From Halostella limicola (GTDB lineage: Archaea > Halobacteriota > Halobacteria > Halobacteriales > Natronoarchaeaceae), in contig NZ_RCDI01000008.1 in NCBI RefSeq assembly GCF_003675875.1, positions 1 to 63,818 of the forward strand: a stretch of 63,818 bases of DNA, in the 5' to 3' direction. Positions 1 to 63,818 of this stretch are shown here, one piece after another. Position numbers and translations under genes: made by a program. Under the pieces are notes generated by a model. It saw only the letters and a program-made list of their open reading frames with translations. It was not told the origin of the DNA and did no database searches. How positions within the stretch are numbered: position 1 is the first letter of the stretch; the number at the start of each line of letters is the position of its first letter.

Positions 1-1
1 C

Positions 2-232
2 GAGACCGAGGAACTCCGCGACCGGATCATCGAGGGCGTCGAGGACGCCATCGGCCCGATCGCTCGTCCCGAACAGGTGATCTTCACGCCCGAACTCCCC
101 AAGACCCGCTCGGGCAAGATCATGCGCCGGCTGCTGGAGGACATCGCCAACGAGGACGAACTCGGCGACACCTCCACCCTCCGCAACCCCGACGTCGTCA
201 GCGACATCCAGAACAAGGTCCAGAGCGACTGA
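2..232 (+). CDS. acs: Acetyl-CoA synthetase (AMP-forming), C-terminal 76 residues only
   Basis: Only the last 76 codons are inside the window; the gene enters from the left edge in frame 2. The protein activates acetate (acetate + ATP + CoA to acetyl-CoA + AMP + PPi). The visible part is the small C-terminal swinging domain of the ANL superfamily. It carries the A10-type motif PKTRSGKIMRR with the catalytic lysine, followed by the family's usual NPDVV ending. Positions 30-211 match, with one base difference, the reverse complement of 63489-63670, the tail of a second acs gene at the other edge of the window. The two genes point towards each other. Substrate is inferred from the family and from the acetate-permease cluster beside the other copy. 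Confidence 0.93.
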   Translation, partial: ETEELRDRIIEGVEDAIGPIARPEQVIFTPELPKTRSGKIMRRLLEDIANEDELGDTSTLRNPDVVSDIQNKVQSD

Positions 233-275
233 CCGGCCGCGACGACCGCGGAACCGCGGTCCACCCTCCGTCCGG

Positions 276-548
276 TCAAGCGTCCGGATAGCGGTCCGAG
301 ACCAACGCCATGAGAAGCAGGATGACTCCGAGCGAGAGGCCGACCATGACGGCGCCGTAGACGGCGAAGTTCAGTGGTGTGATCTCGAAGACGAACGGGC
401 CGAACCCGGCGTTGTCCGGAACGCCCTCTTTCACCGGTAAGACGAGGCCGACCATCGCGCCGAACAGGGCGGCCAGTCCGACGATGGCGGCGTAGAGACC
501 GAGCACCATCCGACGACCGCCGATGCGACCGCGCACGGACGTTTCCAT
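276..548 (-). CDS. Small haloarchaeal membrane protein, unknown function (possibly DUF7520-like)
   Basis: A 90-residue protein with two clear hydrophobic segments, about residues 14-38 and 60-83, separated by a short loop rich in Gly, Asp and Pro. The N-terminus is basic (RGRIGGRR), which suggests it lies inside. The start at 548 is the only reasonable Met. It lies tail-to-tail with the acetyl-CoA synthetase fragment and 58 bp from a divergent 28-residue membrane peptide gene. Small membrane proteins of this kind are often found near haloarchaeal cytochrome oxidase genes, and coxA is 1.5 kb away. The function is not known and the family name is from memory. Confidence 0.75.
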   Translation of the reverse strand: METSVRGRIGGRRMVLGLYAAIVGLAALFGAMVGLVLPVKEGVPDNAGFGPFVFEITPLNFAVYGAVMVGLSLGVILLLMALVSDRYPDA

Positions 549-606
549 GGCCGGCGCTAGGGCGGGGAACGGTTAGGCTTTTGCGCTCTCCGTCCGAAAC
601 GCGCCC

Positions 607-693
607 ATGAGCGAGAAGGAACTCCTCGGGATCGTGCTCGGCGTGATCGCCGTACTGATGTTCGCGATGGGGATCATCCTGGTCCTCGGCTGA
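607..693 (+). CDS. 28-residue single-span membrane peptide
   Basis: The short frame starts MSEKELLG and runs to TGA with one uninterrupted hydrophobic segment (about residues 7-27) ending in VLG. It starts 58 bp from the divergent start at 548, so the two genes probably share a promoter gap. Such very short one-helix proteins are common in haloarchaea and are easily missed. There is no recognisable motif and no function can be assigned. Support is the leaderless-style position, the clean hydrophobic segment with charged N-terminus, and the absence of any other gene here. Confidence 0.55.
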   Translation: MSEKELLGIVLGVIAVLMFAMGIILVLG

Positions 694-770
694 CCCGCGC
701 TCGAACCGGTCGAGCGCGCTGGCGGTGCCTCGGCGAAAAAAGCGGCGGTGCCCGACGGCCCGCGGCGCCG

Positions 771-977
771 TCAGCGCTGCAGGACGAACGAGACGTCGAC
801 GGTCGTCCTGTAACTCTGGATCTGTCCGTCCTCTACCTCGGCCGTCTGCGAGGTGATCTCGATGCCGCTTATCTCCTCGAGCGTCTCGTCCGCGTCGTCC
901 AGTGCGCTCTGCGCCGCGTCCTCCCACGACTCGGTCGAGTTACCGACCAGTTCGATGACCTTGACTGTGTCTCCCAT
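771..977 (-). CDS. Dodecin-like flavin-binding family protein lacking the flavin-stacking Trp
   Basis: 68 residues, the usual dodecin length, with the family layout: beta strand, helix containing STESWEDAAQSAL, then two long strands with SYRTTVDVSFVL. Dodecins form hollow dodecamers that store and quench riboflavin or lumichrome. Compared with my memory of Halobacterium salinarum dodecin, the position of the flavin-sandwiching Trp36 is Gly38 here and Gln55 is Arg57. This copy may therefore bind another ligand or none. Single gene, no operon partner. The family call is good; the ligand is unknown. Confidence 0.85.
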   Translation of the reverse strand: MGDTVKVIELVGNSTESWEDAAQSALDDADETLEEISGIEITSQTAEVEDGQIQSYRTTVDVSFVLQR

Positions 978-1050
978 GGTGCCCGCGGAGGTTCAACGTT
1001 GGTCGTGATGTATCTACGGTCCCCTCCGTCAGCTGACCTCTCGGGTTGCG

Positions 1051-1914
1051 TCAGCGGTCCCGTTCGTCGTTCTCGTCGCCGCCCTCCGACGCCCGGGGAA
1101 AATGGTCAGCGAGGAACGTTCGCACTGTCCGGGTGAAGAACTCGGGGTTGTCGAGGTTGGAGGCGTGCCCCGCGTCCGGCACCGTTCGGAGGACGGCATC
1201 GGGGATCTCGTCGCGCAATTTCTCCGCGTGTCGGCGGAGAAACGGCGCTTCGTGCTCGCCGCGGAGGACCAGCGTCGGCACCGCGACGGCGGACAGGTCG
1301 ACCTCCGTCTCGTGAAAGGCGGCGACCGCGCGGATCACCTTGGCGAACTCGTCGGTCTCCATCTTCGGACCCTCGGCCCGGAGCCGCTCGATCTCTCCGT
1401 AATCGCCGCTGACGCCCCGCCCCGAGATACGCTCCTGAAGCCACACCATGGCTTTCTCGACCCGCTCGTACCCGACGAGTCGCACCGGCGGGATCGCGGC
1501 TCGCAGCATGACTACCCGCTGCAACCACTCCCGCCGGTCGAGCAGTTCCGGCGCGAAGGTGTCGGCGAGGACGAGGCCGGCGAGCCGGTCGGAGTGGCGG
1601 GCCGCGTACGCCTGCGCGATGCACCCGCCGGTCGAGAGCCCGCAGAGGACGAACCGGTCGAGGTCGAGGGCGTCGACGAGCGCGGCGAGGTCGTCAGCGA
1701 ACAGGTCGACCGAGTAGGCCTCCCTGGCGGAGCCGCCGGTCCGGCCGTGCCCGCGAACGTCGTAGGCGATCGCGGTGTAGTCGTCGCTCAGAGCGTCCAC
1801 CTGCGGCCGCCACTGTGAGTGATCGAGGACAGCGCCGTGGGCGAACACGACCGGCGGACCGGTGCCGCGTCGCTCGTAGTACGTGTCGATGTCGTTCGTT
1901 CGGACGGTCGGCAT
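1051..1914 (-). CDS. Alpha/beta-fold hydrolase
   Basis: 287 residues with the full alpha/beta hydrolase pattern: oxyanion-hole region VVFAHGAVLD near residue 23, the DVRGHGRT turn near residue 52, nucleophile elbow GLSTGG around residues 93-98, and a late catalytic histidine in PDAGHASNLDNP. The C-terminus is a charged tail. There is no signal peptide or membrane segment, so it is cytoplasmic. Substrate cannot be told from sequence; relatives include esterases, 3-oxoadipate enol-lactonases and haloperoxidase-like enzymes. It lies downstream of coxA on the same strand with an 83-bp gap, so cotranscription is possible but not required. Confidence 0.88.
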   Translation of the reverse strand: MPTVRTNDIDTYYERRGTGPPVVFAHGAVLDHSQWRPQVDALSDDYTAIAYDVRGHGRTGGSAREAYSVDLFADDLAALVDALDLDRFVLCGLSTGGCIAQAYAARHSDRLAGLVLADTFAPELLDRREWLQRVVMLRAAIPPVRLVGYERVEKAMVWLQERISGRGVSGDYGEIERLRAEGPKMETDEFAKVIRAVAAFHETEVDLSAVAVPTLVLRGEHEAPFLRRHAEKLRDEIPDAVLRTVPDAGHASNLDNPEFFTRTVRTFLADHFPRASEGGDENDERDR

Positions 1915-1997
1915 GCGTCGCCTACGCGCCCGGAGAGGATAACGTCACCCGTGTGTGAAAGGAGCGAATCGCGCGGAGAGAAACTACGCGGGGAGAA

Positions 1998-3797
1998 CTA
2001 GTTCTCGTCGGCGTCGGAGCGGACCTCGCCGCCGTCAGTCAGCGCTTCCTCCTCCTCGCCGCCGTCGGTGGCGATGGAGGTCTCCAGCTTCCGTTCGAAC
2101 CAGTCCCACTCGCGACCCTTCATACCGTCCTCTTCGAGGTTCCACGGGTCGCCGGTCTCGACTTTCGGCCCGTCGTAGTAGGAACTGGCCATGTTCCAGA
2201 GCCAGATGACCTGTCCGACCAGCAGCAGGACCGCGCCGGCGGTGGCGGCCTGGTGTAGCAGGGTGATGACCTCGACCGGACCGACCGAGAGCCCGCTGTA
2301 GGTGGCGTAGCGCCGGGTGAAGCCGGCGTAGCCGAGCAGGATCATGGCGAAGAACGTGACGTTCGTGCCGATCATCGAGAGCCAGAAGTGCCACTTCGCG
2401 AGCGTCCGCTGGTACCAGCGGCCGGCGTACATCGGGTACCAGTAGTAGAGGCCGGCGAAGCCGGCGAACGCGATGGCGCCCATGACGATGTAGTGGAAGT
2501 GCCCGACGACGTAGTAGGTGTCGTGGAGCACGAGGTCGACGGGGATGGCGGCGAGGAACACGCCGGTGACGCCGCCGATGATGAAGTTCGAGACGAACCC
2601 GATGCAGAACAGCATCGGCGTGGTGAGCCTGAGGTTGCCGTTCCACATCGTCGTGATCCAATTGAACGTCTTCACGGCGCTCGGGATGGCGATGGCCAGC
2701 GAGACGGCCATGAAGCTGGCGCGGAGCCGCGGGTCGATGCCCGTCGTGAACATGTGGTGGGCCCAGACGCCGAAGCTCAGCACGCCGATGGCCAGCGTCG
2801 AGTAGACGACGAACTTGAACCCGAACAGCTTCCGGCCCGCGAAGCGCGGCAGGACGTAGCTGATGATCCCCATCGGCGGGAGGACGAGGATGTACACCTC
2901 GGGGTGGCCGAAGAACCAGAACAGGTGCTGCCAGAGGATGGTGCCCCCGCCCTCCGCGGCGAAGAAGGTCGTCCCGAAGTTCCGGTCCAGCAGCAGCATG
3001 ATGATCGCGCTACCCAGCAGCGGGAACGCGAAGAGGATGAGCCCCGACTGGGTGAGGATCGTCCACGAGAAGATGTCGAGGTTGCTCCAGCCGACGTCCT
3101 CGCCGCGCTCGGTGAAGATGGTCGCGATGAAGTTGATCGCGCCCATCGTCGCCGAGACGCCGGTGAGGTGCAGACCGAGCAGCATCAGGTCGTTCGCGGG
3201 GTTCGTCTGCTCGGCCGACAGCGGCGGGTACATCGTCCAGCTCATCGCGGAGCCGCCCGTGATGGCGTCGGCGAAGGGCGCGAGGAAAAAGCCCGCCCAG
3301 ATGAGCAGCGCGCCGGGCGGCAGCAGCCAGAACGCGATGGCGTTGATCCGCGGGAACGCCATGTCGTCCGCGTCGATGAACAGCGGGACGAAGTAGTTCG
3401 CGAACGCCGCGAGGATCGGCGTCCCGAACAGGAACAGCATCGTGATGCCGTGACTCGTCAGCAGGGCGTTGTACGTCTGCGTGCCCGGGAGGACGGCGAT
3501 GTCCGCCGTCACGAGCTCGGCTCGCATCAGGAACGCGGCGAGGCCACCCCAAGCGAACGCGATGACGGCGTAGGTGCCGTAGAGAATGCCGATGTCCTTG
3601 TGGTCGACGGTCGTGAACCAGCGGATGATCCCCCCTGGTTTCTCGTGGTGTGCGTGTCCAGTTTCGTCGCCGACGGCTCCGCCGCCCGCGAGCGGCGTGT
3701 ACGAGCGCCAGTCCTCGAGGCGCGTGAGCCACACGGCGACCCCGAGAAGCAAGGCGCCCATCAGCACCGTCAGCGCTATCTGCCCTTCCATTGCCAT
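1998..3797 (-). CDS. coxA: Cytochrome c oxidase subunit I (aa3-type, heme-copper)
   Basis: Catalytic subunit of the terminal oxidase, reducing O2 to water and pumping protons across the cell membrane. The 599-residue protein has about 13 membrane helices. The metal-site residues are all visible: low-spin heme His116 (TSHGITM), CuB His298 with the cross-linking Tyr302 in GHPEVY, His347-His348 (WAHHMF), and His433 and His435 in VGHFHY. DMAFPR at 145-150 is the usual proton-entry loop. An extra N-terminal helix (residues 7-25) and an acidic loop precede the core. The acidic C-terminal tail is typical of haloarchaea. coxB and coxC lie 11 kb away on the other strand. Confidence 0.97.
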   Translation of the reverse strand: MAMEGQIALTVLMGALLLGVAVWLTRLEDWRSYTPLAGGGAVGDETGHAHHEKPGGIIRWFTTVDHKDIGILYGTYAVIAFAWGGLAAFLMRAELVTADIAVLPGTQTYNALLTSHGITMLFLFGTPILAAFANYFVPLFIDADDMAFPRINAIAFWLLPPGALLIWAGFFLAPFADAITGGSAMSWTMYPPLSAEQTNPANDLMLLGLHLTGVSATMGAINFIATIFTERGEDVGWSNLDIFSWTILTQSGLILFAFPLLGSAIIMLLLDRNFGTTFFAAEGGGTILWQHLFWFFGHPEVYILVLPPMGIISYVLPRFAGRKLFGFKFVVYSTLAIGVLSFGVWAHHMFTTGIDPRLRASFMAVSLAIAIPSAVKTFNWITTMWNGNLRLTTPMLFCIGFVSNFIIGGVTGVFLAAIPVDLVLHDTYYVVGHFHYIVMGAIAFAGFAGLYYWYPMYAGRWYQRTLAKWHFWLSMIGTNVTFFAMILLGYAGFTRRYATYSGLSVGPVEVITLLHQAATAGAVLLLVGQVIWLWNMASSYYDGPKVETGDPWNLEEDGMKGREWDWFERKLETSIATDGGEEEEALTDGGEVRSDADEN

Positions 3798-3820
3798 AAG
3801 CGACCGTGAGGCTTCGAGGA

Positions 3821-3827
3821 TTAAGAA
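3821..3827 (-). promoter_or_regulatory. TATA-like box of coxA
   Basis: The minus strand reads TTCTTAA here, centred about 27 bp before the coxA start codon at 3797. That is the spacing expected for a leaderless haloarchaeal transcript. No strong Shine-Dalgarno sequence precedes the start. Confidence 0.5.
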
Positions 3828-4076
3828 AGGGTCGGTTCCACCTTTGGCGGGCGATTAGTCTCCAACCGTTACGAGTGTCTTCCCGTACACGTTCGGTCGC
3901 CGCGAGCGGCGGAGTCGGACGTCGCTTCGGACCGCCTGTGGCGATTCAGAATCGGAGAGCCTCGGACTGACTGGGGTACCGTCGTAAAACGATAGACGCG
4001 AACGCGAGCCGAAACGCAGCGCTACGAAGAGGAACGAAGGGAGGAAAGGAGTGCTACGACCGGCCGTCGTCGGGAG

Positions 4077-4328
4077 TCACTCGCCGTGCTCGTCGCCTTC
4101 GCGCTCCAGCTCGTCGGTCGCGATGAGCTTGCCCGAGTAGTACGTCAGGAAGGACAGGCTCACCATCATCGTGACGACGATGCCGAGCTGGAGCAGCGAG
4201 TAGGTGCTGTCCCAGCCGAAGGGGTTGAAAAGCGTGAACGCGCCGAGGAAGAACACGAGGATGCCGAGGGGGATCACGTTCACGGTCAGGTCGAGGATCG
4301 TCTCCCGGTCGAAGACGTTGCGTGACAT
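4077..4328 (-). CDS. Small cox-associated membrane protein (DUF6684-like)
   Basis: 83 residues with two hydrophobic segments, about 12-35 and 42-64, and a charged C-terminal tail (DELEREGDEHGE). It is oriented like coxA, 279 bp upstream of it, and follows another membrane protein with a 41-bp gap. The same set of small membrane proteins is, from memory, commonly found beside haloarchaeal coxA, so a role in oxidase assembly or stability is plausible but unproven. No metal-binding motif is visible. Confidence 0.75.
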   Translation of the reverse strand: MSRNVFDRETILDLTVNVIPLGILVFFLGAFTLFNPFGWDSTYSLLQLGIVVTMMVSLSFLTYYSGKLIATDELEREGDEHGE

Positions 4329-4369
4329 GTTGCCGGACGTTCGAGTCCGAGCGCAAATAGATTATCGAT

Positions 4370-4786
4370 CTAATACCGGGGATCGGCGTTCGCGGTGGTC
4401 CAGTACTTGCCGACCACGGCGCCGACCACGGCGAGCCCGCCGGCGATGGCGATCGAGACGCCGCGCAGTCCGATGCTCCCGGCCGAACGCGTGCTCTCCG
4501 CGACGCTGTTGAGCGCGAACGCGCCGCCGCTGTACGAGAAGAGGGCCGCGCCGATGAGCACGAGCGCGACGCCGAACCCCGCGAGCAGCGGCCAGGGGCT
4601 CTCGACGTACCCCGTTTCGCGGATGATTCCGACGAGGCTCCCGACGAGCAGGAGCAGGCCGCCGACGGCGACGGGCGCGAGCGGCCAGAAGATACCCACT
4701 TCGGCGATGGCGATGCCGAACGCGACGAGCATCGGCCACGGGCTCGACATCCGATACTGGTCGCTGAGACCGGGCTGTTCGTCCAT
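4370..4786 (-). CDS. Cox-associated membrane protein (DUF7541-like)
   Basis: 138 residues with about four hydrophobic segments arranged as two similar halves: each begins with a SPWP(M/L)L motif (SPWPMLVAFGIA and SPWPLLAGFGVA) followed by two helices. This internal repeat suggests duplication of a two-helix unit. First gene of a three-gene minus-strand run with the DUF6684-like gene and coxA. An accessory role for the oxidase is inferred only from position. The start at 4786 gives MDEQPGLS, a normal soluble N-terminal tail. Confidence 0.72.
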   Translation of the reverse strand: MDEQPGLSDQYRMSSPWPMLVAFGIAIAEVGIFWPLAPVAVGGLLLLVGSLVGIIRETGYVESPWPLLAGFGVALVLIGAALFSYSGGAFALNSVAESTRSAGSIGLRGVSIAIAGGLAVVGAVVGKYWTTANADPRY

Positions 4787-4873
4787 GGCGGCAGTAAGGC
4801 GCGGCCCTTTAGAAACCCCACGGAACGGGTCGCGGGCGGCAGCCTTTACCCGCTCCGTCGTCTATGAATTTCC

Positions 4874-6043
4874 ATGACAGAAGTACGAGTGGCCGGCGTC
4901 GGCGTCACCGAGTTCGGGACCGTTCCCGAGCGAACGGGGAGAGACCTGTTCGGGGCCGCGAGCGACGAGGCGTTCGCGGACGCGGACGTTTCCCGGTCCG
5001 ACGTGGAGTCGCTCCGATACGGGAACTTCATGGGCGAACTCGCGGAACGACAGGGACATCAGGGACCGCTGATGGCCGAAGCGGCCGGGGTGAGGGCGCC
5101 GGCAACCCGATACGAGAGCGCCTGCGCGTCCTCCAGCGCGGCGCTCCGGTCGGCGGTACGCGATATCCGGAACGGCGAGGAGGACGTGGTCCTCGTCGGC
5201 GGCGCGGAGCGAATGACGAACCTCGGGACGGCGGGCGCGACGGAGGCGCTCGCCATCGCGGCCGACGAGCTGTGGGAGGTCCGGCAGGGCGTGACGTTCC
5301 CCGGCGCGTACGCGCTGATGGCGCAGGCCTACTTCGACGAGTACGGCGGCGACCGGGAGGACCTGGCGCACGTCGCGGTGAAGAACCACGACCACGCCGT
5401 CGGCAACGAACTCGCGCACTACCAGGACCCGATCGACGTCGAGGACGTGCTGGAGGCGCCGCCGGTGTCGGAGCCGCTGGGACTGTACGACTCCTGTCCG
5501 ATCAGCGACGGCGCGAGCGCGCTGGTGCTCGTCAGCGAGGACTACGCCGAGGCGAACGGCGTGGACGCCCCCGTCGCGATCACCGGGTCGGGGCAGGGCG
5601 GCGACGACATGGCCCTGCAGGACCGCGAGTACCTCGCCCGAACGCCGGCGACCGACCGCGCCGCCGAGGAGGCGTACGACGACGCGGGGATCACGGCCGA
5701 CGACGTGGACTTCGTCGAGGTCCACGACTGCTTCACCATCGCCGAGGTGCTCGCGCTGGAGTCGCTCGGCTTCTACGAGGTCGGCGAGGGCATCGGCGCG
5801 GCGCGGCGCGGCGAGACGACCGCGGACGGCGACCTCCCCGTCAACCTCTCGGGCGGCCTGAAGGCGAAGGGCCACCCCGTCGGCGCGACGGGCACCGCGC
5901 AGGTGGCCGAGATAACGAAACTCCTCCGGGGCGATCACGTCAACAGCGATGCCGTGGCAGGCGGCTCCGTCGGCCTCGCGCACAACGCGGGCGGCACGGT
6001 GGCGAGCTGTCTTGTTCACGTCGTCGAGGAGGTCGGAGCATGA
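4874..6043 (+). CDS. Archaeal SCP2-type thiolase (acetyl-CoA acetyltransferase family)
   Basis: 389 residues. It has the acyl-accepting cysteine in ESACASSS (about residue 87), the catalytic His in GHPVGATG near the C-terminus, and the VEVHDCF motif of the SCP2/archaeal thiolase branch. The second thiolase cysteine loop is replaced by GLAHNAGG, as is usual in this branch. Members make acetoacetyl-CoA, or act in acyl-CoA metabolism, with a DUF35 protein tethering the complex. The DUF35 gene follows with an ATGA overlap, so the two are translationally coupled. No HMG-CoA synthase gene accompanies the pair, unlike the methanogen three-gene operon. Exact substrate uncertain. Confidence 0.9.
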   Translation: MTEVRVAGVGVTEFGTVPERTGRDLFGAASDEAFADADVSRSDVESLRYGNFMGELAERQGHQGPLMAEAAGVRAPATRYESACASSSAALRSAVRDIRNGEEDVVLVGGAERMTNLGTAGATEALAIAADELWEVRQGVTFPGAYALMAQAYFDEYGGDREDLAHVAVKNHDHAVGNELAHYQDPIDVEDVLEAPPVSEPLGLYDSCPISDGASALVLVSEDYAEANGVDAPVAITGSGQGGDDMALQDREYLARTPATDRAAEEAYDDAGITADDVDFVEVHDCFTIAEVLALESLGFYEVGEGIGAARRGETTADGDLPVNLSGGLKAKGHPVGATGTAQVAEITKLLRGDHVNSDAVAGGSVGLAHNAGGTVASCLVHVVEEVGA

Positions 6044-6435
6044 GCGCCGACCCCACTGGCGCGCGCGACGAGGGGTTCGACGACTTCGTCGACGCCGTCG
6101 CGGCGGGCGAGGGCTACTACCTGCAGTGCGAGAACGGCCACGGGTCGGTGCCGCCGCGGCAGGTCTGTCCCGACTGCGGGAGTTCGGCCCTGTCGGAGAC
6201 GCCGCTGCCCGATGCCGGCGAACTACAGACCTACACCGTCACGCACGTCGCCACGCCGGCGTTCAGCGAGGACACGCCGTACGTCACGGCCATCGCGTCG
6301 TTCGGTCCGGTCCGGATCACCGGGCAGTTGCGGGACGCCGAACCGGAGGAACTGGAGCGCGGGATGCCGGTCGAGCTGACGACCGCGCAGTCGGCGACGA
6401 CGGGGCGGCGTCTACTCGCGTTCGATCCGCGGTAG
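6040..6435 (+). CDS. DUF35 OB-fold/zinc-ribbon partner of thiolase
   Basis: 131 residues in two parts: a zinc ribbon at about residues 28-50 (LQCENGHG ... CPDCGSS, a C-x-x-x-H-type half and a CxxC half) and an OB-fold C-terminal domain. Proteins of this family bridge thiolase and HMG-CoA synthase and help pass acyl-CoA intermediates in archaea. The start ATG overlaps the thiolase stop codon by 4 bp. The 3' end overlaps the opposing hydrolase gene by 24 bp, a tight convergent arrangement. Confidence 0.88.
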   Translation: MSADPTGARDEGFDDFVDAVAAGEGYYLQCENGHGSVPPRQVCPDCGSSALSETPLPDAGELQTYTVTHVATPAFSEDTPYVTAIASFGPVRITGQLRDAEPEELERGMPVELTTAQSATTGRRLLAFDPR

Positions 6436-7350
6436 CGCCGCCCGGACGGCGTCGAGGAACTGGTCGGGGTGCTCGGCGTGGGGCAGCAGGCGCGCGTAGT
6501 CGACCACGACGAGCCGGGCGTCCGCGGCCTCTGCGAGGTCGCGTCCCGCCGAGAGCGGGTTGACCTCCGCCTCCCGCCCCCAGACGAGCGTCACGGGGAC
6601 GTCGAGGGCGGCGAGTTCGGCTTCGAGGTCCATCTCGGGACCGAGGAAGCCGCTGAGGAACGACGCCGGCGCGTAGCGCGCCCCCGGCTGGTGGGCGCTC
6701 TGCCACTGGTACTCGATCTCCTCCTCGGGGACGTTCGACGCGTCGTAGTAGCCGTGGTCGGCGCCGAAGTACCGTATCGAGGGCTTGCTCGCGAGGAGGT
6801 TGAACGCGGCGGTGCCGACGAGCGGCAGCCGGAAGAGCAAGCGCCGACCCGCGTCGCGGTCGCCCATCGAGTCCGCGCTGGGGCAGACGAGCACGAGCCG
6901 GGAGACGTCTGTCCGACCGGCGGCGCGGACGGCGTACGCCCCGGTCAGCGACGAGGCGACGACCGTCGCGTCCGCGGTCAGGTCCGCGAGGAAGTCGGCG
7001 ACGAACGACTCGTACAGCGACGCCGAGTAAAGCAGCGGCGGGCGGTCGGACCGGCCGAACCCTGGCAGGTCGGGCGCGAGGACGTGGTGGTTCTCGGCGA
7101 GGCGGTCGAAGACGGCGTCGAACTCCCTGCTCGACCCGGCGAGGTTGACGCCGTGGAAAAGCGCCACGTCGGGGTCCTCGGGGTCTCCCGCCTCCGTGTA
7201 GGCCACGTCGATACCCCGCCAGCGGTAGGTGCCCTGGTCACCCGGAAGCGGCGGATCGAGCGGGTCGGCCCGCCGGGCGAGCGCTGCGTTCGCGAGAGCC
7301 GTCGCGCCAAGACCGCCCGCGGCAGCCGCGGCGAGTCGTCGGAGCTTCAT
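6412..7350 (-). CDS. Alpha/beta hydrolase with non-canonical nucleophile elbow
   Basis: 312 residues. The N-terminus is hydrophobic (MKLRRLAAAAAGGLGATALANAA) and could be a signal anchor. The core has LFHGVN (oxyanion hole), LAPDLPGFGRSDRP and the elbow VASSLTGAYA around Ser134. Here the usual G-x-S-x-G reads A-S-S-L-T, so both glycines flanking the serine are replaced. A late His sits in LPHAEHPDQF and an acid in VWGREAEVNP. The triad appears present, so it may be active. Related to C-C hydrolase/epoxide-hydrolase-like families; substrate unknown. The 3' end overlaps the DUF35 gene. Confidence 0.82.
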   Translation of the reverse strand: MKLRRLAAAAAGGLGATALANAALARRADPLDPPLPGDQGTYRWRGIDVAYTEAGDPEDPDVALFHGVNLAGSSREFDAVFDRLAENHHVLAPDLPGFGRSDRPPLLYSASLYESFVADFLADLTADATVVASSLTGAYAVRAAGRTDVSRLVLVCPSADSMGDRDAGRRLLFRLPLVGTAAFNLLASKPSIRYFGADHGYYDASNVPEEEIEYQWQSAHQPGARYAPASFLSGFLGPEMDLEAELAALDVPVTLVWGREAEVNPLSAGRDLAEAADARLVVVDYARLLPHAEHPDQFLDAVRAALPRIERE

Positions 7351-7387
7351 ACGCTGTCATACTACTGCCAGAAACTTAAGCGGACGC

Positions 7388-8452
7388 TCACCGGCGCTCG
7401 TCGAGACAGTCCTCGATGGGAGCGACGACGTCGTCGGCGATGGCGTACGGGTCCGTCTCGCCGGCGCGGACGGACTCGACCAGCGCGTCGATGCCGCCGC
7501 GGCGGTCGAGTTCGCGTTCGAGCAGGCCGCTTGCGTCCTCCCGCAGGAGCAGCCGGATCTCCTCGGCGGTGCGCGTGCGCGCCTTCTCGTCCAGACGACC
7601 GCTCTCGGACATGTACTCGCGGTGAGCGGCGAGCGCGTCGATCAGGTCGTCGACGCCCGTCGCGTCCGTGGCGACCGTCTCGACGACGCTCGGCGTCCAA
7701 CCGGCCTCGTCGTCCTCATCGTCGTCGGCTCCGGCCTCCGCGTCGCCGAGCGCGTGCTGGTCGGGGCCGTGGTGGCCGCCCCCGCTCGCCGGCGACCCCG
7801 TGTCGCCAGCTAGCTGGATCATCTCCTTCAGCTCCTGCACCGTGCGGTCCGACCCGGGCAGGTCGGCCTTGTTCACGACGAACACGTCGCCGATCTCCAG
7901 GATGCCGGCCTTCAGCGTCTGGACCTCGTCGCCGGAGCCGGGCGGGACGAGGACGGCGACGGTGTCGGCGGTCCGGACGATGTCGATCTCGTTCTGTCCG
8001 GCCCCGACCGTCTCGACGATGATCTTGTCCTTGCCGAACGCGTCGAGCGCCTTGACGGCGTCCGCGGTCGCCGTGGAGATGCCGCCGAGGTTGCCGCGGG
8101 CGCTCATCGACCGGAAGAACACGTCCATGTCGCCGACGTTCGACGCCATGCGGATGCGGTCGCCGAGCACCGCGCCGCCGGTGTACGGCGAGGACGGGTC
8201 GACGGCGATGACGCCGACGGTGTGGCCGCGGTCCCGATACGTCTCGGTCAGCTTGTCGACGAGCGTCGACTTCCCGGCGCCGGGACTGCCGGTGACGCCG
8301 ATCACCTCGGCGTTCCCGGTGTGTTCGTACAGCGCGGAGACGAGGTCCCGGTAGCCGGGCTCGCGGTTCTCGATCTTCGTGATGGTGCGCGCCAGCGCCC
8401 GCTGGTGCCCGTCCAGCAGGTCGTCGACGAGTCCGCGTACGTCGGCGCTCAT
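7388..8452 (-). CDS. meaB: Methylmalonyl-CoA mutase-associated GTPase MeaB/ArgK
   Basis: G3E-family GTPase that chaperones the B12 cofactor of methylmalonyl-CoA mutase. The 354-residue protein has Walker A GSPGAGKST (residues 55-63), the GxxQxE-type region GAGQNEID and the base-recognition NKAD motif. A family-atypical acidic insertion lies between NKAD and the C-terminal dimerisation helices (EAGADDDEDDEAG), typical haloarchaeal surface enrichment. The start MSADVRG was chosen because its ATG overlaps the stop of the B12-subunit gene (ATGA). The open frame extends further upstream only as a shadow of that gene. Confidence 0.93.
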   Translation of the reverse strand: MSADVRGLVDDLLDGHQRALARTITKIENREPGYRDLVSALYEHTGNAEVIGVTGSPGAGKSTLVDKLTETYRDRGHTVGVIAVDPSSPYTGGAVLGDRIRMASNVGDMDVFFRSMSARGNLGGISTATADAVKALDAFGKDKIIVETVGAGQNEIDIVRTADTVAVLVPPGSGDEVQTLKAGILEIGDVFVVNKADLPGSDRTVQELKEMIQLAGDTGSPASGGGHHGPDQHALGDAEAGADDDEDDEAGWTPSVVETVATDATGVDDLIDALAAHREYMSESGRLDEKARTRTAEEIRLLLREDASGLLERELDRRGGIDALVESVRAGETDPYAIADDVVAPIEDCLDERR

Positions 8453-8865
8453 CGTTCGGGGACGTTTTCGCGGACGAACTGGATAGTCTCTTCCATCTTC
8501 GTGCCGGGACCGAACACCTCCGCGACGCCCATCTCCTTGAGATCCGCCTTGTCCTCGTCCGGGATGACGCCGCCGACGAGGATCAGGGTGTCCTCGAACG
8601 CGTCGTACTCCTTCAGCCCCTCGATCACCTTGGGGACGAGCGTGTTGTGCGCCCCCGAGAGGATGGAGATGCCGAGGACGTCGACGTCCTCCTGAACCGC
8701 CGCCTGCACGATGTCCTCGGGCGCCTTGTGGAGCCCGGAGTAGATCACTTCGAAGCCGGCGTCGCGGAACGCCCGCGCGATGACGTGCGCGCCGCGGTCG
8801 TGACCGTCGAGACCGACTTTGGCGACGAGACATCGGATGGACCGCTGCGTCTGGTCGACGCTCAT
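8449..8865 (-). CDS. Methylmalonyl-CoA mutase small subunit (B12-binding domain)
   Basis: 138 residues, a stand-alone cobalamin-binding domain. The signature D-x-H-x-x-G is DGHDRG at 20-25, with His22 the lower cobalt ligand. GISILSGAHNT and LVGGVIPDED complete the Rossmann-like B12 pocket. With the large catalytic subunit, which is not in this window, it converts methylmalonyl-CoA to succinyl-CoA, the exit of propionyl-CoA metabolism. It is translationally coupled to meaB. A longer frame upstream (to 9024) lacks family similarity and was not used. Confidence 0.93.
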   Translation of the reverse strand: MSVDQTQRSIRCLVAKVGLDGHDRGAHVIARAFRDAGFEVIYSGLHKAPEDIVQAAVQEDVDVLGISILSGAHNTLVPKVIEGLKEYDAFEDTLILVGGVIPDEDKADLKEMGVAEVFGPGTKMEETIQFVRENVPER

Positions 8866-9151
8866 GGGCGTGGCTTCCACGCCCGACAGTTTGACTCTAA
8901 CGGTAATTCCTGATGGACGTTTGCCCGGCCTCGTTCTCTCCGCGTCCGCGGATCGACGCGTCGTGAAAACGGGAGGTGATCGTGCTTCACGCGTCCGTTC
9001 CGGGGTGAACCTCTCATCAACCATTAACGAACGCGGTCGGCGAAACAGTCACTGTTATTACTGTGTGGTCGCTGCAGTCCGGTAAGCGCGGGGATCCGAC
9101 GGAAGGGTGGTACGCGGACGGTCGCCGCCGAATCGCGCGACGGAGAAAACC

Positions 9152-9490
9152 ATGTCAACCGAAGCCACAACGGAGTTGATCTCCGAGGCAAGTGAAGTCG
9201 CGGCGGGAGTCGCCGACGAGACCGTGCTGTACGAAGTTCTCAGCGATCCCCAGCGGCGCCACGCGCTGGCGGCGCTGCGAAGGTGCGGCGGAACGCTCGC
9301 CCTCGCGGACCTCGCGATGGAGGTCGCTCGGATGGAGGCAGACGACGAGACGGCGTTCTCGAAGGAGTACGCCCAGCGTGTCGAGATAGCGCTGTATCAC
9401 AACCACGTTCCGCGGATGACCGACGCCGGGGTCGTGGAGTTCGACGAGGAGCGACGCGTCGTGCGCCTGCACGAGGACGTGCTGGCGTAG
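9152..9490 (+). CDS. Winged-helix regulator (DUF7344-like)
   Basis: 112 residues. The core LYEVLSDPQRRHALAAL followed by a second and third helix (LADLAMEVARMEAD) and the wing MTDAGVVEFDEERRVVRL matches the haloarchaeal winged-helix fold typically annotated DUF7344 or ArsR-like. Expected to bind DNA; target unknown. The start MSTEATTE gives a normal acidic tail. Convergent with the ABC permease gene: only 7 bp separate the stops, and a CCCTTTTT run sits between them as a possible shared terminator. A weak dyad (ACAGT...ACTGT) lies at 9045-9064 upstream. Confidence 0.8.
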   Translation: MSTEATTELISEASEVAAGVADETVLYEVLSDPQRRHALAALRRCGGTLALADLAMEVARMEADDETAFSKEYAQRVEIALYHNHVPRMTDAGVVEFDEERRVVRLHEDVLA

Positions 9491-9497
9491 CCCTTTT

Positions 9498-10244
9498 TCA
9501 GTCCGTCCGCGGGATCGCGTACGCGCCGACGACGAAGCTGACCAGCGCGAGCGCCGCGAGTATGGCCGTGTCGGTCGCGGGCGAGGCGCCCGAGAACGTC
9601 GCCGCGCGGACGCCGCGCGAGAAGTACGTCAGCGGTAGGAGGTCGATCAGCGGCAGCGCGTACGACGGCAGGAGGTCGGGGGTGACGAACGTCTCGGCGA
9701 GAAACAGCATCGGGAGCGCGATGGTGTTGCTCGCGGCGACGACGCCGTCCTGCGAGTCGGCGGCGCGGCCGAGCATCGCGCCGATGCCGCAAAACAGCGC
9801 CACGCCGAGCGCGACCAGCGGGACGAGCCACGGCGAGAGGGCGAACTCGGCGTCGGTGATGAGCGCGATGACGCCCAGAAGCAGCGCGCTCGCGATGCCG
9901 ATGATGACCGCGTTGACCAGCGTGTGCGCGGCGAGCCACTCCGCGCGGGTCAGCGGCGTCGTGGCGAGCTTCTCGAAGCGGTTGCCCTCGCGGTGGCGCG
10001 CGACGGTGCTCCCGACCCTGGAAAGCGGCGTGAACAGCACGACGACGGCGAGGTAGCCCGGCACGTAGTAGCCCGCCGGCTCGGTGAACAGGCCGGCGCC
10101 GGTCGGGTCGGTCCGCACGAGCGCGCCGAAGATGACGATGAGGATAACGGGGAAGAAGAAGGTGAAGAACACGGCGGTGCGCCGGCGGACGAACGAGCGC
10201 CACGCGGCTCCCGCCTCGGCGCCGACCCGCGCGAGCGCCCCCAT
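9498..10244 (-). CDS. ABC-2 type transporter permease
   Basis: 248 residues with six predicted membrane helices and the ABC-2 pattern (N-terminal cytoplasmic start, FFTFFFPVILIVIFG first helix, a long external loop with ADSQDG..., C-terminal helix). It is coupled to the ATPase gene just upstream: the two overlap by one base (TGATG). The pair belongs to the minus-strand run downstream of ctaB. NosFY-like exporters in this position are commonly linked to maturation of copper enzymes or heme proteins; here that role is inferred from context only. Confidence 0.87.
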   Translation of the reverse strand: MGALARVGAEAGAAWRSFVRRRTAVFFTFFFPVILIVIFGALVRTDPTGAGLFTEPAGYYVPGYLAVVVLFTPLSRVGSTVARHREGNRFEKLATTPLTRAEWLAAHTLVNAVIIGIASALLLGVIALITDAEFALSPWLVPLVALGVALFCGIGAMLGRAADSQDGVVAASNTIALPMLFLAETFVTPDLLPSYALPLIDLLPLTYFSRGVRAATFSGASPATDTAILAALALVSFVVGAYAIPRTD

Positions 10245-11227
10245 CAGCGCTCACCTCCGGTCTCCGCCGCCGCTTCGCGGTCGGTCGCCGCCTCCGCTCT
10301 CGTTCCGCTCGCCGCCTCCGCGGGCGCGGCTCCGGGCCGGCGCGCGTACCGGTCGCCGGTGAGTTCGAGGTACACGTCCTCCAGGTCGGGCTGGGTCCAC
10401 GTGAGTTCGCTGTAGCCGACGCCGGCCTCGTCCAGCGCGCGCACGACGCCGCCGATGTCGGCCGGCTCGACGCCGCGGACGACGAGTTCGCCGTCGCGGG
10501 ACTCCGTCCGGAAATCGATGCCGGAGAGCGCGTCGGCGCCCGCGTCCGTCGCGATCACGAGGCGGCGCTCGCCGCCGTGCTCCCGGACGAGGTCGGTGGG
10601 GGTCCCGACGGCGACGAGTTCGCCGTCCGCGAGAAAGCCCACGCGGTCGGCGACGCGCTCCGCCTCGGTCATGTCGTGGGTCGTGAGAAACACCGTCGCG
10701 CCGCCGGCGGCCAGGTCGCCGATCTGCTCCTGGACGGTGCGCCGGCCCGCGGGGTCGATGCCGGTCGTCGGCTCGTCGAGGAACAGCGCGTCGGGGTCGT
10801 TGACCAGCGCGACGCCGAGGCAGGTCCGGCGCTGCTGGCCGCCGGAGAGGTTCTCGTACCACGCGTCGGCGTCGTCGACCATCCCGACGGTTTCGAGCAC
10901 GTCGTCGGTGGCGCGGGCGTCGTCGTAGAGGCCGGCGTAGTAGTCGACGAGCTCCCGCGCGGTCAGGCGGGCGGGCGGCGAGAACGACTGCGGGAGCACG
11001 CCGAGCCGGGACTCGTCGACCGCCGCGGGCGACTCGCCGAACACCGACGCCTCACCCGCGTCCGGTCGGGTCGTGCCGGTGAGCGCGCGGACGAGCGTCG
11101 TCTTCCCCGCGCCGTTCGGCCCGACGAGCGCGAACACCTCCCCCTCGGCCACCGACAGCGAGACGCCGCGCAGCGCGGCGGTCTCGCCGTACCGTTTCTC
11201 CACGTCGTCAGCGACGAGCGCGTCCAT
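10244..11227 (-). CDS. ABC transporter ATP-binding protein (NosF/CcmA-like)
   Basis: 327 residues. Walker A GPNGAGKT, Q-loop LPQSFS, signature LSGGQQRR, Walker B ALFLDEPTTG and H-loop TTHD are all present, so it should be active. The C-terminal 90 residues form the usual regulatory part of drug/NosF-type exporters, followed by an Ala/Glu-rich disordered tail. The start MDALVADDVEKRYGE was chosen because it matches the family start. The frame upstream to 11335 has no ABC similarity. Partner permease follows immediately. Confidence 0.93.
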   Translation of the reverse strand: MDALVADDVEKRYGETAALRGVSLSVAEGEVFALVGPNGAGKTTLVRALTGTTRPDAGEASVFGESPAAVDESRLGVLPQSFSPPARLTARELVDYYAGLYDDARATDDVLETVGMVDDADAWYENLSGGQQRRTCLGVALVNDPDALFLDEPTTGIDPAGRRTVQEQIGDLAAGGATVFLTTHDMTEAERVADRVGFLADGELVAVGTPTDLVREHGGERRLVIATDAGADALSGIDFRTESRDGELVVRGVEPADIGGVVRALDEAGVGYSELTWTQPDLEDVYLELTGDRYARRPGAAPAEAASGTRAEAATDREAAAETGGER

Positions 11228-11309
11228 ACCCGGAGGCTGTTCCGGACCGGAAGTAAGCGGTTCGATCGCCGGATGCGAGGCGGCGGGAGCACGGCCGACG
11301 CTCGCCGCG

Positions 11310-11534
11310 TCACTCGGCGCGGTCGTCGGCGCCATTGCCGTCGAGATCCGGGTCGAAGAGGTCCTCGACGCGGCAGTCGAAGTAGTCGGCGAGTTCGAAC
11401 GCCAGTTCGAGCGACGGGTCGTACCGGTCGCGCTCGATGGCGTTGATGGTCTGGCGGGAGACGCCGACGGCCGCCGCGAGGTCGGCCTGGCTCATGTCGG
11501 CGCGGTCCCGCCGGTCGCGGAGGTCGTTGTTCAT
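11310..11534 (-). CDS. XRE-family HTH regulator, small
   Basis: 74 residues that are almost entirely one helix-turn-helix domain: LRDRRDRADMSQADLAAAVG ... VSRQTINAIERDRYDPSLEL, the YozG/Cro-like type. An acidic tail (FDPDLDGNGADD) follows. Its ATG overlaps the stop of the membrane protein gene at 11531-11534, so it is translated after it. Proteins of this kind normally repress their own operon. Three palindromic sites immediately upstream of the operon (11955-12003) are the obvious target. Confidence 0.9.
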   Translation of the reverse strand: MNNDLRDRRDRADMSQADLAAAVGVSRQTINAIERDRYDPSLELAFELADYFDCRVEDLFDPDLDGNGADDRAE

Positions 11535-11947
11535 GGTCGGTATCGCACCCAGAGGTACGCGACGGCGAAGGCGGCGAACAGCCCGACGTACCCGTAGAGC
11601 GCGCCCCAGACGACCGTCGGGACGGCGTACGACGTTGCTTCCGTGAGGAGCCTCGCGGCCGACGCGCCGAGGACCAGGACGACCGCGGCCACGGTGAGGG
11701 TGAGCTGGCTCGCTCGCCGTTCGAGCGCCCGGTCCCGTTCGTCGAACAGCGAGACCGGGGAGCCCCACCAGACCGCGAGGAAGGCGAGGATGCCGACCCA
11801 GTACACCCCCTCGCTGAGGAGCGGGTAGCCGAGGTTTCTGAGCGCGAGCGCGGAAACGACCGCGGCGGCGATACTACCGAACATCAGCCGCCGGTAGCGG
11901 CGGCGGCTGGAGAGCCGATCCGTCGTCGGGGATTCCGTGGACGTCAT
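11531..11947 (-). CDS. Membrane protein paired with XRE regulator (DUF2178-like)
   Basis: 138 residues with four membrane segments (about 20-38, 46-62, 78-98, 108-130) and the conserved cytoplasmic loop LFDERDRALERRASQ between segments 2 and 3. The loop matches the DUF2178 family, in which such membrane proteins are coexpressed with a small XRE repressor. The loop DERD..E.RA is the family signature as I remember it. It may sense something in the membrane and control the coupled regulator; that is inference. First gene of a two-gene operon with a clear operator region upstream. Confidence 0.8.
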   Translation of the reverse strand: MTSTESPTTDRLSSRRRYRRLMFGSIAAAVVSALALRNLGYPLLSEGVYWVGILAFLAVWWGSPVSLFDERDRALERRASQLTLTVAAVVLVLGASAARLLTEATSYAVPTVVWGALYGYVGLFAAFAVAYLWVRYRP

Positions 11948-11954
11948 GGGTGAT

Positions 11955-12003
11955 GTAAAGCGTGGTTTCCGGAAAGGACGCTTTACAGTAAAGGATGCTT
12001 TAC
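11955..12003 (-). promoter_or_regulatory. Triple palindromic operator in front of the membrane protein/XRE pair
   Basis: Three 16-bp units of the form GTAAAG-N4-CTTTAC lie nearly end to end: 11955-11970 (right half degenerate), 11971-11986 (one mismatch in the left half) and 11988-12003 (perfect). Units 1 and 2 also form a larger dyad with perfect 9-bp ends (GTAAAGCGT ... ACGCTTTAC, 11955-11963 and 11978-11986). The array ends 8 bp before the start codon at 11947 and lies between it and an AT-rich box (12011-12017, TTAA). A bound repressor would cover the transcription start. The likely ligand is the XRE protein at 11310-11534. Confidence 0.75.
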
Positions 12004-12061
12004 GATCTCACTTAATTCTTTCCCCGGTCTGCAGCGAGGAGAGAACCCCGAACGCCCGGCC

Positions 12062-12475
12062 TCACGCCAGCCCGGCGTCGCGGAGCAGGTCGGCGACGAC
12101 GTGGACGTAGAGCACGACGGCGGTGAACAGCCCGACCGGCACCGACGCCGCCGCAAGCCCCGCGGTCAGCGCGCCCCCGATCAGGGCGTGGCTCAGCAGT
12201 CGCTCGGTCCGGATCTGCCCCTCGGGGACGCCAGCGAACACCTCGTCCTGCTCGGTGAACGCGAACACCGGGTCGCGGACGCAGGCCCGCAGGTGCGACC
12301 AGTCGCCCGCGTGTCGGCGCGCGACGACGAAGTGGTCGAGGTCGATGAACACCGAGAGCAACACGCCGTAGGCGAACAGCGCGGCGAGCGCGGGAAGCGA
12401 GAACGTCCCCCGGAGGGCGGCGACGCCGATGGCGGAGACGACTGCGCCGAGGAGCGCGTGTTCCCGTGAGTACAT
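12062..12475 (-). CDS. DUF457-like membrane protein (metal-dependent hydrolase-like)
   Basis: 137 residues, three or four membrane segments. It has an early His (SREHALLGAV), the motif VFIDLDHF in the second segment and further His residues (LSHALIGG, YVHVVAD). This spacing of His and Asp inside membrane helices resembles the YdjM/DUF457 'inner membrane metal-dependent hydrolase' family, but the protein is short and the assignment is tentative. It starts 1 bp after the stop of the DUF7546-like gene, so it is cotranscribed with ctaB. Confidence 0.65.
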   Translation of the reverse strand: MYSREHALLGAVVSAIGVAALRGTFSLPALAALFAYGVLLSVFIDLDHFVVARRHAGDWSHLRACVRDPVFAFTEQDEVFAGVPEGQIRTERLLSHALIGGALTAGLAAASVPVGLFTAVVLYVHVVADLLRDAGLA

Positions 12476-12476
12476 C

Positions 12477-13148
12477 CTACCGGCCGAACGGACGCCAGTG
12501 CAATAACGCGACCGTGGCGACGAACACCACGGTCGACAGTTCGTGGGACCACGTCGTCACCGCGAGCGCGAGCGCGGAGGAGCCGCCGAGCAGGCCCGTC
12601 GCCAGCGACGCCAGCACCGGCCAGGTGCAGCTCACGCAGGAGAGCAGGCCGAGGACGCCGGAGACGGCCGCGCCCGCCGCGTCCAGCACCGTCGCGTACA
12701 CGAGGTACGCGAGCGCGAGGTAGCCGACCACCCGGTACGGCAGGAGCGCGACGGTGACGAGGTCGCCGACGTACGTCACCGCGGGGCCCCACCCGGGGAT
12801 CAGCCAGGCGATCCGCGGGCCGGTCGCCGGGAGATCGACCGGGCTGAACAGGTCGCCGACGGACACCAGGCCGCCGACGGCGGCCAGCAGGACGAAGTAG
12901 CCCGCGGCGACGCCCAGCGCGATCCGCCGCTGGCGAGGCGACGCGGGCGGCGGGTCAGTGCGCAGGATCGCCCACGCGCCGACGTTGATCCAGATCAGGG
13001 CGTACGCGACGTTGAGCCATCCGTCGAGCGTGAGCCGCTGGATCTCCGGGTAGAACAGGATCGCGAGGAACTCCGTGTTCAGCACCAGCGCACCGTAGAG
13101 CAGCGTTCTCCCGTCGGGCAGCGCCGGGCGGAGCGTTCGCGTGCTCAT
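12477..13148 (-). CDS. Membrane protein of the cox/heme cluster (DUF7546-like)
   Basis: 223 residues with about six membrane segments. A conserved-looking CVSCTWP motif (C-x-x-C) sits at the start of the fifth segment, followed by a Gly/Ser/Ala-rich helix and a WSHELST turn. The Cys pair and His would suit copper or redox chemistry, which fits a place between heme O synthase and the oxidase genes. That is inference. Start and stop both overlap neighbours: ATGA with ctaB, and 1 bp spacing to the next gene. Function not established. Confidence 0.75.
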   Translation of the reverse strand: MSTRTLRPALPDGRTLLYGALVLNTEFLAILFYPEIQRLTLDGWLNVAYALIWINVGAWAILRTDPPPASPRQRRIALGVAAGYFVLLAAVGGLVSVGDLFSPVDLPATGPRIAWLIPGWGPAVTYVGDLVTVALLPYRVVGYLALAYLVYATVLDAAGAAVSGVLGLLSCVSCTWPVLASLATGLLGGSSALALAVTTWSHELSTVVFVATVALLHWRPFGR

Positions 13149-14575
13149 AGGGCCAGCGAGTCGACGACGACGGCGAGCAGGAGCAGGCCGAGGTAGGCGT
13201 TCGACGCGTGGAACGAGCGCATGGCCGCGGCCTCGGTCCGCTCGCGGTGGAGGCGGATCACCGCCCAGAGGAAGACGGCGCCGAGGGCGACGCTCGTCAG
13301 CGCGTACAGCAGGCCGAGGTCGCTCACGGCCGACAGCCCCGTCGCGCCGACGAGCGTCGCGGCGAGGTAGTAGACGATCTGCTTGCGCGTCTCCGCCTCC
13401 CCGCGGACGACCGGCATCATCGGGAAGCCGCCGCGGGCGTAGTCCTCCTTGTACGCCAGCGCGAGGTTGTAGAAGTGCGCCGGCGTCCACAGGAAGATGA
13501 CGCCCGCGAGCGCGAGGCCCGGGACGCCGACGGAGCCGGTCACCGCGGCCCAGCCGATGACCGCCGGCAGCGCGCCGGCCGCGCCGCCGATCACCGTGTT
13601 CTGGACCGTGTTCGGCTTCAGCACCAGCGTGTAGACGACGCTGTAGAACATGATCGCTGCGAGGCCGAGCGCGGCCGCGAGCAGGTTCACCTGCAGGAAC
13701 GCCGCCAGCGAGGCGAGCGTGAGCAGCCCGCCGAACGAGAGCGCGTTCCGGACGGAGACGACGTCGGTCGCCAGCGGCCGGTCGGCGGTGCGGTTCATCT
13801 TCCGGTCGATGTCGCGTTCGAGGACGTGGTTGAACGTCCCGCTCGCGCCGATGGAGAGGACGCCTCCGAGGAGCGTCCAGACGACGGTCTCGACGGTGAG
13901 CGCCGGGCCGGCGGCCAGCGCCATCCCGGCGGCGGCGACGAGACAGAGCAGCCACATCAGCCGTGGTTTCATCAGGCGCAGGTACGCGCTCCCGTACGCC
14001 TTTGCGCGTGCGACGGGGTCGTCGGGGAGCGACGGCCGCCGCGGTTCCGGGACCGGTTCGTCGTCGACGGTCTCGGCGACGTCGACCGGCGTCCGGTCCT
14101 CCGGGGTCGCGGTCTGGGCTTCGAGCAGCCACGCGACGGCGACGACGAGGCTCCCGAACAGGGCGGTGCCGAGCAGCAGGTGGACGCCGGACAGGAGCGG
14201 CGTCGGTCCGTCGACAGCGGCGACAGCACCGAGGCCGACCTGCACCGGGTAGGCCAGGACGGCGGCGGTCACGGCGGCGCGCACGCGCCGGGGCGGATCG
14301 CCCAGCCAGGCCGCGGCGCCCGTCGCGAGCACGAGGACGCCGACGACGAGCGCCGCGAGGCGGTGACCCCAGGCGATGGCCAGGTCCGGGTCGCTCCCGT
14401 CAACGACCCACTGGCCGTGACAGGCGGGCCACGTCGAGCAGGCGGCGGCCGCGTCGGTGATGGCGGTCGTCGCGCCGACGATGATGAGCAGGTAGACGCC
14501 CATCGCCGTCGCGGCGACGAGGCCGGTGAACCGGTCGCCGGTCCGAACGGGACGGGGGTAGTTCTCTGATTCCAC
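13145..14575 (-). CDS. ctaB: Fusion: half heme A synthase (CtaA/COX15-like) + heme O synthase (CtaB)
   Basis: 476 residues in two modules. Residues 15-155 are a four-helix half of heme A synthase: a Cys pair C46-C52 in ACSTWPAC and His71 and His132 as candidate heme ligands. A Pro/Glu-rich linker (156-190) follows. Residues 195-476 are a UbiA-type prenyltransferase with the farnesyl-PP site around NHVLERDID (Asp255, Asp257) and the second Asp-rich region near FYNLALAYKEDYARGG. It makes heme O from heme B and farnesyl-PP; the N-terminal half may take part in conversion to heme A. First gene of a long minus-strand operon, divergent from coxB. Confidence 0.92.
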   Translation of the reverse strand: MESENYPRPVRTGDRFTGLVAATAMGVYLLIIVGATTAITDAAAACSTWPACHGQWVVDGSDPDLAIAWGHRLAALVVGVLVLATGAAAWLGDPPRRVRAAVTAAVLAYPVQVGLGAVAAVDGPTPLLSGVHLLLGTALFGSLVVAVAWLLEAQTATPEDRTPVDVAETVDDEPVPEPRRPSLPDDPVARAKAYGSAYLRLMKPRLMWLLCLVAAAGMALAAGPALTVETVVWTLLGGVLSIGASGTFNHVLERDIDRKMNRTADRPLATDVVSVRNALSFGGLLTLASLAAFLQVNLLAAALGLAAIMFYSVVYTLVLKPNTVQNTVIGGAAGALPAVIGWAAVTGSVGVPGLALAGVIFLWTPAHFYNLALAYKEDYARGGFPMMPVVRGEAETRKQIVYYLAATLVGATGLSAVSDLGLLYALTSVALGAVFLWAVIRLHRERTEAAAMRSFHASNAYLGLLLLAVVVDSLAL

Positions 14576-14682
14576 GTCGTGGTCCCTCTCTCCGTGAGTG
14601 TTCGTTTCCGCGCACTTAGACCCGCCGTTTCTCCGGCGCGGGCGGTCGTCTCGGCCCCGCCCTCGCCCGGAATTTCAGCAGC

Positions 14683-14689
14683 TATTTAA
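14683..14689 (+). promoter_or_regulatory. TATA box of coxB
   Basis: TATTTAA lies 27 bp before the coxB ATG at 14717, the spacing of a leaderless haloarchaeal promoter. A less clear box for the divergent ctaB gene is near 14617-14623. Confidence 0.6.
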
Positions 14690-14716
14690 CCGTGAGTTCC
14701 TAAACGTCCGGCTGTC

Positions 14717-15436
14717 ATGAAGAGAAAGCGGATTGCCGCCGTGACGCTTTTCGGGGTGGCGTTGCTGGCGCTGGCCGCCCAGCCCGCCGCGGCCCAGGAG
14801 TCCACGACGGACAGGCTGATCAGCAACCTCAACCAGGAACTCCTGTTCGTCGCGGTGCCGATCACGCTTCTGGTCGAGGGGATCCTCATCTACACCGTGG
14901 TCCGGTTCAAGGACAACGACGACCCCAAGCCGACGCGGGAGAACCGCCGGCTGGAGATCACGTGGACGATCGCGACGGCAGTCATCCTGCTGTTCGTCGG
15001 CGTCGGCGCGTACAACGTCATGGGGGCGCAGGACGTGGTCACGACCGACCAGGCCGAACCGCAACCGGAAGACACGGAGATCAACGTCACCGCCCAGAAG
15101 TACTTCTGGACCTTCGAGTACGAGGGCGAGAACGTCACCGTCAACTCCAACCAGGGGCAGCTGGTGATCCCCGCCAACGAGAAGGTGTACTTCGAGATCG
15201 GAACGGCCGACTGGCTCCACGCGTTCCACGTGCCGGACCTCGGGCTGAAACAGGACGCCGTGCCCGGACAGCAGAACGTGATCCGGACCGAGGCGACGAA
15301 CCCCGGTAACACCTATCAGGGGTACTGCGCGGAGTACTGCGGCGAGGGGCACTCCCAGATGATGTTCGAGGTTCAGGTCGTCACGCAGGAAGAGTTCGAG
15401 GAGTGGCTGGAAGAGCAGCGCTCCGAGGACTCCTAA
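14717..15436 (+). CDS. coxB: Cytochrome c oxidase subunit II
   Basis: 239 residues. A signal peptide (residues 1-26, ending AAAQES) is followed by two membrane helices (about 40-63 and 82-103) and an outward-facing cupredoxin domain. The CuA ligands are visible: His168, Cys204, Cys208, His212 and Met215 (CAEYCGEGHSQM). It takes electrons from a small copper protein or cytochrome and passes them to CoxA. The C-terminus is acidic. It is followed 130 bp later by coxC. Confidence 0.97.
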   Translation: MKRKRIAAVTLFGVALLALAAQPAAAQESTTDRLISNLNQELLFVAVPITLLVEGILIYTVVRFKDNDDPKPTRENRRLEITWTIATAVILLFVGVGAYNVMGAQDVVTTDQAEPQPEDTEINVTAQKYFWTFEYEGENVTVNSNQGQLVIPANEKVYFEIGTADWLHAFHVPDLGLKQDAVPGQQNVIRTEATNPGNTYQGYCAEYCGEGHSQMMFEVQVVTQEEFEEWLEEQRSEDS

Positions 15437-15566
15437 GCGCCGCTGCACGCGCCTGAACGCGCAGCGCGCTTTCTTCTCGCTTCTCCGACGCTAGCGCCGC
15501 GGCGGCTCCCGGCGGCTCCGACGCAGTTGGATGGATTTTTGGTAGTCCAAACGAAACCTGCCGGGT

Positions 15567-16412
15567 ATGACCGTAGCGGACGATACGACAGAGGATCACG
15601 GGCATCACTTGCCGGCAGTGGAGGACTGGCCCCAGGGGTTCGGCGAGGCCAGCTGGTGGCCGTTCGTCACCGCCATCGGCGCCGCCGGGTTCTACGTCGC
15701 CGCGGCGCTGTACCTGCTCGCCGGCGACTCGGGGCTCGTCCCCGCGAGCGCCGGCCCGGCCGCGTTCGTCGGGACCACCTTCGTCTTCCTGCTCGGCCTG
15801 TACGGCTGGGTGTACCACGCGTTCGTGAAGACGTTCTGGGAGCGCGGGGCCGACCACCAGAGCGAGAGCAAACTCCGCTGGGGGATGATCGCCTTCCTCG
15901 GCTCCGAGATCGCGACGTTCGGCGCCGGGTTCGTCTACTACTTCTTCATTCGCGTCGGCGAATGGCCGCCGGGCGAACTCCCGGGCCTGACCGGACTCGT
16001 CCTCGCTAACACGATCATCCTGATCGCGAGCAGCGTCACCATCCACTACGCGCACGTCGCCCTGCGGAAGAACAACCGCGGGCGGTTCCTCGGCCTGCTT
16101 GGCGCGACGCTCCTGCTCGGCCTGATCTTCATCGGCGGACAGGTGTACGAGTACTACGAGTTCATCGTCGTCGAGGGGCACACGCTGACCGAGAGCATCT
16201 ACTGGAACGCCTTCTACGGGCTGACGGGCCTGCACGGCCTGCACGTCTCTCTGGGCGCCGTGATGCTCGGCATCGTGTTCGCCCGCGGCCTGACGGGGCA
16301 GTACTCCGCCGAGCGCCACGTCTCCGTCAGCACCGTCTCGATGTACTGGCACTTCGTCGACGTCGTCTGGGTGTTCCTCGTCGTCGTCCTGTACGCCGGC
16401 GCGACCGTCTGA
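15567..16412 (+). CDS. coxC: Cytochrome c oxidase subunit III
   Basis: 281 residues, seven membrane helices. Family motifs are present: GSEIATFGAGFVYYFF in the third helix, LTGLHGLHVSLGA and, at the end, MYWHFVDVVWVFL. Subunit III stabilises the oxidase and keeps proton uptake running. The start MTVADDTTEDHGHH provides a His/acid-rich cytoplasmic tail. It is a separate gene here, not fused to CoxA. The next gene follows after 24 bp on the same strand. Confidence 0.96.
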   Translation: MTVADDTTEDHGHHLPAVEDWPQGFGEASWWPFVTAIGAAGFYVAAALYLLAGDSGLVPASAGPAAFVGTTFVFLLGLYGWVYHAFVKTFWERGADHQSESKLRWGMIAFLGSEIATFGAGFVYYFFIRVGEWPPGELPGLTGLVLANTIILIASSVTIHYAHVALRKNNRGRFLGLLGATLLLGLIFIGGQVYEYYEFIVVEGHTLTESIYWNAFYGLTGLHGLHVSLGAVMLGIVFARGLTGQYSAERHVSVSTVSMYWHFVDVVWVFLVVVLYAGATV

Positions 16413-16436
16413 CGGTCGCCCGTCCCCGTTCTCACC

Positions 16437-17816
16437 ATGGATGCAACCACGCGCCGCCGCTACCGGAGCGTCGCGGCGGCGACCGTCGTCGCGCTCGTCG
16501 CGTTCTCCGGCCGGGCGCTCGCCCACGGCGGCGCCCTCCGCGAGTCCTCCGGCGACCTGTCCGTCCCGACGTGGCTGTTCCTCGCGACCGGTGGCGGGGC
16601 GGTCGGCGCCTCGTTCCTGCTCGCCAGCCTCGTCACCGACCGGGCCCTGATCCGCCGCATCGACGAGTACGGCTCGACGCTCGGCGTCTCCCGATCTCGG
16701 GTGCTCTCCGCGCTCGGGAGCGTCGTCGGCGTCGTCGGCCTCACCGCAGTCCTGTGGTTCGGGTTCCGCGGCCCGGTCGACCCGTTTCGCAACCTCGCGG
16801 TGCTCGTCGTGTGGGTCGGCTGGTGGGCGGGCTACGTGATGTCCGTCTACCTCGTCGGTGACACCTGGCCGGCGGTGAACCCGTTCCGCACGGTCGTCGA
16901 ACTCCTGCCGTCGCTCGGTCTGGACTACCCGGAGCGCCTGGGCGCGTGGCCGAGCGTCGCCGGGCTGGTCGCGCTCATCTGGGTCGAGGTCGTGAGCCCG
17001 CTTGCAGACGAGCCGCGACTGCTCGCGCGCGTCGTCGCCGCCTATACCGTCGTGACTGTCGTCGGCGGCGTCCTGTTCGGCGCGGAGCGGTGGTTCTCGA
17101 CGGTCGACCCCGTCTCGCGCGTGTTCGACTACTACGGCCGCGTCGCCCCGGTCGCGCGCACCGACGACGGCCTCGAACTCCGCCTGCCCGGCATGGCCCT
17201 GACGGAGGCTCGCGGCGTCACCGGCGCCGACGAGGTGGCGTTCGTCGTCGCCGTCCTGTGGGTGACCACGTACGACGGCCTCGTCACGACACCGGCCTGG
17301 GGCGACGCGGCGCGGTGGCTGGTCGAGGCCGGACTCCCGCCGATGGCGGTCTACGTCGTCGCGCTGCTCGGCGGGTTCGGGCTATTCTACGGCAGCTACG
17401 TCGCCGCCTCCCGGGCGTCACGGGGGATCGCGGACACGTATCTCACCGCGGGCATGCTCGCCCGGCGGTTCGCCCCGCCGCTGTTGGCCATCGCCGCCGG
17501 CTACCACCTCGCGCACTTCCTCGGGTACTTCGTCCGCCTCTCGCTGCCGCTCGCGAGCGCGCTCGCCGCGCCGTTCTCGCCGCCGGACGCGCAGCTGTTC
17601 GTCCTGCCGAGCTGGTTCGGCGGCGTCGAACTCGCGTTCGTCCTGATCGGCCACCTCGTCGCCATCTGGGTCGCCCACGCGACCGCCTACGACGTCTTCC
17701 CGAGCCGCCTCCAGGCCGTCCGGAGTCAGTACCCCTTCATCCTCGTCATGGTCGTCTACACCATGGTCAGCATGTGGATAGTCGCGGAACCGAGCGCCAC
17801 GCCCCCGTACCTATGA
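16437..17816 (+). CDS. Polytopic membrane protein of the cox cluster, unknown function
   Basis: 459 residues with a signal-like start (residues 11-30, ending ALAHGG) and about ten further membrane segments. The N-terminal HGG after the first segment, the PAVNPFRTVVE loop and a His pair in AAGYHLAHFLGY stand out. It resembles a large membrane family sometimes annotated 'fenitrothion hydrolase' in bacteria, a name with little functional meaning. It sits between coxC and a small zinc-finger membrane protein, overlapping the latter by 4 bp. A role in oxidase assembly or metal supply is a guess from position. Confidence 0.7.
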   Translation: MDATTRRRYRSVAAATVVALVAFSGRALAHGGALRESSGDLSVPTWLFLATGGGAVGASFLLASLVTDRALIRRIDEYGSTLGVSRSRVLSALGSVVGVVGLTAVLWFGFRGPVDPFRNLAVLVVWVGWWAGYVMSVYLVGDTWPAVNPFRTVVELLPSLGLDYPERLGAWPSVAGLVALIWVEVVSPLADEPRLLARVVAAYTVVTVVGGVLFGAERWFSTVDPVSRVFDYYGRVAPVARTDDGLELRLPGMALTEARGVTGADEVAFVVAVLWVTTYDGLVTTPAWGDAARWLVEAGLPPMAVYVVALLGGFGLFYGSYVAASRASRGIADTYLTAGMLARRFAPPLLAIAAGYHLAHFLGYFVRLSLPLASALAAPFSPPDAQLFVLPSWFGGVELAFVLIGHLVAIWVAHATAYDVFPSRLQAVRSQYPFILVMVVYTMVSMWIVAEPSATPPYL

Positions 17817-18112
17817 GCACCGACACGCACCCCGACGCACCGGCCGACGACGCCGACGCGACGACGGCGGTCCCGCCCGGCGAGACCACCCACGACTGCC
17901 CGTACTGCGGCCGCCCGTTCAGCGACCCGGAGTACCGGACGCTCCACGTCGGCCTCGACCACCACGAGGAGTGCACCGAGGCGGAGCTGGAGGCGTTTCA
18001 GGACGCCTACCGAGAGGAGGGAGAGGAGATACGGCTGTTCAGGCTGAAGGCGATCGGCGCGCTCGTCCTGCTTTACTTCGGGTTCCTGTTCACGTACTCG
18101 TTCGTGACGTGA
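17813..18112 (+). CDS. Small zinc-finger membrane protein (DUF7410-like)
   Basis: 99 residues. An N-terminal disordered acidic tail is followed by a C2H2-like finger, CPYCGRPF ... LHVGLDHHEEC (residues 29-53), a charged helix and one C-terminal membrane helix (about 80-97). The ATG overlaps the stop of the preceding gene (ATGA), so it is coupled to the cox run. The finger faces the cytoplasm by topology prediction. Metal binding is likely; function unknown. Confidence 0.78.
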   Translation: MSTDTHPDAPADDADATTAVPPGETTHDCPYCGRPFSDPEYRTLHVGLDHHEECTEAELEAFQDAYREEGEEIRLFRLKAIGALVLLYFGFLFTYSFVT

Positions 18113-18144
18113 CGGCCCGCGCGGACGCTTCGCCCGTCAGTAGC

Positions 18145-18150
18145 TATTTA
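18145..18150 (+). promoter_or_regulatory. TATA box of the Nudix gene
   Basis: TATTTA lies 27 bp before the ATG at 18177, consistent with a leaderless transcript separate from the cox run. Confidence 0.55.
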
Positions 18151-18176
18151 CCGTCGCTGGCCGCAGGCTCTGCACG

Positions 18177-18752
18177 ATGAGGGGCGCGCCCGATCACTGC
18201 ACGTCCTGCGGCGGGGCGCTCTCCGGCGTCGACCCGCCGACCGTCTTCCGGTGCGACGCCTGCGGGGAGTACGCGTTCCGCAACCCCACGCCGAACGCCC
18301 GGGTCGTCGTCCTCGACGGCGACAGCGTCCTGCTCGTCGAGATAGCCGACGAGGCACGCATCGAGGACCCGCCGTACGACGCCGAGAGCGAGTGGATGAC
18401 CCCGGGCGGCGCGGTGGAGGTCGGTGAGCACCCCGACGAGGCGGCCGCGCGGGAACTGGCCGAGGAGACGGGACTGGTCGCCGACCCGGACGCGCTGGAA
18501 CTGTTCGACGCCGTCACCCGAGAGGTGGTCGAGGACACACACGCGCTGGTGCTCCTGTACGCTGCGGACCGCGCGGACGTCGCCGGGACGCCCGCCGCAG
18601 CCTCGGACGCCGCCGACGCCTGGTTCTGGCACCCGGACGAACTCGCGGCCGCGGACGCGACGTTCCGCGACCTCCACGACGAACCACGTCGCTACCGGGA
18701 TCTGGAAGGGTTCGTCGCGGCGGCACGGGCGGCGTTAGAGGCCGACGAGTGA
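18177..18752 (+). CDS. Nudix hydrolase with N-terminal zinc ribbon
   Basis: 191 residues. The first 32 residues form a zinc ribbon (CTSCG ... CDACGE), as in NudC-like and haloarchaeal Nudix proteins. The Nudix box G-x5-E-x7-R-E-x-x-E-E-x-G-L is complete (residues about 81-103, GGAVEVGEHP ... RELAEETGL), so it should hydrolyse a nucleoside diphosphate derivative. Substrate cannot be read from the sequence. Its 3' end opens into the palindrome-rich gap. Confidence 0.9.
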   Translation: MRGAPDHCTSCGGALSGVDPPTVFRCDACGEYAFRNPTPNARVVVLDGDSVLLVEIADEARIEDPPYDAESEWMTPGGAVEVGEHPDEAAARELAEETGLVADPDALELFDAVTREVVEDTHALVLLYAADRADVAGTPAAASDAADAWFWHPDELAAADATFRDLHDEPRRYRDLEGFVAAARAALEADE

Positions 18753-19225
18753 CGAACGAAAACGGCCGGGAGCGCGGCGCGAGGCCGAGCGCCGAGCGCC
18801 GTGCGACTCGGGGAAGGGCAGGTGCGCTGCAAGCAGTGTACCCGCGAGTGAGCGGAGCGAACGAGCGTTCGAAAATCGCTCCGCGATTTTCGCAGCCCAC
18901 GAGAAGTGCTCCGCACTTCTCGGGACGGTCCGAGGAACCCTCGAAGGAGCGAAGCGACTGAGGGGGTGACGACACGTCTTCACGAGCGAAGCGAGTGAAG
19001 GCTCGGAAGGCGCTCTCGCCTCCCGGTGATTTTGGTCGAGCTTTTGCCGAGCCTCGCGAGCGTGTCCGCCATCGGCGGACCGCTCGCGTCGCGTGATTCG
19101 AGACGGCGAAGCCGTCTCGTCATCTCGGAAGACCTGCGGTCTTCCGACGAGTCCGCAGGAGCGAAGCTCCTGCGAGATCACGGAAATCGCTTCGCGATTT
19201 CCGAACGACAGCGCAAAAGCTCGTC
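18753..19225. repeat. Palindrome array in a 473-bp convergent gap
   Basis: No gene fits here. Between 18870 and 19203 are nine different inverted repeats, mostly perfect and mostly with 3-nt loops: 18870-18892 (10-bp stem, loop TCC), 18900-18922 (10, TCC), 18931-18943 (5, AAC), 18978-19000 (6+2, GAA), 19055-19088 (8+7 with one bulge, ATC), 19099-19119 (9, GAA), 19125-19147 (10, TGC), 19154-19174 (9, GAA) and 19181-19203 (10, TTC). The last four start 26, 29 and 27 bp apart. Stem sequences differ from one another, so they are not copies of one repeat. Both flanking genes end here (tail to tail). Confidence 0.85.
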
Positions 19226-19498
19226 TCACATCCCGAGGTCGCCCGCGCCCTCCGGAATCGGCAGGTCGTTCACGCCGACGCCCAGCAGCTCCGCGGCGTG
19301 GTCGAGCGCCATGTCGAACCCGTAGTAGCGTTCGAGTTCGTCGCCGTCGGCCTCGGGCCGGACCTTCAGCATGGCGTACCCCTCGACGTTCTGGGCGACG
19401 GCAGCGGTCCGCCCGTCGCGCTCGAACTCCAGGACGCGCTCGGTCTCCGTCTCGTAGTAGCGGGCGGTGACGCCGTTCGCGGTCGCCGTCTCGGTCAT
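19226..19498 (-). CDS. Conserved haloarchaeal protein, unknown function (DUF7111-like)
   Basis: 90 residues, alpha/beta, acidic, without membrane segments. It begins MTETATANGVTARYYETETE and ends GVNDLPIPEGAGDLGM. An upstream Met at 19522 would add eight residues but is less likely, since the chosen start fits the protein's natural beginning. No catalytic motif is seen. It is convergent with the Nudix gene across the palindrome array and divergent from the PadR-like gene (101 bp). Confidence 0.75.
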   Translation of the reverse strand: MTETATANGVTARYYETETERVLEFERDGRTAAVAQNVEGYAMLKVRPEADGDELERYYGFDMALDHAAELLGVGVNDLPIPEGAGDLGM

Positions 19499-19599
19499 AC
19501 CCCCGCTAGGGACCCCCGCCAATCGAAACTATCGGTTTCGGTCACGCGGGGGCGCGGTCTTTGGGAACCGTTTTCTCCTGCGCGTTCCGTCGCGTCCGT

Positions 19600-19872
19600 A
19601 TGAGCAAGTGGTTGCAAAGCGGGATGCGACGAGACCTGTGCGTGCTGCTGTACGGGGAGAGGCGGCGCGGCCAGCAGCTGAAGGCCGACGTCGAAGCGCA
19701 CTACGACGGCCGGCTGGACCCCGACCGGTTCTACGGGGCGATGCAGAAGCTCGTCAGGGCGGGGTACGTGGAAAAGGGACGGGAGGGACTTCACGACGTG
19801 TACGCGCTCACCGACGCGGGCGAGCGGGCCGTCGAGGACCACGCGGCGTGGATCCGTGACGAGGTCGCGTAG
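19600..19872 (+). CDS. PadR-family winged-helix regulator
   Basis: 90 residues, a minimal PadR-like winged helix: LCVLLYGERRRGQQLKADV (helices 1-2), RFYGAMQKLVRAGYVEKG (recognition helix and start of wing), YALTDAGERAV (wing and last helix). It probably represses a nearby or distant gene in response to a small molecule. The start MSKWLQSGM was chosen over an upstream Met at 19561 because the family starts here. Ends 1 bp before the opposing acyl-CoA dehydrogenase stop. Confidence 0.85.
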   Translation: MSKWLQSGMRRDLCVLLYGERRRGQQLKADVEAHYDGRLDPDRFYGAMQKLVRAGYVEKGREGLHDVYALTDAGERAVEDHAAWIRDEVA

Positions 19873-19873
19873 C

Positions 19874-21016
19874 TCAGTCGAGCAGCTGGTCGCCGATGGT
19901 GTTTCGCAGCACCTCGCTGGTGCCTTCGTAGATCTCGTTGAGCTTCGCGTCCCGGTAGAACCGCTCGGCGGGGAAGTCCTTCGTGTAGCCGTAGCCGCCG
20001 TGGATCTGGATGCCCTCGTTCGCGACTTCGCGGCTGATCTCGCTGGCGTACAGCTTCGCCTGCGCGGCCTCCTTGACGAAGTTCTCGCCGCGGATCTTCT
20101 TGTCCGCCGCCTTGTGCATGAGCATCTTCGCGGCCTGGAGCTTGGTGTCCATGTCCGCGAGCTTGTGCTTTATCGACTGGAACTCCGCGATGGGCTGGTC
20201 GAACTGCTCGCGCTGCTGGGCGTAGTCGAGCGCCTCGTCGAGCGCGGCGCGGGCGATGCCGACGCCGCGGGCCGCGATGGTGATGCGGCCGCCGTTGAGC
20301 GTCTTGAGCGCGTGGACGAACCCCTCGCCCTCCTCGCCGAGCAGGCGGTCCTCTGGGATCCGCAGGTCGTCGAAGCGGAGTTCGGCGGTGGGACAGCCCT
20401 TGTCGCCGAGCTTCTCCTCCGTCCCCTCGACGACGAACCCGTCGTCCTCCTCCGGGCGGACGATGAAGGAGGAGATGCCCTTGTTCCCGGCTTCGGGATC
20501 CGTCTTGGCGAACACGGTGACGGTCTCGGCGACGGAACCGTTCGAGATCCAGAGCTTGCCGCCGTTCAGCACGTACTCGTCGCCCTCCTTCTCCGCGGTC
20601 GTCTCCATCGCGGGCACGTCGCTGCCCGCGCCGGGCTCCGAGAGTGCGAACGCGCCGACGTCCTCGCCGGCGGCGAGCGGCGTCAGGTACTCCTCTTTCT
20701 GGTCCTCGTCGCCGAAGGCGTACAGCATGTTGCCGGCGAGGCTGGTGTGAGCGGCGACGATCGTGCCGAGGCCGCCGCTCCCGCGGCTGATCTGTTCGAG
20801 CCCGATCGCGTAGGAGTGGTAGTCAAGCCCCGCGCCGCCGTACTCCTCGGGGAAGGGCATCCCCATCAGCCCGAGGTCGGCCATCTCGTCCACGAGGTCG
20901 GCCGGGAACTCGTCCTCGTGGTCGATCTCGGCGGCCCGCGGCGCGATCTCCTCGTCGACGAACTCGGCGACCATGTCGCGGATCTGCCTCTGTTCCGCTG
21001 ACAGGCTGAAATCCAT
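19874..21016 (-). CDS. Acyl-CoA dehydrogenase
   Basis: 380 residues, full length. FAD-dependent oxidation of acyl-CoA to enoyl-CoA. Visible signatures: LSEPGAGSDV (FAD/substrate loop), KLWISNG, QQREQFDQPIAEFQ, GGYGYTKDFPAERFYRDA and the catalytic glutamate in EIYEGTSE. The start MDFSLSAEQ is the family start; the frame upstream to 21055 is ignored. A second paralogue of identical length is at 48852. Chain-length preference is not readable. It lies near a 3-hydroxyacyl-CoA dehydrogenase gene, so beta-oxidation is the likely pathway. Confidence 0.95.
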   Translation of the reverse strand: MDFSLSAEQRQIRDMVAEFVDEEIAPRAAEIDHEDEFPADLVDEMADLGLMGMPFPEEYGGAGLDYHSYAIGLEQISRGSGGLGTIVAAHTSLAGNMLYAFGDEDQKEEYLTPLAAGEDVGAFALSEPGAGSDVPAMETTAEKEGDEYVLNGGKLWISNGSVAETVTVFAKTDPEAGNKGISSFIVRPEEDDGFVVEGTEEKLGDKGCPTAELRFDDLRIPEDRLLGEEGEGFVHALKTLNGGRITIAARGVGIARAALDEALDYAQQREQFDQPIAEFQSIKHKLADMDTKLQAAKMLMHKAADKKIRGENFVKEAAQAKLYASEISREVANEGIQIHGGYGYTKDFPAERFYRDAKLNEIYEGTSEVLRNTIGDQLLD

Positions 21017-21130
21017 ACCGTGATCTTTGAGGGTCGTTGCTTTAGTTTTCCTCATTCCCGCGCGGGTGCGCCGCTCGGGTCCGTCCCCGGGTGCTTTTAC
21101 TACGGCGGTCCCTTATGAGGATCGAGTGGA

Positions 21131-22174
21131 ATGCATTCGGGCCGTAGCACGCGGACGGTGACCGAGGACCTCGAATGGTGTCACGACGCCGTTCAGGGGG
21201 TTTCCCGGACGTTCGCGATCACGATCGACGCGCTAGAAGAGCCAATGGCCTCGCGGATCTGCGTCGGCTACCTGCTGTGCCGGATCGCCGATACCGTCGA
21301 GGACGCCGGCCACATCCCGGCGGACGAGAAAGCAGCGCTGCTGCGTCGGTACGACCGTGCGCTCGACCCTGACGACGCGACGACCGTTCAGGAGTTCCGC
21401 GACGCGGTCGGGCCCTGGATCCCTGACGAGCCCAACGACGACTGGGACGTCGTCGCCGCGACGCCGCGCGTCACGGGGACGTTCGCCGCCCTCCCGGCGC
21501 CCACCCGGACCGCGCTTCTGGGGCCGGTGAGCGAGCTGGTCACGGGGATGGCGACGTTCGTCGACAGGTACGCCGACGTCGGCGGACTCCGCATCGAGTC
21601 GATCGAGGAACTGGAGGAGTACTGCTGGTACGCCGCAGGGACGGTCGGGAACCTAATCACGAACCTGCTCACGGAGGAGACGGGGCCGGAGCGGACCGAG
21701 CGACTGGAGTCGAACGCCCGCTCGTTCGCCCTGCTGCTCCAGCTCGTCAACGTGGCGAAAGATGTCGCCGCCGACTACCGCGAGGAGGACAACGTCTACC
21801 TGCCGGCGACGTGGCTCGCCGACGAGGGGCTGACGGCCGAGGACGTGGCGGACCCCGAGCGCGCCGGGGACGTGGCCCGCGTCGTCGAGCGCGTTACCGA
21901 CCACGCCGCGGGCTACCTCGACGACGCGCAGGAGTACCTGGAGGCGTTGCCGGAGACGCAGGGCAACACGCTCGCCGCGTGGGCCATCCCCTACCTGCTC
22001 GCGGTGGCGACCATCCGCGAACTCCGCGACCGACCGCGGGACGTGGTGACGGAGGGGTCCGTGAAGGTGCCCCGGAGCGAGGTGTTCGCGCTCATCGGGC
22101 GCTTCGAGGAGGGCGTCGACCGGTCGGCGATCGGCGACTTGCGCGTCCGGATGGCCGAGCGGCCGCTCGACTAG
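21131..22174 (+). CDS. Squalene/phytoene synthase family protein (probable squalene synthase)
   Basis: 347 residues. Both Asp-rich prenyl-diphosphate motifs are present: CRIADTVEDAG (first, DxxED) and NVAKDVAADYREED (second). The helix RTFAITIDAL near the start is also family typical. It condenses two farnesyl-PP to squalene, a major haloarchaeal lipid; the alternative is phytoene from two geranylgeranyl-PP. The YLP-A after the second motif (NVYLPATWL) favours squalene synthase, but this is not decisive. The gene stands alone and overlaps the opposing 3-hydroxyacyl-CoA dehydrogenase gene by 4 bp at its 3' end. Confidence 0.87.
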   Translation: MHSGRSTRTVTEDLEWCHDAVQGVSRTFAITIDALEEPMASRICVGYLLCRIADTVEDAGHIPADEKAALLRRYDRALDPDDATTVQEFRDAVGPWIPDEPNDDWDVVAATPRVTGTFAALPAPTRTALLGPVSELVTGMATFVDRYADVGGLRIESIEELEEYCWYAAGTVGNLITNLLTEETGPERTERLESNARSFALLLQLVNVAKDVAADYREEDNVYLPATWLADEGLTAEDVADPERAGDVARVVERVTDHAAGYLDDAQEYLEALPETQGNTLAAWAIPYLLAVATIRELRDRPRDVVTEGSVKVPRSEVFALIGRFEEGVDRSAIGDLRVRMAERPLD

Positions 22175-23034
22175 TCGTACTCGTAGAACCCGTTTCCGGA
22201 CTTCTTCCCGAGGTCGCCCGCGTCGACCTTCCGCTTCAGGAGATACGCGGGCTTGTACCGGTCGCCCAGTTCCTCGTGGAGCGTCTCGGTCGCGTCGAGA
22301 CAGACGTCCAGCCCGATGTGGTCCGCGAGTTCGAGCGGCCCCATCGGGACGTTCGTCCCGAGTTTCATCCCGCGGTCGATGTCCTCCTTCGTCGCGACGC
22401 CCTCGTCGAACGCGCGGATCCCCTCGTTGATCCACGGCATCAGGATGCGGTTGGAGACGAACCCGGGCTTGTCGTCGGACTCCCAGGTCGTCTTGCCGAG
22501 CGATTCGGCGAAGTCGTGGGCGAGTTCGACCGCGGCGTCCGCCGTCTTCTCGCCGGTGACGACCTCGACGCCTTCCATCACCGGCACCGGGTTCATGAAG
22601 TGGACGCCGACGACCTGCTCGGGCCGCTCCGTCGCGCTCGCGATGGTCGTGATCGAGAGCGTCGACGTGTTCGTCCCCAGCACGACGTCCTCGTCGGTGA
22701 CCTCGTCGAGGTCCGCGAAGATGTCCTGCTTGATCTCCATGTCCTCGATAGCGGCCTCGACGATGAGGTCACAGTCGGCGAGGTCGTCGAGGTCGGTGGT
22801 GCCGGTGACCCGTTCGCGGACCTCGTCGGCCTCGCTCTCGTCCATCTTTCCCTTCCCCACGATCCGCCCGAGGCTGTCGTCGATCGAGTCGAACCCGCGT
22901 TCGACGAAGTCCTCCTCCACGTCGCGCATCACGACGTCGTACCCGGCGGTCGCGGCGACCTGTGCGATGCCGCTGCCCATCGTCCCCGCGCCGACGACGC
23001 CGACGCGCTCGATCGAGTCGAGTTCGCGTACCAT
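22171..23034 (-). CDS. hbd: 3-hydroxyacyl-CoA dehydrogenase (NAD)
   Basis: 287 residues. Rossmann motif VGVVGAGTMGSGIAQ (residues 12-26), catalytic His in VVGVHFMNPVPVM, active-site Glu/Asn region TKTTWESDDKPGFVSNRI-like, and the C-terminal dimerisation domain with GPLELADHIGLDV. It oxidises 3-hydroxyacyl-CoA to 3-ketoacyl-CoA. The start MVRELDSIERVG was chosen; a TATA-like AAACTTAGG lies 27 bp upstream (near 23060-23068, minus strand). Stand-alone Hbd type, not fused to enoyl-CoA hydratase. Confidence 0.94.
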   Translation of the reverse strand: MVRELDSIERVGVVGAGTMGSGIAQVAATAGYDVVMRDVEEDFVERGFDSIDDSLGRIVGKGKMDESEADEVRERVTGTTDLDDLADCDLIVEAAIEDMEIKQDIFADLDEVTDEDVVLGTNTSTLSITTIASATERPEQVVGVHFMNPVPVMEGVEVVTGEKTADAAVELAHDFAESLGKTTWESDDKPGFVSNRILMPWINEGIRAFDEGVATKEDIDRGMKLGTNVPMGPLELADHIGLDVCLDATETLHEELGDRYKPAYLLKRKVDAGDLGKKSGNGFYEYD

Positions 23035-23347
23035 GGGAGGCAATTCTTGCGACCCCAACCTAAGTTTGCCGACTCGCTGCGTCGCGGCGCCGAGACGCAC
23101 GTTGATGAAAGCGCAGTTATCAATCGGGTGGACGGGGCACCGAACAGTCCGCAAACTGGGAAGTACAGCGCGCCGGCGATCGAACGACGATCGCGGTCGG
23201 ATGCCGCTTTAAGCGGTGACCGGCCGAGCGCCCTCCCGGAACGTACCAGCTGGTCAACCGCTGTCGGACATTGGTACAACGACCGAGCGGTCAGCAACAA
23301 CCTTCAAGAGGGCCGGGTGACAGGTACGGATAGAGCGGTGAGGGCAC
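23035..23347. other. 313-bp divergent intergenic region
   Basis: Lies between hbd (minus) and the helix-hairpin-helix gene (plus). It holds a TATA-like box for hbd near 23060-23068 and an inverted repeat at 23176-23194 (GCGATCG - 5 nt - CGATCGC). No open frame with haloarchaeal composition was found and no RNA gene is recognised. Confidence 0.6.
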
Positions 23348-24073
23348 GTGACTGAGCACGAAAACCCGGCCGACGAGGCCGATACGGACGATCTGACGGA
23401 CCTGCAGTTCATCGGCGACGCGACGGCGTCGGTGCTCGAAGAGATGGGCGTGACCGCGACGGACGTCAGACGGAAGACGGTGTCGTACCGACAGCTCGTC
23501 GACGCCGGGGTCAACCCCGGCGTGGCGACGAAGATACGCCGGGAACACTCCCTCTCCTGGAACCTGGACGGCGGCGGGAAGGACCTGGACAACCGGTCGA
23601 ACACCGTCCGGGGGCTCCGCGACGGCGAGCGGAGCTGGGTCGCCGCGAGCCAGAGCGACTGGCAGGACGACGGGGACGACTCGCCGGTGCGGGACGGCGA
23701 CTGGACGCCGACTAGCGGCGAGGGCTCGGAAGCCGACGGCGAGGCGGCGGACGAGGCCGACGGCACTCCTGTACGGAACGGCGACTGGTCGCCGTCCGCG
23801 ACCGACGATGACGGCGCGGTCACCGCCGAGGCCGACGGGAGCGGCACCGCGGCCGCAGCGGAGTCCGCGTGGCGCGACCGCAGTCGCCCGGACCCGGTGA
23901 CCGACCTGGACTGCGTCGACGAGGCCGACGCCGAACTCCTCGCGGACGCCGGCGTCACGTCCGTCCGACGTCTCGCAACGTCCGACCCGTACCACGTGGC
24001 GGACGTCCTGCTCATCGATGAGGAGCGGGTCGTCGAGTGGCGCGACGCCGCCGCCGACCGGATCGCGGACTGA
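23348..24073 (+). CDS. Helix-hairpin-helix protein with repeated acidic linker (DUF7409-like)
   Basis: 241 residues starting at GTG. Two helix-hairpin-helix-like modules frame the protein: residues about 15-65 (LQFIGDATASVLEEMGVTA) and 180-238 (LDCVDEADAELLADAGVTSV). Between them is a disordered Asp/Glu/Gly-rich linker containing two near-identical motifs, PVRDGDWTP and PVRNGDWSP, plus a related SDW and SAWRD. The HhH modules resemble those that bind DNA without sequence specificity. Function unknown. A dyad TTACTA-TCTCAG-TAGTAA (24076-24093) begins 3 bp after its stop codon and could serve as a terminator. Confidence 0.75.
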   Translation: MTEHENPADEADTDDLTDLQFIGDATASVLEEMGVTATDVRRKTVSYRQLVDAGVNPGVATKIRREHSLSWNLDGGGKDLDNRSNTVRGLRDGERSWVAASQSDWQDDGDDSPVRDGDWTPTSGEGSEADGEAADEADGTPVRNGDWSPSATDDDGAVTAEADGSGTAAAAESAWRDRSRPDPVTDLDCVDEADAELLADAGVTSVRRLATSDPYHVADVLLIDEERVVEWRDAAADRIAD

Positions 24074-24075
24074 AT

Positions 24076-24093
24076 TTACTATCTCAGTAGTAA
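24076..24093. promoter_or_regulatory. Perfect 6-6-6 dyad downstream of HhH gene, upstream of fba
   Basis: TTACTA and TAGTAA are exact reverse complements around TCTCAG. It could be a terminator for the gene ending at 24073, or a regulator site. It resembles the TrmB site as I remember it from Halobacterium (TACT-N7/8-GAGTA), with one base different. It lies about 95 bp before the fba TATA box. Which role is right cannot be decided here. Confidence 0.4.
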
Positions 24094-24133
24094 GTATTCT
24101 TCCCCACCGGTTCGGCGTTTCACTGTCGCTATA

Positions 24134-24212
24134 GGTTTTCTAAAACCATCTCGACGCGTCGCTTCGGATTGCGTCCTATCCGCTAACTATATATGTGAGT
24201 TCATGGGAACTC
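24134..24212 (+). promoter_or_regulatory. Promoter and operator region of the aldolase-FBPase operon
   Basis: TATATAT at 24188-24194 lies 26 bp before the ATG at 24220, a strong leaderless promoter. An inverted repeat GAGTTC-ATGG-GAACTC (24197-24212) sits between the TATA box and the start, where a bound protein would block transcription. Upstream, GGTTTT-CT-AAAACC (24134-24147) is another perfect dyad, in the position of an activator site. Confidence 0.6.
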
Positions 24213-24219
24213 GTAATAG

Positions 24220-25008
24220 ATGATCCCGCTGACCGATTCAGATATCACCCGGGACGGGAACGTACTCATTCTGGCGATGGACCACGGCCTCGAGCACGGG
24301 CCGACCGACTTCGAGGCCGTGCCGGAGTCGCTCGATCCGGAGACGGTGTTCGACATCGCGACGCACGACGCGGTGACGGCGATGGCCGTCCAGAAGGGGG
24401 TCGCGGAGACGTACTACCCGTCGTACGACGACGAGGTGAACCTGCTCGCGAAGCTGAACGGGACGAGCAACCTCTGGATGGGCGAGCCGTACTCGCCGAA
24501 GAACTGGACGGTCGACAACGCCCTCGAACTGGGCGCGAGCGCGGTCGGGTACACCGTCTACTCCGGGTCGAATCACGAGCCCAAGATGTACGAGGACTTC
24601 CGTGACGTACAGGAGGCGGCCCACGACGAGGACCTGCCGGTCGTCATGTGGTCGTACCCGCGCGGACAGGGCCTCAAGAACGACACGAAAGACGAGGTGA
24701 TCGCCTACGGCTCCCGCATCGCGCTGGAGCTCGGCGCCGACGTGGCGAAGGTGAAATACCCCGGCAGCAAGGAGGCGATGGAGTGGGCCGTCGACGCCGC
24801 CGGCGACCTGAAAGTCGTCATGAGCGGCGGCTCGAAGGTGTCGGACTACGAGTTCCTCTCCAGCGTCGAGGCTGTCATGGACGCCGGCGGCTCGGGACTC
24901 GCGGTCGGCCGAAACGTCTGGCAGCGCGACGACCCCGAGGAGATCCTCGACGCGCTCGAACAGGTCATCTACGAGGGAGCCACCGCCGACGCCGCCCTGG
25001 ACCGATGA
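24220..25008 (+). CDS. fba: Class I fructose-1,6-bisphosphate aldolase, archaeal (DhnA-type)
   Basis: 262 residues. Archaeal class I aldolase: AMDHGLEHG at the N-terminus, WSYPRGQG, the Schiff-base lysine in AKVKYPGS and the phosphate-binding SGGSKVSDYEF and AVGRNVWQ segments. It interconverts fructose-1,6-bisphosphate with dihydroxyacetone-phosphate and glyceraldehyde-3-phosphate. The stop codon overlaps the ATG of the FBPase gene, so the two gluconeogenic steps are made together. Some archaeal relatives make aromatic precursors (ADH synthase); the FBPase partner favours aldolase. Confidence 0.93.
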   Translation: MIPLTDSDITRDGNVLILAMDHGLEHGPTDFEAVPESLDPETVFDIATHDAVTAMAVQKGVAETYYPSYDDEVNLLAKLNGTSNLWMGEPYSPKNWTVDNALELGASAVGYTVYSGSNHEPKMYEDFRDVQEAAHDEDLPVVMWSYPRGQGLKNDTKDEVIAYGSRIALELGADVAKVKYPGSKEAMEWAVDAAGDLKVVMSGGSKVSDYEFLSSVEAVMDAGGSGLAVGRNVWQRDDPEEILDALEQVIYEGATADAALDR

Positions 25009-25862
25009 GCACCGTCCAGCGCGAGGACGTCGCGGAGGCGGTGTTCGACGCGGTCGCCGCGACCGCGCCGGAGATCCGCGACGGCCTCCGCGGGCGGCGC
25101 GAGACGGTCGGGTCGGAGAACGCGAGCGGCGAGGAGCAACTCGCCGCGGACCTGTGGGCCGACAAGGTGCTCGCCCACACTATCACCGGCATCGACGGCG
25201 TCGGCCAGTTCGTCAGCGAGGAGCGCGACGAGGTCGAGGACTGCGGTACGGGCCTCTCGGTGGCGCTCGACCCGCTCGACGGCTCCTCGAACCTGGAGAC
25301 GAACAACCTGATGGGGACCATCGTCGGCGTGTACGACGCCGACCTCCCCGCGAAGGGGCGCGACATGGTCGCCGCGGCGTACGTCCTCTACGGACCGATC
25401 TCGACGATGGTGACCGCCGTCGAGGGGACCGTCACGGAGTACGAGATCGTCGACGGCGAGCGCCAGCCGATCGAGCGGGACCTGACGCTGCCCGAGGACC
25501 CAATCGTGTACGGCTTCGGCGGCGGCGTCGACAAGTGGACGGACGCGTTCGAGTCGTTCGCCGAGGAGATCGCGGAGGAGCTGAAGCTGCGCTACGGCGG
25601 CGCGCTGGTCGGCGACGTGAACCAGGTCGTCGGCTACGGCGGGATGTTCTCCTACCCCGCGCTCCAGTCCCGCTCCGAGGGGAAGCTCCGCCTCCAGTTC
25701 GAGGGGAACCCCATCGGCTACATCGTCGAGTCCGCGGGCGGACGGTCCTCCGACGGCGAGCGGTCGCTGCTGGACGTGGAGCCGGATCGGCTCCACCAGC
25801 GCGTACCGGTCCACGTCGGCAACGTCGAGTTGATCGACCGGCTGGAAGCGGCGCTGGACTGA
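25005..25862 (+). CDS. fbp: Fructose-1,6-bisphosphatase class I
   Basis: 285 residues. The metal-binding motif DPLDGSSN is intact (about residues 87-94), preceded by the Glu pair in VSEERDE. The later YVLYGP, EGNPIGYIVESAGG and ...HQRVPVHVGN segments are typical of class I FBPases. It removes the 1-phosphate from fructose-1,6-bisphosphate, the committed gluconeogenic step. ATGA overlap with the aldolase gene shows a two-gene operon. A gap of 98 bp with its own TATA-like TTTTATAA (25898-25905) separates the next gene. Confidence 0.95.
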   Translation: MSTVQREDVAEAVFDAVAATAPEIRDGLRGRRETVGSENASGEEQLAADLWADKVLAHTITGIDGVGQFVSEERDEVEDCGTGLSVALDPLDGSSNLETNNLMGTIVGVYDADLPAKGRDMVAAAYVLYGPISTMVTAVEGTVTEYEIVDGERQPIERDLTLPEDPIVYGFGGGVDKWTDAFESFAEEIAEELKLRYGGALVGDVNQVVGYGGMFSYPALQSRSEGKLRLQFEGNPIGYIVESAGGRSSDGERSLLDVEPDRLHQRVPVHVGNVELIDRLEAALD

Positions 25863-25961
25863 CCGGTCGCCGGAAGCGGCGCCGAACTGACGTTTCCCTT
25901 TTATAACGCCGCGGAGGCCTCCGGACAGGTAAACCGCTGGCCCTCGTACGGAGCGTACCTC

Positions 25962-27044
25962 ATGGCGACACCAGACTACGAACTCCGCGAGCGGATCGAG
26001 CGGGTCCGGTCGGTCGAGAGCGATCACACCGACCTCCTCACGCTCGCCGTGCCGCCGGAGCGGCCGCTCGGCGAGGTCCGCGAGGAGATAGAGGAGGACC
26101 ACGCGGAGGCCGAGTACCTCGACGCCGACCACGCGACGCAGGGCGACCGCGACGCGCTCGACAGCGTCCGCCACACCTTGCTCGACTACGAGTCGGTCCC
26201 GGAGAACGGCCTCGTCGTCTACGCCGGCGACGTCGACGGGGAGACCGTCTCGTACGTCTTCGACGACCTCCCCCACCCGGTCACGGAGTGGACCTACGAG
26301 TTCGACAACGAGTTCGACGCCGACCCCCTTCGGGGGGCCACGGAGGCGGAGACGGTAGACGGTCTGGTCGTCGTCGAGCGCGGCGGGGCGGTGCTCGGAC
26401 GCCTGCGCGGGGACGACCTCACCGTCGAGGAGACGCTCGACAGCCAGGTGATGGGCAAGACGAAGGCGGGCGGCCAGTCGGCCCAGCGCTTCGAGCGCGA
26501 GCGCGAGCGCCAGAAACACGAGTTCTTCGAGGAGGTCGCCGAGGAGGCCGAGCGAGCGTTTCTCGGCGAGAACGAGGTCGACCGGGTCCTCGTCGGCGGG
26601 TCGGAGGTCACCGCCGACGAGTTCCTGGAGGAGGAGTACCTCGACCACCGGCTCCGGGACAAGGTCGCGGGCGGCGCGTTTTCGGTCGAGTACGCCTCCG
26701 AACAGGGCCTGCGACAGCTGGTCGACCGGGCGGAGCAGGAGCTGCTCGACCCCGACCAGCGCGCGACGCGGGACACCCTCGAAGCGTTCTTCGAGCGGGT
26801 GAAGGAGGGCGACGGCGAGGCGGTGTACGGCCGCGAGGCGACCGAGGAGGCGCTCGACTACGGTGCCGTCGACACCCTGATCGTCGCCGAGACGCAGGAT
26901 GTCGAGGCGATAACCCAACTGGAGGAGGAGACCGACGAGGAGGGCGGCGACGCGGTCGTCGTCTCGACGGACTTCGAGGACGGCCGGCGGTTCGACGAGG
27001 CGTTCGGCGGGGTCGGGGCGCTGCTTCGCTTCCCGATCGAGTGA
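25962..27044 (+). CDS. Vms1/ANKZF1-type GGQ protein (aRF1 paralogue)
   Basis: 360 residues with the central eRF1-type domain. The motif GKTKAGGQSAQRFERERE contains the GGQ tripeptide that hydrolyses peptidyl-tRNA in release factors. The N-terminal domain lacks the NIKS stop-codon reading motif seen in true aRF1, and the C-terminal domain (DTLIVAETQ ... STDFEDGRRFDEAFGG) is shortened. Such paralogues are classed with Vms1/ANKZF1, which free nascent chains from stalled large subunits. Stand-alone gene with a TATA box 60 bp upstream. Peptidyl-tRNA hydrolysis is inferred from the motif. Confidence 0.85.
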   Translation: MATPDYELRERIERVRSVESDHTDLLTLAVPPERPLGEVREEIEEDHAEAEYLDADHATQGDRDALDSVRHTLLDYESVPENGLVVYAGDVDGETVSYVFDDLPHPVTEWTYEFDNEFDADPLRGATEAETVDGLVVVERGGAVLGRLRGDDLTVEETLDSQVMGKTKAGGQSAQRFERERERQKHEFFEEVAEEAERAFLGENEVDRVLVGGSEVTADEFLEEEYLDHRLRDKVAGGAFSVEYASEQGLRQLVDRAEQELLDPDQRATRDTLEAFFERVKEGDGEAVYGREATEEALDYGAVDTLIVAETQDVEAITQLEEETDEEGGDAVVVSTDFEDGRRFDEAFGGVGALLRFPIE

Positions 27045-27142
27045 CGCGTGCCCGTCTGGCGACGCTCACGGCGGGCGTGTTCCGGTCGCCGCAAATATTG
27101 TAAATGGAAAAGCGTTTCAGATGACCCGTCGGAGAAACGATT

Positions 27143-28894
27143 ATGAAGGTCCGAATCGGCGAGGCGGCCAGCGACGAGGAGGCCTCGGCCATCGCGGCGG
27201 CGCTCGCTGAACACGTCGGCGACGAGGTGGAGGTGTACGTCGGCCAGAGCGACGAACCGACGGCCACGCACGCCGTCGCGGCCGACGGGAACGCCGCGGC
27301 GGCCGAGGACGACCTCGGCCCGACCGAGCGCGAGGAGAAGCTCCGCGAGGAGATCGCGGACATCGAGGCTGGCGGCCCGGAGAAGTACCGCGACCGCCTG
27401 AAGGAACAGGGGAAGCTGTTCGTCCGTGACCGCCTCGACCTCTGGTTCGGCGAGGACGGCATCGGGTTCGAGGACGGCAAGTTCGCCAACTTCGACGCCT
27501 GGCACCCCGACGGCACGGAGGGGAGCGAGGACGACGGCGAGCGCCTCCCCGGCGACGGCCTGCTGACCGGCGCGGCGGAGTTCGAGGGCCGCGACGTCCA
27601 CTTCATGGCCAACGACTTCACCGTCAAGGCCGGCAGCATGGCGGAGAAGGGCGTCGAGAAGTTCCTCAGGATGCAGCAGCGCGCCCTGAAGAGCGGCCGT
27701 CCAGTGCTGTACCTGATGGACTCCTCGGGCGCCCGCATCGACCAGCAGAGCGGCTTCTTCGCCAACCGCGAGGGGATCGGGAAGTACTACTACAACCACT
27801 CAATGCTCTCGGGGCGCGTCCCGCAGATCTGCGTCCTCTACGGCCCCTGCATCGCCGGCGCGGCGTACACCCCCGTCTTCTCCGACTTCACCGTCATGGT
27901 CGAGGGGATCAGCGCGATGGCCATCGCCAGCCCCCGGATGGTGAAGATGGTCACCGGTGAGGACATCGACATGCAGGACCTCGGCGGCGCGACGGTCCAC
28001 GCGGAGCACTCCGGGAGCGCCGACCTCGTCGCCCGCGACGAGGAGCACGCCCGCGAACTCGTCGCGCAGCTGATCACGTACCTGCCGGACAGCGCCGACG
28101 ACGACCCGCCGCGGGGCGAGCCGCGTGCCCCCGCGAAGTCGCCCGAAGGCATCGACGCCGTCGTCCCCGAGAGCCCGAACAAGGGGTACGACATGGCGGA
28201 CCTGATCGAGCGCGTCGTCGACGCGGGGTCGTACTTCCCGCTGCAGGAACGCTACGGTCCGGAGATCATCACCGCCTTCGCGCGGATCGACGGCCGGCCG
28301 ATCGGCATCGTCGCCAACCAGCCGGCCCAGCGCGCCGGCGCGATCTTCCCGGACGCGGCCGAGAAGGCGGCGGAGTTCATCTGGAAGTGCGACGCCTACG
28401 ACATCCCCCTGCTGTATCTCTGCGACACGCCGGGCTTCATGGCCGGCTCGCAGGTCGAGAAGGACGCCATCCTCGAGAAGGGCAAGAAGTTCATCTACGC
28501 GACCTCCTCGGCGACCGTGCCGAAACAGACCGTGATCGCCCGGAAGGCCTACGGCGCGGGGATCTACGCGATGGGCGGTCCCGCCTACGACCCCGAGGCC
28601 ACGATCGCGCTCCCGAGCGGCGAGATCGGCGTCATGGGTCCGGAGGCCGCGATCAACGCGGTCTACCGCCGCAAGATCGACGATATCGATGACGAGGCGG
28701 AGCGCGAGCGCTTCGTCGAGGAGAAACGGGAGGAGTACCGCCGCGACATCGATGTCCACCGCATGGCGAGCGAGGTCGTCATCGACGAGATCGTACCGCC
28801 GAGCACCCTCCGCGACGAACTGGAAGCGCGCTTCGCGTTCTACGAGGACGTGGAGAAGGACCTGCCCGACAAGAAACACGGCACCATCCTGTAG
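27143..28894 (+). CDS. Acyl-CoA carboxylase carboxyltransferase with epsilon-like N-terminal extension
   Basis: 583 residues. Residues about 85-583 are the carboxyltransferase (PccB/MmdA-like) with both crotonase-fold halves: YLMDSSGARIDQQSG, YGPCIAGAAYTP and, in the second half, LCDTPGFMAGSQVE and KAYGAGIYAMGGPAYDP. It moves CO2 from biotin to acyl-CoA. Residues 1-40 (MKVRIGEAASDEEASAIAAA...) look like the small epsilon/PccX subunit of actinobacterial and haloarchaeal carboxylases, joined by an Ala/Asp-rich linker. No biotin carboxylase gene is in the window, so substrate (propionyl-CoA likely) is not fixed. Confidence 0.88.
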   Translation: MKVRIGEAASDEEASAIAAALAEHVGDEVEVYVGQSDEPTATHAVAADGNAAAAEDDLGPTEREEKLREEIADIEAGGPEKYRDRLKEQGKLFVRDRLDLWFGEDGIGFEDGKFANFDAWHPDGTEGSEDDGERLPGDGLLTGAAEFEGRDVHFMANDFTVKAGSMAEKGVEKFLRMQQRALKSGRPVLYLMDSSGARIDQQSGFFANREGIGKYYYNHSMLSGRVPQICVLYGPCIAGAAYTPVFSDFTVMVEGISAMAIASPRMVKMVTGEDIDMQDLGGATVHAEHSGSADLVARDEEHARELVAQLITYLPDSADDDPPRGEPRAPAKSPEGIDAVVPESPNKGYDMADLIERVVDAGSYFPLQERYGPEIITAFARIDGRPIGIVANQPAQRAGAIFPDAAEKAAEFIWKCDAYDIPLLYLCDTPGFMAGSQVEKDAILEKGKKFIYATSSATVPKQTVIARKAYGAGIYAMGGPAYDPEATIALPSGEIGVMGPEAAINAVYRRKIDDIDDEAERERFVEEKREEYRRDIDVHRMASEVVIDEIVPPSTLRDELEARFAFYEDVEKDLPDKKHGTIL

Positions 28895-28895
28895 G

Positions 28896-30080
28896 CTACT
28901 CCGTCGCGCCTCCGTTCTCGGCGCCGTCGCCGCTCCCGTCGGTCGCGCTCTCGACGTCCGCAGTCCCGGCTTCGGCCGACCCGTCGGTCTCGTCCTCCTC
29001 GACGGACGACGTGTCGCCCTGAACGTTGACCGTGTCGTGGCGCACGACGAACGGTCCCGCGCCCAGCGTCCGGCGGGCGACGACCGTGCTCCGGATCAGG
29101 AAGGAGGTGAACACGATATACGGCGCGAGCGCGACGGTGTAGGCGAAGATGACGTACACTAGCAGCGCGTCGATGCTGAAGATCCGCACGTCCGGGATCT
29201 GAGCGGCGTCCAACGCGAGCAGGACGTACGACATGAAGACGATGGCCGGCAGCGAGACGTACAGCAGCGCGGTCGAGAGGTTCGCGAACTCCTGCTCGTA
29301 GTACAGCGTCTTGAAGTAGCCCCGACCGGTCGCGAACTGCTTGAGCAGGTCCAGCAGTTCGTCGACGGTCTCCGACGCGGCCGGGGGGAACGCGTCCTCG
29401 TGTTCGGCGCGGATCTGACGGATCGCGTACAGCTGCCAGGAGTAGTCGTAGCTCAGCCCCGCGAGCAGGATGTCGGCCGTTCCGGACGCTTCCCCTTCGA
29501 GGCGGGTCTCGACCTCGTCCACGTGCGTTTGCACCTTCTGGGCGAACGCGTCGACGTCGGCGCGGAGCGCGTCGTCGGGCACGTCCGAACACGCAGCCTG
29601 CAGTTCGTCGACCCGCTCGGAGACGGCGTCCAACAGCACCTCCAGAAACGCCGGGGGCGTCGTCGGCGCGACGCCCTCGCTGACGTACTTCCCGATCGAT
29701 CGGCGGAACTCCATCGACGACTCGATGCGGCCCTGCTGCTGTTCGATCGACGTGAGTTCCTGCGACAGCACGATGGAGTTGACCGAGACGACGATGGAGA
29801 CGAGCAGGATGATGCCGGAAAGCAGCGTGGTGAACAGCGTCTGTATGGTCGTGGTCTCGGTCAGCAGCGTCCGCATCTCCAGGGTGCGGACGCTCCCCAG
29901 CGCGACCAGCGCGACGGCGACGGCGACGAGCATCGCGAGCGCAACGACCATCCTGTTGCCGGTGACGAGGAACCACTGCCTGGGCCCCCCTTCGCTGAGA
30001 CGTTCGAACAGCGGCACGTGCTCCTCGACGTCGACGTCGCGTATCACTCGCCGCTCCTCCGCGAACGGTTCGTCGTCCAT
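28896..30080 (-). CDS. Conserved haloarchaeal membrane protein, unknown
   Basis: 394 residues. Two membrane segments near the N-terminus (about 43-65 and 82-106), a long soluble helical middle (110-255) and two more segments (about 268-290 and 303-325). It ends in an acidic disordered tail of about 45 residues. The middle contains a coiled-coil-like stretch (SIEQQQGRIESSMEF). The layout is reminiscent of signalling or channel-like membrane proteins, but no known motif is seen. Convergent with the carboxylase gene (1 bp gap). Confidence 0.75.
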   Translation of the reverse strand: MDDEPFAEERRVIRDVDVEEHVPLFERLSEGGPRQWFLVTGNRMVVALAMLVAVAVALVALGSVRTLEMRTLLTETTTIQTLFTTLLSGIILLVSIVVSVNSIVLSQELTSIEQQQGRIESSMEFRRSIGKYVSEGVAPTTPPAFLEVLLDAVSERVDELQAACSDVPDDALRADVDAFAQKVQTHVDEVETRLEGEASGTADILLAGLSYDYSWQLYAIRQIRAEHEDAFPPAASETVDELLDLLKQFATGRGYFKTLYYEQEFANLSTALLYVSLPAIVFMSYVLLALDAAQIPDVRIFSIDALLVYVIFAYTVALAPYIVFTSFLIRSTVVARRTLGAGPFVVRHDTVNVQGDTSSVEEDETDGSAEAGTADVESATDGSGDGAENGGATE

Positions 30081-30153
30081 CGTTACGAGTACGGCTGCCA
30101 GCGAGAAAAGCGAGGGGTTCCGAAGCGTCCGCGGCAGTTCAACGGGTTCAAAA

Positions 30154-30159
30154 TTTATA
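30154..30159 (+). promoter_or_regulatory. TATA box of the SDR gene
   Basis: TTTATA ends 24 bp before the ATG at 30184. This fixes the start at MRLDGKTV; the frame open upstream is not coding. Confidence 0.6.
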
Positions 30160-30183
30160 GTGCTGGGCTACGAGTCGGGTTCT

Positions 30184-30945
30184 ATGCGACTCGATGGCAA
30201 GACTGTGTTTATCACCGGCGCCGGGTCGGGTATCGGGCAGGCGACCGCCGAGCGCTGTGCCGAGGAGGGCGCGACGGTCGTCGCGACGGACATCGACGGC
30301 GACGCCGCCGCGGAGACGGCGGGGGGGATAGAGGACGCCGGCGGCACGGCGGTCTCGTCCGAACTCGACGTGCGCGAGGCGGACGCGTTCACCGCCGCCG
30401 TGGACGAGACGGCCGCGGAGTACGGCCTCGACGTCCTGTTCAACAACGCCGGCGTCGGGCACCCGCCCTCCCGCGTCGAGGACACCGACGACACCGCGCT
30501 GGAGTACGTGATCGACGTTAACCTGAAGGGGACCTGGTACGGATGTCAGGCGGCCCTGCCGGTCATGCGCGAGCAGGGGTCGGGCGCGATCGTCAACATG
30601 GCGTCGCTGGGCGGCCAGATCGGCTTCCCCTACCAGTCGGTGTACTCGCTGACCAAGTCCGCCGTGATCAGCCTCACGCGGACCGTCGCGACCGAGGCGG
30701 GCCCCGACGGCGTGCGAGCGAACGCCATCTGCCCCGGGTTCGTCGAGACCCAGCTCGCCGACGCGTTCTTCGCCGGCCACGACGACCCCGAGGAGGCCCG
30801 CGAACAGATGGAGGAGGAGTACCCCCTGCGCCGCATCGGGAAGCCCGAGGAGATCGCGGACTGCGTGACCTTCCTCGCCAGCGACGACGCGTCGTTCGTC
30901 ACCGGCCACGCCCTGACGGCCGACGGCGGCTACTCGACCAGCTGA
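30184..30945 (+). CDS. Short-chain dehydrogenase/reductase
   Basis: 253 residues, classical SDR. Cofactor motif TGAGSGIG (residues 10-17), Asp37-type residue in VVATDIDGD favouring NAD over NADP, NNAG, catalytic Ser (NMASLGGQIG), Tyr and Lys in YSLTKSAV, and the C-terminal TADGGYS ending. Probably a 3-hydroxyacyl/acetoacetyl-CoA reductase or a sugar or alcohol dehydrogenase; sequence alone does not say. A leaderless promoter is present. The redoxin gene starts 45 bp downstream. Confidence 0.9.
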   Translation: MRLDGKTVFITGAGSGIGQATAERCAEEGATVVATDIDGDAAAETAGGIEDAGGTAVSSELDVREADAFTAAVDETAAEYGLDVLFNNAGVGHPPSRVEDTDDTALEYVIDVNLKGTWYGCQAALPVMREQGSGAIVNMASLGGQIGFPYQSVYSLTKSAVISLTRTVATEAGPDGVRANAICPGFVETQLADAFFAGHDDPEEAREQMEEEYPLRRIGKPEEIADCVTFLASDDASFVTGHALTADGGYSTS

Positions 30946-30990
30946 GTCGCCGCCGACACGTTCTTTATCGCGTCCCGCGTCTCACCGGAC

Positions 30991-31512
30991 GTGCTCTCAG
31001 AGGGAGGAACGGCGCCCGACTTCTCGCTCCCGGGCGTCGACGGCCGCGACCCGTCGTACTACGACCTGCACCGGCGGATCGGCGACGTCGACGCGGCGGT
31101 GCTCGCGTTCGTCCCGTCGGCCCACGCGCCGGTCTGTCGTGACGACCTGCGCGCGCTCGGCACGTCGGCGTGGGCCGACGACGAGGACGTGCTCGTCTGG
31201 CCGATGACCGGCGACACCGTCTTCGCAAACGCCAGCGCGGTCGAGCGCGACGGCCTCCGGACGCCCCTGCTCAGCGACTACCACGCGAGCATCGCGGACG
31301 CCTACGGCGTCGCGCTCGACGACTGGCACGCCCACCGGAACATCCCCGGCCGCGCCCTGTTCGTCGTCGACCCGGAGTGGACCGTCCGCCACGCGTGGTC
31401 GCCCGCGGACCCGTTCGACGTGCCGGAGGCGTCCCCGTTCGAGGCGGTCGCCGCGGCGCTGTCGGAGTTGGGCGTCGACGCGCCGGCCCCCGACGTAGAG
31501 TACCGCGTCTAG
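30991..31512 (+). CDS. Redoxin-domain protein (peroxiredoxin-like, single Cys)
   Basis: 173 residues starting at GTG. Thioredoxin-fold of the AhpC/TSA type: GTAPDFSLPGVDG, then PSAHAPVCRDDL with the peroxidatic cysteine Cys49, and NIPGRALFVVDPEWTVRH. It is the only cysteine, so it would act as a 1-Cys enzyme. The usual P-x-x-x-T/S-x-x-C reads P-S-A-H-A-P-V-C, so the Thr/Ser before Cys is Ala. Activity as a peroxidase is therefore uncertain. A TTCTTTATC box lies about 25-30 bp before the start codon. The 3' end overlaps the MaoC gene by 4 bp. Confidence 0.82.
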   Translation: MLSEGGTAPDFSLPGVDGRDPSYYDLHRRIGDVDAAVLAFVPSAHAPVCRDDLRALGTSAWADDEDVLVWPMTGDTVFANASAVERDGLRTPLLSDYHASIADAYGVALDDWHAHRNIPGRALFVVDPEWTVRHAWSPADPFDVPEASPFEAVAAALSELGVDAPAPDVEYRV

Positions 31513-31967
31513 CCGTCGGGGCGCTTCTTCGACAGCACGGTCCGCTCGAACTCACAGACCAGCTCGTCGTCCCGGTTGACGGCGAACGCCTCGACGCGCA
31601 TGGTGACGACGCCCCGCTCGCCGTCGCTGGTCTCGCGCTTGTCCGTCACCGTCGACTGCGCGCGGATCGTGTCGCCGTGAAACACCGGCGACGGGTGCTC
31701 GACCTCGTCGTACGAGAGGTTCGCGACGATGGTGCCGTCGGTCGTCTCGGGGATCGTGAGGCCGACGGCGAGGCTCATCGTGTAGAGGCCGTTGGCGAGG
31801 CGCTCGCCGAACTGGGTGTCCTCGGCGAACTCGGCGTCGAGGTGGAGCGGCTGCTGGTTCATCGTCATGTCGCAGAACGCCTGGTTGTCGCGTTCGCTCA
31901 CGGTTCGGCGCTTCTCGTGTTCGATCGTCTCGCCGACCTCGAACTCCTCGTAGTACAGACCGGGCAT
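31509..31967 (-). CDS. MaoC-family hot-dog dehydratase
   Basis: 152 residues. The hydratase-2 motif is present in the expected place: the region DNQAFCDMTMNQQPLHLD, with the catalytic pair D/N...H in MTMNQQPLH, and GERLANGLYTMSLAVGL. The hot-dog fold enzymes of this group hydrate 2-enoyl-CoA thioesters. In haloarchaea related proteins act on mesaconyl-CoA or 3-hydroxyacyl-CoA. It lies 2 kb from a CitE-like lyase gene, which could hint at the methylaspartate cycle, but at half the length of typical mesaconyl-CoA hydratases it is more likely a general (R)-hydratase. Confidence 0.85.
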   Translation of the reverse strand: MPGLYYEEFEVGETIEHEKRRTVSERDNQAFCDMTMNQQPLHLDAEFAEDTQFGERLANGLYTMSLAVGLTIPETTDGTIVANLSYDEVEHPSPVFHGDTIRAQSTVTDKRETSDGERGVVTMRVEAFAVNRDDELVCEFERTVLSKKRPDG

Positions 31968-32008
31968 GCGTGGACCGACACCGACCGGGAAAAAAAGCGC
32001 GGCGACTC

Positions 32009-33847
32009 TCAGTCGGCGGTTATCTCGACGCGGTTGACGCTCATGTGCAGGTGGGTGACTCGGGGGATGGTCTCCTCCGCCGGGAGCGGGTCGACGCCGC
32101 GCAGGGCCTCGTCGAAGTGGATGGAGCCCTGGCGGACGCGCGTCGTGCCGCCGACGATCCCGCCGTAGATCTCCGCGTGGCCGTCCACGGTGACGCTGCC
32201 CGCGCCGGAGTTAGTGCTGGGAGCGTACACGACGCCTTTGAACACTGCGCTGTTCCCGTTGCCGTTGCCGTCGAACATGACGTCTGTCTCCGGCGTCCCG
32301 TACACCCACATCTGGGTGGCGTTGTCGTCCGGGACGTGGACCTGCGCCTGATCGTCCATCGTGAAGTCGTCCAGGATGAAGATCCGTGCGGTGTTGTCCC
32401 CCTTTACGGAGATGTTCGCCGACCCGTCCATGTCGATGCCCTCCTGAACCGCGACGTAGACGTTGCCGCCCGTCGTGTCCAGCGTGATGTTCTGGTCGGT
32501 GAGCGAGAGGGAGCCGTTGATGTAGTACCTCCCGGCGGGAAGCGTGACGTGGTCGTTGGGACTGCTCGCGCCCCAGGCTATCTGGTCGTCGTCACTGATG
32601 TTGTCGGCCGCATCGTTGTCGTTGTTCGAGTCGTTGCCGTAGCGCTCGATGCGCCCCTCGACGTACGCCCGGATCGGCGGCGTACTGTTCACGGAGGCGT
32701 TGTTCGCCATCCAGCCGACGATCTCGGCGTTCTGGTGGGTGTCGTTGTTGCGCCCGTACGAGATGTTCCCGCCGACGTACGCCGAGGAGGCCGAGACGTC
32801 GATGTCACCGCCCACCTCGATGTTGCCGTTCACCTCGCCGTTGCTCGAAACCTCGATGTTGCCGGCGGTCGCGATCGTCCCGTTGTTGCCGGCATCGGAC
32901 TGGTTGTACGGCCCCTCCGACGAGTTGTAGCTGTCGGTCGTCGCCGACCCGCCGCCGGCGCCGATGACGAGGTTGGTGTCCGTCCCGGTCTGGAACAGGC
33001 CCTGGTGGACGTTCTTCCGGTCGCGCGGCGAGACGAGGACGATACTGACCTCGTTCTCGTCGTGGTCGTACTCGGCGATGCCGCCGGTCAGCTGCTCCAG
33101 GTAGTCCCCCCAGGCGAGGTAGTACTCGCTCTGGACGGTCATGTTGATCCGCCCCTCGTAGATCGGGTTCGACGTCTCGTCGTCGCCGTCGTTCCGGATC
33201 GGGAACCGGAGCTCGGTGCCGTTGTCGGAGATAGTGAGGGTGTCGCCCGAGGAGTTCCGGCCCTCGATCAGGGTCAGCGGGATGGTCGCGGTCGGCGACT
33301 CCTGTCCGTCCGCGCGGTAGTGCACGTCGGGGCGAGAGACCATCCGGCTCCCGGAGTCGGTGGCGCGCCAGACGCCGCCGCCCTGGAAGGCGAGTCGCTC
33401 GCCGTCGATCTCGTAGACGACCTGCCCGAGCGACTCGTTGAGCAGGACCCGCTTGACCTCGCCGGTGGTCTCGTTCTCCATGGTGATGTTGACGGCACCG
33501 GCGTCGGGTTCGACGCGCGTCTCACCGTCGCCGGAGTCAGCCACCGTGAGCACCTCCGTGTTGTTCGACCCCGCCGCGACGCGGCTCGCCTTCGCGTCGA
33601 TCTGGGAGAGCGCGTTCTCCGCGCTGTCCACGTTCGCGCCGCGCTGGGTCTCCGAGAGGGCGTCCGAGCCGACGACGAGGACGGCGGTCGCTCCGGTGAC
33701 CGTCAGCCCGATCAGCAGGACCACCGCGATGACCGACGACTGCCCGCGCGTCGCGTCGCCGAAGGGTGACGACCACCTCCCCTCCCGCGTCGCTTCCTGC
33801 TCCGCGCGCTTCGCCCGTCCGACAGTCGTCTGATCAGATTTCGTCAT
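32009..33847 (-). CDS. Pilin-like secreted/adhesin-like protein with many N-glycosylation sequons (DUF7289/DUF7305-like)
   Basis: 612 residues. After a basic N-terminal tail comes a type-IV-pilin-like segment, GQSSVIAVVLLIGLTVTGAT (about residues 35-54), the kind processed by prepilin peptidase, here with an unusually long 34-residue leader. The remainder is extracellular: rich in Asn, Asp, Gly, Thr and Ser with about 19 N-x-S/T sequons, many in NGNIEV-like beta repeats between residues 290 and 440. It is probably a glycosylated surface or pilus-associated protein. The start could be internal. The single gene is not next to pil genes. Confidence 0.8.
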   Translation of the reverse strand: MTKSDQTTVGRAKRAEQEATREGRWSSPFGDATRGQSSVIAVVLLIGLTVTGATAVLVVGSDALSETQRGANVDSAENALSQIDAKASRVAAGSNNTEVLTVADSGDGETRVEPDAGAVNITMENETTGEVKRVLLNESLGQVVYEIDGERLAFQGGGVWRATDSGSRMVSRPDVHYRADGQESPTATIPLTLIEGRNSSGDTLTISDNGTELRFPIRNDGDDETSNPIYEGRINMTVQSEYYLAWGDYLEQLTGGIAEYDHDENEVSIVLVSPRDRKNVHQGLFQTGTDTNLVIGAGGGSATTDSYNSSEGPYNQSDAGNNGTIATAGNIEVSSNGEVNGNIEVGGDIDVSASSAYVGGNISYGRNNDTHQNAEIVGWMANNASVNSTPPIRAYVEGRIERYGNDSNNDNDAADNISDDDQIAWGASSPNDHVTLPAGRYYINGSLSLTDQNITLDTTGGNVYVAVQEGIDMDGSANISVKGDNTARIFILDDFTMDDQAQVHVPDDNATQMWVYGTPETDVMFDGNGNGNSAVFKGVVYAPSTNSGAGSVTVDGHAEIYGGIVGGTTRVRQGSIHFDEALRGVDPLPAEETIPRVTHLHMSVNRVEITAD

Positions 33848-34109
33848 GTTCGATTTCAGTACGGGGGAAGGGCCCGTCTGCGCCTAACCACGACGCTCGC
33901 GCCGGTCGCGTCGATTCTCCCCCCGAAGTTGGTAGTGCAGACGACCCCCGAGCACCTAAGTATATCCCATCAGTAAAGTAAATATTCGGTTAATTAATTG
34001 GATCTTGACTGTTGTCTTCGCCTCGAAAGCGGCGTATTTTTGACGCGTTCGCCGGCGGGAAACGACGGAGGTCGGATAGTTTGAAACCGTTGCCGAACGG
34101 ACGGCGAGT

Positions 34110-34973
34110 ATGGCACGCAGAAGCGTTCTGTTCAGCCCGGGGGACCAGCCGGAATTGCTCCGCAAGGCGCCGACGAGCGGCGCCGACGTGGTCGTGTTCG
34201 ATCTGGAAGACGCGGTCGCGCCCGGACGGAAACCGGCCGGGAGAGAGGCGGTCCGAGACGTGCTCGCGGACCCCTCGTTCGACCCCGACTGCGAGGTCTG
34301 CGTTCGGGTCAACCCGGTCGGCGTCGCCGCGGACGCGGACCTGGACGTTGTCCTCGACGGCGACGCCGGCGGCGCTGTCGACGGCGTGGTCCTCCCGAAG
34401 ACGTCGGACGCCGACGACGTACGGACGCTCGACCGACTCGTCGGCGAACACGGCCGATCCCTCCCGGTCCTCGCGCTGGTCGAGACCGCCGGCGGCGTGT
34501 TGCGGGCCGAGGAGATCGCCGCAGCGGACGCGACGGACGCGCTCGTGTTCGGGGCCGAGGACCTCGCCGCGGACCTCGGCGCGTCCCGCACGGACGAGGG
34601 GACGGAGGTACTCTACGCGCGCGAGCACGTCGTCCTCGCTGCCAGCGCCGCGGACGTGGACGCGATCGACACCGTGTACACCGACTTCGAGGACGGGGCG
34701 GGGCTCCGCGAGGAGACGGCCTTCGCCGCCGAACTGGGCTACGACGGGAAGATGGCGATCCACCCCGCACAGGTCGACCCGATCAACGAGGCGTTCACGC
34801 CCGACGAGGACCGCATCGAGTGGGCGAAGGAGGTGCTCGCGGCGAAGGAAGAGGCCGACGCGGCGGACGCGGGGGTCTTCCGCGTCGACGGGGAGATGAT
34901 CGACGCGCCGCTGGTCGCGCAGGCCGAGCGCGTCGTCGAGCGGGCACGGGCGGCGGGAGCGCTCGACGAGTGA
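34110..34973 (+). CDS. CitE/malyl-CoA lyase-like protein
   Basis: 287 residues, HpcH/HpaI-CitE fold. Key residues are in place: SPGDQPELL and FDLEDAVAP at the start, CVRVNPVG (CoA/acid-binding Arg), LVETAGGV (metal Glu) and FGAEDLAADLG (metal Asp). In haloarchaea such proteins are the beta-methylmalyl-CoA lyase and the malyl-CoA thioesterase of the methylaspartate cycle. The adjacent glutamate dehydrogenase genes support a link to that cycle, but lyase and thioesterase cannot be told apart by eye. It ends 4 bp before the opposing glutamate dehydrogenase stop. Confidence 0.85.
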   Translation: MARRSVLFSPGDQPELLRKAPTSGADVVVFDLEDAVAPGRKPAGREAVRDVLADPSFDPDCEVCVRVNPVGVAADADLDVVLDGDAGGAVDGVVLPKTSDADDVRTLDRLVGEHGRSLPVLALVETAGGVLRAEEIAAADATDALVFGAEDLAADLGASRTDEGTEVLYAREHVVLAASAADVDAIDTVYTDFEDGAGLREETAFAAELGYDGKMAIHPAQVDPINEAFTPDEDRIEWAKEVLAAKEEADAADAGVFRVDGEMIDAPLVAQAERVVERARAAGALDE

Positions 34974-34977
34974 GCCG

Positions 34978-36276
34978 TCAGGGCCAGAGCCCGCGCTTCT
35001 GGTGGGACTTCGCGACGCGGGATAGCGCGACGACGTAGGCCGCGTCGCGCCAGGGGATCTCACGGTCCTCGACTTCCTCCCGGACCGCGTCCCAGGCGTC
35101 GAGCATCTCGGTTTCCAGTTCCTCGTTGACGCGGTCGAGCGACCAGGACCGGCGGTTGATGTCCTGCAGCCACTCGAAGTACGAGACGGTGACCCCGCCC
35201 GCGTTCGCGAGGATGTCCGGGATGACGGGGATGCCCCGCTCCGTCAGGATCGAGTCGGCGGCGAACGTCGTCGGGCCGTTAGCTCCCTCGACCACCAGGT
35301 CGGCGCTCACGTCGGCGGCGTTGTCCTCGGTGATGACGTTGCCGATCGCCGCCGGGATCAGGACGTCCACGTCGAGTTCGAGCAGCTCTTCGTTGGTCAG
35401 GTCCTCCTCGCCGTACGAGGTGACGGCGCCGGGCTCCTCCTCGTGAGTCGGGACCTCGCGCGTGTCGATCCCGTCGGCGTCGTAGACGGCCCCGTTCACG
35501 TCGCTGATGGCGACGACCGTCGCACCCCAGTCGTCGAGCAGGCGGGCGGCGTTCGCCCCGACGCTCCCGAAGCCCTGCACGGCGACGGTCGTCTCCGAGA
35601 GGTCCTTGTCGTAGTACTCGACGGCCTCGCGGGCGACGATAGCGACGCTGCGACCGGGGGCCTCCTCGCGGCCGTAGCTCCCGCCGACGACCGGCGGCTT
35701 CCCCGTGACGACGCCCGGGATCGTCTCGCCTTCCTGCATGCTGTAGGCGTCCATGAACCAGGACATCGTCTGCGCGTCGGTCCCCATGTCCGGCGCGGGG
35801 ATGTCGCGCTTCGGGCCGATGACGCTGCGCAGTTCCTGCGCGAACCGGCGGGTGAGTCGCTCCTTCTCGTCGCCGCTGAGCGACTTCGGATCGACGACGA
35901 CGCCACCCTTCGCGCCGCCGAAGGGGATGTCCATCACCGCGCATTTCCAGGTCATCCACATCGACAGCCCGATGCACTCCTCCTCGGTCACGCCGGGGTG
36001 AAAGCGGAGGCCGCCCTTGAACGGCCCCCGGACGCTGTCGTGCTGGGCGCGGTACCCCGTGAACACGTCGAGCGAGCCGTCGTCGCGCTCCAGCGGGACC
36101 GCGACCCGGTGCACACCCGCGGGGTGTTTGAGGCGCTCGACGACGTTCGAGTCGATATCGAGGTGCGCGGCGGCGCGCGATAGCTGCCGCCGGGCCGTCT
36201 CCAGGGCGGACTCGGCCTCGTCGTGTTCCTCCGCGTCCGTCGCTTCGACAGCCGTGTCAGCAGTGCCAGAAGACAT
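34978..36276 (-). CDS. Glutamate dehydrogenase, paralogue 1
   Basis: 432 residues. Family motifs: [33 protein letters not shown] (substrate and catalytic lysines), [18 protein letters not shown] (nucleotide fold) and the closing FEWLQDINR. It interconverts glutamate and 2-oxoglutarate + ammonia. The cofactor is not certain; the ISDVNG after the second strand suggests NAD. The start MSSGTADT adds an acidic tail. The gene is divergent from paralogue 2 over 430 bp. The frame upstream to 36435 is basic and not coding. Confidence 0.95.
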
Positions 36277-36706
36277 ATCGATCACTCGATCGCAGCGGTT
36301 CGCCGCGTTCGATCGCCGTCGCGATTCGAGCCAGTCGACAGCGGTACGGACGAGCCGGCCGTCCTCCACCGAAAACGTTCGAACTTCGACGAGTCGACTC
36401 CGTCGGCACCAGTGTCTTGCATCGTTCGTGGGCAAACTCTACGTGTATATAGTATTTATTCTATTACGATATATTAACACATAATACTCTCTCGTTCGCT
36501 CCGTTTCGATTTGAGCGATGTCAGTGCGATATTGGCGTATTATACCACTGGAGTTCGGTATTCTGGGCGATCAAACCGATCGTCCGATCTGGCATTTCAG
36601 AGCTACATCCGTAACCCTCCCACAATATTGTCACATAAAACGCGTTATTATCAGCATTATACGAGAACCAGTACGTTTAACCACTGCTGCTGGCGTCTTC
36701 TAATAC
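36277..36706. promoter_or_regulatory. 430-bp AT-rich divergent region between two glutamate dehydrogenase genes
   Basis: The most AT-rich stretch of the window. It has a TATA-like GTTTAA at 36675-36680, 26 bp before the plus-strand ATG (36707), and a strong AT block at 36444-36475 (TATATAGTATTTATT..., GATATATTAACAC). The latter could hold the minus-strand promoter with a long leader of about 150 nt. ATAATATTG-like and GCGTTATTATCAGC pieces near 36620-36660 could be regulator sites. No gene is seen; two open frames here have non-haloarchaeal composition. Confidence 0.6.
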
Positions 36707-37963
36707 ATGTCCGAAGGGGTCAATCCGTTCGAGAGTCTGCAAGAGCAGGTAGACGACGCCGCGGCGTTTCTCGACGTGGACGAGGGCGTCCTCACCCGTC
36801 TGAAGAATCCCGAGCGCGTGCTCGAAACCAACCTCTCAGTGGAGATGGACGACGGGTCCATGGAGGTGTTCCGCGCCTACCGCTCGCAGTTCAACGGCGA
36901 CCGGGGCCCGTACAAGGGCGGCATCCGCTACCACCCGGGCGTCAACCGCGACGAGGTGAAGGCCCTGTCCGGCTGGATGGTGTACAAGTGCGCCACCGTC
37001 GGCATCCCGTACGGCGGCGGCAAGGGCGGTATCGAGATCGACCCGTCCGACTACAGCGAGGACGAACTCGAACGGCTCACCCGGTCGTTCGCGAAGGAGC
37101 TGCGCCCACTCATCGGCGAGGACCGCGACATCCCCGCGCCGGACGTCAACACTGGGCAGCGCGAGATGAACTGGATCAAAGACACCTACGAGACTCTGGA
37201 AAACACCACGGCCCCCGGCGTCATCACGGGCAAGGACATCTCCAGCGGCGGCAGCGCCGGCCGCGTCGAGGCGACGGGGCGCTCGACGGTCATCGCCGCC
37301 CGCGAGGCGTTCGACTACCTCGGCCGCGACATCGCGGACGCGACCGTCGCCGTCCAGGGCTACGGTAACGCCGGCTGGATCACGGCCAAGCTGGCCGACG
37401 AACTCGGCGCGACGGTCGTCGCCGTCTCCGACTCCAGCGGCGGCATCTACAGCGAGGACGGGTTCGACCCCGTCGCCGTCAAGGACCACAAGAACGAGAC
37501 CGGCAGCGTCGTCGACTACTCCGAGGCCGACAAGGAGGTCACCAACGACGAACTGCTCACGCTCGACGTGGATCTTCTCGTGCCCGCGGCGCTCGAAAAC
37601 GCTATCGACGCCGACCTCGCGGCGGACGTCAGCGCGGACGTCATCTCCGAGGCCGCGAACGGCCCGATCACGCCCGACGGCGACGACGTGCTGACCGAGA
37701 AGGACGTCGTCGTCGTTCCGGACATCCTCGCGAACGCGGGCGGCGTCACCGTCTCGTACTTCGAGTGGGTCCAGAACCGCCAGCGCTTCTACTGGTCCGA
37801 GGAGAAGGTCAACGACGAGCTCGAATCGATCATCGTCGACGCCTTCGACGACCTGACCGACGCGTACGACGAGCACGACCTCCCGAACATGCGGACCGCG
37901 GCCTACGTCGTCGCCATCCGCCGCGTGCTGGACGCGTACGAGCAGTCCGGCAACTGGCCCTGA
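36707..37963 (+). CDS. Glutamate dehydrogenase, paralogue 2
   Basis: 418 residues. [30 protein letters not shown] (lysines intact), [20 protein letters not shown] and VQNRQRFYW. It differs from paralogue 1 at cofactor-loop positions (VSDSSGG after the second strand, against ISDVNG) and in the insert after TGK. The two paralogues may differ in cofactor or direction (biosynthetic and catabolic). A leaderless promoter sits 26 bp before the start. This is the shorter, more typical version. Confidence 0.95.
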
Positions 37964-38017
37964 CGAGACTCGGCACTAAACGACGTCGTCGAAACGGCAG
38001 AACCGGCGACGAGCCGG

Positions 38018-38534
38018 TCAGTCGGCCGTCGCGTTCGGCTGCGACGCGTCCGGACCGTCGCTCGCCTCGGTCCCGTCCGCGACGGCTTTCGTCGCCGTCA
38101 GGGGGCTCCGCCGGTCTATCGCGCAGTCGAACGCGGGGTGTTCGGCGAAGTGTCTGACCATCATGTGCCTGCGCGACCCCGTGATGCCCGTGCGTTCGAC
38201 GTCCTCCGCGGAGAACGTCTCGGGCAGGCGCTCGTACAGGCGCCTGACGGCGTCGAAGCTCTCGAACACCTTCGAGTTGCCCGCGGAGTCGGCGCCGCGG
38301 CGGGTCACCTCGTAGGAGCCGTCCTCGCGGTACGCGCCCGCCGTGCGGAAGAACTCGCGCGTCTCGGTGACGGCGTCGCTGATGGCCTCGCGCAGCGCGA
38401 CCGCGTCGCTACGGGGTAACTCGTGTTCGTCGTCGTCGACTTCGATTACGATCGACTCGCCGCCGTCCGTCGTCGATACCGATACCTCACCGCCGGAGAA
38501 GAACTCGATCAGGAGCGTGGGTACTCCGTGTCAT
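38018..38534 (-). pseudogene. Conserved haloarchaeal protein with a one-base frameshift near its start
   Basis: The minus-strand start ATG at 38532-38534 has a TATA-like TTTTA 27 bp upstream (38561-38565). Its frame reads MTRSTHAPDR and stops after 15 codons. Beginning 12 bp later, the +1 frame has an open, acidic, haloarchaeal-looking sequence to the stop at 38018: LLIEFFSGGEVSV, then DSAGNSKVFESFDAV, ERLPETFSAEDVERTG and a disordered tail. That frame has no ATG, GTG or TTG before residue 65. Removing one G from the GGG at 38519-38521 would fuse MTRST to TLLIEFFSGG. A decayed gene or a sequencing error. About 170 residues if intact; function unknown. Confidence 0.7.
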
Positions 38535-38629
38535 GCGAGTGGTACTGGTGGAGGCAGCACTAAAACTCTGTCGCCGGCGTCAGGTCCCGCCGACGGTCCG
38601 CACGTCGTCGTTATCGCGCGTCGGCAACG

Positions 38630-39673
38630 CTATCTTGCGGCGGCGGCCGCGGTCACGTTCTTGCTCGCGGTCCCGTTTCCGCCCGCCGACCCGTTCTCGC
38701 TGCCGAGGATGTCGGTCTCGATAGTCTCCTCGTGGGTGAGTTCGTTCATCGGGAGCCGGAGCGACAGCGTCCGGCCGGTGAGCGACGTGGGGTCCTCGGC
38801 CTCGACGGTCGCCGCGAACTCGATCCGGAGGGTCGTCACCTCGTCGTTGCGGAGGTGGGTGACCCACCAGTCGTCGAGGCGCTCGTTCCGGATCGCCGTC
38901 CGCGCCTCGATGGTCTCGGACGACCGCGGCTCGATGACGTACTCGCGCCCGCTCGTCCCCTCGCCCACGACCACGCCGTTCATGGTGATCTCGTAGCGCA
39001 TCTCGGTGACGACGTAGGGGACGGACTTCGGGTTGTACGCGACGAAGGTCGCGTCCATCGGCGTCTCCTCGGCGGTGACGGTCCCCCACTCGCCCCGCGT
39101 CTCGTTGACGTACAGCATCGGGTCGTCGAACACCCGGCTGTCGGCCTCGACCGGACGCGTCTCGTTCGAGTCGAACCGCTCGATCATGCTGGTGTTTATC
39201 GTCTCGGTCCGCTCGACGGGGACGCTCCGACCGACCGCGTCCGAGCGAATGCGCGCGTCGATGGCGACCTCGGTCCGCTCGCCGTTCCGGACGTGGGTGA
39301 CCCACCAGTCGGGGATGCGCCGGTTGTCCATGTGCGTCCGGAGGCGCACGTCGTTTCGCCCCGGGTCGAGGTCCAGGTCCTCCTTCGAGCCGTTCGCCAT
39401 CGGCACGCCGTTCATCCGCACGGTGTACTCGGCCGACGCGCCGAGAAAGCCAGTTCCGAACGGGTTGGGGTTGTCCACCGCGAGGTCGGTGACGATCACC
39501 GTCGTCGTCTCGTCGACCTCGCCGAACTCGTTGTCGACGCTCTCGACGCTTGGCACGCCGAGCAGTCCCGCTGCGACCGCCGCGCCGACCGCGAGGCCGA
39601 TGACGCCGAGGGTCGTCGCCGCGACGCGAAGCTTGCTACCGAGCAGTCCGGACCTGATCCGTTCCCCGTCCAT
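38630..39673 (-). CDS. LEA14/WHy-domain protein with two tandem domains
   Basis: 347 residues. An N-terminal membrane anchor (about residues 17-41) is followed by two water-stress/hypersensitive-response (WHy, LEA type 2) domains, about 60-150 and 205-300. Each has the family's NP(N/K) turn and ends with the same WWVTH(V/L)RN motif (DWWVTHVRNGE and DWWVTHLRNDE). The exterior part bears several N-x-S/T sequons. It is predicted to lie outside the membrane. LEA-type proteins are linked to desiccation tolerance elsewhere; the archaeal role is unknown. Confidence 0.85.
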   Translation of the reverse strand: MDGERIRSGLLGSKLRVAATTLGVIGLAVGAAVAAGLLGVPSVESVDNEFGEVDETTTVIVTDLAVDNPNPFGTGFLGASAEYTVRMNGVPMANGSKEDLDLDPGRNDVRLRTHMDNRRIPDWWVTHVRNGERTEVAIDARIRSDAVGRSVPVERTETINTSMIERFDSNETRPVEADSRVFDDPMLYVNETRGEWGTVTAEETPMDATFVAYNPKSVPYVVTEMRYEITMNGVVVGEGTSGREYVIEPRSSETIEARTAIRNERLDDWWVTHLRNDEVTTLRIEFAATVEAEDPTSLTGRTLSLRLPMNELTHEETIETDILGSENGSAGGNGTASKNVTAAAAAR

Positions 39674-39746
39674 CGTGCCGGGAGAGTTCTGGGACCGGCA
39701 TAGGCTTTCCTAATGAACTAAGTCCCCGCCGCGGGAAGGGGCGACC

Positions 39747-39929
39747 ATGACGACAGACTCCGTCGCGTCGGACAAGGGAATCGGGTTCGCGATGCTGTTC
39801 TCGCTACTCGCCGCCGTCGGTGCCGTCGGCGCGTTCGTCGGCGCCCCCGAGCAGGCAGCCGCCTGGGGGTTCGGCGCGGCGATGCTCTTCGCCTCGCTGA
39901 CGGTCGCGTACATCCACGTCTACTGGTGA
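39747..39929 (+). CDS. Small two-helix membrane protein
   Basis: 60 residues with two hydrophobic segments (about 13-30 and 36-57) joined by an APEQAAAW turn, and a soluble acidic start (MTTDSVASDKG). Divergent from the WHy gene (73 bp). Small membrane proteins of this kind are widespread in haloarchaea, and no function is known. The gene is supported by its clean start, halophilic tail and lack of an alternative in the region. Confidence 0.68.
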   Translation: MTTDSVASDKGIGFAMLFSLLAAVGAVGAFVGAPEQAAAWGFGAAMLFASLTVAYIHVYW

Positions 39930-39988
39930 GTGCCGCCGGATCACGGAAATGGTTATACGTATCAGCGCCGTATACGGGCGTGTAGACG

Positions 39989-40213
39989 ATGACTGAGTAC
40001 ACCGAAGAGGAACGACGCATCCTCGCGTATCTGCGCGAGAGCGTCTCCCGGGGAGAGCAGTACTTCCGGGCGAAGAACATCGCCGACGCCATCGAGCTCT
40101 CGGCGAAGCAGGTCGGCGTGCGCCTCCCGCGGCTCGCCGAGAAGAGCGACGAGGTCGACATCGAGAAGTGGGGGCGTGCGCGGTCGACGACCTGGAAGGT
40201 CACTCAGAGCTAA
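39989..40213 (+). CDS. Small winged-helix protein (DUF7123-like)
   Basis: 74 residues: EEERRILAYLRESVSRGEQY (helix 1), FRAKNIADAIELSAKQVGVRL (helix-turn-helix) and WGRARSTTWKVTQS (wing). The pattern is that of a minimal winged-helix DNA-binding protein. A TTATACG box lies about 30 bp upstream of the ATG. Target not known. It precedes the SRPBCC gene by 42 bp on the same strand. Confidence 0.8.
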   Translation: MTEYTEEERRILAYLRESVSRGEQYFRAKNIADAIELSAKQVGVRLPRLAEKSDEVDIEKWGRARSTTWKVTQS

Positions 40214-40255
40214 CGTTCCAGCGGACTTTTACCATCTCGGGCTGGAAGGACTATC

Positions 40256-40690
40256 ATGACTGTCCGGGTTGAGCGGACGTTCGAGTTCACGGTGCCGCCG
40301 GAGCGCGTCTGGGAGTTCATCGCCGACCCGGAGAAGCGCGCCCGGTCGATCAGCGTCGTCACCGACTTCGAACTCAAAGACGGAAACGGCCGGGAGGCCA
40401 TCTGGCACGTGAACCTCCCCATCCCGCTTCTCGACACGTCGGCGCAAGTGAGGACCGAGGAGGTCGAGCGCGACCCGCCCCGCTACGTGAAGTTCGTCGG
40501 TCGGTCGAAGGTGATGCGCGTCACCGGCGAGCACGAGGTCGTCCCCACCGACGAGGGCTGCGAACTGGTCAACTCTTTCGTCGTGGACGGCCGCCTCCCG
40601 GGGGTCGAGCGGTTCTTCCGACGGAACCTCGACAAGGAGCTCGACAACCTCGAAGCCGCGCTCAGGGCCGACCTGGGGGTCGAAGCGTGA
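40256..40690 (+). CDS. SRPBCC/CoxG-like ligand-binding protein
   Basis: 144 residues with the helix-grip (START/SRPBCC) pattern: RTFEFTVPPERVWEFIADPEK at the start, a long antiparallel sheet and a final amphipathic helix (FFRRNLDKELDNLEAAL). Members bind lipids or hydrophobic ligands, or act as cyclase/dehydratase subunits. Its stop overlaps the GTG start of the nitrilase-like gene (GTGA), so the two are coupled and may act on related molecules; that is inferred only from coupling. Confidence 0.82.
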   Translation: MTVRVERTFEFTVPPERVWEFIADPEKRARSISVVTDFELKDGNGREAIWHVNLPIPLLDTSAQVRTEEVERDPPRYVKFVGRSKVMRVTGEHEVVPTDEGCELVNSFVVDGRLPGVERFFRRNLDKELDNLEAALRADLGVEA

Positions 40691-41487
40691 AGGTCGCGCT
40701 CGCCCAGATCGAGATCGAGGCCGGCGAGGTCGAGGCGAACGTCGACCGCGCGGTCGACGCCGTCGCCGCCGCGGCCGGCGAGGGGGCGGATCTCGTCGCC
40801 CTCCCTGAGATCTTCAACGTCGGTTACTTCGCGTTCGATCTGTACCACCGCCGCGCCGAACCGCTGGAGGGCGAGACGCTCACCCGGATCGCCGAGGCGG
40901 CGGCCGAGCACGGCGTCGGCGTCCTCGCCGGCAGCATCGTCGAGGACCTCGCGGCGACGAAGACCGCGTACACCCCCGCCGACGAGGGCCTCGCCAACAC
41001 CGCCGTCCTGTTCGACCGCGAAGGGGAGCGGCGCCTCGTCTACCGCAAGCATCACCTGTTCGGCTACGAGTCCGCCGAGAACGAACTGCTCGTCCCCGGC
41101 GAGCGCATTCAGGTCGCCTCGTTCGAGGACCACACGGTCGCCGTCACCACCTGCTACGACCTCCGATTCCCCGAACTGTATCGCGAGTTCGCCGACGACG
41201 TGACGCTGACGCTGGTCCCGAGCGCGTGGCCGTACCCCCGCGTCGAGCACTGGCAGACCCTCTCGCGGGCCCGCGCCGTCGAGAACCAGTTCTACGTCGC
41301 GACGATCAACGGCAGCGGCGCCTTCGACGACGCCGAACTGCTCGGCCGATCGACGGTCTACGACCCCTGGGGGACGCCGATAGCGAGCAGCGACGACGAC
41401 CCCGCGCTCGTCACCGCGACGGCCGACCCGGACGCCGTCACCGAGGTCCGCGACGAGTTCCCGGCCCTTCGGGACCGGCGGCTGTAA
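40687..41487 (+). CDS. Carbon-nitrogen (nitrilase superfamily) hydrolase
   Basis: 266 residues, GTG start coupled to the preceding gene. The catalytic triad Glu-Lys-Cys is visible: LPEIFN (Glu near 41), YRKHHLFG (Lys near 118) and TTCYDLRFPEL (Cys near 158). The sequence resembles omega-amidase/N-carbamoyl-type members, which hydrolyse amides to acid + ammonia. Substrate not determinable. Its 3' end faces a long hairpin-containing gap before the opposing aldehyde dehydrogenase. Confidence 0.9.
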   Translation: MKVALAQIEIEAGEVEANVDRAVDAVAAAAGEGADLVALPEIFNVGYFAFDLYHRRAEPLEGETLTRIAEAAAEHGVGVLAGSIVEDLAATKTAYTPADEGLANTAVLFDREGERRLVYRKHHLFGYESAENELLVPGERIQVASFEDHTVAVTTCYDLRFPELYREFADDVTLTLVPSAWPYPRVEHWQTLSRARAVENQFYVATINGSGAFDDAELLGRSTVYDPWGTPIASSDDDPALVTATADPDAVTEVRDEFPALRDRRL

Positions 41488-41908
41488 GCCCTACCCTTTA
41501 TACCGTTCCGCACCTTATCCCCCAGTGCCGGCAGTCGACGCTTTTCACGTCGAGCCGGCAAGCCCGTCGCGCTCGCGTCCGCGTCCACACCCGGAACCGC
41601 CCGGGCGGTTCCGATTCGGGACGTCCCACCGCGTCTTCCGTCCTCGTCCTCTTTCAGTACCTCGCTACTTCTACCGGCCTGAGATCGCACAGCGGCGGCT
41701 TCTCGCACTCGAAAACGCGGCCGAAAAATCGCTCGTTCGCGACCCCGAGACTACTGTTCGGCCATGGAGGCCTCACCGATCAGTCGTCGGTTTCGTTGAG
41801 GGCGAGATTACGGCTCGCACCCGCTCCGCGGTGCTCGCCGGTTAATCGTCGTCCTTCTTCGAAGGGGCGATCGCTGTTCGGACACGGCCTGCGGCCGGTC
41901 CTCTCCGT
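41488..41908. other. 421-bp convergent gap with several hairpins, no gene recognised
   Basis: Lies between the 3' ends of the nitrilase and aldehyde dehydrogenase genes. It holds an imperfect stem-loop at 41525-41559 (GCCGGC/TCGACG arms), a perfect 22-bp palindrome at 41592-41613, and small stems with 3-nt loops: CGGCC-TGC-GGCCG and CCTTC-TTC-GAAGG near 41852-41895. An open frame of 106 codons (41525-41845) is basic and Pro/Arg-rich, unlike haloarchaeal proteins, and was not called. Confidence 0.6.
41592..41613. repeat. Perfect 22-bp palindrome without loop
   Basis: Eleven bases (CGGAACCGCCC) are followed at once by their exact reverse complement. As RNA it would form a short hairpin; as DNA it is a symmetric site. 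It sits in the convergent gap, so terminator or protein site are both possible. Confidence 0.75.
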
Positions 41909-43447
41909 TCAATCGTCCCCTTCGGTCTTGATGTCCGCGGACAGCCCCTGCGCCATCTCGATGTCCTTCGAGTTGTTGAGCGTCCAAGCGGTGCGCTCGG
42001 TGACGGCCTCGATGACCTCGCGGGCGCTGGGGTAGCCGTTGCCGGACTTCTTCACGCCGCCGAACGGCAGCTGGACCTCCGCGCCGATGCAGGGCAGGTT
42101 GCCGTACGCCAGCCCGACTTCCGCGTTGTCGCGGTAGTAGTTGATCTGCCGGTAGTCCTCGGAGATGATCGCTCCGGCGAGACCGTACGGCGTGTCGTTG
42201 TGGATGTCGACCGCGCGCTCGATGTCGCCCTCGTACTCGACAAGGGCGACGTGGGGGCCGAACACCTCTTCCTTGAGACAGCGCAGGTCGGTGTCGTAGT
42301 CGATCTCGTAGACGAACGGACCGACCCAGTGGCCGTCCTCGTGGCCGTCCGGGATCTCCTCGTCGCCGAGCTCAGCGCGGTCGACGAGCACGTTCGCGCC
42401 CTCCTTGCGCGCGAGCTCGTTGTGCTTGTGGATCTTCTCGACGTGCTGTGCCTCGATGGCGGGACCCATGAACGTGTCCTCGTCGATCGGGTCGCCGACC
42501 GCGACCTGCTCCGCGATCTCGACGAAGCGCTCCTTGAACTCGTCGTAGACGTCGGTGTGGACGATGAGGCGCTCGGAGGAGACGCAGCGCTGGCCCGTCG
42601 TCTTGAACGAGGACATCACCGCGGAGTGGACGGCGACGTCGAGGTCGGCCTCCTCGGTGATCACGATGCCGTTCTTGCCGCCCATCTCGCAGGCCGCGAG
42701 CTTACCGGGCTCGCCGCCGACCTTGTCCGCGATGCCGTGGCCGACTTCCGCGGAGCCGGTGAAGAGGACGGTGTCGGTGCGGTCGTCCTCGACGATGGCG
42801 TTGCCGGCGTCGCCGAAGCCCTGCACCATGTTGAACACGCCGTCCGGGATGCCGGCGTCCTCGAACATCTCGGCGATGATCTGGCCGCACCACGGCGTCT
42901 GCTCGGCGGGCTTCCAGACGACGGTATTGCCTTCGACCAGCGAGACGGCCATGTGCCAGAACGGGATGGCGACGGGGAAGTTCCAGGGGGTGATGCAGCC
43001 GACGACGCCGCGGGGCTTGCGCCGCATGTAGGCGTCTTTGGCGGGAATCTCGCTCGGGACCACGTCGCCTTTCGGATGCCGGGCGTCGCCGGCGGCCCAC
43101 TCGACCATGTGCCAGGCCTCGGTGACGTCGGCTTTCCCCTCGCTTATCTCCTTGCCGCACTCCTTCGTGACGACCTCGCCGAGCTCCTCGTGGCGGTCGC
43201 GGAGCTCGTGGTAGATGTCCCACAGGTACTCCGCCCGGTCGATGCGGGAGAGTTCGCGCCACTCCTCGAACGCGTCGTTGGCGGCAGCCATCGCACGGTC
43301 GACGTCGGCCTCGGTGCCGCGCTGGAACTCGCCGAGGCTCTCGCCCGTCGCCGGGTTCTCGCTCTCGAACGTCTCCATGCTCTCGCCGTCCGTCCACTCG
43401 CCGCCGATGTAGTGCTGGTAGACCTCGCCGGTCGTCTGTTGACTCAT
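41909..43447 (-). CDS. Aldehyde dehydrogenase (NAD-dependent)
   Basis: 512 residues. ALDH fold: WNFPVAIPFWHM (NAD site), FTGSAEVGHGIAD, EMGGKNG (general base Glu) and TGQRCVSSERL (catalytic Cys). The end matches family GNLPCIGAEVQLPFGGVKKSGNG. It oxidises an aldehyde to the acid. Best resemblance is to the glyceraldehyde/aminoadipate-semialdehyde/succinate-semialdehyde branch; substrate uncertain. The start MSQQTTGEVYQ has a TATA box 29 bp upstream; a longer frame to 43474 runs into that box. Confidence 0.93.
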   Translation of the reverse strand: MSQQTTGEVYQHYIGGEWTDGESMETFESENPATGESLGEFQRGTEADVDRAMAAANDAFEEWRELSRIDRAEYLWDIYHELRDRHEELGEVVTKECGKEISEGKADVTEAWHMVEWAAGDARHPKGDVVPSEIPAKDAYMRRKPRGVVGCITPWNFPVAIPFWHMAVSLVEGNTVVWKPAEQTPWCGQIIAEMFEDAGIPDGVFNMVQGFGDAGNAIVEDDRTDTVLFTGSAEVGHGIADKVGGEPGKLAACEMGGKNGIVITEEADLDVAVHSAVMSSFKTTGQRCVSSERLIVHTDVYDEFKERFVEIAEQVAVGDPIDEDTFMGPAIEAQHVEKIHKHNELARKEGANVLVDRAELGDEEIPDGHEDGHWVGPFVYEIDYDTDLRCLKEEVFGPHVALVEYEGDIERAVDIHNDTPYGLAGAIISEDYRQINYYRDNAEVGLAYGNLPCIGAEVQLPFGGVKKSGNGYPSAREVIEAVTERTAWTLNNSKDIEMAQGLSADIKTEGDD

Positions 43448-43473
43448 GCTTGGCAAATATTGGAACATCCACA

Positions 43474-43483
43474 ATTATAAAAT
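43474..43483 (-). promoter_or_regulatory. TATA box of the aldehyde dehydrogenase gene
   Basis: The minus strand reads TTTTATAATT here, about 29 bp before the ATG at 43447. Strong AT-rich box in otherwise GC-rich DNA. Confidence 0.65.
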
Positions 43484-43656
43484 CATCTAGTTCGAACTGG
43501 ATAGGGTCGGCGAGGGCGCGGGGATCTGGAGGGTACTCGGTAGCACGCCGCGCGGATCGACGCGCGAGTCCGTCCGCGCCGCGGCTACCGCCGGAGCGAG
43601 CGAAACGCGGGCCGCAAGGCAAATAGTCGTGGGACGCATCCGTATCGCTGATACGA

Positions 43657-45597
43657 TTGACCGGGACGCCACTCGAACCTCAGCCGCCCGACGGCGGCGA
43701 TATCGACGTCCTGATCGTCGGCGACGAGAGCGACGCCGACGAGGCGACGCCCCCGCTCGAACGGCGCAGCGAGAGCATCGCCGTCCGTGCGGCGACGACC
43801 CCCGCCGCCGGGCGAGAACTGCTTTCCTCCGGCGGGATCGACTGCGTCGTCGTGGGGTCGGGGCTGCCGGACGCCGCCGCGACGGAATTCCTGCGATCGG
43901 TACGCGACAGACACCCGCGCCTTCCCTTGTTCCTTATCGGCGGGGACGACGACGCCAACGCCGAGGCGCTGTCGGTCGGCGTCACGGACTACGTTCCGAA
44001 GGCGGTCGTCGCCGAGCGCCCCGAGGTCCTGGTAGATCGAGTCGAACGCGCCGTTCGAGACGCCGCACGCCGCGGGACGGAGCGCCGGCGCCAGGAGCTG
44101 TTCGCGAAGGCCCAGGACATCGCGGACGTGGGCGCCTGGGAGTACGACGCCGAGGCGGACACGCTGTGGTGGAGCGAGCAGGTCCGGCGCATCCACGGCC
44201 TGCCGGTCGACGACCAGTCGACCCTCGCGGAGAGTTTCGACCTCTACGAGCCCGAGGACAGGGAGGCGATCGAAGCGGCGTTCGGTGAGGCGATCCGCGA
44301 CGGCGTCCCGTACGACGTCGAACTCAGGCTCGGCGACCCGACAGACGAGACGCGGTGGATCCGGACGCGTGGCGAGCCGGAGTTCGACGGCGACGCGGTC
44401 GTTCGCGTCAGAGGGAGCTATCAGGACGTCACCGACCTGAAGCGCCGCAAGCTGCAGTTCGAATCCCTCCACGACGCCAGCAGGGACCTGATGGAGGCGA
44501 AGACCCGCATGGACGTGGCCCGGATCGTCACCACCGCCTCGAAGCACATCCTCGGCTACGTCATGACGACCGTGCGCCTCGCCGACGAGGACGGGGAGAT
44601 GCTGCGCACGTTCGCGGCCAACGACCAGGCCGTCACGGAGGCGGGCAAGCGACCGAGCTACCGGATCGACGGGGAGACGCCCGCGGCGCGCACCTACCGC
44701 GAGGGCGAGCCCCAGATCTTCGACGACCTGAACCGAACCGAGGACGACTACGACCGCGGCGCGCTGCGATCGGGCGTCTACGTCCCCATCGGCGACCACG
44801 GCGTCCTCAGTACGGGCGACACGGAGCCCAACGCGTTCGACGAACCCGACGTCGAGATCCTCGGCGTGCTGACGAAGCTCGCGGCCGGGGCCCTCACCCG
44901 GATCCGCTCCGAGCAGGCGCTCCAGCGTCAGAACGAGCGGCTGGAGGAGTTCGCGAGCATCGTCGCTCACGACCTCCGGAACCCGCTGAACGTCGCCCGC
45001 GGGGAGCTGTCGCTGCTGGAACCGTCGACGCCGACCGATCGGGTGGAGTCGATCGAGCGCAGCCTCGACCGGATGGAGTCGCTCATCGAGGACGTCCTCT
45101 CGCTCGCGCGCCAGGGGCGCGTCGTCGGCGACACGGCGCCCGTGAGCCTCGCCGCCGTCGCCCGGAAGGTGTGGTCGAACGTCGAGACGGGGGCGGCGAC
45201 GCTGGCGGTCGACGCCGAGGGGACCGAGGTCGTCGCCGACGAGTTCCGCCTCCAGGAGCTGTTCGAGAACCTCTTCAGGAACGCGGTCGAGCACGCCGGC
45301 GACGACGTGACGATCGCCGTCGGTCCGATCGAAGTCGACGACCGGGACGACGGCCCGGAGTCCGCCGCCGAGGAGGGCGACGCCGTCGGCTTCTTCGTCG
45401 AGGACGACGGCCCCGGGATCCCGGACGACGAGAAAGGAGACGTGTTCGAGGCCGGTCACACCACGACCGCCGACGGGACCGGCTACGGCCTGTACATCGT
45501 CAGCGAGATCGCCGCCGCCCACGGCTGGGAGGTCGCGGTCGTCGACGGGGGCGACGGCGGCGCTCGGTTCGAGATCACCGGCGTCGAGGCGGAGTGA
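43657..45597 (+). CDS. Multi-domain sensor histidine kinase (pseudo-receiver, PAS, GAF, HisKA, HATPase)
   Basis: 646 residues with TTG as the likely start. Layout: receiver-like domain 15-125, PAS 145-265, GAF 280-425, HisKA with phospho-His in VAHDLRNPLN, and HATPase with NLFRNAVEHA and VEDDGPGIPDDE. In the receiver-like domain the strand where the phospho-acceptor Asp should sit reads DCVVVGSGLPD, so the Asp is replaced. It would then act as a binding or sensing module only. No membrane segment; cytoplasmic. No cognate response regulator adjoins. The gene is 60 bp downstream of a divergent-looking gap and is followed by a convergent RIO kinase. Confidence 0.9.
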   Translation: MTGTPLEPQPPDGGDIDVLIVGDESDADEATPPLERRSESIAVRAATTPAAGRELLSSGGIDCVVVGSGLPDAAATEFLRSVRDRHPRLPLFLIGGDDDANAEALSVGVTDYVPKAVVAERPEVLVDRVERAVRDAARRGTERRRQELFAKAQDIADVGAWEYDAEADTLWWSEQVRRIHGLPVDDQSTLAESFDLYEPEDREAIEAAFGEAIRDGVPYDVELRLGDPTDETRWIRTRGEPEFDGDAVVRVRGSYQDVTDLKRRKLQFESLHDASRDLMEAKTRMDVARIVTTASKHILGYVMTTVRLADEDGEMLRTFAANDQAVTEAGKRPSYRIDGETPAARTYREGEPQIFDDLNRTEDDYDRGALRSGVYVPIGDHGVLSTGDTEPNAFDEPDVEILGVLTKLAAGALTRIRSEQALQRQNERLEEFASIVAHDLRNPLNVARGELSLLEPSTPTDRVESIERSLDRMESLIEDVLSLARQGRVVGDTAPVSLAAVARKVWSNVETGAATLAVDAEGTEVVADEFRLQELFENLFRNAVEHAGDDVTIAVGPIEVDDRDDGPESAAEEGDAVGFFVEDDGPGIPDDEKGDVFEAGHTTTADGTGYGLYIVSEIAAAHGWEVAVVDGGDGGARFEITGVEAE

Positions 45598-45604
45598 GCG
45601 CGAG

Positions 45605-46402
45605 TCACGCCGCGACCTTCTCTATCTCGCCTTTGAGGCGTTCGCCGTCGAAGTCGTGGTCCGGCCGGACGTTGACGAAATCGAGGAACTCCAGGGCGTC
45701 GAGGAGGTCCGAGAGGGAGTACGCTTCACGCGCCAGATCGACGACGTCGGCCGACCCGAGGACCGGTTCGAGCGTCGCCAGCGCGCAGGCGAGGTCGTAG
45801 GCGCGCGCGTCGGCGATCCCGTCCTCGCGGACGCTCGTCGCGTCGATGAAAAACACCTCGCCGTCCCTGACGAGGACGTTCTCGCCGCGCAGGTCGCCGT
45901 GGGCGAGGCCGTCGTCGTGGAGCCGACGGAGGTTCTCGAAGAGGTCGGGCACGAGGCGGCGCGCCTCCCCGGCGTCGAGGTCCTCGAACGTCCGGAAGTC
46001 GTCGAGGAACTCCAGCACGAGGACGCCGAGGCCGTCCACCTCGAACGCCTCGACCGGCTCGGGGGCGTTCACTCCGATCTCTCGCATCCGCTCCGTGGCG
46101 GCGAGCTCCCGCTCGGCCATCTCGACGGGGCTGCCGACGTGGTCGAAAAAGCCCCCGCGGCCGCTCGTGACCGCGCCGAGGTTGCGGCCAGTGGTAAACA
46201 GCGCGTGCACGAGCGAGTTCTGCGGCGAGATGACCTTCACGAACCACTCCTCGTCGACGACGCAGGGCGTCGAGAGCCAGTTGTCCGCCTCCAGAAACGT
46301 CACCCTGACAGCGTCTCGACCGGTCCGGTCGGCGAGCTCCCGCGCGACCGCCTCCATGTCGCTCCAGTCGACGGTCCCCCGAACCAGGTCGCGCACTTCC
46401 AT
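45605..46402 (-). CDS. RIO1-like protein kinase
   Basis: 265 residues. Kinase core: Lys in EEWFVKVIS, Glu in the helix AERELAATERM, catalytic loop HGDLRGENVLV and metal Asp in FFIDATS, as in RIO kinases where DFG is altered. The haloarchaeal family is annotated RIO1-like or lipopolysaccharide-kinase-like. The start MEVRDLVRG was chosen because a TATA-like GCATTTATGC lies about 27 bp upstream; an earlier ATG at 46429 overlaps that box. Substrate not known, with possible roles in ribosome biogenesis or signalling. Confidence 0.85.
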   Translation of the reverse strand: MEVRDLVRGTVDWSDMEAVARELADRTGRDAVRVTFLEADNWLSTPCVVDEEWFVKVISPQNSLVHALFTTGRNLGAVTSGRGGFFDHVGSPVEMAERELAATERMREIGVNAPEPVEAFEVDGLGVLVLEFLDDFRTFEDLDAGEARRLVPDLFENLRRLHDDGLAHGDLRGENVLVRDGEVFFIDATSVREDGIADARAYDLACALATLEPVLGSADVVDLAREAYSLSDLLDALEFLDFVNVRPDHDFDGERLKGEIEKVAA

Positions 46403-46519
46403 GTCGGTTAGAGAAGGACGCGGGTGCATAAATGCCTTGGCGGCCGCGAGGGAGTTGCGCCGTCGGGAGGTCTCCGCAGGGACGAGTCCCGCGGTGGCCG
46501 CGCGTAACGTCAGCGTCCG

Positions 46520-48691
46520 TTACTTGCCGCGAGCCGTTCCCCGGCCGCGGCCGCGTCCGTTGCCCTGACCGTCGCCGCGGCCGCGACCGTTGCCGCGGCC
46601 GGCCGAGCCGTCAGCGCCGTCGTACGCCGAGAACATCTTGAACCGGCGGTTGAACGCGGTCGTCGTCGGGACCGACGGGTCGTCGTTCACGTTCGACGAC
46701 GGGTCCGTGACGCCGCCCCCGCCGACGCGGAGGTCCGTGCCGAGACCGTCCGCCAGGGCGTTCAGGTTCTCGCGGGCCGCGGTCGGCGCGGCGGAACTGC
46801 CGAGCAGGACGACGGCCCCGCCGTCGGCGGCGAACGACCGCAGTTCCTCGATAGTCGCCGCGCCGAACGCCTCCGCGGGCGTCGTGATCACGATGGCGCG
46901 GGCGTCGTCGAGGCGGTCGCCCGTCACCTCGTTCACCTGCTCGAAGCCGAGGCCGACGCCCTCCAGATAGCGCTGGTAGTAGGCGGCGTCCTCGTTCGAG
47001 AGGGCGTAGCCGGCGGCGAACTGGCCGTGACCGCCCTCGATCAGCACCTGGTCGTCGGTCCGGTCGGCCAGCGCGTCGATCAGGTTGGTGAGGAAGACGA
47101 AGTTCTCGTACCCCGACGTGTCGACGGGGTAGTCCTCGGCGGCCTCGTAGGACTCATCGATCAGCGGCCCGGCGACGAGGCCGACGCGGGCGTCCTCGTC
47201 GACGGCCGCGAGCGGGACGCGGCCGTTCGTCACGGCGCTCGCGCCCTCGGCGGTGTCCTCGGCGAACACCGGGACCCGGTTCGGCGTGACGTGGCGGTCG
47301 CTCGTCGTGATCGTGACGGGGTCGGGGACGAACAGGTCGTCGACGTCGCGGTTCCGGATCGGCTCGCTGTTCTCCGGGTCGCTCTCGGCCCAGAGGCCGA
47401 CGCCGTCGGCCCGCGCCGCCGCTTCGGCCCGCCAGAACTCGTCGTGGCGACCGAACCCGGACCCGTACACGCGGGCGAGGCCGCGGGCGATAAGCTCCCG
47501 GTTGTACGTCGTGTCCCTACTCGCGTCGCCCGAGGCGTCGTAGTCGACGTACGCGAGCACCCGGTTGAACTCGTCCCGGACGCCCTCGCTCGGGTCGAAC
47601 GAGACGGTGACGGTCTCGCCGAGCAGTTCGTCCTCGGCGAACGCCGTCGCCTCGGCGGCCCACTCCTGCAGGTACGTCAGGTCCTCGATCCCCTCCCACT
47701 CTTCGAGGCGTACGAACTGCGCGTTGCCCGCCGACTCGGGGGTGTCGACGCCGAGCACGCGGATGCTCTCCTGGTTCCCCTCCTCGAACGCGACGGTGAC
47801 GGTGTCGCCGTCCGCGACCTCCGTCACCTCGACGTCGTACGTCTCGGTCGGGTCGATCTCGAACCCGAGGCCGTCGCGGTCCTCGAAGTAGGGGAACGAG
47901 TCGTTGAAGTTGCTCGTGACGGGGTTGAACTCCGGTCCTGCGTTCGAGTCATCGTCCATCACTTGGTCGTCGTTGAACCGGAAGTCCAGATTCAGTGCGT
48001 CAGCGAGGGCGTTCAGGTTGGCCGTCTCGTCGAAGTCCCGGAAGTCGGACTGGTGGACGAGAAAGAGCGCGCCGCCCTCGTCGACGAACGACCGCAGCGC
48101 AGCCGCCTCCTCGTCGGTGAACGCGCGGCTGGGGGAGGTGACGACGACGCCGTCCGCGTCGGAGAGCGAGTCCGTCAGCGAGTCCGTTCCCTCGATCTCG
48201 TACCCGTTCTCGGCGGCGTAATCGACGAACACGTCGTACTCCGAGCGGTCGTAGAACTGGTCGTGGCTCTCGTCCCAGACGATCCGGTCGCCGTCGACGT
48301 GCTCGTCCCAGAGGTTGAGGACGAACTCCTCGTTCCCGAGGTCGAAGTTCGCGTCGTCGTTGGCGAGCGGCGCGCCGTAGCCGACCGCGTCGGCGTCGCG
48401 GTCGACGGCCACGAGCGGGATCGCGACGTCGTCGGGGTAGTCGACGGCGTCGCCGTTCCCGTCCTCGTCGACGTTGTACGCGGACGACTCCGCCCACACG
48501 GCGACCACCTCGTCGTCGGTCAGCGGCGTCTCGTCGGGCGCGAGGAGGCTCGCTGTCGAGTAAAACGACAGCGCGTCGATCGTCGACGCCTGCGCGAGCG
48601 AGCGCGTGTCGGCGGCGATACCCCGTCGTGTCCCGGCGCTGACTCCGACGGCCGTCGTCGCCAGCGCGGCGATGAAGTTGCGTCGTCGCAC
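46520..48691 (-). CDS. Tat-exported staphylococcal-type nuclease between two DUF4350-like domains, Gly/Arg-rich tail
   Basis: 723 residues. A Tat signal (RRRNFIAALATTAVGVSAG) is followed by a GATase/DUF4350-like domain (about 40-265), an SNase domain (about 285-432), a second copy of the first domain (about 455-690) and a tail of about 27 residues rich in Gly and Arg. SNase catalytic residues match the staphylococcal pattern: Asp294 (DGDT), Arg311, Asp316, Thr317, Glu319 and Arg377 (EFNRVL). The two flanking domains share AF...LRSF...GGA...NLNALADxL...D. Likely an exported nuclease. The 3' end was read from the stop at 46520. Confidence 0.88.
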   Translation of the reverse strand: MRRRNFIAALATTAVGVSAGTRRGIAADTRSLAQASTIDALSFYSTASLLAPDETPLTDDEVVAVWAESSAYNVDEDGNGDAVDYPDDVAIPLVAVDRDADAVGYGAPLANDDANFDLGNEEFVLNLWDEHVDGDRIVWDESHDQFYDRSEYDVFVDYAAENGYEIEGTDSLTDSLSDADGVVVTSPSRAFTDEEAAALRSFVDEGGALFLVHQSDFRDFDETANLNALADALNLDFRFNDDQVMDDDSNAGPEFNPVTSNFNDSFPYFEDRDGLGFEIDPTETYDVEVTEVADGDTVTVAFEEGNQESIRVLGVDTPESAGNAQFVRLEEWEGIEDLTYLQEWAAEATAFAEDELLGETVTVSFDPSEGVRDEFNRVLAYVDYDASGDASRDTTYNRELIARGLARVYGSGFGRHDEFWRAEAAARADGVGLWAESDPENSEPIRNRDVDDLFVPDPVTITTSDRHVTPNRVPVFAEDTAEGASAVTNGRVPLAAVDEDARVGLVAGPLIDESYEAAEDYPVDTSGYENFVFLTNLIDALADRTDDQVLIEGGHGQFAAGYALSNEDAAYYQRYLEGVGLGFEQVNEVTGDRLDDARAIVITTPAEAFGAATIEELRSFAADGGAVVLLGSSAAPTAARENLNALADGLGTDLRVGGGGVTDPSSNVNDDPSVPTTTAFNRRFKMFSAYDGADGSAGRGNGRGRGDGQGNGRGRGRGTARGK

Positions 48692-48851
48692 GACCGCAGT
48701 GACACCTTTCGATTGGATAAAATTTACGGAAATTAGTTATAAATACAACAATAGACGAACCGATGATTCCGTAGTCGGTCGTTCACCGCCGGGAGGAGTC
48801 GGACGGATCGGATCTCCCATGTTTTTATCTTCGGTTCGGCAAGTATTGCAT

Positions 48852-49994
48852 ATGGAGTTCACCCTGTCCGACGAACACCGGATGATCCGGGACAGCGTCC
48901 GGGAGTTCTGCGAGGAGGAGATCGCTCCGATCGCTCAGGAGATCGAGGACGAGCACCGGTTCCCGCAGGAGGTCTTCGACCAGCTGGCGGAACTGGACAT
49001 GATGGGCGTCCCCGTCGCCGAGGAGTACGGCGGTCTCGGCGGCGACCAGCTCATGTACGCGCTCGTCGCGGAGGAGCTCGGGCGCGTCTCGGGCTCCGTC
49101 GGGCTCTCCTATGCCGCCCACGTCAGCCTCGCCACGAAGCCCATCGAGCTGTTCGGCACGGAGGAGCAGAAGGAGCGCTGGCTCCGGCCGTTGGCCGAGG
49201 GCGAGTACGTCGGCGGGTGGGCGCTCACCGAACCCGAGAGCGGTAGCGACGCGAGCGACATGGACACCCGCGCGGTGAAGGAGGGCGACGAGTACGTCCT
49301 CAACGGGACGAAGCAGTTCATCACGAACGCCAGCGAGGCCGGGAGCGTCCTCGTGAAGGCCGTCACGGACCCCGGCGCGGGCTACGACGGGATCTCGACG
49401 TTCATCGTCGACCCGCGCGAGGACGACGGGTTCGAGGTGACGACGATCTGGGACAAGATGGGGCTGAACGCCTCGCCCACCTGCGAGATCCAGTTAGACG
49501 ACGTCCGCCTGCCGGAGGACCGCCTGCTCGGCGAGGAGGGCGACGGCTGGGACCAGACCAAGAAGACGCTGGACGGCGGGCGAATCTCCATCGCCGCGCT
49601 CTCGGTCGGCCTCGCGCAGGGCGCGTACGAGGCGGCGAAGCAGTACTCGACGGAGCGCGAGCAGTTCGGCCAGCCCATCAGCAAGTTCGACGCCATCCGG
49701 GACAAGGTCGTCGAGATGGAGCGCAAGACCGAGCGCGCACGCCTGCTCACGCACAAGGCCGCATGGAAGTACGACAAGGGCGAGCCCGTCACGAAGGCGA
49801 GCGCGCTCGCCAAGCTCGACGCGAGCGAGGCCGCACGGGAGGTCGCCGAGGAGGCCGTCCAGACGCTCGGCGGCTACGGCTACACCACCGACTTCGCTCC
49901 CCAGCGGTTCTACCGCGACGCGAAGCTCATGGAGATCGGCGAGGGCACGAGCGAGATCCAGCACCTCGTCATCGGCCGGGAACTCGGCCTGTAG
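48852..49994 (+). CDS. Acyl-CoA dehydrogenase, second paralogue
   Basis: 380 residues. Family motifs: LTEPESGSDASD, QFITNA, EREQFGQPISKFDAIRDK, GGYGYTTDFAPQRFYRDAK and the catalytic Glu in EIGEGTSE. FAD-dependent. The same length as the one at 19874, from which it clearly differs in sequence. A TTTTTAT box (48822-48828) lies about 24-30 bp before the ATG, so it is leaderless. The pathway (fatty acid or branched-chain) cannot be read. It is convergent with the next gene (13 bp). Confidence 0.95.
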   Translation: MEFTLSDEHRMIRDSVREFCEEEIAPIAQEIEDEHRFPQEVFDQLAELDMMGVPVAEEYGGLGGDQLMYALVAEELGRVSGSVGLSYAAHVSLATKPIELFGTEEQKERWLRPLAEGEYVGGWALTEPESGSDASDMDTRAVKEGDEYVLNGTKQFITNASEAGSVLVKAVTDPGAGYDGISTFIVDPREDDGFEVTTIWDKMGLNASPTCEIQLDDVRLPEDRLLGEEGDGWDQTKKTLDGGRISIAALSVGLAQGAYEAAKQYSTEREQFGQPISKFDAIRDKVVEMERKTERARLLTHKAAWKYDKGEPVTKASALAKLDASEAAREVAEEAVQTLGGYGYTTDFAPQRFYRDAKLMEIGEGTSEIQHLVIGRELGL

Positions 49995-50007
49995 CGAGAG
50001 ACTGCGG

Positions 50008-50757
50008 CTATCCGTCCTGCGGCACCGCGCCGTTCTCCTCTTCGGGCCGGTCGCGGACGGCCGGCATGCTGGGGTCGCGGAACGGCGATCGCCCGAGCGC
50101 CGCGCCGTCGAGGTCCTGCTCCTCGAGCTGGTCGCGGAGCGTCCGGGTGAGGCGGTTGACCGCGGTGACGTCGAGGCCGTGTTCCTCCATCAGGTCCTCG
50201 AACCGGGGGTCGTCCGTGAGCGACTCGAAGCGCTCCGAGAGCTCCGCGAGCGCCTCGGGGTCCTGCTCGCGCACCCACTCGTCGTCGTGGAGGCCGAGCC
50301 GGCGCTTTCGCTCCTCGTCGACGACGTACTGGACGACGACCAGCGCTACCTTCTGGATGGCGCGCTGGCTGCCGAACGCCGTCAGGTCGAGGTCGGTCAT
50401 GATGCCGAGCGCGCGGTCGCGCTCCCAGGCGGTGAGCGACAGCGTGTTGCAGAGGGCGTGGGTGATCCTGGCCTTCTCCAGTCGGTGCATCCGGGCGCTG
50501 TGGCCCTCCATCGCCGGGTGCTGCTCGTCGTGGAGGCGGCGGAGGTTCTCGCCCACGTCCTCGTCGGGCCCGTCGGCGCGGCCGATGAGCGTCGCGCTCG
50601 GGGTCACGACGTCCCATCGCCGGAACCGCTCGTCCTTGACCGCGTCGACGCGGGAGAGCGCGCCGTCGCCCGGGCCGCTGCTCACTTCGCGGCGCAGCCA
50701 CGCTCGTTCGATGTTCGACGGCGGTCCCGCAGGCGCGGGGGTGCGACCGCTGGTCAT
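50008..50757 (-). CDS. Conserved haloarchaeal helical protein, unknown function
   Basis: 249 residues, mostly helical, without membrane segments. The central part (KARITHALCNTLSLTAWERDRALGIM ... VALVVVQYVVDEERKRRLG) is reminiscent of a cyclin-like box as in TFB, but I could not identify a known family. The N- and C-terminal ends are disordered and Pro/Glu-rich. A strong TATA box (50783-50790) is 26 bp upstream. Function is unknown and I do not assign one. Confidence 0.7.
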   Translation of the reverse strand: MTSGRTPAPAGPPSNIERAWLRREVSSGPGDGALSRVDAVKDERFRRWDVVTPSATLIGRADGPDEDVGENLRRLHDEQHPAMEGHSARMHRLEKARITHALCNTLSLTAWERDRALGIMTDLDLTAFGSQRAIQKVALVVVQYVVDEERKRRLGLHDDEWVREQDPEALAELSERFESLTDDPRFEDLMEEHGLDVTAVNRLTRTLRDQLEEQDLDGAALGRSPFRDPSMPAVRDRPEEENGAVPQDG

Positions 50758-50782
50758 CTCGTACGGTCTTCGTGCTCGTGCG

Positions 50783-50790
50783 TATATAAA
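50783..50790 (-). promoter_or_regulatory. TATA box of the 50008-50757 gene
   Basis: TTTATATA on the minus strand, 26 bp before the ATG at 50757: one of the clearest haloarchaeal boxes in the window. Confidence 0.7.
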
Positions 50791-50977
50791 GTCGGGGCTG
50801 CAGGGGAAGCGCCGTCGCAGGAACAGGTCCGAGCCGCGCGCGTCCTCGTCACTACGAACCCTTGTCGCGAGAAGAACTTAAACGAAGTGCGAGTATCACC
50901 TTCGCCCGCTGCCGGCGTACCTGTCTCACCTCTTTGATAAGGAATTTTCCGGTCGGACCCGAACGCTTGGCTAACGC

Positions 50978-51403
50978 ATGACGGACCCCTCTACGGCCGA
51001 GCGGGTGCGGGCGAACGCGACCGAGATAGCGTCGACGCTCGTCACCGGCATCTGGCTCGCGGCGCTTTTCACGGGACAGGACTGGTGGCTCGCCGCGCTG
51101 CTGTTCGGCTACGTGGTCGTGGTGCCGATCGTCTCGCTCCTGTACGGCGACGAGAGCGACCGCGAGGAGTGGTGGGACGACTGGACCGGCGAGAAGGCCG
51201 TCGACGAACCGGCGGAGAGAGAGCGGGCCCCCGACCCCGACGAGACGGCGCTCGAACGACTCCGCCGCCGGTACGCCGAGGGCGAACTGACGGACGAGCA
51301 GTTCGAGCGCAAGCTGGAGCGTCTGCTGGAGACGGAGACGCTGGAGGACGTCGAGGACGAGCGACGCTCGCGCGGGATAGAGCGCGAGACCGAACGGAAC
51401 TGA
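50978..51403 (+). CDS. SHOCT-domain membrane protein
   Basis: 141 residues. Two membrane segments (about 16-30 and 36-57), a linker rich in Glu and Pro, then a SHOCT domain, ALERLRRRYAEGELTDEQFE ... RLLE (about 88-112). SHOCT is a short C-terminal motif believed to mediate oligomer formation. Orphan gene, convergent with the ferritin-like gene (34 bp). Function is not known. Confidence 0.85.
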   Translation: MTDPSTAERVRANATEIASTLVTGIWLAALFTGQDWWLAALLFGYVVVVPIVSLLYGDESDREEWWDDWTGEKAVDEPAERERAPDPDETALERLRRRYAEGELTDEQFERKLERLLETETLEDVEDERRSRGIERETERN

Positions 51404-51437
51404 CCCCCGCTGAATCGCCCCGTCGGTCGCCGTCAGA

Positions 51438-51959
51438 TCACCCGCCCGTGAGTCGGTCCCAGAGGGACTTCATCTCCGACGCGGACGACATGCCTTCGAG
51501 TTTCTTCAGTGTCTCCTTCTCCTCCTCGCGGTTCGACTCGAGCGGGTCGGTCACGTCGTCGTCGAGGTCGAGTTTGTCCGCGACAGTCAGGGCGCTGTCG
51601 TAGCTGGTGATCTCGATGCGCTCGGTCTTCATCGCCGCGCCGAGGAAGTAGAGGTTCTTCAGGTCGGCGTCCTGCACCATCCCCTCGAACTGCTGGCGGT
51701 CCTGCTCCAGCGCGTCGACGACGGGGTCGTCGCGCTGTCGCGGCTCGACGCCGTACGCGTCGAAGGCCCGTTCGACGCGCTCGACGTGGTTCTCCGTCTC
51801 CTCGCGGTGCGTACTGAAGCCGTTTTTCAGGTGGTCGTTCGTCGCCGCCATCGCCATCTCGTCGAGGGCGCTGACGAGTTCTTGCTCCATGTAGTAGATG
51901 CCCTCGAGTTCGTACTCGAACATCCCCTCTAACGACTCGATGTGCTGATCGGTGCTCAT
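51438..51959 (-). CDS. Ferritin-like DUF892 (YciE/YciF) protein
   Basis: 173 residues forming a four-helix bundle: FEYELEGIYYMEQELVSAL (helix 1), HREETENHVERVERAF (helix 2), KTERIEITSYDSALTVADKL (helix 4 region). The carboxylate and His residues are placed as in YciF ferritin-like proteins, which respond to stress. Iron binding is likely. The start MSTDQHIE was chosen over a Met ten residues earlier. The 5' region is the palindrome-rich gap 51960-52277. Confidence 0.85.
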   Translation of the reverse strand: MSTDQHIESLEGMFEYELEGIYYMEQELVSALDEMAMAATNDHLKNGFSTHREETENHVERVERAFDAYGVEPRQRDDPVVDALEQDRQQFEGMVQDADLKNLYFLGAAMKTERIEITSYDSALTVADKLDLDDDVTDPLESNREEEKETLKKLEGMSSASEMKSLWDRLTGG

Positions 51960-52277
51960 GATCCGTTCGATGGACGACGAGAGAGTCAATAACGGCGGGG
52001 ATCCGTCGGATCAGCCCGCATACTCCGGGATGTGGTGTTACCGAGAAGGGGAAACGTCGAGGGTGTCAGCGGAGACCGACATTACCACCTGGCCGCGCTC
52101 GGCGGCGCGAACGAATGTGAGCGCGCCGAGCGCACGGGGAAGGGAAGGCGCTCGGAGCGTGCGCTGACGACCGTCAGCGCTCGCGCAGACTGGCGAGCCT
52201 GGAACGAGTGCCGAGGGCACTCGTTGGAGGACATAAAAAGGGCGAAGCGACCGACGCCAGTCGGTCGCGAGGGCTTT
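51960..52277. repeat. Second palindrome-rich gap (318 bp)
   Basis: No gene. Inverted repeats: 52000-52012 (5-bp stem, loop GTC), 52095-52133 (9+4 bp with one bulge, 12-nt loop), 52161-52180 (8 bp, GACC), 52203-52225 (10 bp, GAG) and 52247-52268 (9 bp, GCCA), the last inside the terminator-like hairpin 52234-52280. The sequence CGGGGAAGGG at 52135-52144 recurs at 18809-18818 in the first array. The gap lies upstream of the ferritin-like gene and downstream of the PhoU-type gene, so transcription through it would run on the minus strand. Confidence 0.8.
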
Positions 52278-52280
52278 TTA
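52234..52280. terminator. Bidirectional terminator-like hairpin at the PhoU gene end
   Basis: TAAAAAG (52234-52240) pairs with CTTTTTA (52274-52280), enclosing a perfect 9-bp stem (52247-52255 with 52260-52268). It overlaps the stop codon of the phoU-like gene. On both strands the hairpin is followed by a T run of five. It looks like an intrinsic terminator that would work in both directions. Confidence 0.65.
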
Positions 52281-53309
52281 GTTGATAGTGGTGTGCTCGC
52301 TCTCCTCGTTCAGCGCGAGGTTGGCGGCGATCTCGGCGTTCCGCATGGCGAACTCCGCGGTCTGCTGGAGGCTGACCAGCACCTCGCGCACTTCGAGCAG
52401 GGAGTCGTTCTCCATCTCGGGCAGGTCCGAGAGGATCTCCTCCTGTCGGTCGCCGATGTCGTGGAACTTCTCGCGGACCTCGATGGTGAGGTCGTAGTCC
52501 CGTTTGACCGCGGACTCGACGGCGAAGGCGGTGATCTCGTCCACGTCGTCGGTGAACTCACGGATGCGCCGCATAGTGCCGGCGTCGACGTCGAGGCTGT
52601 GGCCCTCCGAGTCGAGGACGATCTCGGCGATGTCCTCGGCGTTGTCGGCGGTGAGTTCGAGGTTCTTCGCGATCGAGCGGTAGCCGATGAGCGGGAAGCC
52701 GTCGCCGAGGCCGACCGCGCGGGCGAGGTTCGGGTTCTGGTAGGCCGTGAAGATCAGCCGCAGCAGGAGGACGAAGATCTTGTTGGCCTGGCGCTCCCGG
52801 TTGAGGGCGCGCTGGGCGAGGTCGGGATTGCCGTGGGCGAGGGCCTTGATGGCCTCGCCGCGCATCGTCGAGCCCGTCGACTCCAGGCGTTCGAGCAGGT
52901 TGTCGAGCGTGAAGTCCTCGGGGTCGACGGAGCAGCGGATGGAGATGCTCTCCGGGGTCTCCTCGATGACGCCGAGGCCCATCAGCTGGGTTTCGGCCTT
53001 GTAGACCGCGTTGATGTGGTCCGAGTCGAGCGCGCCGTCGGACTGCTCGACGCGGATGACCCGCCGCCCGAGCACGTACTGCGCGAGGATCGCCCGTTCG
53101 ACCGCGTCGGCGTCGAGGTCGTCGGCGTGGATGATCGCTTCCGACTCGCCCGTGCTGGCGGATTCGGGCATCACGGTGAGCGTTCCCTTGCCGCCCATCC
53201 GGAGCGAGACTTCGTCGCCCTTCTCGACGTCGTGTTCCTGCGCCCACTCGGCGGGGAGCGTCATCGCCAGCGTGGACGGGCCGAGCCGCTGCACTTTACG
53301 CGTTTCCAT
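52278..53309 (-). CDS. PhoU-domain regulator with N-terminal SpoVT-AbrB fold
   Basis: 343 residues. The start METRKVQRLGPSTLAMTLPAEWAQ begins an AbrB/SpoVT DNA-binding domain (to about residue 50). A middle linker domain and a PhoU helical bundle follow (about 200-335; RQEEILSDLPEMEND ... SLQQTAEFAMRNAEIA). Archaeal proteins of this build regulate phosphate uptake genes. No pst transporter gene is in the window. A TTAAGG box lies about 27 bp before the ATG at 53309; a Met eight residues upstream was not used. Confidence 0.88.
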   Translation of the reverse strand: METRKVQRLGPSTLAMTLPAEWAQEHDVEKGDEVSLRMGGKGTLTVMPESASTGESEAIIHADDLDADAVERAILAQYVLGRRVIRVEQSDGALDSDHINAVYKAETQLMGLGVIEETPESISIRCSVDPEDFTLDNLLERLESTGSTMRGEAIKALAHGNPDLAQRALNRERQANKIFVLLLRLIFTAYQNPNLARAVGLGDGFPLIGYRSIAKNLELTADNAEDIAEIVLDSEGHSLDVDAGTMRRIREFTDDVDEITAFAVESAVKRDYDLTIEVREKFHDIGDRQEEILSDLPEMENDSLLEVREVLVSLQQTAEFAMRNAEIAANLALNEESEHTTIN

Positions 53310-53400
53310 ACCGAATCGAAGCGCTCCGATCACCTTAACCTTGACTATACTACCCTTAAGACTTTGACCAATATTATAATGTTAGTCGTTACCTCGACGA

Positions 53401-54465
53401 TCAGACCACTTGGAGCATGCGGCGCTCGAACCGACCGACGCGGACCTTCCGCCAGCCCCGCAGCGACTCGTCGACGGCCTCGTCGTCCGTGTCGACGCGG
53501 AGGACGCCGACGCCGTCGAGTTTCGCCCGCGAGGCGACGACCTCGACCTCGGAGCGCTCGATGACCGCCGGCGATATCTGGTCGTTGCCGCGCCCGAAGA
53601 TGAACCCCTGGCCGCCGATGGGCGAAACCACGATCACGTTGCGCTCCCCGAGGGAGTCGAGGATCTCGTCCTCCGCAGCGTCGCGGGCCAGCACCTCGCC
53701 ATCCTGCCAGACGTCGACGCCGAGCGGCGACCCGTCGAACCCGAGTTCCGCCTTGATCGCGCCGACCGTGCTGCCGGGGCCGAGGACGTAGGTCACGTCG
53801 GGCTCGACGTCCGCAGCGAACCCCGCGGCGAGCGACTCGACGGAGCCGCCGCCGAGTTGCTTGCTCGACTGCAGGTCCTCGGCGACGGGCACCGGCCGCA
53901 CCGCCTTCAGGTCCGTCTCCACCTCGCCGCCGCGGTAGGCGTCCTCGTCGATGTCGTTTATCTCGCGGTCGGCGACCGCGTCGAACGTCGCCGCGATGCG
54001 GCCGGCGTCCTCCGGCGTGACGCCGAACACCGAGGAGTACACCTTGACGCCGGCGGGGATCCCGAGCATCGGCGTGTCGTCGTCCGCGGCGTCGAGGACC
54101 GCGGCGACGTCGACGGCCGTCCCGTCGCCGCCGGCGAACAGTACGAGGTCGACGTCCGCGTCGAGAAAGGCGCGGACGGCCTCGCGGGTGTCCTCGGTCG
54201 ACGTCTCCGCGCCGGGGTCGGTGACGACCGTCGGGTCGAACCCCGCGGCGCGCGCCTCGTCGGCACCCATCTCCCCGCCCGCCGCGAGGAGGTCGATGCC
54301 GTCCGCCCGCTCACGGAGCGCGCTCTGCGCGTCGGTCGCGCGCTCCGGCGCGCGCGGTTCCGCACCGCGCTCGCGCGCCTCCTCGACCTTCCCGTCGGTG
54401 CCTTTCAGTCCGACGCGGCCGCCCATCCCCGCGATCGGATTCACGACTACCCCGATGCGTCGCAT
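53401..54465 (-). CDS. ATP-NAD kinase family protein (COG3199-like)
   Basis: 354 residues. Diacylglycerol/NAD kinase fold: VVNPIAGMGGRVGLKG at the start, FAGGDGTAVDV as the nucleotide-binding GGDGT, and later GGQGFIFGRGNDQISP. The longer C-terminal part separates it from true NAD kinases (NadK). Such proteins are annotated predicted polyphosphate/ATP-NAD kinase; the real substrate has not been shown to my knowledge. The start MRRIGVVVNPIAG was chosen over upstream Mets because it fits the family beginning. Confidence 0.85.
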   Translation of the reverse strand: MRRIGVVVNPIAGMGGRVGLKGTDGKVEEARERGAEPRAPERATDAQSALRERADGIDLLAAGGEMGADEARAAGFDPTVVTDPGAETSTEDTREAVRAFLDADVDLVLFAGGDGTAVDVAAVLDAADDDTPMLGIPAGVKVYSSVFGVTPEDAGRIAATFDAVADREINDIDEDAYRGGEVETDLKAVRPVPVAEDLQSSKQLGGGSVESLAAGFAADVEPDVTYVLGPGSTVGAIKAELGFDGSPLGVDVWQDGEVLARDAAEDEILDSLGERNVIVVSPIGGQGFIFGRGNDQISPAVIERSEVEVVASRAKLDGVGVLRVDTDDEAVDESLRGWRKVRVGRFERRMLQVV

Positions 54466-54551
54466 GGGAAACGCTTCGGCCGAGACGGCAAAAAGCGCCC
54501 GACCCGCCGCGTTCGTCAAAAGTTAAGAGAGCGCATACGAAACGTCAGCCC

Positions 54552-54665
54552 ATGACGACGATCCTCGCCGCCGAGACCGCACTGCCGATCAACGCCGTCG
54601 GCTACGGAGTCCTCGCCGTCAGCCTGCTCATCACCGCGGCCTGGCTCGCGTACCTGTACCGCTGA
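54552..54665 (+). CDS. 37-residue one-helix membrane peptide
   Basis: Starts MTTILAAETALPINAVG and runs through one hydrophobic segment to AYLYR. A TTAAG box (54522-54527) lies about 27 bp upstream, consistent with leaderless expression. Too short for ordinary gene callers. Its stop codon ends where the long inverted repeat 54665-54737 begins. No function can be assigned. Confidence 0.5.
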   Translation: MTTILAAETALPINAVGYGVLAVSLLITAAWLAYLYR

Positions 54666-54737
54666 TAGTTGAAATTGAACCGATTCACACATCGACCGGA
54701 ACCGGTCGAGTGTGTCATTGCGTTCAATTTCAACTAT
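54665..54737. repeat. 73-nt nested inverted repeat (16-bp outer stem) in a convergent gap
   Basis: ATAGTTGAAATTGAAC (54665-54680) is the exact reverse complement of 54722-54737. Inside it a second stem of 5+8 bp (54686-54690 with 54710-54714; 54692-54699 with 54702-54709; one bulged A) closes a 2-nt loop. The outer arms are AT-rich against the GC-rich genome. The repeat overlaps the last bases of the 37-codon gene and of cinA. It could end transcription in both directions, or be a mobile-element relic. Confidence 0.85.
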
Positions 54738-55428
54738 GGGACTCGACGGGGTCGACCCGCTGTTCGAGCCAGTCGGCCGCCGCGGCGACCACGTCCTCGT
54801 CCGGCCCGGAGATCTTCACGCGGACGTAGTCGCCGGGGTAGCTCCCGACCGATACGTCGAACTCCTCCTGCAGCGCCGCAAGCCGGTCAAGCAGCGCGCT
54901 CTCCGGTTCGTCCGCCTCGACGACCGTGACGTGTTTCGTGGTGCCGCTGAACTCGTCGGCCACCAACTCGAACATCGCCGTCATCTCGTCGGGGACGCCC
55001 GGCAGGACGTACACCGACTCGACGACCGCGCCGGGCGCGACGCCGACCTCGTTGTGGAGGACGCGCGCGCCGGCGGGCAGGTGCGCCGTCCGTTCGGTGA
55101 GGTCCTCGCGCGTGTAGCCGCCGTGCTCTTCGAGCCACTCCAGCACTTCCTCGTGTTCGACCACGTCGCGACCGAACGCGGCCGCGACGCCCTCCATCGT
55201 CACGTCGTCGTGGGTGGGACCCAGACCGCCCGTCACCACGACGACGTCGTACTCAGCGCGGTACTCGTTGACGACGCGAGCGATGTCGGCGACCCGATCG
55301 GGGACGACGGTGACGCGCTCGACGACGACGCCCCTCGCGTCGAGTTCGTCGCAGAGCCAGGTCGCGTTCGTGTTCGTCGTGTCGCCCGACAGGAGTTCGT
55401 CGCCGACAGTGACCACGGCGGCGTGCAT
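54730..55428 (-). CDS. CinA-like / molybdopterin-binding domain protein
   Basis: 232 residues: COG1058-type domain with VTVGDELLSGDTTNTNATWL at the start, VVVTGGLGPTHDDVT and LPGVPDEMTAMFE. In bacteria this domain is part of CinA, which acts in pyridine-nucleotide salvage or ADP-ribose processing; archaeal versions stand alone. A TATA-like TTTTACTC (55450-55457, minus strand) is 25-30 bp before the ATG. Its 3' end lies within the 73-nt inverted repeat. Confidence 0.88.
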   Translation of the reverse strand: MHAAVVTVGDELLSGDTTNTNATWLCDELDARGVVVERVTVVPDRVADIARVVNEYRAEYDVVVVTGGLGPTHDDVTMEGVAAAFGRDVVEHEEVLEWLEEHGGYTREDLTERTAHLPAGARVLHNEVGVAPGAVVESVYVLPGVPDEMTAMFELVADEFSGTTKHVTVVEADEPESALLDRLAALQEEFDVSVGSYPGDYVRVKISGPDEDVVAAAADWLEQRVDPVESHS

Positions 55429-55459
55429 ACCCGCGATTACGGGCCGGAGAGTAAAAGTT

Positions 55460-55475
55460 CGGGGCTTCAGCCCCG
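55460..55475. repeat. Small hairpin CGGGGC-TTCA-GCCCCG
   Basis: 6-bp perfect stem with a TTCA loop upstream of cinA. Stem-loops of the GGGCTTCAGCCC kind occur, as I remember, at ends of haloarchaeal IS200/IS605-family elements, so it might be a relic; no transposase gene is nearby. Confidence 0.45.
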
Positions 55476-55642
55476 GTAGGCGCGTTTTCGCGAGCCGATA
55501 CGCAGCGTCCTCTTGCGTGCCGCGGCCAGCAGTTCCGCCGAAACAGATCTTGTCACCCGGTTAATCAAAACAACTCGGTTACTTCAAAATCGTACTGGTT
55601 TATGCTAGTGGGCGATCTATGAGTAAGTAAGAGGAGTGTAAG

Positions 55643-56044
55643 ATGACTGACAGCGGTTTCGACGCCCTATCGAACGAACGCTGCCGCGAACTACTGGTTT
55701 CCCTGCTGGACAGCGATCATCGGGTCGTCCCGGAACTCTCCGACGAGGCACGCGAAATCGCTAATTCGAACGAGGAGCTGCTCCGGAAACACCTGGCCAG
55801 TTCCAGGGAGGTAGCCGGTGTGGACGAGGATCTGCTCGGGGTCCGCCTCGTTCACCTGCCGAAGATCGCCGACTACGGCTTCGTGGAATGGGACCGGGAC
55901 GCGAACGTGATGTCGCGGGGACCGCGGTTCGACGACCTCCGACCGCTCCTCGAGATGGTAGACGACCCCCGCGAGGTCCCCCCGTCGGAGATCCCCGTCA
56001 TGATGCGCCGTTCGGACGGAGCTGAGACGGAGTTCCGCCGATAA
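55643..56044 (+). CDS. DUF7344-like winged-helix regulator
   Basis: 133 residues. FDALSNERCRELLVSLLDSD (helices 1-2) and LVHLPKIADYGFVEWDRDANVMSRGP (recognition helix and wing) match the haloarchaeal DUF7344 family, as in the 9152 gene. A GAGGAG-like sequence about 10 bp before the ATG and a TTTATGC box 40 bp upstream suggest a short leader. Convergent with the histidine kinase gene (40 bp). Target unknown. Confidence 0.8.
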   Translation: MTDSGFDALSNERCRELLVSLLDSDHRVVPELSDEAREIANSNEELLRKHLASSREVAGVDEDLLGVRLVHLPKIADYGFVEWDRDANVMSRGPRFDDLRPLLEMVDDPREVPPSEIPVMMRRSDGAETEFRR

Positions 56045-56084
56045 CGCTCTCGTTGACTCGACGGCGGCGGAACTACCGAGGCGC

Positions 56085-57272
56085 TTACGCGGGGGAGAGC
56101 GTGAACGAGAATTCCGATCCGACTCCGGGCTCCGAGTCGACCCATATCTCCCCGCCGTGCCGGTCGACGATCCGCTCGCACAGCGCCAACCCGATCCCGG
56201 ATCCGGGCTGGTCATCCTGCGAGTGAAGGCGCTGGAAGACCTCGAAGACGCGTTCCGCCTCGTCGGGATCGATCCCCGTCCCTTCGTCGCGGACCGATAC
56301 GGTCCACCTCTCGCCCTCCCGTTTCGCCGACACGTGTATCACCGGCGGCTCGTCGCCGCTGTACCGGATCGCGTTCGTCAGCAGGTTCTGGAACACCTGC
56401 CGCAACTGCCGCTCGTCGCCCTCGACGGCGGGCAGCGGTTCTCGCGTCAACTCGGCGTCGGACTCTTCCATCCTGAACTTGAGATCCGCGAGCACGTCGT
56501 CGAGAACGGCGTCGAGATCGACGGGGCCTAGCGCGTCGCCTCGCGTCCCGACCTGCGAGTACTCGAGGAGGCTCTCGATCATCTCCCGCATCCGGTCGGC
56601 CCCGTCGACCGCGAATTCGAGGAACTCCTCGCCGTCCTCGTCGAGGTCGTCGCCGTGTCGGTCGTCGAGGAGTTCGAGGAAGCTCGTCACCATTCGCAGC
56701 GGCTCCTGCAGGTCGTGAGAGGCGGCGTACGCGAACTGTTCCAGCCGGTCGTTCGACGCTTCCAGCTTCGTTACCGCCTCCTCTAACTGCTCCTCGGCTC
56801 GCTTCAACTCCTCGTTTTGCTCCTTGAGCGTCTGGGCGTGAATCATCGCTTCCGCCTCGCGGACGCCGATCCCCAGCCCCGCGATCGACCCGATTGCCAG
56901 GAAGACCGCCTGGGTCCCGAACGTGAACTCCACGTTCACGCCGGGATGGAGGACGCGCAGACCGAGAACGATGCCCATCACGGCCACGCCGCCGAAGACC
57001 CACAGCACGATACGCGGGTAGAACTCGGGCCGGATCGTCGTGTTCGGCAGCCAGACCCCGATGTACAGCGTCACGATCCCGAGCGAGCCGACCAGTACCA
57101 GATCGAGTACCGCCTCCAGAAGTATCCCGCTACTGGCGAACGTGATCACTGCTCTGACGACCGCGACGACGAGGAGCAAAACGCCGAGCACGGGGATGAT
57201 CCGGTGCCAGTAGGTGACTTCGTCTCGACACGACTCGATCGTCGTGTCGAAGTCGATAGAGCCTCCACTCAT
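56085..57272 (-). CDS. Membrane sensor histidine kinase
   Basis: 395 residues. About four to six membrane segments (25-155), a coiled coil (EQNEELKRAEEQLEEAVTKLE), HisKA with phospho-His in AASHDLQEPLRM, and HATPase with NLLTNAIRYSGDEPP and DEGTGIDPDEA, ending in SGIGLALCERI. The membrane part lacks a large external domain, as in sensors of membrane state or of intramembrane ligands. No response regulator is adjacent. The upstream Bat-type regulator gene (57338-57997) is on the same strand, 65 bp away. Confidence 0.9.
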   Translation of the reverse strand: MSGGSIDFDTTIESCRDEVTYWHRIIPVLGVLLLVVAVVRAVITFASSGILLEAVLDLVLVGSLGIVTLYIGVWLPNTTIRPEFYPRIVLWVFGGVAVMGIVLGLRVLHPGVNVEFTFGTQAVFLAIGSIAGLGIGVREAEAMIHAQTLKEQNEELKRAEEQLEEAVTKLEASNDRLEQFAYAASHDLQEPLRMVTSFLELLDDRHGDDLDEDGEEFLEFAVDGADRMREMIESLLEYSQVGTRGDALGPVDLDAVLDDVLADLKFRMEESDAELTREPLPAVEGDERQLRQVFQNLLTNAIRYSGDEPPVIHVSAKREGERWTVSVRDEGTGIDPDEAERVFEVFQRLHSQDDQPGSGIGLALCERIVDRHGGEIWVDSEPGVGSEFSFTLSPA

Positions 57273-57337
57273 TACGCCGTACCTGAACCGCGCCGCGGTT
57301 CAGGATCACTTTTTACTATCCAAACCGTTTAAGTAGG

Positions 57338-57997
57338 TCACCGGGACGTTGCCTCCAACTCCGACAGCGTATCCCCGAGGATCTGGTCGATACCCCGCCG
57401 GAGTCGGGACGCGACTGCCTGCTGCGTGATCCCGAGTTCGTCCCCGATCTCGGCCATGGTCACGTCGCGCGGCGAGTTGAAGTACCCGCGTTCGTACGCG
57501 AGGACCAACGCCTCCCGCTGCGAGTCGGTCAACGCCGCTCCGGTGTCGGTCTCTATCGGCGTGAGCGCGTGCAGTTTCGTTAGCGTGATCGGGATGTCCA
57601 GCTCCCGACAGCGCCGCTGAAACGCCGCGATGTCGCTCCGGTCGTCGCCGCGGACGTCGAACGTCCACTGCCGGTTCGTGCCGACCGCTCTGACGAGGGG
57701 GATCTCCGTCTCCGTCAGCGTGCTCAACACCCCGTCGTACTCCAGCATCCACTCGACGCGTAACAGATACTCGTCCTCGACGGAGTCGATGAGTTCGATA
57801 CCTTTCACTCCCGGATGATCGGCGAACGCCCCCTCGACGTCGTCGATCGACGTCCCGCGAACCCAGAAGTAGGGGACCACGACGTCCCGGGCCGGGATCA
57901 TGCGCTCCAGTTCGACCGTCACGTCGGGCAGTCGGTCGAAGACGCTCCCCAACGGAAACTCGTCTGCGGGAACGGTGAACGTCGCCTCGGTAGCCAT
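57338..57997 (-). CDS. Bat-type (HTH-10) transcriptional regulator
   Basis: 219 residues. The N-terminal part (about 1-150) resembles the bacterio-opsin-activator domain (VPYFWVRGTSIDDVEGAF). The C-terminal helix-turn-helix is of the HTH-10 type: LTDSQREALVLAYERGYFNSPRDVT and IGDELGITQQAVASRLRRGI. Such proteins activate genes in response to light, oxygen or ligand in haloarchaea. The target is unknown and there is no opsin gene in the window. It may work with the histidine kinase downstream. Confidence 0.9.
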   Translation of the reverse strand: MATEATFTVPADEFPLGSVFDRLPDVTVELERMIPARDVVVPYFWVRGTSIDDVEGAFADHPGVKGIELIDSVEDEYLLRVEWMLEYDGVLSTLTETEIPLVRAVGTNRQWTFDVRGDDRSDIAAFQRRCRELDIPITLTKLHALTPIETDTGAALTDSQREALVLAYERGYFNSPRDVTMAEIGDELGITQQAVASRLRRGIDQILGDTLSELEATSR

Positions 57998-58040
57998 CGT
58001 CTCGACCGTCGCGGTCCGGCGGTAAAGGCCCTCGCTTCGG

Positions 58041-58799
58041 CTACCGCATTCCCGGCGGCGGCCCGTCGTCGAACTCGTCGTCCTCGGTCTCGACGTCCAA
58101 CCCCATCTCCTTGCGCTTGTTCTCCAGTTCCCGGATCTGCCGGAGGTAGTAGATCAGGCCGGCGATCATCACCGCGCCGAGGACCGCGACGAGGCCGCCG
58201 AAGATGAGGATGTCGCGCTGGAGGTAGTACCGGACGAACACGTTCCGGTCGGGGTCCTCCCAGCGGATGTGCATGCGGTCGCCCACCACCTCCTTCGCGG
58301 AGGGGTCGGGGCTGACGTGGCCGAACAGGAAGTTGTCGGTCCGGTGGTTCGGCGGCAGGACAACCTCGTACGAGCCGTCGACGAGCACCGGCGAGCCGAA
58401 CTCCTTCGGCCGCGTCTCCGCCGTGTAGGCGACCGAGCCGTTCTCGTCCGGGAGCTCGATCACCGTCTCGCCGCCGTCGATCCTGACGTCGAGGTCGGTG
58501 CCGTTGACGAACGTTCCGTTCGGGTAGCGGAACTGCACCGCGCGGACGTGGACGGGCTCGTTCCCGCTGAACCCCTCCTCGTACACCTCGATCTCGGAGG
58601 TCTCGGTGACGTTGTACACCGCCTGGTACTCGCCGCCGTCTATCGTTATCGTCGCGGTGGCGTTCGTCTCCCAGTCGTACTCGGCGTCCTCGTTAACCTC
58701 CTCCTCGTCGAGCTCCTCGGCGAAGGGGCCGACGCTACACCCGGCGGTGACGGCGATCAGCGCGACGGCGACCGTGGCGAGGACGAGGCGGCGATTCAT
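58041..58799 (-). CDS. Lipoprotein with C-terminal membrane helix (DUF5803-like)
   Basis: 252 residues. Lipobox LIAVTAGCS places the modified Cys at residue 21. An extracellular Asn/Glu-rich beta domain with several sequons and then one membrane helix (about 202-222) follow, with a cytoplasmic tail (RQIRELENKRKEMG and an acidic end). The ATG overlaps the stop of the DUF2110 gene (ATGA). The TFE-DUF2110-lipoprotein order is, to my memory, conserved in haloarchaea; the reason is unknown. Confidence 0.85.
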   Translation of the reverse strand: MNRRLVLATVAVALIAVTAGCSVGPFAEELDEEEVNEDAEYDWETNATATITIDGGEYQAVYNVTETSEIEVYEEGFSGNEPVHVRAVQFRYPNGTFVNGTDLDVRIDGGETVIELPDENGSVAYTAETRPKEFGSPVLVDGSYEVVLPPNHRTDNFLFGHVSPDPSAKEVVGDRMHIRWEDPDRNVFVRYYLQRDILIFGGLVAVLGAVMIAGLIYYLRQIRELENKRKEMGLDVETEDDEFDDGPPPGMR

Positions 58800-59470
58800 G
58801 GAACGACGGCGCGGAGTTCGGCGGGGAGGTACTGGCCGATGCTGGCGAGCAGGCCCGGCGGGTCCGTGCTCTCGGTGCAGACGATGCTCTGTTCCAGCAG
58901 CCCCAGTCGCTCGACGGTGACGATGTCCTGCGCGTGGCCGGCGCGGTTGACCGTCGCGCGGACCTCGCCGCGGGTCGCGCTGTTGACGTTGACGCGGCCG
59001 TCGCCGCGGGTCCAGTCGTACAGGCGGTCGCGCTCCTCGTCGGCGAGGCGGTTGGGCTCGTTCTCCCCGCCGTACACGAACCGCATCGGCAGGTGCTGGA
59101 CGAGGCCGAACCGCTCGCGGACCTGCGCGGGCGACCCCGGCCCGAGGTCGATCTCGTCGGCCGGAATGCGGACCGCCTCGCCGGCGTCGAGGACGAAACC
59201 GTCCTCGTCCCAGCGTTCGAGCGTGCCGACGTACGTCTCGCCGGCCTCGAACTCGCCGGTGATCTCGCCCCACTCCTCGCGGAGCAGGTTCCGCGCGACG
59301 ACCGCGTCGTCGCCCTCGACGGTGACCGACGGGAAGTCGTCGTGGCGGACGCCCACCTCGTAGGTCACGTCCAGATCGCCCAGCGCGTTGGCCACGAGCG
59401 ACCGCAGGGAGTCGAGCGAGCGTTCGCGGGCGTCGCCCTCGACGTAGAGTTTAGTCGCGAGTACGACCAT
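58796..59470 (-). CDS. DUF2110 family protein
   Basis: 224 residues, alpha/beta, no membrane segment. Begins MVVLATKLYVEG and includes a middle part with a short beta-barrel-like section (YVGTLERWDEDGFVLDAGEAVRIP), reminiscent of an OB or S1-like fold. DUF2110 proteins are archaeal and of unknown function. Coupled to TFE upstream (1-bp overlap) and to the lipoprotein downstream (4-bp overlap), so it forms an operon with TFE. Confidence 0.82.
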   Translation of the reverse strand: MVVLATKLYVEGDARERSLDSLRSLVANALGDLDVTYEVGVRHDDFPSVTVEGDDAVVARNLLREEWGEITGEFEAGETYVGTLERWDEDGFVLDAGEAVRIPADEIDLGPGSPAQVRERFGLVQHLPMRFVYGGENEPNRLADEERDRLYDWTRGDGRVNVNSATRGEVRATVNRAGHAQDIVTVERLGLLEQSIVCTESTDPPGLLASIGQYLPAELRAVVP

Positions 59471-59988
59471 TATGCCTCTACGTTCAGCTCGTCGCGGAGC
59501 GCGTCGATGCGCTCGTCCATCGAGTCGACGAGTCGGGTGTTCTCCATGGCCTCCAGCGGCGACCCGCACTCGGGACACTCGAAGCCGAACTCCATCGCCT
59601 CGCCGAACTCGAAGCGGATGGAGTCGACCTCGCAGAGGTAGAACTCGTGGTTGCGCTCGTACTCGCGGCGGTTCTCGAGCGCCTCCAGCAGGCGGTGCAT
59701 CTCCTCCTCCAAGTTCTCCGGGATGTTGTCGTACTGGAACGTCCAGAGGTACGTGAGCCACCCGGAGTCCTCGTCGCGGAGCCGTCGGTACGTCGCCAGG
59801 TCGTTCTCGTACAGGATAAACAGCGCCCGGCGCACGTCGTTGAGTTCGAGGTCCAGCTCCTCCGAGAGCTCCTCGTCCGTGACCTCGCCGTCCGGCGGGG
59901 CGGCCGCGACCGGCATCCCCTTCGGTCCGACGAGCTCGTGAAGGTACTTCTGGATGACGGGGTCCTCGAGCAGATCCTCAAAAGCCAT
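59470..59988 (-). CDS. tfe: Transcription initiation factor E, alpha subunit (TFE)
   Basis: 172 residues. Winged-helix domain (about 5-90: LLEDPVIQKYLHELVG ... LNDVRRALFILYENDLATYRR) and a C-terminal zinc-ribbon region. TFE helps open DNA at promoters with RNA polymerase. The ribbon has only three cysteines: Cys119 and the pair Cys138-Cys141 (ECPECG); the fourth position is Asp (CEVDSIRF). The start MAFEDLLEDP was chosen because a TTAAT box lies 27 bp before it; an earlier ATG at 60015 overlaps the box. Confidence 0.93.
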   Translation of the reverse strand: MAFEDLLEDPVIQKYLHELVGPKGMPVAAAPPDGEVTDEELSEELDLELNDVRRALFILYENDLATYRRLRDEDSGWLTYLWTFQYDNIPENLEEEMHRLLEALENRREYERNHEFYLCEVDSIRFEFGEAMEFGFECPECGSPLEAMENTRLVDSMDERIDALRDELNVEA

Positions 59989-60144
59989 TACCGGAACCTT
60001 GTTTCGACCACTCATTAAGTCTTTTGAGGCGTCTCCGCCAGCGAGTCGGGTCTCGCACGGTCTCGCCGGGGAACGGACCCGTCGATCGGTCGCCGTGGGT
60101 CGCCGGTCCGCGTCAGTCTTCGGTTCGCGTCGCTCGTCGGCCCG

Positions 60145-60699
60145 CTAGTCGCCGTCCCCGTCCGCTTCGTCCGCTGGGACGACCTTCTTGCCGGTCGCTT
60201 TCGGCACCACGTACTGGTCGGCGTCCTCCCACTCGCGGTCGAGTTCGCGGCCGTCGAACAGGCGGTCCAGGAAGACCGCGAGGCCGGCGACCTCCGAGTG
60301 GGGCTGGTTCGTGACGCCGACGTTCCAGTCGGCCGCCTCGTACACGTCGAACGGAACCTTCTCGGCCCCGACGACGACGAGCACCGGTTCGTCCTCGTGG
60401 GCCGCCCGGATATCGTCCTCGACGTCCTGAACGCGCTCGCCGTACATCGTGAGGTGGACGACCGCGCCGGGCCAGTCGCGGATAGTGGCCTTCGGCGAGT
60501 CGGTGAGCTCCGCCTCGAACGGGCCGCCGAACCGGTCGGTGATGTCGCGGATCGTCTCTCTGGCCTGCGACGACTCGGTCAGCACGACGCGGTCCGCGCC
60601 GAGCGCGCGGGCGGTCAGCCCGACGTGCGTGGTCATCCGCTCGTCGCGGCCGGGTCGGTGGCCGAGCCGTAGCACGGCGACCTCGGGTTCCCCCTGCAT
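60145..60699 (-). CDS. trm56: tRNA (cytidine(56)-2'-O)-methyltransferase
   Basis: 184 residues. SPOUT-class fold with VAVLRLGHRPGRDERMTTHVGLTARALGA at the start (family hallmark RxGHRxxRD), then VVHLTMYGERV, VVVGAEKVPFDVYEAADWNVGVTNQPHSEVA forming the knot, and an extended C-terminal tail. It methylates C56 of tRNA in archaea. The start MQGEPEVAV is acceptable; the first residues are weakly conserved. No promoter was located with certainty. Confidence 0.93.
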   Translation of the reverse strand: MQGEPEVAVLRLGHRPGRDERMTTHVGLTARALGADRVVLTESSQARETIRDITDRFGGPFEAELTDSPKATIRDWPGAVVHLTMYGERVQDVEDDIRAAHEDEPVLVVVGAEKVPFDVYEAADWNVGVTNQPHSEVAGLAVFLDRLFDGRELDREWEDADQYVVPKATGKKVVPADEADGDGD

Positions 60700-60824
60700 A
60701 CGTGGAGCGTGGCAGGGGGACGGTTAGGGGGTTTCGCTTCCGCGACGAAGGGAGGCCGGCGGAACGGCGGCGGCGTCGCTGACCGTCGCGCGGTCGCGGA
60801 AAAATCCGAGGGTCGCTCAGGCCG

Positions 60825-61286
60825 TCACTTCGTTCCCTGCACGTCGACGACGAGCACCGGCACGTGCGTCGAGCGGAGCGTCCGCTCGGTGACGCTACCG
60901 AGCAGCGCCCGCTTGACGCCCGAGCGGCCGTGCGAGCCCATCACGACGAGGTCGATGTCGTTTTCGTCCACGTAGTCGGCGATGAGAACGTGGGGCTTGC
61001 CGGCGGAGACGTTTTCGACCGCCGTCAGCCCCCGCTCGCGGGCGCGGTCGGCGACGTAGCCGGTCGCCGCCTCCGCCCGTTCGCGGACTTCGTCCATCTC
61101 GGCGAAGTTGCCCTGTTCGATCCGGTCGATCTGTTCGCCGCCGAGACTGATGCTCAGCGAGTCGGTGTCGACCACGTACAGGGCGTGTACGCTGGCCTCG
61201 TACTTCTCGGCGAGGTCCAATGCGGAGTCGACCGCCGCCTCGGCGGTTTCGCTGCCGTCAGTCGGAACGAGTATTTTCTGATACAT
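60825..61286 (-). CDS. Universal stress protein UspA
   Basis: 153 residues. KILVPTDGSETAEAAVDSA at the start, DLVVMGSHGRSG and the ATP-binding GxxGxxG-x9-G(S/T) pattern in GSHGRSGVKRALLGSVTERT. UspA proteins bind ATP and are induced by stress. It follows the sodium:solute symporter gene by 3 bp, so it belongs to the acetate operon. Such a partner is usual beside haloarchaeal acetate permeases. Confidence 0.92.
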   Translation of the reverse strand: MYQKILVPTDGSETAEAAVDSALDLAEKYEASVHALYVVDTDSLSISLGGEQIDRIEQGNFAEMDEVRERAEAATGYVADRARERGLTAVENVSAGKPHVLIADYVDENDIDLVVMGSHGRSGVKRALLGSVTERTLRSTHVPVLVVDVQGTK

Positions 61287-61289
61287 GGG

Positions 61290-62957
61290 TCAGTCGTCCG
61301 CGGGAGTGTCTCCGCCGCTGTTCGAGACGATGTCCTCGGCGGTCTGTTGCTGCCCCATCGGTTCGGGGCTGTGACATTGCCGGACCATCTTCTTGGTCTC
61401 TAACGGCGGTTCGGGAGTCGCCAGCGAGACCGCGATAGTGACGAGGAACACCAGCGGCGTCCCGACCAGTGCGGCGCCGATGGGCGGGACGTACTGAGCG
61501 TACAGCGGGACGAGCGCGCCCGATTCGCCGGCGGCCTCGCCGAGGAACCCGACGTAGTTGGGGAGCACGCTGTTGATGATAGACCCGATCCAGAGGAGCA
61601 GCCCCACGGTCATTCCGGCGAGGGCGCCCTTCTGGTTGGTGTTCTCCCACCAGAGACCGAGGAAGAACATCGGGAACAGAACGGTGCCGGCCAGCGAGAA
61701 CGCGTAGGCGACCAGTTCGCCGATGAGCGCCGGCGGGTTGAACGCCGTGACGGTGACCAGCGCGCCGATGACGACGATGGTGGCGCGGCCGATGAGGACC
61801 TGCTGACGCTGGGTCGCGTCGGGGTTGATGAGCTCCGAGTAGATGTCGTGTGCGACGGCCGAGGAGGCCGTGATGAACAGCCCCGCGGTCGTCGCGATCG
61901 CCGCGGCCATCGCGCCGGCGGCGACCAGACCGACGAACCACGTCGGGAGGTTCGCGAACTGCGCGGCGAGCACCACGATGACGTCGCCCTCCGCGCCGGA
62001 CATGCCGCCCTCCGCGGCGTAGGCGCTGCTACCGGTGACCACCTCGAAGAGGTCCACGCCGAACGCGGCCATCGCGGGGGCCGCCCAGTACAGCAGGAGG
62101 ATGAAGAAGAGCCCCCAGACGCACGACCAGCGGGCGGTCCGTTCGTTCTCGACCGTGTAGAACCGCACCAGCACGTGGGGAAGCCCGCAGGTGCCGAAGA
62201 TGAGCGAGAACGCCGTTGCGACCCAGATGTAGTACGAGCCGTTCTCGAACGGCGCCGAGAACTGTCGGCCCAGCTCGTCGAACAGGGCCCCGTACTCTAC
62301 CTGTGGCAGTATCGTCGAGTACCCCTCCGTGAAGCCGACGGCGTACACGCCCGCGAGGAACGCGACGATGAGGATGACGTACTGGACGGCCATGTTCTTC
62401 GTCGCGCCGAGCATCCCCGACAGCGCGAGGTAGCCGACGGTGATCGTCATCATCACGACGATCATCGGGATGATGTCCAGACCGAAGACGTACTGGCCGA
62501 CCAGCCCCATCCCGCGGGCCTGTCCGACCGAGTAGACGTACGCGATGAGCAGCGTCGTGAACGCCGCCAGCGCCCGCGCGAGGGGCGAGTTGAAGCGGTC
62601 GCCGACGAAGTCCGGCGCGGTGTACTTCCCGAACCGGCGCATCTGCGCGGCCAGGAAGATGAGCAGGACGAAGTATCCCGTCGTCCAGCCGACGATGAAC
62701 GCCAACCCGTAGAAGCCGGCCAGTGCGACCAGCCCCGCGAGTCCGAGATACGACGCGGCGGACATCCAGTTCGCCCCGATCGCCATCCCGTTCTCGATGT
62801 TCCCGATGCCGCGACCGGCGACCCACATCCCTTCGGTGTCGGCCACCTTGAACACGTAGCCGATGGCGAGGAACGACGCCATCATTAGGAAGACCATGAT
62901 CGCCGGGATGAGCTTGAACGAGATGTCGAGCGCCTCGGCCTGCAGGGGCACCGTCAT
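61290..62957 (-). CDS. Sodium:solute symporter (SSS), acetate/monocarboxylate permease-like
   Basis: 555 residues and about 13 membrane helices. SSS motifs are present: WMSAASYLGLAGLVALAGFYG, SVGQARGMGLVGQYVFGL, FGTCGLPHVLVRFYTV and AAIATTAGLFITASSAVAHD (sodium site near the last). It is probably an ActP-like permease for acetate; the acs and DUF4212 genes support that. The ATG overlaps the stop of the DUF4212 gene. The C-terminus is acidic and cytoplasmic. Confidence 0.9.
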   Translation of the reverse strand: MTVPLQAEALDISFKLIPAIMVFLMMASFLAIGYVFKVADTEGMWVAGRGIGNIENGMAIGANWMSAASYLGLAGLVALAGFYGLAFIVGWTTGYFVLLIFLAAQMRRFGKYTAPDFVGDRFNSPLARALAAFTTLLIAYVYSVGQARGMGLVGQYVFGLDIIPMIVVMMTITVGYLALSGMLGATKNMAVQYVILIVAFLAGVYAVGFTEGYSTILPQVEYGALFDELGRQFSAPFENGSYYIWVATAFSLIFGTCGLPHVLVRFYTVENERTARWSCVWGLFFILLLYWAAPAMAAFGVDLFEVVTGSSAYAAEGGMSGAEGDVIVVLAAQFANLPTWFVGLVAAGAMAAAIATTAGLFITASSAVAHDIYSELINPDATQRQQVLIGRATIVVIGALVTVTAFNPPALIGELVAYAFSLAGTVLFPMFFLGLWWENTNQKGALAGMTVGLLLWIGSIINSVLPNYVGFLGEAAGESGALVPLYAQYVPPIGAALVGTPLVFLVTIAVSLATPEPPLETKKMVRQCHSPEPMGQQQTAEDIVSNSGGDTPADD

Positions 62958-63415
62958 CCCTGTCCACCCCCGTCAGTGGCCGTGGCGTCGCCGGTACCGT
63001 CGGCGTCGTCCTCGACGCCGGTGTCCACCCTGCTGGGGTCGATATCGTACTTCTCGTCCAGCGCGTCGCGCTTCCGCGCGTACCAGACCGACAGCAGCAA
63101 CGCGCCGGTCGGTGCGCCGAGGGCGACCAGGAAGTAGTGTAGCGGGAAGCCGAGCGCGGGGATCCGGGTCGTCATCGCGTCGGGCGCGATGGCGGTGAGC
63201 GTCACCGGGCCGAAGACGATGACTGCCCAGATGATGAAGCCCGTCCAGACCACGCGGAGGTGGTCGCGCATGAACGGCGTGCTCGGCTTCAGGAGGTTCA
63301 CCTCCCTGTTGAGGTAGTCGGTGTTTCTGTGGTCCTGTGCGGCCTGCGTGACGGTCCCGCCGTCCATCTCGACGGGGGAGTCGTCCGCATTTCCGTGCGT
63401 GTCGTTGTCTTTCAT
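62954..63415 (-). CDS. DUF4212 small subunit of the acetate symporter system
   Basis: 153 residues with two membrane helices (about 55-75 and 88-109). The family is defined as a small companion encoded before SSS-type permeases. The N-terminal part (NTDYLNREVNLLKPSTPFMRDH) is a conserved helix; the C-terminal tail is acidic. It is coupled to the symporter gene by ATGA and lies 52 bp downstream of acs on the same strand. Confidence 0.88.
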   Translation of the reverse strand: MKDNDTHGNADDSPVEMDGGTVTQAAQDHRNTDYLNREVNLLKPSTPFMRDHLRVVWTGFIIWAVIVFGPVTLTAIAPDAMTTRIPALGFPLHYFLVALGAPTGALLLSVWYARKRDALDEKYDIDPSRVDTGVEDDADGTGDATATDGGGQG

Positions 63416-63467
63416 GGTTTCCTTCGGTTTCTCGCGGTGGTCGCTGTCGTTCGAAAAACGGTGCCGG

Positions 63468-63818
63468 TCAGTCGCCCTGGACTTTGCGCTGGATGTCGCT
63501 GACGACGTCGGGGTTGCGGAGGGTGGAGGTGTCGCCGAGTTCGTCCTCGTTGGCGATGTCCTCCAGCAGCCGGCGCATGATCTTGCCCGAGCGGGTCTTG
63601 GGGAGTTCGGGCGTGAAGATCACCTGTTCGGGGCGAGCGATCGGGCCGATGGCGTCCTCGACGCCCTCGACGATCGCCTCGCGCAGCTCTTCGCTTTCCT
63701 CGTAGCCGTCCTCGGTGATGACGTAGGCGTAGACGGCTTCGCCTTTCACGTCGTGTTCGCCGCCGACGACGGCGGCCTCGGCGACGCCCTCGACGCCGAC
63801 GATGGCGGACTCGATCTC
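63468..63818 (-). CDS. acs: Acetyl-CoA synthetase (AMP-forming), C-terminal 116 residues only
   Basis: Enters from the right edge on the minus strand; 116 codons plus the stop are visible. VGGEHDVKGEAVYAYV followed by PKTRSGKIMRR (catalytic Lys) and NPDVV near the end define the C-terminal domain. It is the first gene of the acs-DUF4212-symporter-UspA run, an acetate uptake and activation operon. Positions 63489-63670 match 30-211 with one base difference (see the left-edge copy). Confidence 0.93.
   Translation of the reverse strand, partial: EIESAIVGVEGVAEAAVVGGEHDVKGEAVYAYVITEDGYEESEELREAIVEGVEDAIGPIARPEQVIFTPELPKTRSGKIMRRLLEDIANEDELGDTSTLRNPDVVSDIQRKVQGD

Follow-up and report, generated by a model that had tools for sequence, protein, structure and literature searches.

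A dispersed, stop-codon-anchored element of haloarchaea with conserved pairing arms and exchangeable hairpins, a probable bidirectional terminator

Why is the gap between two convergent genes of Halostella limicola filled with short palindromes? The window analysed here is a stretch of 63,818 nt (contig NZ_RCDI01000008.1, positions 1–63,818), in which a plus-strand NUDIX gene, ending at 18752, converges on a minus-strand DUF7111 gene, ending at 19226. Within 18870–19203 (334 bp) of this gap lie six perfect palindromes with stems of 9–10 bp and loops of 3 nt (Table 1). A preliminary description had counted nine palindromes, most of them perfect; these six stand, and the remaining three have shorter stems or imperfect pairing: the one at 19064–19080 (7 bp, loop ATC) caps a longer hairpin with bulges, at 19055–19088, and another, at 18978–19000, has 8 of 10 pairs. 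The spacing of 26, 29 and 27 bp given there for the starts of the last four agrees with the coordinates. Simulated sequence of the same composition yielded 0.009 stems of at least 9 bp with a 3-nt loop (3,000 runs, at most one stem per run), compared with the six observed, and the rest of the window (63.5 kb) holds three, confirming that the array is not a product of chance. It is not a CRISPR array either, as identical repeats, or near-identical direct repeats with spacers, are absent, nor is it a protein gene, as open reading frames crossing the gap (18752–19226) match no Pfam family above the cut-off.

The array is one enlarged minus-strand copy of a dispersed element, which has gained extra cassettes. 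Read on its own strand, the element consists of a stop codon, 0–6 nt, CGACCTTTTGC, at least one hairpin, GCAAAAGCTCGACCAAAA and further hairpins; the scaffold obtained from aligned clusters runs from the stop codon through CGACCTTTTGCGCTG, hairpins and CTCGGCAAAAGCTCGACCAAAATC to extra hairpin modules. The left arm, CGACCTTTTGC, pairs with the right arm, GCAAAAGCTCG, apart from a conserved C–C mismatch, and the two form a base stem (P1). The window's genome carries ten copies, full or partial. In one genome, ten copies with a near-constant scaffold hold several unrelated stems of similar length. The stems of the window array are indeed unrelated to each other, as first described, but five of the seven listed reappear in other copies, in this genome or in related ones. 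Hairpins were counted over 1.2 of the 4.1 Mb of the window's genome, where five other clusters of at least three such hairpins were found, compared with none in three simulations. Intergenic stems with 3-nt loops numbered 25 at 9 bp or longer (2.2 expected) and 12 at 10 bp or longer (0.6 expected), and 4-nt loops were enriched less (9 versus 1.7 expected at 9 bp; 3 versus 0.7 at 10 bp).

Table 1 Parts of the element copy in the window and neighbouring genes (loops of perfect palindromes are given as listed for the array; element-strand loops are marked as such)
Feature	Positions	Strand	Remarks
DUF7111 gene; its stop codon (19226–19228) anchors the element	19226–19498	−	PF23423, E = 5.8e-47
P1 base stem, left arm CGAGCTTTTGC (family consensus CGACCTTTTGC), with a T4 tract	19213–19223	−	2 nt after the DUF7111 stop
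Perfect hairpin, 10 bp, loop TTC (element strand GAA)	19181–19203	−	same stem at C2:340206 and C2:806574
Perfect hairpin, 9 bp, loop GAA (element strand TTC)	19154–19174	−	
Perfect hairpin, 10 bp, loop TGC (element strand GCA)	19125–19147	−	
Perfect hairpin, 9 bp, loop GAA (element strand TTC)	19099–19119	−	stem recurs in this and other genomes, loop GAA or TTC
Central bulged hairpin GCGAGCGGTCCGCC-GAT-GGCGGACACGCTCGC	19055–19088	−	common to many Halostella copies
P1 right arm and second A-tract GGCAAAAGCTCGACCAAAATC, most conserved motif	19028–19048	−	the other strand has two T4 tracts
Right module, imperfect hairpins (18978–19000 and others)	18970–19027	−	poorly conserved
Right-module perfect hairpin, 10 bp, loop TCC	18900–18922	−	with the 18870–18892 hairpin, recurs in L244 and L247
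Right-module perfect hairpin, 10 bp, loop TCC	18870–18892	−	
Outer end module GGCCGGGAGCG...ACTCGGGGAAGGGCAGG (plus-strand letters)	18764–18822	−	identified by eye; also alone after genes in other families
NUDIX gene, convergent neighbour	18177–18752	+	missing from this interval in four other Halostella species

With up to two mismatches allowed, the right motif was present in 89 of the 391 haloarchaeal genomes searched, and a reversed control pattern gave one match. Both arms were present in 102 copies, nearly all of those fetched. A T6/A6 or related subfamily with the same architecture was seen at G000:C2 139360–140394 (the radA end), 152564–153163 and 176403–176576 of the window's genome; further T6/A6 copies were found among gene ends that bear T4 and A4 tracts, whose flanks share a sequence bias (paired-flank permutation test). 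A virus or phage origin was rejected, as the exact 20-nt motif was not found in viral contigs and blastn gave no match in phages; plasmids gave only four short partial matches, and one short plasmid match lay inside a TnpB gene. In several families a conserved stretch, GTTAGTGTTCCGGGCGTACATTACGACC, precedes copies of the element (L189, L192, L193, L197, L198, L200); it had no Rfam match. We found no description of the scaffold in the open-access literature, and an earlier one is possible in subscription papers, which lay mostly outside the search.

The element sits at gene ends. Counting open frames of at least 60 codons, it starts 0–6 nt past a stop codon in 55 of the 99 testable copies and within 12 nt in 56, and at shifted control positions only 1–12 of about 99 follow such a stop. 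According to a simple codon-usage caller made for this analysis, whose calls are approximate, the neighbouring genes are divergent in 8 of 90 cases, some of which look like mis-calls or lie near tRNAs. Hairpin density was highest in convergent gaps (0.38 per kb), 3.5 times that in divergent ones (0.11 per kb). One copy (L256, genome G184) begins 9 nt after a tRNA. It is the only one of three G184 copies that directly follows a tRNA gene; the other two (L252 and L254) come just after duplicated, partial 3′ ends of a tRNA, which lie about 140 and 110 nt beyond the intact gene. Many gene ends of the window's genome carry no element, and CTTTTGC is no general post-stop terminator word there, being found at 5 of 630 gene ends, three of which are the element itself.

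The strongest evidence comes from orthologous sites (the ends of ilvE, radA and ndh), where structure has been kept while sequence was replaced. Among 30 distinct arm pairs, P1 shows C–G/G–C, G–C/C–G and A–T swaps, a covariation partly shaped by the search pattern, and some copies carry unpaired changes. At ilvE, the element is present in 6 of 30 genomes; the arms in three of them (G013, G040 and G057) read CCACCTTTTT...AAAAATCTGG, and those in G041 have changed fully in sequence, to CGAAATTTTGC...GCAAAATTTCG, and still pair. The radA end is occupied in 9 of 30 genomes, including all five Halostella species, whose arms and hairpins differ there; arms that have changed fully still pair. The window's genome has a T6/A6 version at this site, and in G057 GAAC pairs with GTTC around the mismatch. 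The ndh end carries the element in each of the five Halostella species and in none of the nine genomes compared from other genera; its arms and hairpins differ among these species and still pair, even where the arms have changed fully (G003, CGAACTTTTTCCCGG/CCGGGAAAAACTTCG). The hairpins between the conserved arms are exchanged wholesale, both across species at one gene and across copies in one genome. Binding sites for a dimeric protein, one of the earlier guesses, fit poorly, because the sequence of the stems varies while their pairing is kept. The outer end module, as GGCCGGGAGCG...CTCGGGGAAGGGCAGG, was also seen alone after ilvE in other haloarchaeal families (L301, L303 and L304), and so may represent a second family of dispersed repeats.

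Could the element instead be a selfish, REP- or MITE-like mobile sequence that transposes, settles after stop codons, where it does little harm, and has no host function? This would account for the ten copies on a nearly identical scaffold seen in one genome, and at the DUF7111 site the CGACCTTTTGC-type element is confined to the window's genome among those compared, with a T5/A5 look-alike in Salinibaculum. In four other Halostella species these neighbours have no NUDIX gene between them, so the gene may have been acquired along with the array. Some hairpin cassettes do move, because a related two-hairpin unit of about 51 bp (TCAGAACnC-N3-GnGTTCTGA-5nt-TCGGrAATCGC-N3-GCGATTyCCGA), which is intergenic at C2:340179 and on C4 (L006), has also been inserted, without breaking the frame, into the kae1-bud32 fusion gene in the window's genome and in its nearest relative, G002 (L319, at G000:C2 about 902381–902451, and L320). 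There it adds about 20 residues (GRESHGDSRAHQNSKSSEN); it is restricted to these two sister species, being absent from ten other genomes (G001, G003–G008 and three more), and in the window's genome it is flanked by a 6-bp direct repeat, CGACGG, a possible duplication. The earlier idea of palindromic mini-elements was in this respect partly right. For the stop-codon element itself, however, we found neither a transposase nor a fixed target site nor a clean target duplication, and its stems are too different to be copies of one sequence. Moreover, radA and ndh are occupied in five of five Halostella species despite the turnover of sequence, and neutral insertions do not decay in this way. We therefore consider a purely selfish element unlikely.

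A second group of alternatives concerns the molecule in which the hairpins form. Folded as single-stranded DNA, the element strand of the array gives a base stem that closes a five-hairpin multibranch loop (z = −8.1); folded as RNA it also scores strongly (z = −8.2), but the base stem is absent from the minimum-energy fold. Among 80 distinct perfect element hairpins with 3-nt loops, which come from related copies, 52 have GNA or TNC loops, compared with about 12% expected. GNA loops closed by C–G belong to the class of very stable DNA mini-hairpins known from the d(GCGAAGC) literature, and GCGAAGC mini-hairpins have been used for their stability in published work. Pairs other than Watson–Crick comprise five G–T and nine A–C, small numbers that give no sign of the G–U tolerance of RNA. 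The strong RNA fold and the position within 15 nt of the stop codon, shared with E. coli REPs, some of which modulate translation termination (PMC12306157), would suit a structured 3′ untranslated region or a small non-coding RNA that, for example, protects mRNA ends or modulates the termination of translation. No Rfam score reaches its gathering threshold, though, the nearest being GA-cis with 21.8 versus 34.7 bits; the 3-nt loops, mostly GNA or TNC, are not RNA tetraloops; loops occur in both orientations; and a G–U excess is missing, on the same small numbers. A structured RNA, as first suggested, is thus possible and gained no positive support, and we regard it as quite improbable.

The loop class and the missing G–U bias favour, without proving, the DNA cruciforms of the preliminary description. 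Such cruciforms lead to a variant in which P1 and its GNA- or TNC-capped hairpins would extrude on both strands and block RNA polymerase from either side, as a terminator or insulator made of DNA; only shape and T/A tracts would be under selection, so that template switching could rewrite the stems and copies could swap them. To this variant we give a small chance. Could mutation alone suffice, with template switching making and perfecting hairpins in unconstrained intergenic DNA? Perfect arms are consistent with this, as are inverted loops, the same stem being found with loop GAA or TTC and with TGC or GCA; homogenized arms and inverted spacers have been described as what template switching leaves behind (PMC8604942, PMC8794818). 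Mutation alone nevertheless leaves the conserved arms, the anchoring to stop codons and the order-wide scaffold unexplained, and we judge it very improbable. Template switching is likely to be a part of the mechanism, not the whole.

Terminators were dismissed in the preliminary description, yet the conserved T-tract right at gene ends makes a terminator role the best reading. Judging from position and T-tracts, the element is probably a bidirectional T-tract terminator or insulator with exchangeable hairpins. Transcription of the upstream gene would be stopped by the T-tract directly after its stop codon (CGACCTTTT), and transcription from the opposite side by two T-tracts on the other strand (GATTTTGGTCGAGCTTTTGCC), so that a polymerase moving into the base stem would meet T4–6 once if it comes from the left and twice if it comes from the right. 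The two ends pair as P1, enclosing one or more hairpins that would reinforce termination or stall RNA polymerase. Selection would act on the T/A tracts and on the foldback, not on the sequences of the stems, so hairpin cassettes are exchanged, presumably by recombination between copies, and template switching at DNA hairpins would keep the arms perfect and invert the loops. In Haloferax, terminators are stretches of T, and in tests termination reached 95% with T5C and 59% with a hairpin (PMC7237163). Several points count against this reading. Many gene ends lack the element, eight copies have divergent neighbours by the gene calls, and the P1 covariation owes something to the search pattern and is broken in some copies by unpaired changes. 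In addition, the T-tract comes before the hairpins, and does so on both strands, unlike in a bacterial intrinsic terminator, where a hairpin is followed by a run of T; and nine hairpins are more than a simple terminator needs.

Present just after core genes (radA, ndh and ilvE) in several haloarchaeal families, the element offers a testable natural case of regulatory DNA whose fold is conserved and whose sequence is not. A composite two-sided terminator would join the few known archaeal termination signals, and the part of template switching in keeping hairpins perfect can be tested directly within one genus.

How does the element compare with known systems? Like haloarchaeal T-tract terminators, it has a T stretch just downstream of genes, and there, too, a hairpin can terminate (PMC7237163); unlike in those, its T-tract pairs with a downstream A-tract around the hairpins, and T-tracts face both ways. 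Bacterial clusters of hairpin terminators also place several adjacent hairpins after stop codons (PMC8355165), but they form no dispersed family with a shared scaffold and belong to another RNA polymerase and termination system. The PATEs and other small mobile repeats of Haloquadratum are likewise haloarchaeal, non-coding and palindrome-bearing (PMC3119063), but in PATEs the terminal boundaries are related to IS605-type transposons, and anchoring to stop codons is not described for them. With respect to MITEs, P1 is an inverted repeat, though it does not lie at both outer ends of the element, and a possible 6-bp duplication is seen only at the kae1 unit. The closest kind is the REP elements of bacteria (REP/BIME/REPIN), which are dispersed extragenic short-loop palindromes, often near stop codons and sometimes within open reading frames (PMC3733652, PMC12306157). 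The element shares their many extragenic palindromic copies but lacks the conserved stem that, together with a GTAG or CGTC tag, defines a REP family; we noticed no such tag at its conserved ends. The haloarchaeal element instead conserves its flanking arms and T/A tracts, a near-constant scaffold around unrelated, freely varying stems.
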